From positions 1 through 33,035 of the IMG/VR virus record IMGVR_UViG_3300028653_000007: 33,035 bases of DNA; one strand, written 5' to 3'. Made by a program: the position numbers and the translations under genes. Each line of letters starts with the position of its first letter. Position 1 is the first letter of the stretch. The notes beneath the pieces are model-generated. The model saw nothing but the letters and a program-made list of their open reading frames with translations, did no database searches and was not told the origin of the DNA. The stretch comes from a virus. Positions 1 to 33,035 of this stretch are shown piece after piece.

Positions 1-126
1 AAATTTAACCCAATTTCAAAGAAATTTAACCCAATTTCAAAGAAATTTAACCCAATTTCAAAGAAATTTAACCCAATTTCAAAGAAATTTAACCCAATTT
101 CAAAGAAATTTAACCCAATTTCAAAG
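1..126. repeat. Left terminal tandem array, 6 x 21 bp
   Basis: Six perfect head-to-tail copies of a 21-bp unit. Each unit is a 15-bp inverted repeat AATTTCAAAGAAATT (6-bp arms around AAA) followed by TAACCC. The first 111 bases equal the last 111 bases of the window, so the ends are compatible with circular closure, or with a longer array collapsed by assembly. The spacers are identical, so this is not CRISPR. The arrangement resembles iterons, or an array of operators for a dimeric protein; that role is inference. Frame +1 through the array is open and would encode repeated KFNPISK. Confidence 0.95.
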
Positions 127-135
127 AGGACATGG

Positions 136-356
136 ATGACTAATAAACAATTAAAAGAATTTTTTAATATAAAATACGCTGAATGTGTTAAATTTCTTAC
201 GAAATTGTGTTAAGTGTAATATATCAGTCCCTATTGTGTGTTTAGAATGGGCTAAATGTATAAACTGCTAAACATAATATTATACCTTACTGTATATACT
301 GTCGGAAAGTAGGTGTTAAATTCTATAAACTTAATAACCAAGGTAGATTTTGTTAA
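136..356 (+). pseudogene. Broken Cys-rich (zinc-binding-like) small ORF
   Basis: ATG at 136 follows GAGGA at 127-130 and opens a reading frame that stops at 211-213 (25 aa). The stop lies inside a copy of the palindromic repeat. Removing 22 bp (one repeat unit bounded by TGTGTTAA at 184-191 and 206-213) joins the start to a downstream frame ending at 271. The result is a 37-aa product with CVKC and CINC motifs. A second frame (264-356) continues with YCIYC and ends GRFC, suggesting a further one-base lesion near 264-271. The CxxC pairs suggest a zinc ribbon, but I recognise no family. It may be a decayed gene, or the 25-aa peptide may be real. Confidence 0.4.
184..213. repeat. Palindromic repeat copy inside small ORF
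   Basis: Variant of the terminal repeat in the opposite orientation: GTGTTA, then AATTTC-TTAC-GAAATT (4-base loop instead of 3), then GTGTTA again. Direct 8-bp copies TGTGTTAA flank it 22 bp apart. It interrupts the Cys-rich ORF. Confidence 0.75.
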
Positions 357-376
357 ATTTCTTTGAAATTGGGTTA
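352..376. repeat. Solitary copy of terminal palindromic repeat
   Basis: Contains GTTA, then AATTTCTTTGAAATT, then GGGTTA: the exact reverse complement of the terminal unit. It starts at the stop codon of the second piece of the Cys-rich ORF and lies about 25 bp beyond the end of the minus-strand ORF at 400-611. Confidence 0.9.
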
Positions 377-399
377 CAGGCAATATTCTTTCTTCTGTT

Positions 400-611
400 C
401 TACATATCTAATAACCAATCAAGCGCTTCATCCATGTCCTTAAATTCACTAGCGTTCTTACAACGATTACGCCTTTCTTGTTCTTCCAGTTCTTTACGTT
501 GCAGTTTTAACTGCTTCCGCTTTTCAACTTCCAACTTCTTTAACTGCTTCCGCTTTTCAACTTCCAACTTCTTTAACTGCTTCTTTGTTTGTCTGGCTTC
601 TTTGCTTTCAT
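400..611 (-). pseudogene. Frameshifted small coiled-coil protein
   Basis: A near-ideal Shine-Dalgarno AGGAGG sits 4 bases before ATG at 611-609. That frame stops after 12 codons. The minus-1 frame is open to TAG at 402-400 and looks like real protein: a Lys/Glu-rich coiled coil with two exact 11-residue repeats (KRKQLKKLEVE), then a C-terminus FKDMDEALDWLLDM. One extra A in the AAA run near 601-603 would give a continuous product of about 70 aa. It may be a true lesion, an assembly or homopolymer error, or programmed frameshifting; no canonical slippery heptamer is present. Function unknown. Confidence 0.55.
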
Positions 612-779
612 ATAACCTCCTGTTTTTTGTTATACTAGCGTTTGAGCTTCACAACTAGAAACGTTGCTCAGCTCAAGCTTACTGTTATGTTTTCCAGCTT
701 CTTTTTCTTCTCAACCCCCACCAGTATCTTTTAATATTTTCAGCTATCTTTTTACAGTAGGTAAAATTATCCCGCTAGG

Positions 780-800
780 ACGGCACGCTGTTTGTGCCGT
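780..800. other. Perfect 7-bp hairpin
   Basis: ACGGCAC, a 7-base loop, then GTGCCGT. No T-run follows on either strand, so it does not look like an intrinsic terminator. A 12-bp palindrome ACTTATATAAGT follows at 804-815. Role unknown. Confidence 0.5.
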
Positions 801-1055
801 AACACTTATATAAGTTATACTCGCTACGCTCGTCTTTCAGGTTTTATTTACTGTTTTAACAACTTCTTTTTAAGAGAGTTTTATAAAGCTACTCCCCTAT
901 TTTTTAAAGTTGATAGTGTTAGTTAAGCCTAAACAACTTGTACATATTTATCAGAGATTTTAAATCTGATTTCCGTCTGTGCTAAGTATCAGGTCGTTCT
1001 ACTTTCTCTGTATGTCGTTCCCCCGTTTTGTTACACATAACGGTTTTGCTCGTTC

Positions 1056-1143
1056 CAACAATCGTTAAAAATTGAAGTTTAGGCACACATGCCAAGTGTT
1101 TTTGTTTTGTCGCTGTATTCAATTTTCAATTTTTAATTTGTTG
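1056..1143. repeat. Large inverted repeat enclosing a small hairpin
   Basis: Arms are CAACA + TTAAAAATTGAA (1056-1060, 1065-1076) and TTCAATTTTTAA + TGTTG (1125-1136, 1139-1143): a perfect 12-bp stem, a small internal loop, then 5 bp more. Inside the loop lies GGCA-CACA-TGCC (1082-1093). The arm 12-mer recurs elsewhere in the region. Confidence 0.6.
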
Positions 1144-1154
1144 AGAAAATAAAA

Positions 1155-1227
1155 TCCCGGATTGAAAGTGGTCGAGTACACCTTCGCGCCGGGAAATTAA
1201 CTAACACAATTCTTGCAAGACTCGACC
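1155..1227. other. Possible pseudoknot / structured RNA element
   Basis: Stem 1 pairs TCCCGG (1155-1160) with CCGGGA (1189-1194). Its loop contains GGTCGAGT (1170-1177), perfectly complementary to ACTCGACC downstream (1220-1227). Crossing stems of 6 and 8 GC-containing pairs give H-type pseudoknot topology. They stand out as GC-rich islands in AT-rich DNA. A competing inner hairpin (GAAAGTG with CACCTTC, one mismatch) uses the loop. CTTGCAAG at 1212-1219 is also palindromic. The topology exists on both strands, so the transcribed strand is unclear. Confidence 0.4.
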
Positions 1228-1284
1228 CTTACATATACTTATATATATAATATTTTTATTAATTAATTCAATTTTTAACATAAT

Positions 1285-1304
1285 TTTAAAAATATATTTT
1301 TAAA
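1285..1304. repeat. Perfect 20-bp AT palindrome
   Basis: TTTAAAAATATATTTTTAAA is a perfect palindrome. A near copy lacking one A lies at about 1767-1786. It could be a protein-binding site or an easily unwound element. Confidence 0.5.
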
Positions 1305-1363
1305 CATGACCTAAAGTATCATATTTAGATACTCCTTGTAATTTATAATGTCTAGCAACTATT

Positions 1364-1557
1364 CTATCTAAGGCACAACATTAATAATAATTAATTTTAA
1401 AAGTGCTTGCCTTTTGAACCAGAAGTCAAAAATTGATGCACAATGTAAGTTATTGTGCCTAGTATACAATATTTTTTAACTATTTAGCAACTGTTGAATA
1501 ATTCAACACTATCTAAGGCACAACATTAATAATAATTAATATGATAGCGCTTGCCTT
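1364..1557. repeat. 32-bp direct repeat pair, 145 bp apart
   Basis: Identical 32-bp copies start at 1364 and 1509 (beginning CTATCTAAGGCACAAC). Each is followed by a related GTGCTTGCCTTTT or GCGCTTGCCTTTT box, the second of which is a -35-like element. The palindrome GTTGAATAATTCAAC (1493-1507) lies just before the second copy. Confidence 0.65.
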
Positions 1558-1579
1558 TTATCAAAAAATTACTTATATT
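1551..1579 (+). promoter_or_regulatory. Sigma70-like promoter (weaker copy)
   Basis: TTGCCT (1551-1556), 17-bp spacer, TATATT (1574-1579). It shares a 20-base core including CAAAAAATTACTTATATTATA with the stronger element at 1791-1819. It points rightward toward the early genes. Confidence 0.35.
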
Positions 1580-1790
1580 ATATCAAGTTAATATAACAAT
1601 GTAAATAATTATACGCCAGGATTCGCCAGGATTTGATGGGACAGTGAGTTGCTGCCTCTTGATATATTATACTATAATTAATAATTATATACCAGTATTT
1701 GATGCCAGCGCGTGCCTTGTACATTATGGCACATAATAATATCAGTATGTGCTTAATATAGTTAATTTTTAAAATATATTTTTAAAGCGC

Positions 1791-1819
1791 TTGACTTTTG
1801 ACAAAAAATTACTTATATT
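1791..1819 (+). promoter_or_regulatory. Sigma70-like promoter for the rightward operon
   Basis: TTGACT (1791-1796), 17-bp spacer, TATATT (1814-1819). It lies about 100 bp before the first ORF remnant and upstream of all plus-strand genes to 3463. It is the best consensus match in the region. Confidence 0.5.
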
Positions 1820-1915
1820 ATACTTATTAATATCAGGCACAATATTTTTTAACAGTATTTGAGCCGAAAGTTAAAAATTGAATTTTTATGACATTTTGAC
1901 AGATTTACTGACATA

Positions 1916-2181
1916 ATGACAGGCACTTAGGGGCGATATAAAATCATCATCAGGAACAACATTTTATCAGGCACAACAATTATATGATAGTCACACCGAT
2001 TGGTACAGTAATACAGATATGTATGATGTTATTAATGATGTAAAGTATTATTATGCCGAGAGACGGGATGATAATGATGTATTATATAGAGTGTACTGGC
2101 TGGTAGATTTATGCTTGGGGATGTGATGGTTCACAGGCATGTGATTATAATAGTACAGATTTTGGCGAAATAGACGATTAA
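1916..2181 (+). pseudogene. Frameshifted acidic Tyr-rich ORF
   Basis: The frame from 1920 to the TGA at 2124-2126 has protein-like composition, including YDSHTDWYSNTDMYDVIND and VKYYYAERRDDNDVLYRVYW. Skipping one T in the TTT run at 2108-2110 moves into a frame continuing YAWGCDGSQACDYNSTDFGE and ending at TAA 2179-2181. The only ATG ahead (1916) is one frame off; an in-frame ATG lies at 2019. It is therefore either decayed at two sites, or a shorter gene starting at 2019 with one homopolymer error. Family not recognised. It would be the first gene of the rightward operon. Confidence 0.4.
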
Positions 2182-2224
2182 TGGAAAAATTCAATAAAAA
2201 TCTTAAATTTAATATGGCATTATA

Positions 2225-2380
2225 ATGAGTGAGCAAGAATTTAAAAACTTATCAAAAAATCCTCCGGCAAAAAGAGATAATTATTATGTACCTCTTGAGG
2301 TAGTAGAGATGAGGCGCTTGATACAACGTGCAAAGGATTTATTAAAAAAGCAAAAGCAAAAAGAGAAACAAAATGAATAA
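2225..2380 (+). CDS. Small basic hypothetical protein (51 aa)
   Basis: Starts MSEQEFKNLSKNPPAKRDNY and ends in a Lys/Gln-rich helix (KKQKQKEKQNE). There is no clear ribosome-binding site. Its last 8 bases overlap the start of the following nuclease-like gene (ATG at 2373, stop at 2378-2380), which suggests translational coupling in one operon. The charged C-terminal helix could bind nucleic acid or a partner protein. Family not recognised. Confidence 0.6.
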   Translation: MSEQEFKNLSKNPPAKRDNYYVPLEVVEMRRLIQRAKDLLKKQKQKEKQNE

Positions 2381-3110
2381 AAATAATAGATATGTTGCTG
2401 AATGGGAAAATTATAGAGTAATAGCTATACAATTAACTGATAGTGAGTTACAGCTATGTCGTGATATTGCAGAGGGCATGGCACAAGATAAAAATAATGT
2501 TTGGAAAAATAGAAATATGGCTTATGAGCAATCATATGTGGGAAAAAAAGGTGAAGTAGCTGCTCACAAGTGGTGTAGAGAAGATATAACTAATGTACAG
2601 GGACTCCTGAACGGTAATTATGTGTGGAAAACAGACCTTATACATTGTGGCAGAAAAATAGAAGTAAAAAGTAAATCCCAAGAAATGGAGAATAAATTTG
2701 GTACATCATTTTTTGTACAAAATGATATTGATAGGCGCGATAATAACTTATTAGATTATAAGTTAGCAAGTGATAGACACATTGCTTGTTTCACGGAAAG
2801 AGATGAAAATACAATGGTATTACGAGCATTTTTCCCAGCAACAATATTATTAGATTGTAAATTATATCATGATGATGAGGTGCCGGGTAAAAAAGTATTT
2901 TTTTTAAGGGAATTAATGGAGACATTACAAACTGATGATATGCTAAAATTTAATATATCATCACAAAATATAATACCAGATTATCACGATTTACAGCCGG
3001 CTAATGTGTTGTCTAGAAATACATCAATAGATTTTAAAGCTAAAAATGATAATATTCAGAGATGGAAAAATATGTTGGATGATATTATTTTGGAAAAAGA
3101 AAAACATTAA
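2373..3110 (+). CDS. Putative PD-(D/E)XK-type nuclease
   Basis: A 245-aa soluble protein. Residues 57-100 read like a PD-(D/E)XK core: GKKGEVAAHKW with Glu61 in the first helix, then Asp88 (KTDLI) followed nine residues later by the hallmark EVK (Glu97, Lys99). Such proteins cut DNA using a metal at the Asp/Glu/Lys site; phage members act in recombination, host DNA breakdown or anti-defence. The rest (residues 105-245) has no motif I recognise. The gene overlaps the 51-aa ORF and lies 32 bp ahead of the PC4-like ssDNA-binding gene. A nuclease next to an ssDNA binder suggests DNA processing. The assignment rests on motif spacing only. Confidence 0.6.
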   Translation: MNKNNRYVAEWENYRVIAIQLTDSELQLCRDIAEGMAQDKNNVWKNRNMAYEQSYVGKKGEVAAHKWCREDITNVQGLLNGNYVWKTDLIHCGRKIEVKSKSQEMENKFGTSFFVQNDIDRRDNNLLDYKLASDRHIACFTERDENTMVLRAFFPATILLDCKLYHDDEVPGKKVFFLRELMETLQTDDMLKFNISSQNIIPDYHDLQPANVLSRNTSIDFKAKNDNIQRWKNMLDDIILEKEKH

Positions 3111-3142
3111 CTACATAAGTTAAATCAAAAACGGAGGTTATT

Positions 3143-3463
3143 ATGTCAGAAGAAAAAAGTAAATTAATTGGTGTGATTAAAAAATCTAACACCGAGCAGA
3201 TACAGGTAAAAGTTAGATTGTACAAAGATATATTGTTAGCAGATGCAAGAATCTGGTATATTACCGATGAGGGCTGGGCGCCGACACGAAAAGGTCTTAG
3301 TTTTACAAAAAATAGTTTGGAACAAATAATACCTATGTTACAACAGATATTAGATGTAATGAATAATGTCAAGAAAAAGGAAGAGACAAAAGAAGTAAAA
3401 GAAGAGACGAAAGTAGTTACACAGGATAAACTTGCAGAAATTATTAAGAAGAATACTGAATAA
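3143..3463 (+). CDS. PC4/YdbC-like ssDNA-binding protein
   Basis: 106 aa with a strong GGAGG five bases before ATG. Residues 21-70 match the PC4 fold pattern: beta strands (QVKVRLYKDI, ARIWYITDEGW), the basic turn PTRKGLSFT (residues 48-55, like the RKGISL motif of PC4 homologues), then a helix (NSLEQIIPMLQQIL). PC4/YdbC proteins dimerise and bind ssDNA or melted duplex. The C-terminal 30 residues are a charged KEE/KEV tail, probably disordered. It is the last gene before the convergent terminator. It may protect ssDNA or modulate transcription. The family is inferred from the motif by eye. Confidence 0.7.
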   Translation: MSEEKSKLIGVIKKSNTEQIQVKVRLYKDILLADARIWYITDEGWAPTRKGLSFTKNSLEQIIPMLQQILDVMNNVKKKEETKEVKEETKVVTQDKLAEIIKKNTE

Positions 3464-3464
3464 G

Positions 3465-3485
3465 TATAGTCTATAGTCTATAGTC
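3465..3485. repeat. Three tandem TATAGTC heptamers
   Basis: TATAGTC occurs three times in direct tandem immediately after the PC4-like gene and before the terminator. Role unknown; it may be simple slippage. Confidence 0.7.
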
Positions 3486-3525
3486 CTGAATATGACTTAA
3501 AACTATTTATTTTGCTTCTCCTAGC

Positions 3526-3558
3526 AAAAAACGGTTGGCTTGATACCAACCGTTTTTT
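3526..3558. terminator. Bidirectional terminator between convergent operons
   Basis: A perfect 13-bp stem: AAAAAACGGTTGG, loop CTTGATA, CCAACCGTTTTTT. The A- and T-runs give a U-tract in both directions. It ends the rightward early operon and the leftward late operon. The last bases overlap the stop codon (3557-3559) of the DUF5675 gene. Confidence 0.93.
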
Positions 3559-3961
3559 ATTTATTAATAATTTCTATTTCACATCTTTCAGTTTTTAGAG
3601 ATTCTTTGAGTATGGGGAAAAATTTTTCAAAAGTTATTTTAGAATTTAGTACAGTATCTGGTTGTATAGTATTACCCACTAGCAAGCATCCTTCAGTATC
3701 TTTATCTGTATTTCCTGCATGTATTCTGATACTGTCAAATAATGGTACTAATAATATATGTGGCATATCTTGTAAAAATCTAGTAGAATAATCTATAATA
3801 ACAGGATATGTCCCTTCCCATATTGCTGTTTGCCCTTTAATTTTATTGGGATATACTCTTATAACATCTTCTAAAACAAAACAAAACCAATTATTATTTA
3901 TATATAAATCACTAATAGTTGATACTGTAGTATATATTTTTCTTTCTACTCGTAGATGCAT
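3557..3961 (-). CDS. DUF5675 family protein, candidate endolysin
   Basis: 134 aa matching the DUF5675 pattern: FVLEDVIRVYPNKIKGQTAI, WEGTYPVIIDYSTRF, then RIHAGNTDKDTEGCLLVG with His81 and Cys92. The His-Gly to Gly-Cys arrangement recalls the HxG and SxGC motifs of L,D-transpeptidase (YkuD) folds, so action on peptidoglycan is plausible. That is inference, as the family has no function I can cite. Its ATG overlaps the stop of the preceding membrane-anchored coiled-coil gene (TAATG), forming a likely lysis pair at the end of the late operon. No signal peptide is seen, so export would need a holin. Confidence 0.7.
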   Translation of the reverse strand: MHLRVERKIYTTVSTISDLYINNNWFCFVLEDVIRVYPNKIKGQTAIWEGTYPVIIDYSTRFLQDMPHILLVPLFDSIRIHAGNTDKDTEGCLLVGNTIQPDTVLNSKITFEKFFPILKESLKTERCEIEIINK

Positions 3962-4392
3962 TAGATAATACCTAACAGATGTTTAATCATATTAATCCTA
4001 TCTATGGGGTTTGAGGCAAACCAGATGTATATTGTTGCAATAATAACAAATAAAGTTTTTCTAATATTTATTTTTTTGAATGTGTCGCCGAGGCGCCAAT
4101 TAATAGGTGATGATGAAATATGTTCAGTAAGTTTATTATTAACTTCTATAATTTTATTCATTACATCTTGTATAGATTCGTTGAGACCTTTTCGGCCATT
4201 TGCCTGCACATTATTAATTGCATAATCTATATTATCTATTTTATTTTCAATATTAACAAACGTTTTATTTTCATCTTTTACGTGTGTATCAATTTTTTCA
4301 TGCAATGATTCAATTCTTTCCGTAAGTGTACCTAGTATATATTTTTCATCATTTGTCATTTTATCAGTTCCATCTCCATCTGCTGTTGGCAT
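3961..4392 (-). CDS. Coiled-coil protein with C-terminal membrane anchor
   Basis: I place the start at 4392 (143 aa, MPTADGDGTDK), because AGAAAGG lies 7 bases upstream and this avoids a 49-bp overlap with the preceding gene; an earlier ATG at 4461 is also open. The N-terminal half is a charged coiled coil (TERIESLHEKIDTHVKDENK). A hydrophobic segment near the C-terminus (TLFVIIATIYIWFAS) is a likely transmembrane helix. The same architecture occurs in the 148-aa protein at 32465-32911. Next to the DUF5675 gene, a holin or lysis-accessory role is plausible but unproven. Confidence 0.65.
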   Translation of the reverse strand: MPTADGDGTDKMTNDEKYILGTLTERIESLHEKIDTHVKDENKTFVNIENKIDNIDYAINNVQANGRKGLNESIQDVMNKIIEVNNKLTEHISSSPINWRLGDTFKKINIRKTLFVIIATIYIWFASNPIDRINMIKHLLGII

Positions 4393-4412
4393 ATCTATTC
4401 CTTTCTTATTTA

Positions 4413-4787
4413 TTACATCCATGTAGGTTGATTTATATTTAATTTTGGTGTTACTTTCCAAGATTCTTTTTTCTTGGGATTGCCACCTTTATATGCATGT
4501 ATTTGTTGCCCATCATCAAATTTATAACCCACTGATGGAGCTTCTGGAAATAACTGTTTGTTAAGTGTATCTTTTTTTGATATAATTGGACCATTAACAT
4601 TTGTCTGTTCTTCATTTGTATTACTACTTTCACCTTCATTTAATTCAGGTTCATTTTGCTGCTCAACAAAGTTATGTCTATTAGTCAAATCACCGGCTTT
4701 ATGAGTTTTAGAATTAATAGTGGTATTAGAAGTATTATTTTTTTTAAAATATTGTACTAATTTCTGTACTTCAAATTGGCGAGCCAT
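4413..4787 (-). CDS. Hypothetical hydrophilic protein (124 aa)
   Basis: Starts MARQFEVQKLVQYFKKNNT. The middle (residues 20-75) is rich in Asn, Thr and Glu and probably disordered; the C-terminus is basic (GNPKKKESWKVTPKLN). It lies 2 bp after the Cys-cluster gene and 20 bp before the membrane-anchored coiled-coil gene, so all are co-transcribed. Family not recognised. By position after the ejection-protein genes it may be a minor virion or lysis-associated protein. Confidence 0.7.
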   Translation of the reverse strand: MARQFEVQKLVQYFKKNNTSNTTINSKTHKAGDLTNRHNFVEQQNEPELNEGESSNTNEEQTNVNGPIISKKDTLNKQLFPEAPSVGYKFDDGQQIHAYKGGNPKKKESWKVTPKLNINQPTWM

Positions 4788-4789
4788 AG

Positions 4790-5146
4790 TTATTTCCTCT
4801 CAAAATATACACAACATCCATTTTCTACGACACTAACATTTAATCTTGAACAATAATTATTTTTAAAATATTCACAATCTGAACATTTAAATTCATAACC
4901 ATCTCCAATTTCATATTTAGCGTCTTTTTCTCTTTGTAAATCTGTAGATAATGATGGTGTTATAATTCTTTGTAATAAATCAAAATGTTTTTTTTCATCT
5001 AATTTTGCTTGCTCAGAATCTACTTTATCCATACTTTCAGGTAAATTGTCTATTACTTCTTGCCAAAATTTTTGACCTAACATTTCATCGGTTAGACCTT
5101 CTTTAGCAAGTTTAATTACTTTAGGAGTCATTTTAATTTTTAGCAT
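4790..5146 (-). CDS. Small protein with HiPIP-like Cys cluster
   Basis: 118 aa. A helical N-terminal part (residues 1-75) is followed by a C-terminal Cys cluster: Cys88-x2-Cys91-x7-Cys99-x11-Cys111-Cys112 within CSDCEYFKNNYC and VENGCCVYF. The CxxC...C...C order with aromatic residues before the last Cys recalls high-potential iron-sulfur proteins and similar domains in phage virion modules. It could equally bind zinc. The gene lies 11 bp after the 865-aa internal virion protein. Metal binding is inferred from Cys spacing; no enzymatic role can be assigned. Confidence 0.6.
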   Translation of the reverse strand: MLKIKMTPKVIKLAKEGLTDEMLGQKFWQEVIDNLPESMDKVDSEQAKLDEKKHFDLLQRIITPSLSTDLQREKDAKYEIGDGYEFKCSDCEYFKNNYCSRLNVSVVENGCCVYFERK

Positions 5147-5157
5147 AATTAGTTCTC

Positions 5158-7755
5158 TTATTTTTCAAAAATATGTTTTACTTGGTCGTTCTTTAAACGA
5201 AAACCTGAATTATACAATCTATTAGCATAATCTTCATCAGATTCGTTTTGTTGTCGTTCTGGTGGTTGTGGCACTGCTACTCTTGGGAGTACTTGTGTAG
5301 CAGCTATAGCAGTTTGCTGTAATGGTGATAATTGTTGTTGATTATTTAAAGGAGTATTACCCGGCACTGGTTTTAAACCAGATTTATTATCCCAATATTG
5401 ATAAGGACTACCTTTAAATTGTTCGTATTCAGTGGGAAAGTTAGGATTTAATTCTTTTACTAATTTTCTAGCAAAAAATTCCATTATTGTCCCTGGATTT
5501 ACACCACCAACTTCAATAGGAAAACTGTCTTGATGGTCTACTAAATCTCTCATTGTTCTATTAAAATTTTCAGTTCCTAATAATCTTTGACCTTCTGCCA
5601 TTACTGCAGGAGTAGGAATTTTATTTTTATTTTGATACATGTCATAATAAATATCATGGCCGCCCGGCTGATATATCCAATATTCATTTTTCATTGAATC
5701 TACTACAGGTTTTACTTCTTCGGGTGGTAATGCTGCTTTTTTAGGACCTGAATATGTATCACCTGTTGAATTATCTATTGTTCTACTTTCTAAAGGTTTT
5801 GAAAAATCTTGCATTGTATTTAATATACCTTGAGTACCTTCTGATATACCTGTAGACAATCCTTCAGGAATTTTACCTCCAACTGTATTTATACCTCTAC
5901 TAACTTTACCAACAATATTAGCAGTTTCTCCCATTAATCGAGGAGAAAATAATGGAGCTGTTGCTAAAACACCTGCTGGACCTAATACATGTCCTACACC
6001 ATATTCAGCCGCTGTTAAAGGTAATTGATGTGCTAATTGAGGTAATTTAAAATTAGGATTTAATTTTAGTCCCAACATAGAATTTTGAGTATGCAAATTA
6101 ATAACATCTTTCATTGGAGCATTAATTCCAGTAGTAGAATTAATTAAATTTCTAGTTTCTGGTAATGTATTATGAAATCTATCAAACAATTCTGAAAGTT
6201 TTACAGTTTGTCCACCATACGTTACATCAGTATCTAATAATTTTAATGCTGCAGGCGTATTACCATTTTTAACAAAAGATTGAAATTTAGTAATATAATC
6301 ATATAGTTGTGGTGTAAATTCACTTTTAAATACATCTTTTACTGATAAATTTCTACCAGGAATATCAGAATTTAAAAAATTTTCATATGCTAACGTTGGG
6401 TCATTTTTAACTATTTGGGCTATATTATCTTGTTGATTTTTTTTCTTATTTAAATAATCTTTATGTTGTTTAGTTAAATTATCAATATCATTATGATATT
6501 TGTACATTTTTATATTATAATTATCTAAATCTTTATTATATTGTTTTTCATACATTAATTGTTTATCTTTAAGAGCATCTCTTTCTCGTGATAGTCTATC
6601 AATTTCAGATTGTTTAAATTCTGTATTTTCATCAATGACATCTTCACCATTTTCACCAACACTATTTTTTAAATCATTGATTTGATTGTCTAAATTAAGT
6701 ATATTTGATTTAATAGATTCGTCTACAACAGGATGTTGTGGTTTTTCTATAAATCTATTTACAGTTATAGCATCCGATACTGGTACAGTATCATCATATT
6801 TTTCCATTAATTTACTTATATCAGGTTTTTCTATTGGTTTAAGAATTTCTGCAACTTTATTTAATTTATTTGCAGCAGTACCAACAATATCAGCAGGTAA
6901 ATTTCCTACTTTACCTCTCATAGCATTTATTGTTGCTGGTATACCTTCAGTTGCAGCTTTCATTGCCTCAGGCCCTGCTTGTGTTGTTAAACCTGTAATT
7001 CCCTGGGCAACTTTTCCAGGTAAATTTAATGATGGTTGTATAATATTTTCATTAACTTTATTTAATAAAGGTTTTGAAACATCTAATGTTTTACCCACAG
7101 CCTCAGGAAGTACAGAAGCAAGTAAAAGATTACTAATACTGTCAACATTACTAGACATTTCTCTAGCATCCTCGTTGGATAACCCCAGATTCTGTACATT
7201 TTGTGGAAGTGTTTTATCTAATCCTCCGGCAAATGGACCCAGTGGAATATTTGTAAAAGGTATATTACCTTTATTAATTATATCATTCCAAATTCCGTGT
7301 ACTGTATTAGCTGCTTGACCAGGTAATTCCATCATATTTTTAGCACCTTGACCAAACTGAGATACAACCGGTACATTAGTTTTAGCTAATTCTGTTATTG
7401 GTGCTGCAGCGGCAGGAATCATTGATAATGGATAATTTATAAGATTTCCAAGTGTAGAAACACCTTTCGTTATAGCGCCGCCAACGTTGCCTTGTTTAGA
7501 CTGTTCAATAGAATTTTTAAAATTATCCCAAGCGCTATAAAGATTTTGTGCAGGTTGTTGCATATCATTCCAGACTCTATTTAAATAACTTGGTACTGCT
7601 GGAACTGGTTGTGCAATAGAAGTCTCTGTGTTTTCAGGAATAATATATTTATCCCATTTATCATTTACAAGTGGAGTAGTTGTATTTACTGGTTGTTTAA
7701 TATTAGTAGCATCAGTAGTATCTGGTACTATGTATTTATCCCATTTATCAGCCAT
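5158..7755 (-). CDS. Large internal virion / ejection protein
   Basis: 865 aa. The N-terminus carries two copies of a short motif, DKWDKYIVP (residues 3-11) and DKWDKYIIP (about 32-40); short Trp/Tyr motifs of this kind are common in phage internal proteins. It is followed by Ala/Pro/Gly-rich hydrophobic stretches (about 95-140), a long charged coiled coil (about 345-440), another hydrophobic Gly/Pro/Ala segment (about 565-610), and a C-terminal domain with NEYWIYQPGGHDIYYD. It follows the 564-aa gene with a 1-bp gap. Position and composition fit a podoviral pilot protein that enters the cell envelope with the DNA. No transglycosylase motif was seen. Confidence 0.65.
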   Translation of the reverse strand: MADKWDKYIVPDTTDATNIKQPVNTTTPLVNDKWDKYIIPENTETSIAQPVPAVPSYLNRVWNDMQQPAQNLYSAWDNFKNSIEQSKQGNVGGAITKGVSTLGNLINYPLSMIPAAAAPITELAKTNVPVVSQFGQGAKNMMELPGQAANTVHGIWNDIINKGNIPFTNIPLGPFAGGLDKTLPQNVQNLGLSNEDAREMSSNVDSISNLLLASVLPEAVGKTLDVSKPLLNKVNENIIQPSLNLPGKVAQGITGLTTQAGPEAMKAATEGIPATINAMRGKVGNLPADIVGTAANKLNKVAEILKPIEKPDISKLMEKYDDTVPVSDAITVNRFIEKPQHPVVDESIKSNILNLDNQINDLKNSVGENGEDVIDENTEFKQSEIDRLSRERDALKDKQLMYEKQYNKDLDNYNIKMYKYHNDIDNLTKQHKDYLNKKKNQQDNIAQIVKNDPTLAYENFLNSDIPGRNLSVKDVFKSEFTPQLYDYITKFQSFVKNGNTPAALKLLDTDVTYGGQTVKLSELFDRFHNTLPETRNLINSTTGINAPMKDVINLHTQNSMLGLKLNPNFKLPQLAHQLPLTAAEYGVGHVLGPAGVLATAPLFSPRLMGETANIVGKVSRGINTVGGKIPEGLSTGISEGTQGILNTMQDFSKPLESRTIDNSTGDTYSGPKKAALPPEEVKPVVDSMKNEYWIYQPGGHDIYYDMYQNKNKIPTPAVMAEGQRLLGTENFNRTMRDLVDHQDSFPIEVGGVNPGTIMEFFARKLVKELNPNFPTEYEQFKGSPYQYWDNKSGLKPVPGNTPLNNQQQLSPLQQTAIAATQVLPRVAVPQPPERQQNESDEDYANRLYNSGFRLKNDQVKHIFEK

Positions 7756-7756
7756 A

Positions 7757-9451
7757 TTATTTTATTCCCTTAGCTTTTTTAAATTCTTCAACTTCATTAG
7801 CAGGAATTCTGTATTTCTTACCACCTATTGTAAATTCCTGTAATTCATTTGATACAGGTTTATTTTTAGTTATATTACTGCCTTGACCTGAAATAAAATT
7901 ATTTGGGTCTCCTTCATAATTATAATATGGGTCAATTTTTTTAACTAAGTCTTCATTACCACCAGGAATAGTTCTTAATTTATTAATAGTAGTTGGAAAT
8001 AATATCTGTGGTTTTCTTGACGAAGGTCCCATAGAAGCATCCCAACTTTGAGCAATAGATGATAATCTTCCACCAAGTAATTCCCAGGCCTTATCTACTG
8101 CACCACTGAACTGACTAGGAGACATTGTAGGTGAGAATATATTTTCCATAGCAGATATTTCCTGGTCAGTTGCACCAGTTTGTTTATATACATTAGCCAT
8201 TTCTGATGCTACTAAAGTTTTAGCTTCATTAAAATTAGTAATATTTGGATTGCCAAATTCTTTACCAATAAAGTTAGACGCTTTATTTACTAGTTGAATA
8301 TCACCAGATGATAAATCTCCTGCTGCTGATTGTAATGTAGCCAAGTGATTAACAACAGTATTTGCAGCTACAATATTATTACGAGTTTTTCCTGCCATAT
8401 AATCCTGTGCTACTTTACCACGATTTGCTCCAACATAAGAATTATATGATGGGTCTCTTTGTGCAGCTGCACCTTGTAATTCTGTTCTATCTCTAAAAGA
8501 CATTTTGCTAGGGTCTATACGACCTTCAATTGAACCTTGTATTAAAGCTTCTTTCTCACCATCAGATAATTTATCCCAACTTCCCACACCAGCAGGTGGT
8601 TTTTCTTCACTAGCCTTTTCATATCCTAAAATAATTCTATTTGCCTTACTATCAGGTTGTGTTGAGTCTCTAAGTATAAATTTATTGGTAGTAGGGTCAG
8701 TTTGATATTTAGGTATCATAGCTGATGCACCAAGTTTCTGAGCATTTTCAACATCTGTTGGGTCAAACGAACCATATGGAGAAGATTGTTTTGTTAATGT
8801 AGCAGATGTTTTAGGATTACCTATTACTCTACCAGTAGGATTCCCAAAATCATCAACTTCTGCAACAGCATCTCCATCACCAATCTTTATCCAGTTTGTA
8901 GGTTTAGGCATAAGTCCAGCTACTTGATGTTGTAAAGAGCCCATTGTATTAGCAAGAGTTTCTTTATCTATATCTCCTCTCATTCCTGACATTAATAAAG
9001 TATTCATAATATCATTAGCATGCTGTTCAGCAATTTTCCTATCAACTGGTATAATACCTGGAGCAGGCGTAGGAACATTACTAAAATTCTGAGGAAATGT
9101 TAATTTTGGAGTTGAAGGAGTTAAAGGCATTCCGCCAACTAATGATGTTCCTGTCAAATTGGGTTGCTTTATATTAAGACCCAATCCCTGAGTATTTTCA
9201 GGAAGTGTACTTAAATTAGTAGCTTGTGGAACATTTAAATTAATATTTGATGTAGTTAAAGAATTAGGTGCATTCAAATTTGTAGTATCTGTTGGTTTAG
9301 GTTGGAATTGTTGATTAATTCCACTACTAGCAGACGCGGCAGATTCTAAGAATCTACTCTTATTTCTTTCATTTAAAGCCTGTTGTAAAGCATTTGATAC
9401 AGGTTGTAAATAATTATTTTCTTGTAAAGCACGGGCTAAAGAACCTGGCAT
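7757..9451 (-). CDS. Internal virion / DNA-transfer protein
   Basis: 564 aa with GGAG upstream of ATG. The N-terminal 150 residues are Asn/Gln/Pro-rich and low in complexity. The C-terminal half (about 290-510) is helical, with AGKTRNNIVAANTVVNHLAT, NPNITNFNEAKTLVASEMAN and MSPSQFSGAVDKAWELLGGR. This arrangement is typical of phage internal virion proteins located after tail genes. It sits between the 184-aa and 865-aa genes, which together resemble a three-gene ejection set. Those proteins form a channel through the envelope during DNA entry. Function is inferred from order and composition. Confidence 0.65.
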   Translation of the reverse strand: MPGSLARALQENNYLQPVSNALQQALNERNKSRFLESAASASSGINQQFQPKPTDTTNLNAPNSLTTSNINLNVPQATNLSTLPENTQGLGLNIKQPNLTGTSLVGGMPLTPSTPKLTFPQNFSNVPTPAPGIIPVDRKIAEQHANDIMNTLLMSGMRGDIDKETLANTMGSLQHQVAGLMPKPTNWIKIGDGDAVAEVDDFGNPTGRVIGNPKTSATLTKQSSPYGSFDPTDVENAQKLGASAMIPKYQTDPTTNKFILRDSTQPDSKANRIILGYEKASEEKPPAGVGSWDKLSDGEKEALIQGSIEGRIDPSKMSFRDRTELQGAAAQRDPSYNSYVGANRGKVAQDYMAGKTRNNIVAANTVVNHLATLQSAAGDLSSGDIQLVNKASNFIGKEFGNPNITNFNEAKTLVASEMANVYKQTGATDQEISAMENIFSPTMSPSQFSGAVDKAWELLGGRLSSIAQSWDASMGPSSRKPQILFPTTINKLRTIPGGNEDLVKKIDPYYNYEGDPNNFISGQGSNITKNKPVSNELQEFTIGGKKYRIPANEVEEFKKAKGIK

Positions 9452-9466
9452 AAGTAAATCTCCTCA

Positions 9467-10021
9467 TTATGGATTAGTTGGTGGTTTTTTTAAAAAACCT
9501 AAAATAGGATTTAATAAACCAGCACCAGCATTAAGTCCAGCAAATATATCTGTAGCTGTTGTATCTGGATTTGCATTTTGAGCAAGTCCATTTTGTTGTC
9601 CTAACAGATTTAATAACGCTTGAGTTTGTGAATTAGCAAGATTAAATCCATTCTGATTTGCTTGATTCATAACATTCATTTGTTGTCCTAGACGGCCTTG
9701 TCCAAGTTGTTGTAAAGCATCAAATAAACTTTTATTTGTTTGATTACCTTGCTGTGCAACTTGATTATTAAATAAACTTCCACCAGAAATACCTTGAGAT
9801 GCTAGTCGTGAAGCAATATCAGATTGCCCTTGTGTTCTAGCAGTATTAGCTTGTCTATTAAGACCTTGTGTTTGAGTATTTAATATACTATCTAATTGTC
9901 TAGTAAAATCTGGTGCACCAAACTGATAATTAAATTTATCAATTGGAGTTCCACCACTTATTGCTCTAGCATTTGCTTGTAAAGCATTATTAGTAGCTGT
10001 TTCTCTTTGTGATTGTCCCAT
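9467..10021 (-). CDS. Gln/Asn-rich ejection-type protein
   Basis: 184 aa, very rich in Gln, Asn, Ala and Gly. It has an N-terminal helical part (residues 1-60), a stretch SDIASRLASQGISGGSLFNN (about 86-105) and a C-terminal Gly/Leu segment ending GFLKKPPTNP. Small proteins of this composition are common as the first of the internal or ejection proteins in P22-like and related podoviral modules. It lies 2 bp after the GNAT-like gene and 15 bp before the 564-aa gene. Confidence 0.6.
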   Translation of the reverse strand: MGQSQRETATNNALQANARAISGGTPIDKFNYQFGAPDFTRQLDSILNTQTQGLNRQANTARTQGQSDIASRLASQGISGGSLFNNQVAQQGNQTNKSLFDALQQLGQGRLGQQMNVMNQANQNGFNLANSQTQALLNLLGQQNGLAQNANPDTTATDIFAGLNAGAGLLNPILGFLKKPPTNP

Positions 10022-10023
10022 TA

Positions 10024-10392
10024 TTATTTATCCTTATTAACTAATGATTTTTCTAATACTGTAAATCCAACATCAGTTACTTTAAATCCAAATTTTGTAA
10101 ATACATCAATATTATCTTCTTTATTACCATCAACAAGTGTTAGAATAGATTCTGCACCTGTAGTTATAGCACTGCCTTCTATCATGCTAGCAAGTCTCAT
10201 AGCTATAACAGGTTCATCAGCAATTAAAGGTTCAAATTGATATGCTAATTTAAGTGCAGCAACGCCGTGAACTATTCCGTCATCATCAACAGCCACTAAA
10301 ATCATTCCCATATCAGGGACTTTAATTTTATTTTTTTCACAAAGTGCAACCACTTGTGCTCTATAAAAATTTGTAGCTTGAATATATCTCAT
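10024..10392 (-). CDS. GNAT-like acetyltransferase-fold protein
   Basis: 122 aa. The pattern IPMGMILVAVDDDGIVHGVAAL-like (residues 27-49) reads as the central GNAT beta hairpin, and VFTKFGFKVTDVGFTVLEKS near the C-terminus matches the final GNAT strands (x-FGF). The canonical acetyl-CoA loop Q/RxxGxG/A is not evident, so catalysis is doubtful. GNAT-like proteins occur in phage tail and ejection modules with structural or unknown roles. It stands between the propeller receptor-binding protein and the ejection proteins. Confidence 0.5.
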   Translation of the reverse strand: MRYIQATNFYRAQVVALCEKNKIKVPDMGMILVAVDDDGIVHGVAALKLAYQFEPLIADEPVIAMRLASMIEGSAITTGAESILTLVDGNKEDNIDVFTKFGFKVTDVGFTVLEKSLVNKDK

Positions 10393-10414
10393 ATAGTAGC
10401 CTTTCTATTATTTA

Positions 10415-11818
10415 TTAAGTATTAATATAAAAATTATTTCCTTGAACTGCTTCATCATCTGGTGAAACTAAACCAATTATTGCTCCATTATCTGGACACT
10501 GTACTATACCTTTTTGTATAGGATTTGTTTTATCACTAATATCTGTACAATATAAATTCCAGACAGTACTACCATCTGATGCAATACTTACAAGTGTATT
10601 ACCTATTACAACGGCATGATATGTATATGCATCTAAAAATGCTGTAGTTGGTGTAACACTTGCTGTAAAAGGTGCTTCTGGATTACTAATATCACAAATA
10701 GCAATTTTACCATTAGAATCTACACCGGATAAATATAGATAATTTTGTTTTATCTTCAAAAAAGCTGCATTGCCTGTACCATGACCTGTATAAGCAAATG
10801 GATAATTAAATTGTGCCACTTTTGTATTATCAGATAGTCTTATAACAACAATTTTACTGTCATGAGACCAATATACATAATTATCTTTTACTGCTATAGG
10901 TCCAATATTTGTAGCAGTATCAAAATTTACTAAACTCATAGGACCAGTTATAGGTTCTGTAGATATATCTTTTTTTCTTAAACCATATCCACCATCAAAA
11001 AATCCTGTATATAATGAACCTGTATTATCTATTGCTACAGATGCTATACCATATTGTGTACCTGCCTGGCCTTCTCCTATAGCACTTCCAAGTGTAGGAT
11101 TTGATGGATTTGAAATATCCATGCTAATATATCCTCTGTAAACTGGGTCTCCTAGATTAAATACTGCACCAAAAACTCTATTATTATATTTTATACAATC
11201 ATTTACCATGCCTACAGGATAAGATGCTGATGCTACAAATGACATACTACTATAACTATTTCTTTTATATATTCTTAATTTATTTTCAACATTAATATAA
11301 AGATAATCTTTGTCCATTACAGCTTTTGGTTCTGTACCAAATGCACCAAAATTCCATAAATGTCCTGGCTCTCTATAAACTTCTTCAGCAAAAACTGGTG
11401 CTGATGGATTTGTAATATCTACTCTACGAAATACAACATCATTGGTCTCAAATGAAATAGATAAAACATATGGCGGTCTATTTCCACATATATTACAAAT
11501 CCAATCGGAATATATATCTGAACCTTGTCTGAAATCTACATATATAGTTATATCATTATTAACTATAGATGTTATAATACCTTCTATAATTTTTGTACTA
11601 TCAGAATTTGACCAAAATCTTATTCTAGCACCAACAGAATAAGCAAATCCTTGTTCAGGAATATTAATAGAAAATGTTTGATAATTTCCTACACTATCAG
11701 GAATTAATATTGATGATGATGATGTTAATTTATATCCTGTACCATCTAATCCATTATTCCCACAAGATATTTTAATACTTAAATTATCATCTTGTATATT
11801 TACATCTAGATTACTCAT
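10415..11818 (-). CDS. Beta-propeller tail protein with LVIVD-type repeats
   Basis: 467 aa. Residues 1-115 form a beta domain shared with the neighbouring 109-aa protein (FAYSVGARIRFWSNS, IIEGIITS, SDWICNICG). The rest holds LVIVD-like propeller blades marked by DI(T/S)NPSAP: RRVDITNPSAPVF, SMDISNPSNPTLG, ICDISNPEAPFT and TDISDKTNPI. LVIVD propellers are surface or adhesion-type repeats. The virion position suggests a receptor-binding or tail-tip protein. Its ATG overlaps the upstream TGA (ATGA), implying coupling with the 109-aa paralogue of its N-domain. Confidence 0.75.
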   Translation of the reverse strand: MSNLDVNIQDDNLSIKISCGNNGLDGTGYKLTSSSSILIPDSVGNYQTFSINIPEQGFAYSVGARIRFWSNSDSTKIIEGIITSIVNNDITIYVDFRQGSDIYSDWICNICGNRPPYVLSISFETNDVVFRRVDITNPSAPVFAEEVYREPGHLWNFGAFGTEPKAVMDKDYLYINVENKLRIYKRNSYSSMSFVASASYPVGMVNDCIKYNNRVFGAVFNLGDPVYRGYISMDISNPSNPTLGSAIGEGQAGTQYGIASVAIDNTGSLYTGFFDGGYGLRKKDISTEPITGPMSLVNFDTATNIGPIAVKDNYVYWSHDSKIVVIRLSDNTKVAQFNYPFAYTGHGTGNAAFLKIKQNYLYLSGVDSNGKIAICDISNPEAPFTASVTPTTAFLDAYTYHAVVIGNTLVSIASDGSTVWNLYCTDISDKTNPIQKGIVQCPDNGAIIGLVSPDDEAVQGNNFYINT

Positions 11819-12144
11819 ACTGCTTTTTCGCCCGCTAAATTAATATTCCAATTAGATAAAGTTGCAGATGTTTGACTAAATAAATCAACAGTTAAATTTA
11901 TAACATTTATATTTTTTAGTGTTATTACTCCTTCTAACCAAATGAGTGGTTGAGAATTTGAAGATAATCTAATACGAGACCCAACTGAATAAGCATTACC
12001 AATAGTAGGTCCTGAGTATATTATTCCTAATGGTCCTGTTGAGAATGGAGAAAATATTGTTGTATTAGATGTTACACCACCATAACCTAATCCATCTTTA
12101 CCAGTAAGACCATTATCGTTAATTATTACAATTATATCATCCAT
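11815..12144 (-). CDS. Tail-associated single-domain protein
   Basis: 109 aa, consisting of one beta domain (NGLTGKDGLGYGG, NAYSVGSRIRLSSNS, WLEGVITLK, LSNWNINLAG). The same domain forms the N-terminus of the 467-aa propeller protein. Similar domains (AYxxGxRVRxxS, MEGxVT, WNIxxxG) are common attachment modules in phage fibres. It overlaps the propeller gene by ATGA. It probably anchors or multimerises fibre components. Confidence 0.7.
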   Translation of the reverse strand: MDDIIVIINDNGLTGKDGLGYGGVTSNTTIFSPFSTGPLGIIYSGPTIGNAYSVGSRIRLSSNSQPLIWLEGVITLKNINVINLTVDLFSQTSATLSNWNINLAGEKAV

Positions 12145-12161
12145 TATAATTTACCTTATTC

Positions 12162-12527
12162 TTATTTAGTTGCAGTTGGACTAACTTTTGCTTTTCCTTG
12201 CACTATTCTTCTTCTGAATCCATCAGATGTTCTAATAATATTATAATCATAATGATATTTGCCACAATCTGTATCGGGCCAAGGATTTAAACCATATGTT
12301 ACACTTGAAGATAATGACATAGTAAAAGTACCTGTACTATCAAATGGTCCTGTAGATATAAATGTGGCTACAGGAATAGTATCTGAAAAATATAATCTTA
12401 ACATTCCATCAGCTGTCCAACCGGTTAAATCAAATGGAAGTCCTGTTGATTTTACAATTAACTGAATACTTTCAAGGAAATCGGAACCTTGTTGAATAGT
12501 CATATTTGTATTTTGTAAATCTGCCAT
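12162..12527 (-). CDS. Baseplate/fibre beta-domain protein (BppU-N-like)
   Basis: 121 aa preceded by TGGAG. MTIQQGSDFLESIQLIVKST, LPFDLTGWTADGMLRLYFSD and GKYHYDYNIIRTSDGFRRRI match the pattern of the Ig-like domain that opens many phage fibre and baseplate proteins (BppU N-terminal type), where QGxxF starts the domain and DLTGWT marks the second strand. It probably links fibres to the tail. It is a stand-alone copy here, lying between fibre genes. Confidence 0.7.
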   Translation of the reverse strand: MADLQNTNMTIQQGSDFLESIQLIVKSTGLPFDLTGWTADGMLRLYFSDTIPVATFISTGPFDSTGTFTMSLSSSVTYGLNPWPDTDCGKYHYDYNIIRTSDGFRRRIVQGKAKVSPTATK

Positions 12528-12563
12528 TGAAAATCTCCATTTATAATAAATATAATTTTTTAA

Positions 12564-13334
12564 TTAAAAATTTGAAAGTGTTGCTCTTTTCCAAGCATTA
12601 CTGCTTGTACAAACATATAAAAAACTATTATCATACGTGGCTGTTCCTTTTGTACCACTACTTGATATACTCGTAGGAATTGTTCCTGCTAATAGTACAC
12701 CAGAACTTGATACTGTACCTCTAACTGTAAGAGAACCAGTAATACTAAATATTGTTGAACTTATTCCTGCAACTTCTGTACGATTAACTCTTAATGATAA
12801 GGGACCAGATGTATTACCTGTTCCAATAGCTAAACCTACAGAATTCCATGATTCCAACATACCCCAAGCACTAGTATTTACAGGATTAATCTGTGCAAAA
12901 AATGTTTTATAGTTACTTCCTAATCCTGTTATAGTATCAGTACCAAATATTATACTACCACTATTAGTTAGTGTAAGTGTAGAATATTGTTGAGCTGCAT
13001 TAGAAGCTAAATCTAATGTTGCACCTCTGCCATTATTGGTAGCATTTGAACCTCCAGCTATAGTTCCTGTTATTACTAAATTACCAATCAGAGATTCTGA
13101 ACCTGATATTGATAATGAACCTGTTAATATTTGATTAGTTGAAAAAGAATTTACAATATTAGTTCCCGCCAAGGTCGTTGAACTGGTTGGAAACGTGATA
13201 GTTGAGCTACCTGAGCCTTGTAATGTTACGTTACTACCACTCAAGGTTAATTTTCGTGATGATGTTGTACCACCACTAATATCAAATCCATCAGTGTTAT
13301 TACCTACATTTAAATCTATAGCGTTGTTTCTCAT
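12564..13334 (-). CDS. Tail fibre protein, beta-rich
   Basis: 256 aa, rich in Ser, Thr, Gly and Asn. The N-terminal half has repeated short beta motifs (KLTLSGSNVTLQGSGSS, ILTGSLSISGSES). The C-terminus, GTKGTATYDNSFLYVCTSSN followed by AWKRATLSNF, is a typical fibre end motif. It is probably a trimeric fibre or fibre-tip component in the four-gene fibre group (730, 204, 256 and 121 aa). Confidence 0.7.
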   Translation of the reverse strand: MRNNAIDLNVGNNTDGFDISGGTTSSRKLTLSGSNVTLQGSGSSTITFPTSSTTLAGTNIVNSFSTNQILTGSLSISGSESLIGNLVITGTIAGGSNATNNGRGATLDLASNAAQQYSTLTLTNSGSIIFGTDTITGLGSNYKTFFAQINPVNTSAWGMLESWNSVGLAIGTGNTSGPLSLRVNRTEVAGISSTIFSITGSLTVRGTVSSSGVLLAGTIPTSISSSGTKGTATYDNSFLYVCTSSNAWKRATLSNF

Positions 13335-13353
13335 ATTCTATACATCCTCTTTT

Positions 13354-13968
13354 TTAACTAAATTTTATACTCTGTATTCCTGTTATTGATTGTATGCCTG
13401 TAATAGTAAAATATGAACTACTTATCGCGGCTGATGCAGATGTAAAATCGCCACCAATCCAGTTGTCTAGTCTAACACCACCGTTAGTGAAAATATACAC
13501 ACCGGGACTACCACCAGTTAAACCACCAGCTGTTGTGTCTACACAATTCAGTATCAGATTACTGTTTCTATATAATTTGAAATGAACATCTCCTACACCA
13601 CCTGAACATTCTAACAATAACGTGTCGCCAGTATTTTTACCTGAATCAGTAGATGCAGTATCAAATGTACCTCCGGTACTAACTACACCTATATGCCATG
13701 TGCTGGAAAAATACACCTCATAATATTGTTGTGGTATATCTTTACATCTAACTACGGGGCCACTATCTCCTGTAACTGAACCTAAAGATACTTGTGACCA
13801 GTGATTACTTGGCCAAACACTAGCAGTCCAAAAACAGGCATTATCTACATTAAATGTACCTCCGCCGTATTCACTGCCAGTTACTACACCTGTACCAGAT
13901 GCCTGAATCCAGTTTGCACCTACAGGGCCGTCAGCTCTATCAAAATTATCTTGTGCTATAGTTGCCAT
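13354..13968 (-). CDS. Lectin-like (LamG/concanavalin-type) fibre protein
   Basis: 204 aa. It begins MATIAQDNFDRADGPVGANW, the typical start of a concanavalin A-like jelly-roll domain, and continues with PVVRCKDIPQQYYEVYFSS, GDTLLLECSGG and GVRLDNWIGGDF, where the last motif is the usual final strands of such domains. These folds bind or cleave glycans; here binding to host surface sugars is likely. The C-terminus contains a short repeat (ITGIQSITGIQSI). Confidence 0.7.
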   Translation of the reverse strand: MATIAQDNFDRADGPVGANWIQASGTGVVTGSEYGGGTFNVDNACFWTASVWPSNHWSQVSLGSVTGDSGPVVRCKDIPQQYYEVYFSSTWHIGVVSTGGTFDTASTDSGKNTGDTLLLECSGGVGDVHFKLYRNSNLILNCVDTTAGGLTGGSPGVYIFTNGGVRLDNWIGGDFTSASAAISSSYFTITGIQSITGIQSIKFS

Positions 13969-13981
13969 GCTTCTGAATTCC

Positions 13982-16174
13982 TTAAACTATATCAATGTTG
14001 CCCATACTACTGATTACTACCCATGTTGCACTACTTCCAGTTTCTGCTGCAACCATTCTTATACTACTACCAATCCAAGAACTTGATAACGCTCCACTTG
14101 CACCAACTGAACTACTCTGTATACCGAATATTATTTTACTACTATTGTTCGGTCTAATTCTCCAACCAGTAGGTGTTAAACCAACCACAATTATTTCTGA
14201 GCTTGTAGCTGGCGTTGCAGGTGTTGTTAGTGTTACGATAGATGACCCTGAAACTATGTAGCCATTATTTAATGACATCGTTACATCAGTTGTGGCTTTC
14301 GTGTATGTTAATCCACCTCCGCCAGCTTCAGCTGCACCGTTTAGACCGCTACTACCACTTGTACCTGAACTACCAGATGACCCTGATGTTCCACCTGCAC
14401 CAGTATTGCCACTTGAACCGGATGTACCGGAAGAACCACTACCACCGGTTACACCAGAACTTCCAGAACTTCCTGAACTTCCACTTGTACCTGTTAAGCC
14501 GGAACTACCAGATGTACCACTTGTGCCTGAACTACCTGATGAACCACTGCCACCAGTTACACCACTACTGCCAGATGTTCCAGAAGAACCGCTACTTCCA
14601 CTTGAACCACTGTTACCAGAAGAACCACTAGAACCACTAGAACCTGATACGCCAGAACTTCCGTTAGTTCCAGATGAACCTGAACTACCAGATGTTCCAC
14701 TACTTCCAGAAGAACCTGAATTTCCACTACTACCATTTGTACCTGATGAACCGTTAGTACCAGATGTACCACTTGTTCCAGAACTGCCATTTGTTCCGGA
14801 AGAACCGCTACTTCCGCTTGAACCACTATTTCCTGAACTGCCAGAAGTTCCTGAAGAACCTGAACTGCCACTAGAACCAGAATTTCCGGATGAACCACTA
14901 GAACCTGATGTTCCAGACGTTCCTGAACTTCCGTTTGTACCTGATGAACCACTACTTCCACTTGAACCAGAAGTGCCACTTGTTCCTGAACTGCCACTAC
15001 TACCGGATGTTCCTGAATTTCCTGAAGAACCGTTTGTACCTGAAGAACCAGAACTACCGGATATACCTGAAGTTCCACTTAACCCAGAACTACCACTATT
15101 TCCAGACGAACCGCTTGTACCACTTGAGCCAGAAGAACCGGAACTACCATTAGTTCCTGATGTACCTGAAGTTCCTGAAGTTCCTGAAGTGCCACTTGAA
15201 CCGTTAGTTCCGCTACTACCATTTGTACCACTAGTACCTGAAGAACCAGATGTACCACTTGAACCAGAACTACCGGATATACCTGAAGTTCCACTAGAAC
15301 CATTTGTACCAGAAGTGCCTGATGTTCCACTTGTTCCTGAGCTTCCTGATGTTCCACTTCCACTATTTAGAGCAAAAGATGCTGTTACAGCATAAGACGA
15401 TGTAACTACACCGAATATATTTGCACCACTGCCTGAAAATCCTGCACTAGCACTTACAGCAGTTGCTAGTAATTGTCCATATGTTTGTGTTTCTACTACA
15501 GATGAATTACCTAGTACAATTTGATTACTTTTATTTACAGTAGCTTGATATCCTAAAGCTGTACTATTAACTATACCATTTGTAGATACATTTGTATTAG
15601 CTCCAATAAGTGTAGTAGTATCATAATTTGTAGCAGATGCAAATCCTGTTTGTACACCTATTGATGTATTATTACTGCCTGATACTGCACTATATAAATT
15701 TTCCCATCCCACGGATGTGTTATTACTACCTGTTGTTTGATTATTATTAGTAGCATTACCTATAGCAGTATTATTATTACCTACTCCTAAAGCAGTTAAT
15801 GTATTGGAACCAACAATAGTAGTCATTTGACTAGTTGTGCTTCTAAAAGGTGTTCCTGAATTTAGAATTATATTACTTGTTTGTCCGTTTGAATTACCTA
15901 TAGATATACCGTTTACAAGTATGTCTTTACTGGCTGTTAAAGAACCTGTTATATGTAATGCTGGTAATGAACTAAACCAAGTAAATCTATTATCTGAACC
16001 TAATACAGATGCACTTACAAATTGTACTGAACCACTGACAGAACCACTAGCAGTTGTATTTGTACCACCACTAGATGTTCCACTACTTCCAGCAGTACCA
16101 GATGTTCCTGAAGTACCTGATGAACCGGCATTCCCAGAAACTACTTCTTCACCTTGTGCATTATATTTTCTCAT
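13982..16174 (-). CDS. Long collagen-like tail fibre
   Basis: 730 aa. In order: a short collagen-like start (residues 14-40); a beta region with YadA-head-like repeats (about 122-225: NNNTAIGNATNNNQ, SNNTSVGWENL, SNNTSIGVQTG, NSTALGYQA); a very long Gly-x-x region of GSSGTSG/GNSG repeats (about 271-625); then a globular end (LTYTKATTDVTMSLN to SMGNIDIV). The Gly-x-Ser/Thr repeat lacks proline, so stability would come from Thr/Ser side chains or modification. It should form a long trimeric rod. The repetitive DNA (about 14330-15365) produces long spurious frames on the other strand. Confidence 0.85.
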   Translation of the reverse strand: MRKYNAQGEEVVSGNAGSSGTSGTSGTAGSSGTSSGGTNTTASGSVSGSVQFVSASVLGSDNRFTWFSSLPALHITGSLTASKDILVNGISIGNSNGQTSNIILNSGTPFRSTTSQMTTIVGSNTLTALGVGNNNTAIGNATNNNQTTGSNNTSVGWENLYSAVSGSNNTSIGVQTGFASATNYDTTTLIGANTNVSTNGIVNSTALGYQATVNKSNQIVLGNSSVVETQTYGQLLATAVSASAGFSGSGANIFGVVTSSYAVTASFALNSGSGTSGSSGTSGTSGTSGTNGSSGTSGISGSSGSSGTSGSSGTSGTNGSSGTNGSSGTSGTSGTSGTSGTNGSSGSSGSSGTSGSSGNSGSSGLSGTSGISGSSGSSGTNGSSGNSGTSGSSGSSGTSGTSGSSGSSGSSGTNGSSGTSGTSGSSGSSGNSGSSGSSGSSGTSGSSGNSGSSGSSGSSGTNGSSGTSGTSGTNGSSGTNGSSGNSGSSGSSGTSGSSGSSGTNGSSGVSGSSGSSGSSGNSGSSGSSGSSGTSGSSGVTGGSGSSGSSGTSGTSGSSGLTGTSGSSGSSGSSGVTGGSGSSGTSGSSGNTGAGGTSGSSGSSGTSGSSGLNGAAEAGGGGLTYTKATTDVTMSLNNGYIVSGSSIVTLTTPATPATSSEIIVVGLTPTGWRIRPNNSSKIIFGIQSSSVGASGALSSSWIGSSIRMVAAETGSSATWVVISSMGNIDIV

Positions 16175-16192
16175 ACATCATACTCCATTTAT

Positions 16193-16516
16193 TTAAGATT
16201 GTTCAGCACCAGAAATAATAAAATCTACAACACCAGCAGTTGTTGTCTGTGCTTCAATTTTATCTCCTGAGTCCAAGGATAAAGTTTCTTCTTTTTCAAT
16301 AACTCTTAAAGATTCATTTTGTAATAGTGACGCCACAGCTATAACTCTTGATGTACCTGATACATTGACATATACAGTTAGTGATTGTGGTGTAACACTT
16401 GTATTCATAATAGAAAAATATTTTACCATTGTTTCTGTTAAAGCAGGAACAGTATATAAAGTTGATTTTGATGAAGAAACTTGACCTTCCGCTAATAATT
16501 TAGGTGTTATTATCAT
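16193..16516 (-). CDS. Small structural protein of the fibre module
   Basis: 107 aa. LLAEGQVSSSKSTLYTVPAL, MVKYFSIMNTSVTPQSLTVY and LSLDSGDKIEAQTTTAGVVD form the pattern of small beta-sandwich proteins seen in many phage tail and fibre modules (a TVP start, then NT, then a GD turn). They are probably fibre-associated or decoration proteins. It is flanked by two collagen-containing fibre genes. Confidence 0.65.
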   Translation of the reverse strand: MIITPKLLAEGQVSSSKSTLYTVPALTETMVKYFSIMNTSVTPQSLTVYVNVSGTSRVIAVASLLQNESLRVIEKEETLSLDSGDKIEAQTTTAGVVDFIISGAEQS

Positions 16517-16527
16517 AAATACTCCAA

Positions 16528-16797
16528 TTAAATATCTAGCCAGGCTAGAATAGATGAATCTGTACTTGATATACCGCTACTTCCACTTGTTCCACTACTA
16601 CCACTTGTACCAGATGAACCTGAACCACCACTACCTGCTGTAATAATAGTAGGAGTAGTTGTAGTAAATCCTTGTCCTGTAATAGAATTAAATTTACCTT
16701 CTACTTGTTTTATTAAATTATCAAATTCTTGGTCAAGATTTGGATTATCTTTGAATCGTGATAATCTTTTGATAGTATTTGTATTTTCAACTGCCAT
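16528..16797 (-). CDS. Short collagen-like fibre protein
   Basis: 89 aa. A helical N-terminus (NTIKRLSRFKDNPNLDQEFD) is followed by about 25 residues of GSSGTSG repeat and the end SSILAWLDI. Its ATG overlaps the stop of the 963-aa gene (TAATG). The helical head could trimerise or attach to the hub, with the collagen-like rod and tip extending outward. Its repeat matches that of the 730-aa fibre. Confidence 0.7.
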   Translation of the reverse strand: MAVENTNTIKRLSRFKDNPNLDQEFDNLIKQVEGKFNSITGQGFTTTTPTIITAGSGGSGSSGTSGSSGTSGSSGISSTDSSILAWLDI

Positions 16798-19688
16798 TAT
16801 CTAATTCCTGTTGGAAGAACTTTATATAATAAACCAATAGAAGATAGTGTAAAATTATTTGATAAACCACTATTATTATCAGTTACTTCAAGTTTAAATC
16901 TTTTTGTATCTGAACCTAAATGGGTCCTTACTTTATAAATAGCATCCGAACCTGTAGGAACTGTCCATGTCTGGAATGGCGTTAATGAACTACTATCTAG
17001 TATATAAAGATTTAAATTAAATGGTTGTGTTGCATTATATCTTACAAATAACTGACTTACATGAAATCTTGTATTTGCTGGTAAATCGCTACCCATCAAT
17101 GTATTATCAAAATTTACTGAGGTCCATTTAAATGTAGAGAGTTGTGGTGAATCAATAAATTCTTTATAAATACTACCACTGTCTGTCATATAAAGAATAC
17201 TACCACTAATATCTAATGTTAAATCTTCAGGAATTAATCCATTTTGTAATTCTTCCCACCCTTTATTAGTATAAATATATTGACTTGCACTATCTCCAGC
17301 ATAAAATCTATAAGAATGTGTATTTTTTTCGCCTATACCTATAGTAGATTCTTTTTCATCTGTTGTAAGATTTCTATACTTATCTCTTATAGTTTCATTT
17401 GAAATTGGAGTTTTATTGGCATTTACTACACCATAAACATCGTAAATTCCATTATAAAATAATGTATCTCCAAAAGTAAATATACTTTTCTTTGATATAG
17501 GTCCATCACCTATATCTATATGTCGTGAAACTCCAGAATCTGAATCTATCCATTGAATACTATTTTTTCTTAATACATAAATATCTACAGCAGGTGTAAA
17601 TTCCATAGAAATACAATCATTGCCATCAAATGCTTCTAAATCAAAGAAATTCTGTGGTGTTAATACATCATAAAGAAATGCTCCTGCAGCATTTGTTGCA
17701 GGACTAAATATAATTTTATTTTTAAGTCTAGTATCAATATATGTATTTAAAGTATATGTTTTGCCTTTAGCAACAAGACCTTTATCCCATGAAGATACTA
17801 ATTCTTGAGTGGGTTGATAACCCATATTATCAGACATTTCTATACCACCAATTAGTTGATTTTGTAATTGTTGAGATATAGCAGCTATACTAAATCCATC
17901 AATATAAAATGTTCCTATACCATCATTATTTATATTATTATACCATACATTTAATTTTGATAAACCAGATGTTGTTGCAACTGGCGTAACAGTAATATCA
18001 AAATGTTTCCAACCATCAGCCGTTATTATATTTTGATAAGGGAAAAATATTGTTTCTGTTGGGTCTGAATATGATAATGCCCATTGATATAATTGTATGA
18101 AGTTTCCTATATCTGTAGTATTACCAACTATTTTTGCCCAAAATTGTATTCTATATTGTCTTAATCCATCAGTAGGTAAAGATGGTAATAATAAAGTAAA
18201 ACCTGGTCCAGATGGAGTATTAGTTCCAGGCAAAACTTTTCTTGTACTTAAAGAATATGAACCAACTTTTACATCTAATGTTTCAACTGACATAGAAACT
18301 CTACTAAAAAATACAGTATCATTACCTGTACTTAAACCATCAAGTGTTGCAGCTTCTGGTAATCCAGCAGGAGCAATACAGTTAGGAGTAATATTATATT
18401 CTATACTTTGTGATACAGAATTGATGTTAAATGTTGATTCAAGATATCCACTATTATTTAAGAAAAATTGATTGGTTCTACCAGAATTTAAACTCCAAGA
18501 AGCAAATGTATCTGTTACTGGAAGTTGAGAATAAAGAAAATATTCAGCTGTATCGGGATTAGAACTTCCAGACCCAATATAATCATTTATTTGTGTTATT
18601 CTTGGATTTATTGAACCAAAATCTATACTGGGTATAATATTAATAAATGAACTAACAAATTGTGAAGTATCAAATGATGTATTATCAGTCATAAATTCTT
18701 GAAATCCGTCTACAATAGATGTTAAACGAAGTCCATAATTACCTGCCGGCCAAGAACCTGTAAATGGTGTTATATCAGCACGAATTAATGTATTAGTACC
18801 AATAATATTATAAGGTTCTATTGTCATTCTATTTAAAGTAGCAAGTTGTGCAAAACTACTAGTATCAGAATAAAATGGGTCAGTGGGAGAAGCAAATGAT
18901 GAAGAATTAAATTTATAATATTTATTTTGATATGTTATGCTTAAACCTAAACGATTTTGCTCACCACCAAATCCAATTCTAATACTATCCAATACTTTAT
19001 GAAAAGTAATATCATTTTTTGTTGCATTATAATTTCCTGTAAGAAACGAATATGGAATACTATCTCTCATTATTAAAATTTTATCACCTACTTGCCAAGA
19101 ACCTGTAACAAGTTGTGTTAAAGTTAATATAGTAGTTCCAGAAGATGCACTACATCCCATTATTTTTGTATAATCATTTCTAGAAGGATTTTGTATAGTC
19201 CAACCACGAAGATATGAACTAGAAAGGAAAAATGTATCTGTAGCATCTATTCCAATAGTATAACTTTGAACAGATTTAACAGTAGTTAAATAACATTCAG
19301 TAAGATTTTGCCAATCATTTATCCAATTACTACCAGACCAATATGGTCTAATAAATACGCCTATAATATTTTCTGATGGAAGAGATGAACCTGCCTCTAC
19401 TGTTAGATTTCCCTTAACAACTTCTGTTGTTATTTCTTGTCCTTGAGAACTACTATTAATGATAGGAATAAAAAACGTGGCTAACCCAAGAGGTGTTATA
19501 TTGGTGAGTTTTCCACGATTTATTGAGGATGATGGGGCATTATAAAATAAATTATAACCCCTATTTATTACTAAATCTCCAGAATTATTTCTTAAATCTA
19601 GATTAATGAGTTCAGTACATTCATTAATATTTGGTATTCTTTTTGCACTTGCAATCCCAGAGAATTCATCTATTAAAAATTCTTGCAT
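16797..19688 (-). CDS. Large tail hub / nozzle-type protein with CBM-like insert
   Basis: 963 aa. The N-terminus (FSGIASAKRIPNINECTELI, NRGYNLFYN) resembles podoviral hub/stabilisation proteins, which bind the end of the head-tail adaptor stack. Residues about 455-610 look like a carbohydrate-binding jelly roll (YRIQFWAKI, GWKHFDITVTPV, GTFYIDGFSIAA). The C-terminal third has propeller-like strands (SIFTFGDTLFYNGIYDVYGV, SYRFYAGDS). Position after the adaptors and before the fibres supports a tail-tube-end role. Exact family not recognised. Confidence 0.6.
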   Translation of the reverse strand: MQEFLIDEFSGIASAKRIPNINECTELINLDLRNNSGDLVINRGYNLFYNAPSSSINRGKLTNITPLGLATFFIPIINSSSQGQEITTEVVKGNLTVEAGSSLPSENIIGVFIRPYWSGSNWINDWQNLTECYLTTVKSVQSYTIGIDATDTFFLSSSYLRGWTIQNPSRNDYTKIMGCSASSGTTILTLTQLVTGSWQVGDKILIMRDSIPYSFLTGNYNATKNDITFHKVLDSIRIGFGGEQNRLGLSITYQNKYYKFNSSSFASPTDPFYSDTSSFAQLATLNRMTIEPYNIIGTNTLIRADITPFTGSWPAGNYGLRLTSIVDGFQEFMTDNTSFDTSQFVSSFINIIPSIDFGSINPRITQINDYIGSGSSNPDTAEYFLYSQLPVTDTFASWSLNSGRTNQFFLNNSGYLESTFNINSVSQSIEYNITPNCIAPAGLPEAATLDGLSTGNDTVFFSRVSMSVETLDVKVGSYSLSTRKVLPGTNTPSGPGFTLLLPSLPTDGLRQYRIQFWAKIVGNTTDIGNFIQLYQWALSYSDPTETIFFPYQNIITADGWKHFDITVTPVATTSGLSKLNVWYNNINNDGIGTFYIDGFSIAAISQQLQNQLIGGIEMSDNMGYQPTQELVSSWDKGLVAKGKTYTLNTYIDTRLKNKIIFSPATNAAGAFLYDVLTPQNFFDLEAFDGNDCISMEFTPAVDIYVLRKNSIQWIDSDSGVSRHIDIGDGPISKKSIFTFGDTLFYNGIYDVYGVVNANKTPISNETIRDKYRNLTTDEKESTIGIGEKNTHSYRFYAGDSASQYIYTNKGWEELQNGLIPEDLTLDISGSILYMTDSGSIYKEFIDSPQLSTFKWTSVNFDNTLMGSDLPANTRFHVSQLFVRYNATQPFNLNLYILDSSSLTPFQTWTVPTGSDAIYKVRTHLGSDTKRFKLEVTDNNSGLSNNFTLSSIGLLYKVLPTGIR

Positions 19689-19701
19689 TTATATCTCCAG
19701 G

Positions 19702-20349
19702 TTATTGTTTTGAACTATCTCCACGCTGTTTATTACGGATTAAAGCATTTTCATCCATATTAAGTTGTCTAATTTCTGTAGTTTTGCTTTCAATAAGATT
19801 TGTAAGAGCTTCAGGAGCTTCTTTACCAACCTGTTCATAAACAAAATTCTTAACTTTAGCAATAACAAGTGGAACATATTTATCTCGTATATCAAGAAAA
19901 TCCGAAGATGATACAACTGCTACTGGTTGTCTATAATAATAAACACTTGCAGTTCCAAAATTAGAAACATTATTTCCTTTAAAGAAGTTTAAAGTTTCTC
20001 CATGTTGAAAATAAAATACTGAATTTTGATATGATGTTATAGCTGCTAAATTTTCAAAAGCAAAATCAGATTTCATAGGAACTAATCCATTATTAGAATC
20101 TACAACTTTAACTACTTTATCAAAATTTGTATTAACTAATGAAAATTGATTGCTTACTACAGAACCTGATACTATACTACCATAGTCAGGTTGTGCAGCA
20201 CCATTTAACATTTCTGCAACATCCGCTACTGATAAATTAACATAATCTTTTATTGTTAATGGTACAACTTTATCAGGTGCAATTTCATCAACTAAAACAC
20301 GAACTATTGATTCTACAGAATTTAATGTATAATTTTTACTTAATGCCAT
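19702..20349 (-). CDS. Virion connector-region protein (215 aa)
   Basis: Starts MALSKNYTLNSVESIVRVLV. It contains helical segments at both ends and a beta middle (SVVSNQFSLVNTNFDKVVKV, TASVYYYRQPVA). The C-terminal helix (VPLVIAKVKNFVYEQVGKEA) is charged. It is one of three consecutive genes of about 200 aa between the capsid block and the hub, where podoviruses encode head-tail adaptors and stoppers. Family not recognised by sequence; the role comes from gene order. Confidence 0.55.
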   Translation of the reverse strand: MALSKNYTLNSVESIVRVLVDEIAPDKVVPLTIKDYVNLSVADVAEMLNGAAQPDYGSIVSGSVVSNQFSLVNTNFDKVVKVVDSNNGLVPMKSDFAFENLAAITSYQNSVFYFQHGETLNFFKGNNVSNFGTASVYYYRQPVAVVSSSDFLDIRDKYVPLVIAKVKNFVYEQVGKEAPEALTNLIESKTTEIRQLNMDENALIRNKQRGDSSKQ

Positions 20350-20362
20350 TGTATTTTACTCC

Positions 20363-21013
20363 TTATGATAACTGAGCGTCTATTCTATAAAGTTGTTCGG
20401 CTATCTCAGCAATTTTTGTTGTATGAATCTCATAAAATGGACTATCAATAGACCCATTTTGTATAATTGGTGTACCTGTAGTAGGAACTAAAGGCGATTT
20501 AACATATCTAAATTTTACACCAGTATAACCGCTACCACCTAAACTTGGATATAAATATAGAGTTCTACCATCTACAATCAAAAACATATTAATAGAAGTA
20601 GCAGTATATTGTGTATTAATACCTGTATCTATTACTGATAATAACTGTGGTTCCTGTACTTTAATATATTGTGAACCTGTAGTACTATCAAGAATCGACA
20701 GAAAATCTAAATATGGAGAAGCAATTGTATAATTAGTTCCATTTGTACTTCCGCCATAACCACCTATTACAAAAGATGCTGACGCTTCTACAATCATTTC
20801 AGGAAATACTTTTACAAAATTCCATTTATTACCTTGTGATTGTACCCAGGCATCTTCTTCAAATCTAAATAATGCTCTGTTAACATATGTTACAGTATCA
20901 CTTGCTGGAAGTGTATTGCCATCTAATAAACTTCCTGTTATATCAAATGTTGCTATATCTGCTACTCTGGCACGGAATTCTTTTATTATCGTATCAAATT
21001 TTGGTGTAGCCAT
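20363..21013 (-). CDS. Head-tail connector-type protein (216 aa)
   Basis: FDTIIKEFRARVADI and VTYVNRALFRFEEDAWVQSQ form an N-terminal helical part. A beta domain follows (FLIVDGRTLYLYPSLGGSGY, VKFRYVKSPLVP), and the protein ends in a helix (ITAEQLYRI-like IAEIAEQLYRIDAQLS). The layout of helices, beta insert and helix is like that of phage adaptor proteins, and the next gene has a similar outline. It lies 13 bp after the 198-aa gene. Assignment is by position and outline. Confidence 0.6.
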   Translation of the reverse strand: MATPKFDTIIKEFRARVADIATFDITGSLLDGNTLPASDTVTYVNRALFRFEEDAWVQSQGNKWNFVKVFPEMIVEASASFVIGGYGGSTNGTNYTIASPYLDFLSILDSTTGSQYIKVQEPQLLSVIDTGINTQYTATSINMFLIVDGRTLYLYPSLGGSGYTGVKFRYVKSPLVPTTGTPIIQNGSIDSPFYEIHTTKIAEIAEQLYRIDAQLS

Positions 21014-21025
21014 TAAATAATCTCC

Positions 21026-21622
21026 TTACCAAGTACATGTAGTTATAGTCAAATTTGATTTAAGAAATGGTAACATGGAGTTATCATTTAGTTCTTTTTC
21101 ATATAATGGTAAGTATTGCTGAGCATTAAATTCAGCACAAGTTCCATATATTAAAGCTCTATCAAGTTCGTGTGGAACTATACTATCATTATTTGAATCT
21201 ATAGGGTCACATGATGCTATTCTATGTACCCAAAATTCAATACTTTGTGATGTTGGCATACTACTTGTAGAAGGCATTGGAGCAAAATAAATATGTTTAT
21301 CATAAATAGTTGCCTGTGATGGTAAACTTACAGAACAACTTGTAGAATTAATAACATCTTTCCAAGTTCCTGCAGCTACTAATGTTATGTTTCCATCCCA
21401 AGATGGAAGAATTGATGATATTAATACTTTCGATTTATCAAAATAATATTTATTCTGATTTGTTTGAAGATTGATAGTAATTCTAGATTCAGGTCTAACT
21501 CTTTGTAAAATATTATCCTGAACCTCAGTAGCTATTTCCCATATTTGTGCATCTGAAATTTTTGATACATCAATTTCATTCAATATTTGACGGACGCGTG
21601 ATGCTAAATACATACCTGTCAT
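21026..21622 (-). CDS. Phage adaptor (gp4/gp6-like) protein
   Basis: 198 aa. LASRVRQILNEID, SDAQIWEIATEVQDNILQRV and ESRITINLQTNQNKYYFD, followed by a beta insert (SQATIYDKHIYFAPMPS) and a C-terminal helix with SIVPHELDRALIYGTCAEFN, fit the common head-tail adaptor pattern: N-terminal helices, beta strand insert, final helices. It should bind below the portal. It is the first gene after the hairpin terminator that closes the capsid block, so its expression may be lower than that of the capsid genes. Confidence 0.7.
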   Translation of the reverse strand: MTGMYLASRVRQILNEIDVSKISDAQIWEIATEVQDNILQRVRPESRITINLQTNQNKYYFDKSKVLISSILPSWDGNITLVAAGTWKDVINSTSCSVSLPSQATIYDKHIYFAPMPSTSSMPTSQSIEFWVHRIASCDPIDSNNDSIVPHELDRALIYGTCAEFNAQQYLPLYEKELNDNSMLPFLKSNLTITTCTW

Positions 21623-21640
21623 ATTATTATACCTTTAAAT

Positions 21641-21693
21641 TAAAAATGGGCTATAACCACATATCCTTGAGTGGATATAGCTTATAGCCCATT
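21641..21693 (-). terminator. Intrinsic terminator after the capsid block
   Basis: A perfect 12-bp stem AATGGGCTATAA / TTATAGCCCATT (21645-21656 with 21682-21693) encloses a second hairpin ATATCC-TTGAGT-GGATAT. Read on the minus strand it is followed by TTTTT. It lies between the 98-aa gene and the adaptor genes, suggesting partial termination that keeps capsid mRNA above tail mRNA. Confidence 0.85.
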
Positions 21694-21713
21694 AATATTA
21701 TTAATTTACTAGA

Positions 21714-22010
21714 TTATATTGTTGTTAAACTGGCTGATGCCCAAGCTGTAGTTGTCGTGTGTATAAACAACTTGCCTGCAGTTCCATCAACAGCAAAAGT
21801 TCCAACTGGTAATCCGTTTAGTTGTGTAAAGTCGGAATTAGAAGCGCCTGATACAAATAGCACAGCATATGTAACATTTTCGCCACCAACTTCCATTACT
21901 TTAGGTGCACTTGCTAGTGAAGCTGAAGATGGGTCCATGTTGAATCTATCTATCCAAGATACACCAGTTACAACCTGTAAATTATTAGCTTTTTTACCTG
22001 TAATTGACAT
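21714..22010 (-). CDS. Small capsid-associated (decoration-like) protein
   Basis: 98 aa, beta-rich with Thr/Ser/Ala (VGGENVTYAVLFVSGASNSD, GKLFIHTTTTAWASASLT). It directly follows the major capsid gene in the same promoter-terminator unit, so it is probably needed in high copy. A capsid decoration or head-fibre protein is the likely role; no family was recognised. Confidence 0.6.
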   Translation of the reverse strand: MSITGKKANNLQVVTGVSWIDRFNMDPSSASLASAPKVMEVGGENVTYAVLFVSGASNSDFTQLNGLPVGTFAVDGTAGKLFIHTTTTAWASASLTTI

Positions 22011-22063
22011 GTTTATTACTCCTGTTAAAAGTTATTAATTTTGTTAATTGATATTTCTATGTG

Positions 22064-23398
22064 TTAGATGGAAATACCATCTGGTGAATATGTGAAATAG
22101 ACCAAACTTGAAGCATTTTCATAGAAAGCGCCTCTCGTACCAAAATATCCATCATCATCAGTTATATCTGCTCGTTCAAGACCTAAAATAGCATCTGCAG
22201 CATCACCAATAAATTGTGAATAATCCCATTCTTCTCTTTCAAAAGCAATAGGACTTGCATATCCACCTGTAATTGATTGTACACCTAACAATATAGCAGG
22301 TTTCAACGGACTTACATCTCGCGGAACTAGCATATAATCAGGACGTCCATACTGTACAGGATTTGCAGCTGTTCCAGCATATGTTACACCATTACTATTT
22401 TGTGAACTTGTTACATAAGCACCAGGAATTGTATCGTCAGATATAATGAAAGCACCTTCAAATAAATAGCCTTCCATTAAACCACTAAATACTGGATTTT
22501 CTTCACCACGTACATTAGCAACTCTTTGTGCCTGTTGCCATTCTGGGTCGCTTCTAAGTTGACGAATTTGTGTTGAATGTAATAAAAGAATAGGAGCAAA
22601 TGTACCATCAACAACTTCTGACGGCTGAACTTTATGTTTTGTTCCAAGAAATACTATATTACGAACATCTTGTGCTGTAAAAGCTGTTGCAGCTACGTTA
22701 CCACTAACATACAATTGTTTCAATGAAGAAGAAACAGAATTTTCATATGCTGTAGTAAATGAATTTGTTCCACCTTCTGCTACAGTAAATGCAACTTTAC
22801 CACCAGTAAGACCAACACCTTTAATATAAAGATTAGGATGGCTTTTTATTGTTAAACCAACACCATTGGTTGAATCTGTAAGATTATCTGAATATCCTGC
22901 TAAAGCTGCTTGATATGCAAGGAAGGAAATTTTACGTGTGAACCAATCTTGAAGGTCTGCTGCACCTTTTTCCATTAGAGCCATCTGAATTTCGGGTTTC
23001 TTTAAAGCCTGTTTTGACATTTTATTGTCTTGAATCTTAACAGCATTACGAATTTGATTTAAAGAAACTTTCTTTGTAAGAATTTTTCTTTGTTCCTCGT
23101 TACCATGTAATTCCTGACCACCAATAACACCTTGTCCAGTCAAAGGATAGAGGATAGGAATATCCATCTGTAAAGAACCTTCTGTTTCAAAATCTTTACG
23201 AATATCAATTACTTTACCTGATGGTTTTAACGACATTGTTCCACCGTAGAAACCAGATTTACGATATTTGGCAACATCAATGAACCCAGTAAACTGAGCT
23301 AATTTACCATACTGCCAAACACCTTTTTCTACTTTCTTTCCGAGAGCACGTCTGTAAACTTGCATGCTATCGTTATATTGAGATTTAAAAGTTGACAT
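22064..23398 (-). CDS. Major capsid protein, N4-gp56/DUF4043 type
   Basis: 444 aa with AAGGAG eight bases before ATG. The family pattern is visible at about 80-135: DIPILYPLTGQGVIGGQELH, then GNEEQRKILTKKVSLNQIRN and AVKIQDNKMSKQ. Members are HK97-fold shell proteins found in podoviruses such as N4. C-terminal segments such as YMLVPRDVSPLKPAILLGVQ and EREEWDYSQFIGDAADAILG also fit. It follows a long acidic scaffold gene and shares its promoter. Length is in the usual range. Confidence 0.85.
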   Translation of the reverse strand: MSTFKSQYNDSMQVYRRALGKKVEKGVWQYGKLAQFTGFIDVAKYRKSGFYGGTMSLKPSGKVIDIRKDFETEGSLQMDIPILYPLTGQGVIGGQELHGNEEQRKILTKKVSLNQIRNAVKIQDNKMSKQALKKPEIQMALMEKGAADLQDWFTRKISFLAYQAALAGYSDNLTDSTNGVGLTIKSHPNLYIKGVGLTGGKVAFTVAEGGTNSFTTAYENSVSSSLKQLYVSGNVAATAFTAQDVRNIVFLGTKHKVQPSEVVDGTFAPILLLHSTQIRQLRSDPEWQQAQRVANVRGEENPVFSGLMEGYLFEGAFIISDDTIPGAYVTSSQNSNGVTYAGTAANPVQYGRPDYMLVPRDVSPLKPAILLGVQSITGGYASPIAFEREEWDYSQFIGDAADAILGLERADITDDDGYFGTRGAFYENASSLVYFTYSPDGISI

Positions 23399-23416
23399 AA
23401 TTAAACTCCTTAATAA

Positions 23417-24538
23417 TTACTTAAACATATTTAATTTCTGTTTTTCCAAGGCTTTTTCCAAATCTTTATATGAACTATTATCTACCTCATCTTCATCTTC
23501 AAGATTTATTTCATTACTTGAAGGTGCACGAGAAACTGCTTTATTTGCTAAAGAAGGAGGCGGTTTCAATTTATCTTTCTTTTGAACTACATTATTAGAA
23601 TGTTGAATACCATTCCTTGATGATGCAGCTTTAATAATTGATTCCATATTCTTCTTTAATAATTCATTGTAAATACTACCTTGGCGAATAATAGGTACAT
23701 CATAGATGTATTCTACTATTTGTGAATTTGCCATACCATCTGAATTAACAAGTAAATCATGAATATATTTATTATTCTTTTGTTCATCCAGATTTAAGTT
23801 GAGTCCCAAATCTTGTAAGGTCAAATTATATTCTGATAATTTATCTTCAAATTGTTTAACATCGCTTTTTATTATTCTTTCGTCAATATCCTGCCAAGAG
23901 TTTCGTAAGGTATTAATCTGTTCTACTTCTCTTTGTATATTTACTTTAGTATTTTTAAAATCTGTATCAAATTCTACATATTTTGAATAATCACTTACTA
24001 ATAAATCTTTTACATAATCTGTAAGTTCTTTATTATTACTAGGTAAATCTGGATATTTCTGTTTTAATAATGTTAAAGCGGCATTATCAATTGTTACCTT
24101 ATCAATCACAGGTATATTATTTTGAGTTTGTTGTGGTGTTCTTTTCTGAGATATTACAGCCTGGGCATTAACATAATTCTTTAATGCCCTCTCAGTCATT
24201 CTATCGCCTTTAACACCCTCTAAATATTTTTGTATTTCGGGAGCCTGTGCTTTAAGAAAGTTATCATCAATTTTAATTAGATTTTCGGTATTATCCACTT
24301 CTAATTTAATTGGTTCTGATTTTTCTTTTATAGATACTTTTGTTTCAGGTGTATCTTTTATTTCTTCTTGCCTGTCCTCAGCTTTGGTATTACCCTCTGT
24401 TTCAGGAGTTTCGTCTTCTTTTACTATTTCAGTAGTTGTATTGCCAACCGCTAAATTTTTTAATGCCTCAAGATTCTGTTCCATATCACCAGTTTCATTA
24501 TCAACATCTTGAGTTATTTCTTCTAATGTCTTTGCCAT
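23417..24538 (-). CDS. Scaffolding protein
   Basis: I choose ATG 24538 (373 aa, MAKTLEEITQDVDN); an in-frame ATG at 24556 lacks a ribosome-binding site, whereas AAAGG lies upstream of the second. The protein is acidic, low in complexity at the N-terminus (TPETEGNTKAEDRQ) and helical beyond, with a basic C-terminal end (ALEKQKLNMFK). It lies directly before the capsid gene. Basic C-terminal helices are how several scaffolds bind coat protein. Protease motifs are absent. Confidence 0.75.
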   Translation of the reverse strand: MAKTLEEITQDVDNETGDMEQNLEALKNLAVGNTTTEIVKEDETPETEGNTKAEDRQEEIKDTPETKVSIKEKSEPIKLEVDNTENLIKIDDNFLKAQAPEIQKYLEGVKGDRMTERALKNYVNAQAVISQKRTPQQTQNNIPVIDKVTIDNAALTLLKQKYPDLPSNNKELTDYVKDLLVSDYSKYVEFDTDFKNTKVNIQREVEQINTLRNSWQDIDERIIKSDVKQFEDKLSEYNLTLQDLGLNLNLDEQKNNKYIHDLLVNSDGMANSQIVEYIYDVPIIRQGSIYNELLKKNMESIIKAASSRNGIQHSNNVVQKKDKLKPPPSLANKAVSRAPSSNEINLEDEDEVDNSSYKDLEKALEKQKLNMFK

Positions 24539-24611
24539 AAAAGTATTACCTTTCATATTATGTGGAGGTAAAACAATACTATATTATTAGTATTTACCTA
24601 ATATTTAATTA

Positions 24612-24640
24612 TAAATATAAATTTTTTGGAGAAACATCAA
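24612..24640 (-). promoter_or_regulatory. Promoter for scaffold-capsid block
   Basis: On the minus strand: TTGATG (24640-24635), 17-bp spacer, TATTTA (24617-24612), continuing TAATTAA. The same elements with the same spacing occur at 28325-28353. It stands about 75 bp before the scaffold gene. Confidence 0.65.
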
Positions 24641-24642
24641 AT

Positions 24643-26763
24643 TTATTGAATAGGATTAATATTATTAGCAGGATTAACCGGATTAACCGGATTAACTGTA
24701 TTAATACTATTATCAGGATTAATTTGCTGTTGCTGATTCTGTTGAATTTGCTGTATTAAATCTTGAATATCACCTGTATTAGAACTAGGCATTTGTTGTG
24801 ACATCTGATTTTGTTGAGGCATTGATTGTGCTTGTTGTTGTGCCATTAAAGCCTGTTGTTGCATCTGTTGTTCTTGTTTTTGTTTATTTAATACTCCCTG
24901 TACATATTCTAAGAATGCACCTTTTTCAACTATTGGAGCACTCTTAATTAATAATTCTATAGGAATAAGTGCTGGATTAATCTTACCTATCAATGTTGCC
25001 ATCTGTACAAGTTTTCCAAATTCAGTTTCTTTTGCCTGTTGTCCATACGGAACAGGAGAAATTTGTACATCAAATTTACCAAAACTTGTATCATTTAATA
25101 TTTCATTAATATTATCTTTATTTATTTCTTGCCATTGATAACTATTAGAATCATCATTATCAAGTCGTATAACTCTATAATCTGTAAAATATTTCTGAAT
25201 AAATTCTATATTATTTTGTGTTATTGGTTTTAGTGTTGCCTGAGCATTTTCACTTACCCATTCTTGCATTATATCAGATTGAGCAACTTTTGCCTGGAAT
25301 AATGTTCCTGATTCTCCTGATTGTTCTGCTATACCACGCTGAGCATCTACTATACCACTTAAAGATTTAATTAATGTAGTATCTTCTTGTGCATAAGATT
25401 CTAATGCCATTAATGATTGTGGATTGGGTCCTTCAATTGGTTTAATTGAACCAAGTTTTCCAGATTTTACAAGTTTTATTCCACCAACTTCTTTATTTGT
25501 TTTCCAATCTTCTAAATGTTCTTTTAATGCATCTTCTTCTGCAATCCAACCACCAAGTGCAGTTTTCTGTAAAATTGTTAATTCTGTATTTCTTCGTTGG
25601 TTAAATGATTTTAAGGCATCTTTTACATTATCAACCATAGATTTCATTTCTAAAATATCCGGATGAAAATCATAACAAAATATTGGAGTAAATCTGAAAT
25701 TACCATTCTGAATATCCTGTTCATCATCATATAGTACTGCATTGATAGCCGGAACAGTTGTTGTTTGATATATTTTAGTAATAATAGATTCGTTTATTTC
25801 AGGAAGTGAAACTGTAGATTTTAATTGTTGTAGTTTATCATTATCATACCAATCTCGTTCTGATAAGTCCATGACTTCTGATAATTGTATCATGTCTGTA
25901 ATATCTTGTTGATTACCAGTTGCCATATCAGTAAGAGTCATTGTTCTTACTGAACGGCGTTCATAAAAATCAATTACTTTTAATAAACCATTTTTATAAT
26001 TAAGAAAGTTTTTAGTAATAGTGGCTTCAGAATCTTCTATATTATTGGCTCTATGTTCGCCTTGATATGTTGTTATATTATTTAATGCTCGTTCTGCCCA
26101 GGTTTTTAATAGTGCTTTATCACTGTCACTGTCGCCAAACACTCTTCTTGAAGATTCGTAAATTTTATTGGCCAATTCTGAATCATCGTTTGCATAAATA
26201 GCAATAATTTCTTCTGTAGATAAGAATCTAAAATCTATAATCCAATTACAATCTTTTAAATTTCTATTCTTTGTATCCGTATCAAATTTTATAGAAAATG
26301 GGTCTGCACGCCTTATTCTTACATTACCATCAGCATTCTCAGAATCATAAAAGTAATCTTGACGAATCCAACCGATACGACCTATTATAGCATCTATATA
26401 AGCTGATGCTAATTCTTTTGCTATATCATTTTTCTGATAAAGAATATAATAATTAAGTTTTTCAAATAAATCTACTTGTTGTTCATCTTTAAGAGTTTGT
26501 GGACGAAGTTGTATACCAGGTATAGAATTTTTGAATGCTCCTGCAACTTGTATAATTAAAGGCATCAATAAAGGATATTGAAAATTAGGTCTTTTTTCTT
26601 TTATAAGTTTATCTAAATCAATCTGGTCATATATTTTACCAACAACAAGATTATAATTTACAAGACGCTCCTGTTCCCATAATTGATATAAACCTTGTGA
26701 AAAATAATCTATATTCATTATTCTTGATAAGGTTCGCTGTTGCTGGCGAGTCAATTCAAACAT
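24643..26763 (-). CDS. Portal protein
   Basis: 706 aa, the expected size for large podoviral (P22-like) portals. The N-terminal part (NFQYPLLMPLIIQVAGAFKN) and central regions with DPFSIKFDTDTKNRNLKDCN, SIKPIEGPNPQ and GIAEQSGESGTLFQAKVAQS fit the P22-type portal pattern. A long Gln/Met-rich tail (about 625-706) ends in repeated NPVNPVNPANN, encoded by a tandem GGATTAACC repeat (about 24667-24696). Location between TerL and scaffold supports the call. The portal is the dodecameric DNA entry channel. Confidence 0.85.
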   Translation of the reverse strand: MFELTRQQQRTLSRIMNIDYFSQGLYQLWEQERLVNYNLVVGKIYDQIDLDKLIKEKRPNFQYPLLMPLIIQVAGAFKNSIPGIQLRPQTLKDEQQVDLFEKLNYYILYQKNDIAKELASAYIDAIIGRIGWIRQDYFYDSENADGNVRIRRADPFSIKFDTDTKNRNLKDCNWIIDFRFLSTEEIIAIYANDDSELANKIYESSRRVFGDSDSDKALLKTWAERALNNITTYQGEHRANNIEDSEATITKNFLNYKNGLLKVIDFYERRSVRTMTLTDMATGNQQDITDMIQLSEVMDLSERDWYDNDKLQQLKSTVSLPEINESIITKIYQTTTVPAINAVLYDDEQDIQNGNFRFTPIFCYDFHPDILEMKSMVDNVKDALKSFNQRRNTELTILQKTALGGWIAEEDALKEHLEDWKTNKEVGGIKLVKSGKLGSIKPIEGPNPQSLMALESYAQEDTTLIKSLSGIVDAQRGIAEQSGESGTLFQAKVAQSDIMQEWVSENAQATLKPITQNNIEFIQKYFTDYRVIRLDNDDSNSYQWQEINKDNINEILNDTSFGKFDVQISPVPYGQQAKETEFGKLVQMATLIGKINPALIPIELLIKSAPIVEKGAFLEYVQGVLNKQKQEQQMQQQALMAQQQAQSMPQQNQMSQQMPSSNTGDIQDLIQQIQQNQQQQINPDNSINTVNPVNPVNPANNINPIQ

Positions 26764-26767
26764 TTAG

Positions 26768-26944
26768 TTATCCCTTTTTATTAAATCTAATCTTTTTCTT
26801 TTTAGAAGAATTTTTACCAACTCTTTCTGGTAAATTAAGTCCTTTACTGGCTTCATCATATTCTTTTACAACATCAGGAGATATTTTCCCCTGTTCTAAA
26901 AGAACATGAAACTTCTTTCTTTGTGCATTAGAAACATAAGGCAT
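26768..26944 (-). CDS. Small basic phage protein (58 aa)
   Basis: Starts MPYVSNAQRKKFHVLLEQGK, then ISPDVVKEYDEASKGLNLPE and a basic end SSKKKKIRFNKKG. The MPYVS-AQRRF-type start with a KASKGL-LPE motif is a well-known small protein in many phage genomes, of unknown function. Its C-terminus (KKKKIRF) matches that of the 73-aa gene upstream. It lies 5 bp before the portal start, with no other ORF in the gap. Confidence 0.75.
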   Translation of the reverse strand: MPYVSNAQRKKFHVLLEQGKISPDVVKEYDEASKGLNLPERVGKNSSKKKKIRFNKKG

Positions 26945-26963
26945 AGAAATTATTCCTTAAATA

Positions 26964-27485
26964 TTACATTGAATCCCATGTATCAAATCTTTCATTATCA
27001 ACAAAAGATGACGCTGAAGGATTGCCAGCAAGATATGCATTTAGTGCTATACTCTTTGCTTGATTAATAGGAGTACCCTGACCAATTAATACTTCACGAT
27101 ATTTTACATATCCTGCAGGAAGTTTTGACATTTTAAGAGCAAGTCTTATATCATGACTGAATACTTCTCTTACACCACCTATCTGAAATCCTGTTGTATT
27201 AAAAGTTGTGTCTGCACTACCTGTATTACCAGGTGCAGAACTAGAAGCAATAAGTTTAACATGATAAACAGTTTCAGGAACTAGACTATTAATTGTTACT
27301 AAAAATTGTGAAGCAACATTGCCTGAAACAAGAAGATTTGAAGAAGTGATACTGCCATAGTTTTTGTCTAATCCCCACTGAAAACTAGCAGTAGTTGCTG
27401 AACCGGAAGGAATAATTGAACCTGATAGAACTGCTGTATATTGTGAAGGAGTTATACCAAATAAAGATACAATTGGATTTGCCAT
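26964..27485 (-). CDS. Fibronectin-III-like domain protein
   Basis: 173 aa. The core (about 10-95: TASFQWGLDKNYGSI, ITINSLVPETVYHVKLIASS-like, TTFNTTGF) matches a fibronectin type III-like fold, where W/Y and the LxPxTxYxxxL motif are characteristic. The C-terminal half is helical (MSKLPAGYVKYREVLIGQGT). FNIII-like domains occur as Ig-like decorations on phage virions. Location among head genes suggests a head-surface or minor virion protein. Confidence 0.65.
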   Translation of the reverse strand: MANPIVSLFGITPSQYTAVLSGSIIPSGSATTASFQWGLDKNYGSITSSNLLVSGNVASQFLVTINSLVPETVYHVKLIASSSAPGNTGSADTTFNTTGFQIGGVREVFSHDIRLALKMSKLPAGYVKYREVLIGQGTPINQAKSIALNAYLAGNPSASSFVDNERFDTWDSM

Positions 27486-27532
27486 TATATTCTACCTTAA
27501 ATTATACTTAAATAGTAAAATGTGATATAAAA

Positions 27533-27754
27533 TTATTTTTTAAAACGAATCTTTTTCTTTTTATCAATACTAGGATATTTCTGATGTACAGCATCACGAA
27601 CTTTAGTTTTTTCTTCTGCTGAACCAAATTGTGAAACTCTAGCTAATGCATTTCTAGCATGAGAAATATTTTCAATAGGATATTTCCTTTCACCAGGATA
27701 TACAAACTCAGATTCAGGTAAATCTTTTCTTTCTTTATATGTAAGTTTTGCCAT
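27533..27754 (-). CDS. Small conserved phage protein (DUF6582-like)
   Basis: 73 aa: TYKERKDLPESEFVYPGERK, YPIENISHARNALARVSQFG and VRDAVHQKYPSIDKKKKIRF. The pattern RKxLPxSxFxxPxxRxYPI with HARNALARVSQ and VHxKYPSI is widespread in phages and is usually placed near head genes. It is basic and may associate with DNA or capsid. Molecular role unknown. Confidence 0.75.
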   Translation of the reverse strand: MAKLTYKERKDLPESEFVYPGERKYPIENISHARNALARVSQFGSAEEKTKVRDAVHQKYPSIDKKKKIRFKK

Positions 27755-27783
27755 TGTAAATCTCCTGAATTAATCATTGATTA

Positions 27784-28278
27784 TTAATATTCTGTCTGAG
27801 TTGATTGTGCTTTACCAACACTTGCTTTCTCAAAGGCTTCTGGTAGAATAAGTTTCATTTCATCTTCACTCATTCTTTCATGGTCTTGTGAATGTTTATC
27901 CGACCAAATTTCACAAGAAATTTCTGCTGCACTCTGTTTATCATGACCTTCAGATATTAACATATCATAAATAGGTTTTACTTCATTTCTTACCTCATCT
28001 TCACTGAGACCATACTCTTGACCAAACTCATCATGAGATTCTTTTTCTTCTCCACCAGTTTTATCTTCTTGTACCTGTTCTTCAGGAGATTCATTCTGCT
28101 CTTCATCTACTGTATCTATTTCATGTTGTCCCTGAGCATCTGTAGGTATATCATTCTCTTGTTCATTGGCAGACTCATTATCTGATGGAACTAAAGGTTT
28201 ATGACCTATCTTAATAACTAACATTCCACCAACTGGTGATGTATGAACTTCTTTTTTATTTGCTTTTGATTTTGCCAT
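27784..28278 (-). CDS. Acidic hypothetical protein of the head module
   Basis: 164 aa. After a short basic start (MAKSKANKKEVHTSPVGGML), residues 30-95 are dominated by Glu, Asp and Gln and are probably disordered. A helical C-terminal part follows (EVKPIYDMLISEGHDKQSAA). It is the first gene of the portal block and follows a putative promoter. No family recognised. Highly acidic small proteins here could aid packaging or assembly. Confidence 0.65.
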   Translation of the reverse strand: MAKSKANKKEVHTSPVGGMLVIKIGHKPLVPSDNESANEQENDIPTDAQGQHEIDTVDEEQNESPEEQVQEDKTGGEEKESHDEFGQEYGLSEDEVRNEVKPIYDMLISEGHDKQSAAEISCEIWSDKHSQDHERMSEDEMKLILPEAFEKASVGKAQSTQTEY

Positions 28279-28324
28279 GATTATAATTCCTATAAAAATG
28301 ATAAACAGCGTATTTAGTTAATTA

Positions 28325-28353
28325 TAAATATAATATTTAATCACAAACATCAA
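28325..28353 (-). promoter_or_regulatory. Promoter for the portal block
   Basis: On the minus strand: TTGATG (28353-28348), 17-bp spacer, TATTTA (28330-28325), continuing TAATTAA. It is immediately downstream of the terminase stop codon and about 47 bp before the 164-aa gene. It matches the scaffold-block promoter in both boxes and in spacing. Confidence 0.6.
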
Positions 28354-29706
28354 TTATAATGCCATATTAGAATAATTTTCATTCTGTTTTTTCTTATGTC
28401 TGAGTTTAAAATCTTCATACCATTTTGGCATCTGAACAGATACTTTAGGTATATCTATACTATTAATTACATATCTTAGTGCCGCTATAGCGTGATTGTC
28501 TTTATCAACAGGTTTTTCAATATAATTACGTTGTTGCCATGGTTTCAAATCAGGCCATTTATAATTACCCATCTCTTCAATTAAATGCTTACATCTTGGA
28601 GATATAAATAATTGTTCATCTTTAAACATTTGATTCATTTTTAAAATACCCTGAGATAATTCACTATTACTAGGAGTCCAATATATTCCTAAATCTACCC
28701 AATCATCATATTGTCTTCTACCACTACTCTCAGTTATCCAAATTGCTTTATCTGCAACAATTTGACTAGCCCTTTCATAATAATTATTCCTTTTAAGTTC
28801 TTGAGCCAAATCAGATATTAATTTACCTTTTTCATAAAATTCGTCAAATACTATTATCTTACCATCACTTCCGACAGATATCCATAATATTGCTGCTGGA
28901 TTACGAATACCCCAGTCATATCCAATATAAATATTATCTGTCGGGTGTGGTATATAATCATTCTGTAATACATGTATTTGTTCATGATATTCATTAAATA
29001 CTACACCACTAAAATCACTAAATCCACAATATACATACCTATCTATCCAATCTTTAGGATATGTTTTCATAAGGCTGTCAAGATAATCATCAGGTAAATA
29101 TTTATTTTCTGATGTGATTGCAACAAAACTCTCAGCATCTATATCTTTATTAGGTCCAACAAATCTTTTCCAAGCCCAATCTTTGCCGGCACTATTTGTT
29201 GCACCAAAAAATTGACGTGATGTAAGTTGTTTCCTTAAACGTCCTAATAGTGCAAGATAAGCATCCTCACTGCATTCAGTTACTTCATCTAGTGCTGCCC
29301 ATCCTAAATTTAAAGATTTAATTTTATCAAGACCACCATCAGATGCATCTATACCTGTATAATATAAACTACTATAATTAACAAATGTGATTATTCTATC
29401 AGATTTATTATGTTCTAATATTATATTTTCCTGACACATTTCTAATAATTCTTTAAGTGTTGTTTGTTTTAATTCGCTGAGATATTTACGGGCAAGTACA
29501 CCAAAGTTACGAGGATATTTAAAAGATTGTAATAAAATTTCCATTGAAAGACATGTTGATTTACCACTGCCATAACCACCAAAATATACTTTTTTATGAG
29601 CATCTGATAAATGAAATGATTGTTGTGTAGGAAGTGGTAATGTATATATCTTTTTTTCAGGATAGTCTTTATCTCTTATAGAATATGATAATATAACATC
29701 AGACAT
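28354..29706 (-). CDS. terL: Terminase large subunit
   Basis: 450 aa, two domains. ATPase: Walker A GGYGSGKST (residues 43-51), Walker B LGWAALDE (134-141, Asp140-Glu141), coupling motif FGATN (167-171). RNase H-like nuclease: Asp264 in GYDWG, Asp288 in FDEFYEKG, and Asp403 in DKDNHAIAALRY. It pumps DNA through the portal and cuts concatemers. Its ATG overlaps the stop of the putative small subunit gene (TAATG). All expected catalytic residues are present. Confidence 0.95.
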   Translation of the reverse strand: MSDVILSYSIRDKDYPEKKIYTLPLPTQQSFHLSDAHKKVYFGGYGSGKSTCLSMEILLQSFKYPRNFGVLARKYLSELKQTTLKELLEMCQENIILEHNKSDRIITFVNYSSLYYTGIDASDGGLDKIKSLNLGWAALDEVTECSEDAYLALLGRLRKQLTSRQFFGATNSAGKDWAWKRFVGPNKDIDAESFVAITSENKYLPDDYLDSLMKTYPKDWIDRYVYCGFSDFSGVVFNEYHEQIHVLQNDYIPHPTDNIYIGYDWGIRNPAAILWISVGSDGKIIVFDEFYEKGKLISDLAQELKRNNYYERASQIVADKAIWITESSGRRQYDDWVDLGIYWTPSNSELSQGILKMNQMFKDEQLFISPRCKHLIEEMGNYKWPDLKPWQQRNYIEKPVDKDNHAIAALRYVINSIDIPKVSVQMPKWYEDFKLRHKKKQNENYSNMAL

Positions 29707-30245
29707 TAATTATCTTCCTTCTTATTATTATCAAAGAAATTATTACTTAAACTAGATGTTGCTGGTAAATTAAAGAATACATTTGTATTACTATCAACAC
29801 GACCACTCATTTCCATTTTTACAGGCATAATATATTTACTTATTTCTTTAGTTGCATATAATACAATCCTCTCATCATGGGATTGTAATAATTCTGCCCA
29901 GTTATCAAGCAACATATCTTTTAGTTCCTGAACATCAGTTATCTTCTCTAACATATTAATTTTTTTCCTGATAATGCTACGACGATTAGGTCCTGTAAAT
30001 CCTGCACGTGCTGTATTGCCTGCTACAAATTTACCAGTAAGGGGATTTCTACCTTCATAAAATTTAGAACTATATACTTCATACTGTTTAATAAAATCAC
30101 TTATTGTAATAACATTATCTTGTATTACTTTCTGTTCTTCGGTAGATATAATTTCAGCAGTAGGTATAGTTTCAGCAGTAGGTTCAGTAGGTTCAATAGG
30201 TATAGTAAAAGAACCTGATATTTCTAATGATTCATTCATATTCAT
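29706..30245 (-). CDS. Putative terminase small subunit
   Basis: 179 aa overlapping terL by TAATG. The segment NPLTGKFVAGNTARAGFTGP (about residues 63-82) resembles the GRFxxGNxG motif of phage small-terminase-like proteins. It is followed by helices (KKINMLEKITDVQELKDMLL) and a C-terminal strand KMEMSGRVDSNTNVFFN similar to the TerL-contacting tail of such proteins. The N-terminal 45 residues are Pro/Thr/Glu-rich and probably disordered. It overlaps the HTH gene by 14 bp; either gene could supply DNA recognition. Confidence 0.6.
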   Translation of the reverse strand: MNMNESLEISGSFTIPIEPTEPTAETIPTAEIISTEEQKVIQDNVITISDFIKQYEVYSSKFYEGRNPLTGKFVAGNTARAGFTGPNRRSIIRKKINMLEKITDVQELKDMLLDNWAELLQSHDERIVLYATKEISKYIMPVKMEMSGRVDSNTNVFFNLPATSSLSNNFFDNNKKEDN

Positions 30246-30858
30246 ATCTCTTTTCTAATAATAATTTATGTAATACTATATTACTTTCATCAGTAAATCT
30301 TATAAATTCAGGTACAATTCTCTGAGGTAAAAATGAACCATTAGCAAATAATAATACTTTAAATTTTGATTTTGGTATTATACATGTTTTAGGTATTATA
30401 CCAGATTTATAATATTTTAGTATATCTTTTTTGTACATTAATAACTTTTTTACCATTATTTTAGAGATATGCATAGGTACATTATTATCATCAACAAATA
30501 CAACATATTTATTTAAAATTCTTGAGATATGTTTTTTAGATTTAATATTATTTTTACTTTCACCTTTAACTATATCTCTTAATACTGTATTATGCTTGTG
30601 TAGAGTAGCATAAATAGTACTATTATTAATGTTCAATTTTTTTGCAATATCATTTATACTAAGACCTGAATTATATAATGGTACAATCTTATCTCTAATT
30701 CTAATGTTAACTTTAAATTTATCTCTTAATGTTATATTATTAGATTTTAATGTATTATACACTGTGCCTCTACTGAAATATAATTTTTTAGCAATATCAT
30801 TTATACTTAAACCTGACTTGTAGAGTTTTATAATATTTTTTATATCTTTCTTTCTCAA
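30232..30858 (-). CDS. Tandem helix-turn-helix DNA-binding protein
   Basis: 208 aa with two resolvase-like HTH units: residues about 7-45 (LYKSGLSINDIAKKLYFSRG, TVYNTLK) and about 53-92 (LYNSGLSINDIAKKLNINNS, TIYATLH). The GLSINDIAKKL core is repeated exactly. The C-terminal half (about 110-208) has VVFVDDNNVPMHISKIMVKK and is of unknown fold. It lies directly before the putative small terminase, so it may help choose the packaging site, or it may be a freestanding regulator or the HTH part of a homing-type gene. No nuclease motif was seen. Confidence 0.65.
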   Translation of the reverse strand: MRKKDIKNIIKLYKSGLSINDIAKKLYFSRGTVYNTLKSNNITLRDKFKVNIRIRDKIVPLYNSGLSINDIAKKLNINNSTIYATLHKHNTVLRDIVKGESKNNIKSKKHISRILNKYVVFVDDNNVPMHISKIMVKKLLMYKKDILKYYKSGIIPKTCIIPKSKFKVLLFANGSFLPQRIVPEFIRFTDESNIVLHKLLLEKRYEYE

Positions 30859-30863
30859 TAGTT

Positions 30864-31145
30864 TTATTTCTTTCCATTTAGTTTATAAAATTCATATATC
30901 CAAGGTTGCTCTGATAATATCCACGACATGCAAAATAATGGGTCTCTGTGCCATTTGTAAAAATGACAACTATAACATAATGTAATAGCATTCTTCTCAT
31001 CCCATCTATACTCTCTTGCTGTCCTGCTAATAAGATGAGCACATTGTAAATTAGTAATTTTACTGCATATTAAACATTTACCATCTCTCTTTCTAATATA
31101 TTCAGAAAATTCTTTATCTCTCTTTTTAATTTCTTGTTTGGTCAA
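30864..31145 (-). CDS. HNH / NinG-like nuclease
   Basis: 93 aa. Zinc-knuckle and HNH-type residues: Cys24-x2-Cys27, Cys35-x-His37 (LQCAHLISR), Asn52, Cys57-x2-Cys60-His61, His66 (ITLCYSCHFYKWH). The CAH-R...LCYSCHxxKWH order recalls NinG/HNH proteins. HNH proteins next to terminase genes assist cleavage during DNA packaging in several phages; NinG relatives process recombination junctions. Position two genes before terL favours the packaging role, by inference. Confidence 0.75.
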   Translation of the reverse strand: MTKQEIKKRDKEFSEYIRKRDGKCLICSKITNLQCAHLISRTAREYRWDEKNAITLCYSCHFYKWHRDPLFCMSWILSEQPWIYEFYKLNGKK

Positions 31146-31162
31146 ATTTTAATAACTCCTTA

Positions 31163-31678
31163 CTAAAATATTTCGTATATCAAACTTATGCCCGGTACAA
31201 TCATTATCTTATTCTGTTCCTGTATATAGATAGCACTTATACTAGGACCAACATTAAATCTATTAAAAAATGACCTGTGAGGTACAATAGTATTATTAAT
31301 TACTACAGTATCAACACGAGATACTAATGTAGATGTTATATTAAAATCTGCTGATACAACAAATGTATTACTAGGTGGAAAATTATATTTAATATGAAGA
31401 TTTACTGAATTACTATCTTTTTTAATAGTTGTATCAACAGATGCTACAATAGAAGATATAACTTTAACTGAATCTTTAAGCAGTGTAATAGTATCTAGTT
31501 TTGCTGGTATAGTAATATAAATTTTAGTTGTATCATGTATAAATGTTGTATCAGATTTACCTTTAATATATTCAGTTGTTGTTGTAGTTTTTAAGAATGT
31601 TTTTGATACTACAAAACCTGCAATAAAGGCTGATATACATAGTAATAATATTATTATTACTCTCGTATTGATAATCAT
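31163..31678 (-). CDS. Membrane-anchored periplasmic-type protein (spanin-like?)
   Basis: 171 aa. An N-terminal membrane helix (RVIIILLLCISAFIAGFVVS, residues 6-25) is followed by a Thr/Ser/Val-rich beta domain with DTTFIHDTTKIYITIPAKLD and DTTIKKDSNSVNLHIKYNF. The topology predicts an N-in, C-out protein. It follows the two-helix membrane protein and is upstream of the HNH gene. In a lysis cassette it could act as an inner-membrane spanin, but it lacks the usual coiled coil, so it may be only a surface protein. Confidence 0.55.
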   Translation of the reverse strand: MIINTRVIIILLLCISAFIAGFVVSKTFLKTTTTTEYIKGKSDTTFIHDTTKIYITIPAKLDTITLLKDSVKVISSIVASVDTTIKKDSNSVNLHIKYNFPPSNTFVVSADFNITSTLVSRVDTVVINNTIVPHRSFFNRFNVGPSISAIYIQEQNKIMIVPGISLIYEIF

Positions 31679-31924
31679 TTAATTTCCGCCTGTAGAAGTA
31701 ATATTAATTTCTTTTGAAGTTGTACTGGTATTTACTGTTTTATTTTCATCACTATTACCTACAGTTTTATCTAAAATATTGCCACCACTATAGATGCCAT
31801 ACACAAATATCATAAACGTTGAAAATTGTTGAAAATCTGTCTTATTAAAAAATAATGCAACTGTAGCAGTTAAATATAATACAATACTTGCCCATAATTT
31901 TCTACTATTTAATTTCGTTGGCAT
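31679..31924 (-). CDS. Small two-helix membrane protein, holin-like
   Basis: 81 aa with AGGAG eight bases before ATG. Two hydrophobic segments (LWASIVLYLTATVALFF, about 10-26, and FMIFVYGIYSGGNIL, about 37-51) are separated by a short polar turn. A polar Ser/Thr/Asn tail follows. Size, two membrane helices and charged ends fit a class II holin. No endolysin is adjacent; the DUF5675 gene lies at the far end of the operon, which is close by on a circular map. Confidence 0.6.
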   Translation of the reverse strand: MPTKLNSRKLWASIVLYLTATVALFFNKTDFQQFSTFMIFVYGIYSGGNILDKTVGNSDENKTVNTSTTSKEINITSTGGN

Positions 31925-31935
31925 AATTTAAACTC

Positions 31936-32175
31936 CTAATTTTCTAATTTCTTTGAAATTGTGTTAAATTTCTTTGAAAATGTGTTATAAGCATCAATAT
32001 TATTATCAACTTTAAAATATCTATGTGTATTATCTTCAGATGCTGCCATAATTATTAGTGCAGAAGCACTTAAATAATGTAATGCTTCTGTCTTTGTGTA
32101 AAGACCTGATATTTGTTTAATATACAGGGCAGGATAATAATTATTATTACAGCCAATATATAGTTTATATTTCAT
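31936..32175 (-). CDS. 79-aa protein ending in palindromic-repeat sequence
   Basis: Starts MKYKLYIGCNNNYYPALYIK; the body resembles no family I know. The last 17 residues (YNTFSKKFNTISKKLEN) are encoded by two copies of the palindromic repeat (31946-31987), read in the frame that would give KFNPISK in the terminal arrays. No Shine-Dalgarno is present. A TATTTATAAT box at 32176-32186 sits so close that the mRNA could be leaderless, or translation could start at the internal Met43. First gene of the leftward cluster. Confidence 0.5.
   Translation of the reverse strand: MKYKLYIGCNNNYYPALYIKQISGLYTKTEALHYLSASALIIMAASEDNTHRYFKVDNNIDAYNTFSKKFNTISKKLEN
31946..31987. repeat. Two coding copies of the palindromic repeat
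   Basis: AATTTCTTTGAAATT, GTGTTA, AATTTCTTTGAAAAT, GTGTTA: two 21-bp units in the orientation opposite to the terminal arrays, with GTGTTA replacing GGGTTA. They lie within the 3' end of the 79-aa gene. Confidence 0.9.
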
Positions 32176-32212
32176 AATTATAAATATAGTATTATTACGA
32201 TTTCTAAATAAA

Positions 32213-32257
32213 AAGCACCTAATTTATAGTCTAACTACAACTAGGTGCTTATTTTTT
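32213..32257. terminator. Bidirectional terminator hairpin
   Basis: A 9-bp stem AAGCACCTA / TAGGTGCTT (32213-32221 with 32242-32250), followed by ATTTTTTT on plus and TTTTTATTT on minus. It lies between the 79-aa gene and the rightward small ORFs, about 40 bp before the start of the leftward cluster. It could insulate the two sides, or attenuate a leader if leftward transcription starts further right. Confidence 0.8.
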
Positions 32258-32273
32258 TCTTAGGAGAAAGAAA

Positions 32274-32351
32274 ATGAGATGGCCTGTTAGCCATATCAAT
32301 TATAAATATAGAAGTTTTGAGATTTCCGCTGGTCCGCTGGTCCACTGGTAG
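32274..32351 (+). CDS. Possible 25-aa leader-like peptide
   Basis: TAGGAG lies 7 bases before ATG, a good ribosome-binding site, and the peptide runs MRWPVSHINYKYRSFEISAG then PLVHW. It begins right after the terminator hairpin. The 3' part is a tandem octamer (CCGCTGGT twice plus CCACTGGT, 32326-32349). It may be a leader peptide or chance; no family. Confidence 0.35.
   Translation: MRWPVSHINYKYRSFEISAGPLVHW
32326..32349. repeat. Tandem octamer, three copies
   Basis: CCGCTGGT, CCGCTGGT, CCACTGGT in direct tandem. It is GC-rich within AT-rich surroundings, 26 bp before the palindromic repeats. Role unknown. Confidence 0.7.
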
Positions 32352-32374
32352 GAATGATGTAATTTTGCTTGATA

Positions 32375-32419
32375 GTTAAATTTCTTTGAAATTGTGTAGA
32401 ATTTACTGAAAATGTGTTA
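32375..32419. repeat. Palindromic repeat pair upstream of rightward gene
   Basis: GTTA, AATTTCTTTGAAATT, GTGTAG, AATTTACTGAAAAT, GTGTTA: one good and one decayed unit. TATAAT (32427-32432) and TATTTATAAT (32438-32447) follow immediately, before the gene at 32465. This position suits an operator. Confidence 0.75.
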
Positions 32420-32464
32420 AAAACATTATAATCCATATATTTATAATATATGGAGAATACAAAC

Positions 32465-32911
32465 ATGAATGACAAAAATAATATTGAAGTACCATTGAAA
32501 GAACATTTTGATGATAAATTTATAGAATTAGAAAAAAGATTATCAGAAAAACAAAAATATCAAGAAAAAGCTCTTCAAACAGCAAAAGAAGAACTGAATC
32601 GACGATTGGAAGGCATGAATGAATTTCGTGAACAATTACAATCACAGGCTGTTACATTTTTAACGCGTGAAAGATTTGATTCACAGTCAGAAAAACACAC
32701 TGCAGAACACAAAACAATCGATGAAAAAATTTCCAGATTACTTTCTTCTGATTTATATCATTCTGAACATAAAACACTCGCTGATAAAGTTGAAGAAATA
32801 TCAACTTGGAAATCAAAACAAGAAGGTGCACAATCGTTTGCTAATATAGTCAGTGTTATTGCTGTAATTATTTCTATATTCATGGGTATTTTACATTTTA
32901 TAAAACCATAA
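32465..32911 (+). CDS. Coiled-coil protein with C-terminal membrane helix
   Basis: I choose ATG 32465 (148 aa, MNDKNNIEVPLKEHFDD), because GGAG lies 9 bases upstream; the ATG at 32450 overlaps that site. A charged coiled coil (EKRLSEKQKYQEKALQTAKE) precedes GMNEFREQLQSQAVTFLTRE, a motif familiar from many phage membrane proteins near lysis genes, and a C-terminal membrane helix (IVSVIAVIISIFMGILHFI). A holin or lysis-accessory role is plausible. The stop TAA (32909-32911) touches the terminal array. Confidence 0.7.
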   Translation: MNDKNNIEVPLKEHFDDKFIELEKRLSEKQKYQEKALQTAKEELNRRLEGMNEFREQLQSQAVTFLTRERFDSQSEKHTAEHKTIDEKISRLLSSDLYHSEHKTLADKVEEISTWKSKQEGAQSFANIVSVIAVIISIFMGILHFIKP

Positions 32912-33035
32912 CCCAATTTCAAAGAAATTTAACCCAATTTCAAAGAAATTTAACCCAATTTCAAAGAAATTTAACCCAATTTCAAAGAAATTTAACCCAA
33001 TTTCAAAGAAATTTAACCCAATTTCAAAGAAATTT
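32910..33035. repeat. Right terminal tandem array, about 6 x 21 bp
   Basis: A partial copy (32910-32924), five full copies (32925-33029) and six bases of another, in the same orientation as the left array. The last 111 bases equal the first 111 of the window. On a circular map the two arrays are one block between the 148-aa gene and the Cys-rich ORF. Confidence 0.95.

Follow-up and report, generated by a model that had tools for sequence, protein, structure and literature searches.

A palindromic unit of 22 bp lies near the left end of a phage genome, flanked by two copies of TGTGTTAA and surrounded by short reading frames rich in cysteine codons. Is this unit a small mobile element that was inserted into a gene, in the manner of bacterial REP sequences or Rickettsia palindromic elements, or does it belong to another kind of repeat? 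The question was addressed in the complete virus record IMGVR_UViG_3300028653_000007, which is identical with the window (the whole stretch of DNA analysed, 33,035 bp, 31% GC). The phage genes include those for terminase, portal, capsid protein (Phage_capsid_3), an SU10-type adaptor and a collagen-like tail fibre. The features at the locus are collected in Table 1.

Table 1. Repeat units and reading frames at the locus and at the contig ends
Feature	Position	Strand	Remarks
Terminal array, left end	1..127	-	6 units of 21 bp, AATTTCTTTGAAATTGGGTTA on the - strand; perfect over 127 nt
25-aa ORF	136..213	+	AGAGGA 5 nt upstream of ATG; gene-like codon usage in first 18 codons
Open frame with CVKC and CINC	173..271	+	Runs through the unit without removal
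5' TGTGTTAA flank	184..191	+	Matches the tail of a unit
Solo 22-bp unit AATTTCTTACGAAATTGTGTTA	191..212	+	Subject of this study
3' TGTGTTAA copy	206..213	+	Overlaps the unit end; gives the TAA stop of ORF 136-213
Third segment, another frame, KHNIIPYCIYCRKVGVKFYKLNNQGRFC and stop	270..356	+	Stop at the edge of the repeat copy at 355
Solo unit identical to array unit	355..376	+	GTT just before
Two tandem units	31945..31987	+	On the - strand encode the C-terminal NTFSKKFNTISKK of the 79-aa ORF 31936-32175
Two diverged tandem units, 21 and 20 bp	32378..32419	+	In the gap between divergent ORFs
Same terminal array, right end	32909..33035	-	Likewise exactly 127 nt

The repeat family and the contig ends

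The contig begins and ends in a single tandem array of 21-bp units, with exactly the same length in each arm. An array longer than k would be cut to arms of 127 nt by a de Bruijn assembler with k=127, and the two contig ends therefore most likely join. The array is probably longer than assembled. The start of the array falls within the stop codon of a 153-aa ORF.

The family unit AATTTCTTTGAAATTGKGTTA is found on the - strand in the array and on the + strand at 191, 355, 31945, 31966, 32378 and about 32399. The unit at 191 differs from the array unit in the loop, which reads CTTACG in place of CTTTG. In local alignment it scored 33 of 42, whereas 60 shuffled genomes gave no more than 30, which bears out the assignment of the unit to the family of the terminal array made in an earlier note on this DNA. 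No further copies were detected by local alignment scoring between 400 and 31930, where the best score was 26 (33 for the unit at 191 and 42 for the full array unit). On the circular map, all units thus fall in a segment of about 1.5 kb, from about 31.9 kb to 0.4 kb across the contig junction. They share the palindromic core AATTTC-NNN-GAAATT and are spaced by 20, 21 or 22 bp across the array, the pairs and the solo copy, corresponding to about two helical turns. Taken singly, the units are predicted to form only weak hairpins (-1.4 and -2.6 kcal/mol, z -0.9 and -1.2). A role as intrinsic terminators was set aside, as no terminator-like site was predicted at any of them; a search of Rfam gave nothing credible.

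An assembly artefact was considered, in which the unit was put beside the array by mis-joined repeat k-mers or represents a minor strain variant. The array ends of exactly 127 nt, as left by a collapsed k=127 graph, do point to assembler trouble nearby. However, the loop CTTACG is unlike that of every array copy and the flanks of the unit are unique, so it was not copied from the array, and an artefact is improbable.

Reading frames around the unit

The copies of TGTGTTAA at 184-191 and 206-213 are 22 bp apart, and deletion of 22 bp yields MTNKQLKEFFNIKYAECVKCNISVPIVCLEWAKCINC followed by a stop, in which ATG136 is joined to a 37-codon frame. The continuous 37-aa frame that had been proposed was thereby confirmed from the sequence. 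What the deletion was said to restore, the two pairs CVKC and CINC, is present without it. CVKC (TGT GTT AAG TGT at 206-217) and, further along, CINC are both located wholly downstream of the insert, in the frame NTLNVLNFLRNCVKCNISVPIVCLEWAKCINC (then a stop) that is already open with the 22 bp in place, and for this reason they are no argument for removal. The removal merely links the CxxC frame to ATG136, a match of phase expected by chance in about 1 of 3 cases. Frames with two CxxC pairs are expected at 0.12 per shuffled genome; the real genome holds 4, three of them shadow frames opposite long ORFs. The cysteine-rich frame is unusual, but not unique in this genome.

A second frame break near 269 sets apart a third CxxC (CIYC), which lies in the next frame after the 37-aa frame, and a composite reading of 65 aa results if one base is skipped at about 269. 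The composite matched the NF011481 (PRK14890) zinc ribbons with E 0.0023, at 17.9 bits against a cut-off of 61, and the HVO_2753 (NF041909) zinc ribbons with E 0.031, at 14.1 bits against a curated cut-off of 80, too low a score for assignment to the HVO_2753 type. The CxxC spacing is like that of these proteins; the phage composite differs from them in falling far below the cut-offs and in having two frame breaks in its sequence. None of nine shuffles with fixed cysteines gave a zinc-ribbon match. The match is weak, as it is abolished when a single placeholder residue is put in at the second break. The idea that removal of the unit restores a zinc ribbon was dropped, with E 0.0023 after removal compared to 0.005 with the 22 bp kept.

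No relative of the 65-aa composite was obtained by tblastn at E below 1 among phages, plasmids and viral contigs, and a match in phage mEp013 at E=7 was rejected. Patterns of the cysteine spacing of the restored peptide returned unrelated frames and nothing else. The earlier note had named the lack of any homologue of the restored peptide as a result that would speak against it, and for these collections that is the result.

It is possible, although we hold it only tentatively, that there is no gene at all, and that the array and the solo units stand in a non-coding control region where cysteine-rich frames are open by chance. Synonymous codon usage was -4.5 and -4.2 in the two downstream cysteine-rich segments, poor in both, compared to 5th percentiles of -1.8 and -1.3 for real genes. 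Short open frames are frequent in DNA of 31% GC, about 1.6 kb close by is likewise gene-poor, and the failure to find a homologue in phages, plasmids and viral contigs fits as well. In contrast, the AGAGGA-ATG start and the gene-like codon usage of 136-189 (+3.5 for the 18 codons from ATG136; median of real genes 4.1) argue for a gene, as do the low expected number of double-CxxC frames and a zinc-ribbon match that is weak yet shuffle-resistant. The region from 136 to about 350 is therefore read with caution, either as a small zinc-ribbon-like gene with two frame breaks or as a control region whose open frames mislead; in the former case the cysteine-rich frame would once have been a gene.

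In translational bypassing of the T4 gene 60 type, ribosomes would hop 22 nt between matched codons, and both GTT/GTT and TGT/TGT pairs are present, with identical take-off and landing sequences and a small hairpin between them. Such a hop is very improbable here: it would be followed by the second frame break at about 269, the hairpin is weak, the downstream codon usage is poor and the protein product is itself only putative.

Several other features were observed close to the cluster. An open frame on the - strand at 401-625, with no in-frame ATG at its start, contains an exact 33-bp tandem duplication (506-571) coding for a charged KKLEVEKRKQL repeat. The gene-poor stretch at 620-2220, about 1.6 kb, contains an exact 32-bp direct repeat at 1364 and 1509, a duplicated promoter-like segment of 58 nt (1525 and 1765, 79% alike) and several GGCACAA motifs. 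A perfect hairpin at 775-812, ACGGCAC/GTGCCGT (-12.1 kcal/mol, no T run), has GGCAC in common with the nearby motifs. On the - strand at 1145-1235, two hairpins are predicted with the complementary 8-nt sequences GGUCGAGU and ACUCGACC in or at their loops; with z -2.9 and no credible Rfam match, they are a candidate kissing-loop or pseudoknot-like RNA.

Comparison with mobile palindromes

The earlier note had suggested that the unit is a small palindromic element that can spread within the genome like REPs or Rickettsia palindromic elements and was apparently inserted into the gene. In such an insertion, TGTGTTAA would be the duplicated target site. Membership of a repeat family and the direct repeat on both sides of the unit are what such an insertion would leave. 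However, the copies are confined to a single cluster of 1.5 kb and the 22-bp copy at 191 shifts the reading frame. The direct repeat is also weaker evidence than it seems: GTTA also precedes the palindrome in the solo copies at 355 and 32378, and a unit in tandem context always has the GTTA of the preceding unit 5' of itself. With a 5' GTTA in two other solo copies, most of the TGTGTTAA flank is accounted for as the edge of the repeat itself. No exact match to the repeat, searched in two forms, was found in 2.9 million viral contigs, and a search of 84,980 genomes gave one match, in a coding stretch of Lutibacter without similarity in the flanks, which was taken as chance and not as a family member. 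No transposase, the RAYT tyrosine transposase included, was recognised among the main ORFs of the phage in searches of Pfam and PHROGs, although the host could supply one. The transposase-named PHROG matches were only to the helix-turn-helix part of a 208-aa protein.

Rickettsia palindromic elements are about 150 bp, encode a peptide of their own and occur in many unrelated genes genome-wide (PMC10969869). The phage repeat resembles them as a palindromic repeat within reading frames, and the pair at 31945-31987 extends its frame in phase. It differs in its length of 22 bp, in being out of phase at 191 and in forming one cluster, and thus has neither the encoded peptide nor the dispersal over unrelated genes. 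REPs usually number more than 100 copies per genome and are extragenic, dispersed and accompanied by a tyrosine transposase (PMC2817692). The phage units are likewise short, palindromic and sometimes grouped, as in REP/BIME elements with RAYT; unlike those, they lie in one cluster, lack a stable stem-loop as single units and come with no recognised transposase. A mobile palindrome is accordingly a poor fit and has a low probability, and the genome-wide spread that had been proposed gives way to a local cluster.

TerL and the portal protein had matches of 22-28% in named phages, while the capsid, 245-aa and 153-aa proteins had none there. In viral contigs, no relatives were found with exact 8-residue patterns from TerL, the major capsid protein and the 245-aa early protein, patterns that reach close relatives only. 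The empty site that had been called for was thus not found within that reach, and insertion of the 22 bp is unproven because no relative was found to polarise it against ancestral presence. Of the proposed palindrome in a cysteine-rich gene, what stands is a unit of the array family within a possible small zinc-ribbon gene that has been broken; no empty site marks it as an insertion.

Putative protein-binding repeats

The confinement, the spacing of 20-22 bp and the weak hairpins are more in keeping with direct repeats that bind a protein than with a mobile element of defined structure; with single-unit hairpins this weak, a duplex binding site in particular fits better. Our preferred reading, with a probability of about one half, is that the 22 bp belong, as a single unit, to a local cluster of direct repeats, putative protein-binding sites that spread locally and of which one lies in a probably decayed zinc-ribbon-like gene. 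The cluster would most likely consist of binding sites two helical turns apart, for example iterons of an origin, or operators at which a regulator or partition protein binds. The size of the array could change through slippage or unequal recombination, and extra units could reach nearby sites by short-range template switching or by recombination at the shared (TG)TGTTA edge, a route in which no transposase would take part. One unit would in this way have come to lie in the small gene (136 to about 350), which has at least one further frame break and has probably decayed. One observation runs against protein binding: in the copy at 191 the arms are kept and the loop is changed, which could also mean selection for the hairpin.

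Several direct repeats of about 20 bp with regular spacing are what is expected of iterons. The origin of phage lambda has four 19-bp iterons inside gene O (PMC4488673). The phage units are like these in being direct repeats of about 20 bp, regularly spaced at one locus, with some copies in coding sequence. Unlike the lambda iterons, the array has more copies, placed head to tail at 21 bp with no spacers, and in a phage with no identified initiator gene the units are putative iterons. No initiator, ParB or repressor binding the repeats was identified. Of the two + strand genes that follow the gene-poor stretch, the one at 2373 had no Pfam match and the one at 3143 has a PC4 domain; no Rep protein was recognised. 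The latter gene (3143-3463) matched the PC4 (transcriptional coactivator p15) domain with E 2.2e-8, in a phage without recognised replication genes. On the - strand at 30232-30858, just before the terminase genes, is the gene for the 208-aa protein, which has two helix-turn-helix repeats and is a candidate for either a binder of the repeat or the small terminase.

Repeat units tend to abut the 3' ends of genes, as seen for the 79-aa and 153-aa ORFs and the third cysteine-rich segment. This is consistent with local spreading that is tolerated there; with so few sites, it is only suggestive. Codon usage in the 79-aa ORF (- strand) was +12.4 for the body and -3.4 for the tail coded by the repeat. 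In a bolder form, which we consider unlikely, template switching at the 7-8-bp edge of the repeat would also let the binding-site array colonise genes in its vicinity; it would have extended the 79-aa ORF in phase and broken the cysteine-rich ORF, a spread of regulatory sites free of any transposase.

The feature is real but modest. Direct repeats of an iteron-like kind form a cluster, and one of their units stands alone beside or in a small gene that has probably decayed. So far this is a single unpolarised example, from a phage for which no close relatives are known. If the units are binding sites that creep into the genes around them, they would illustrate the growth of iteron or operator clusters and the loss of small phage genes next to such clusters.
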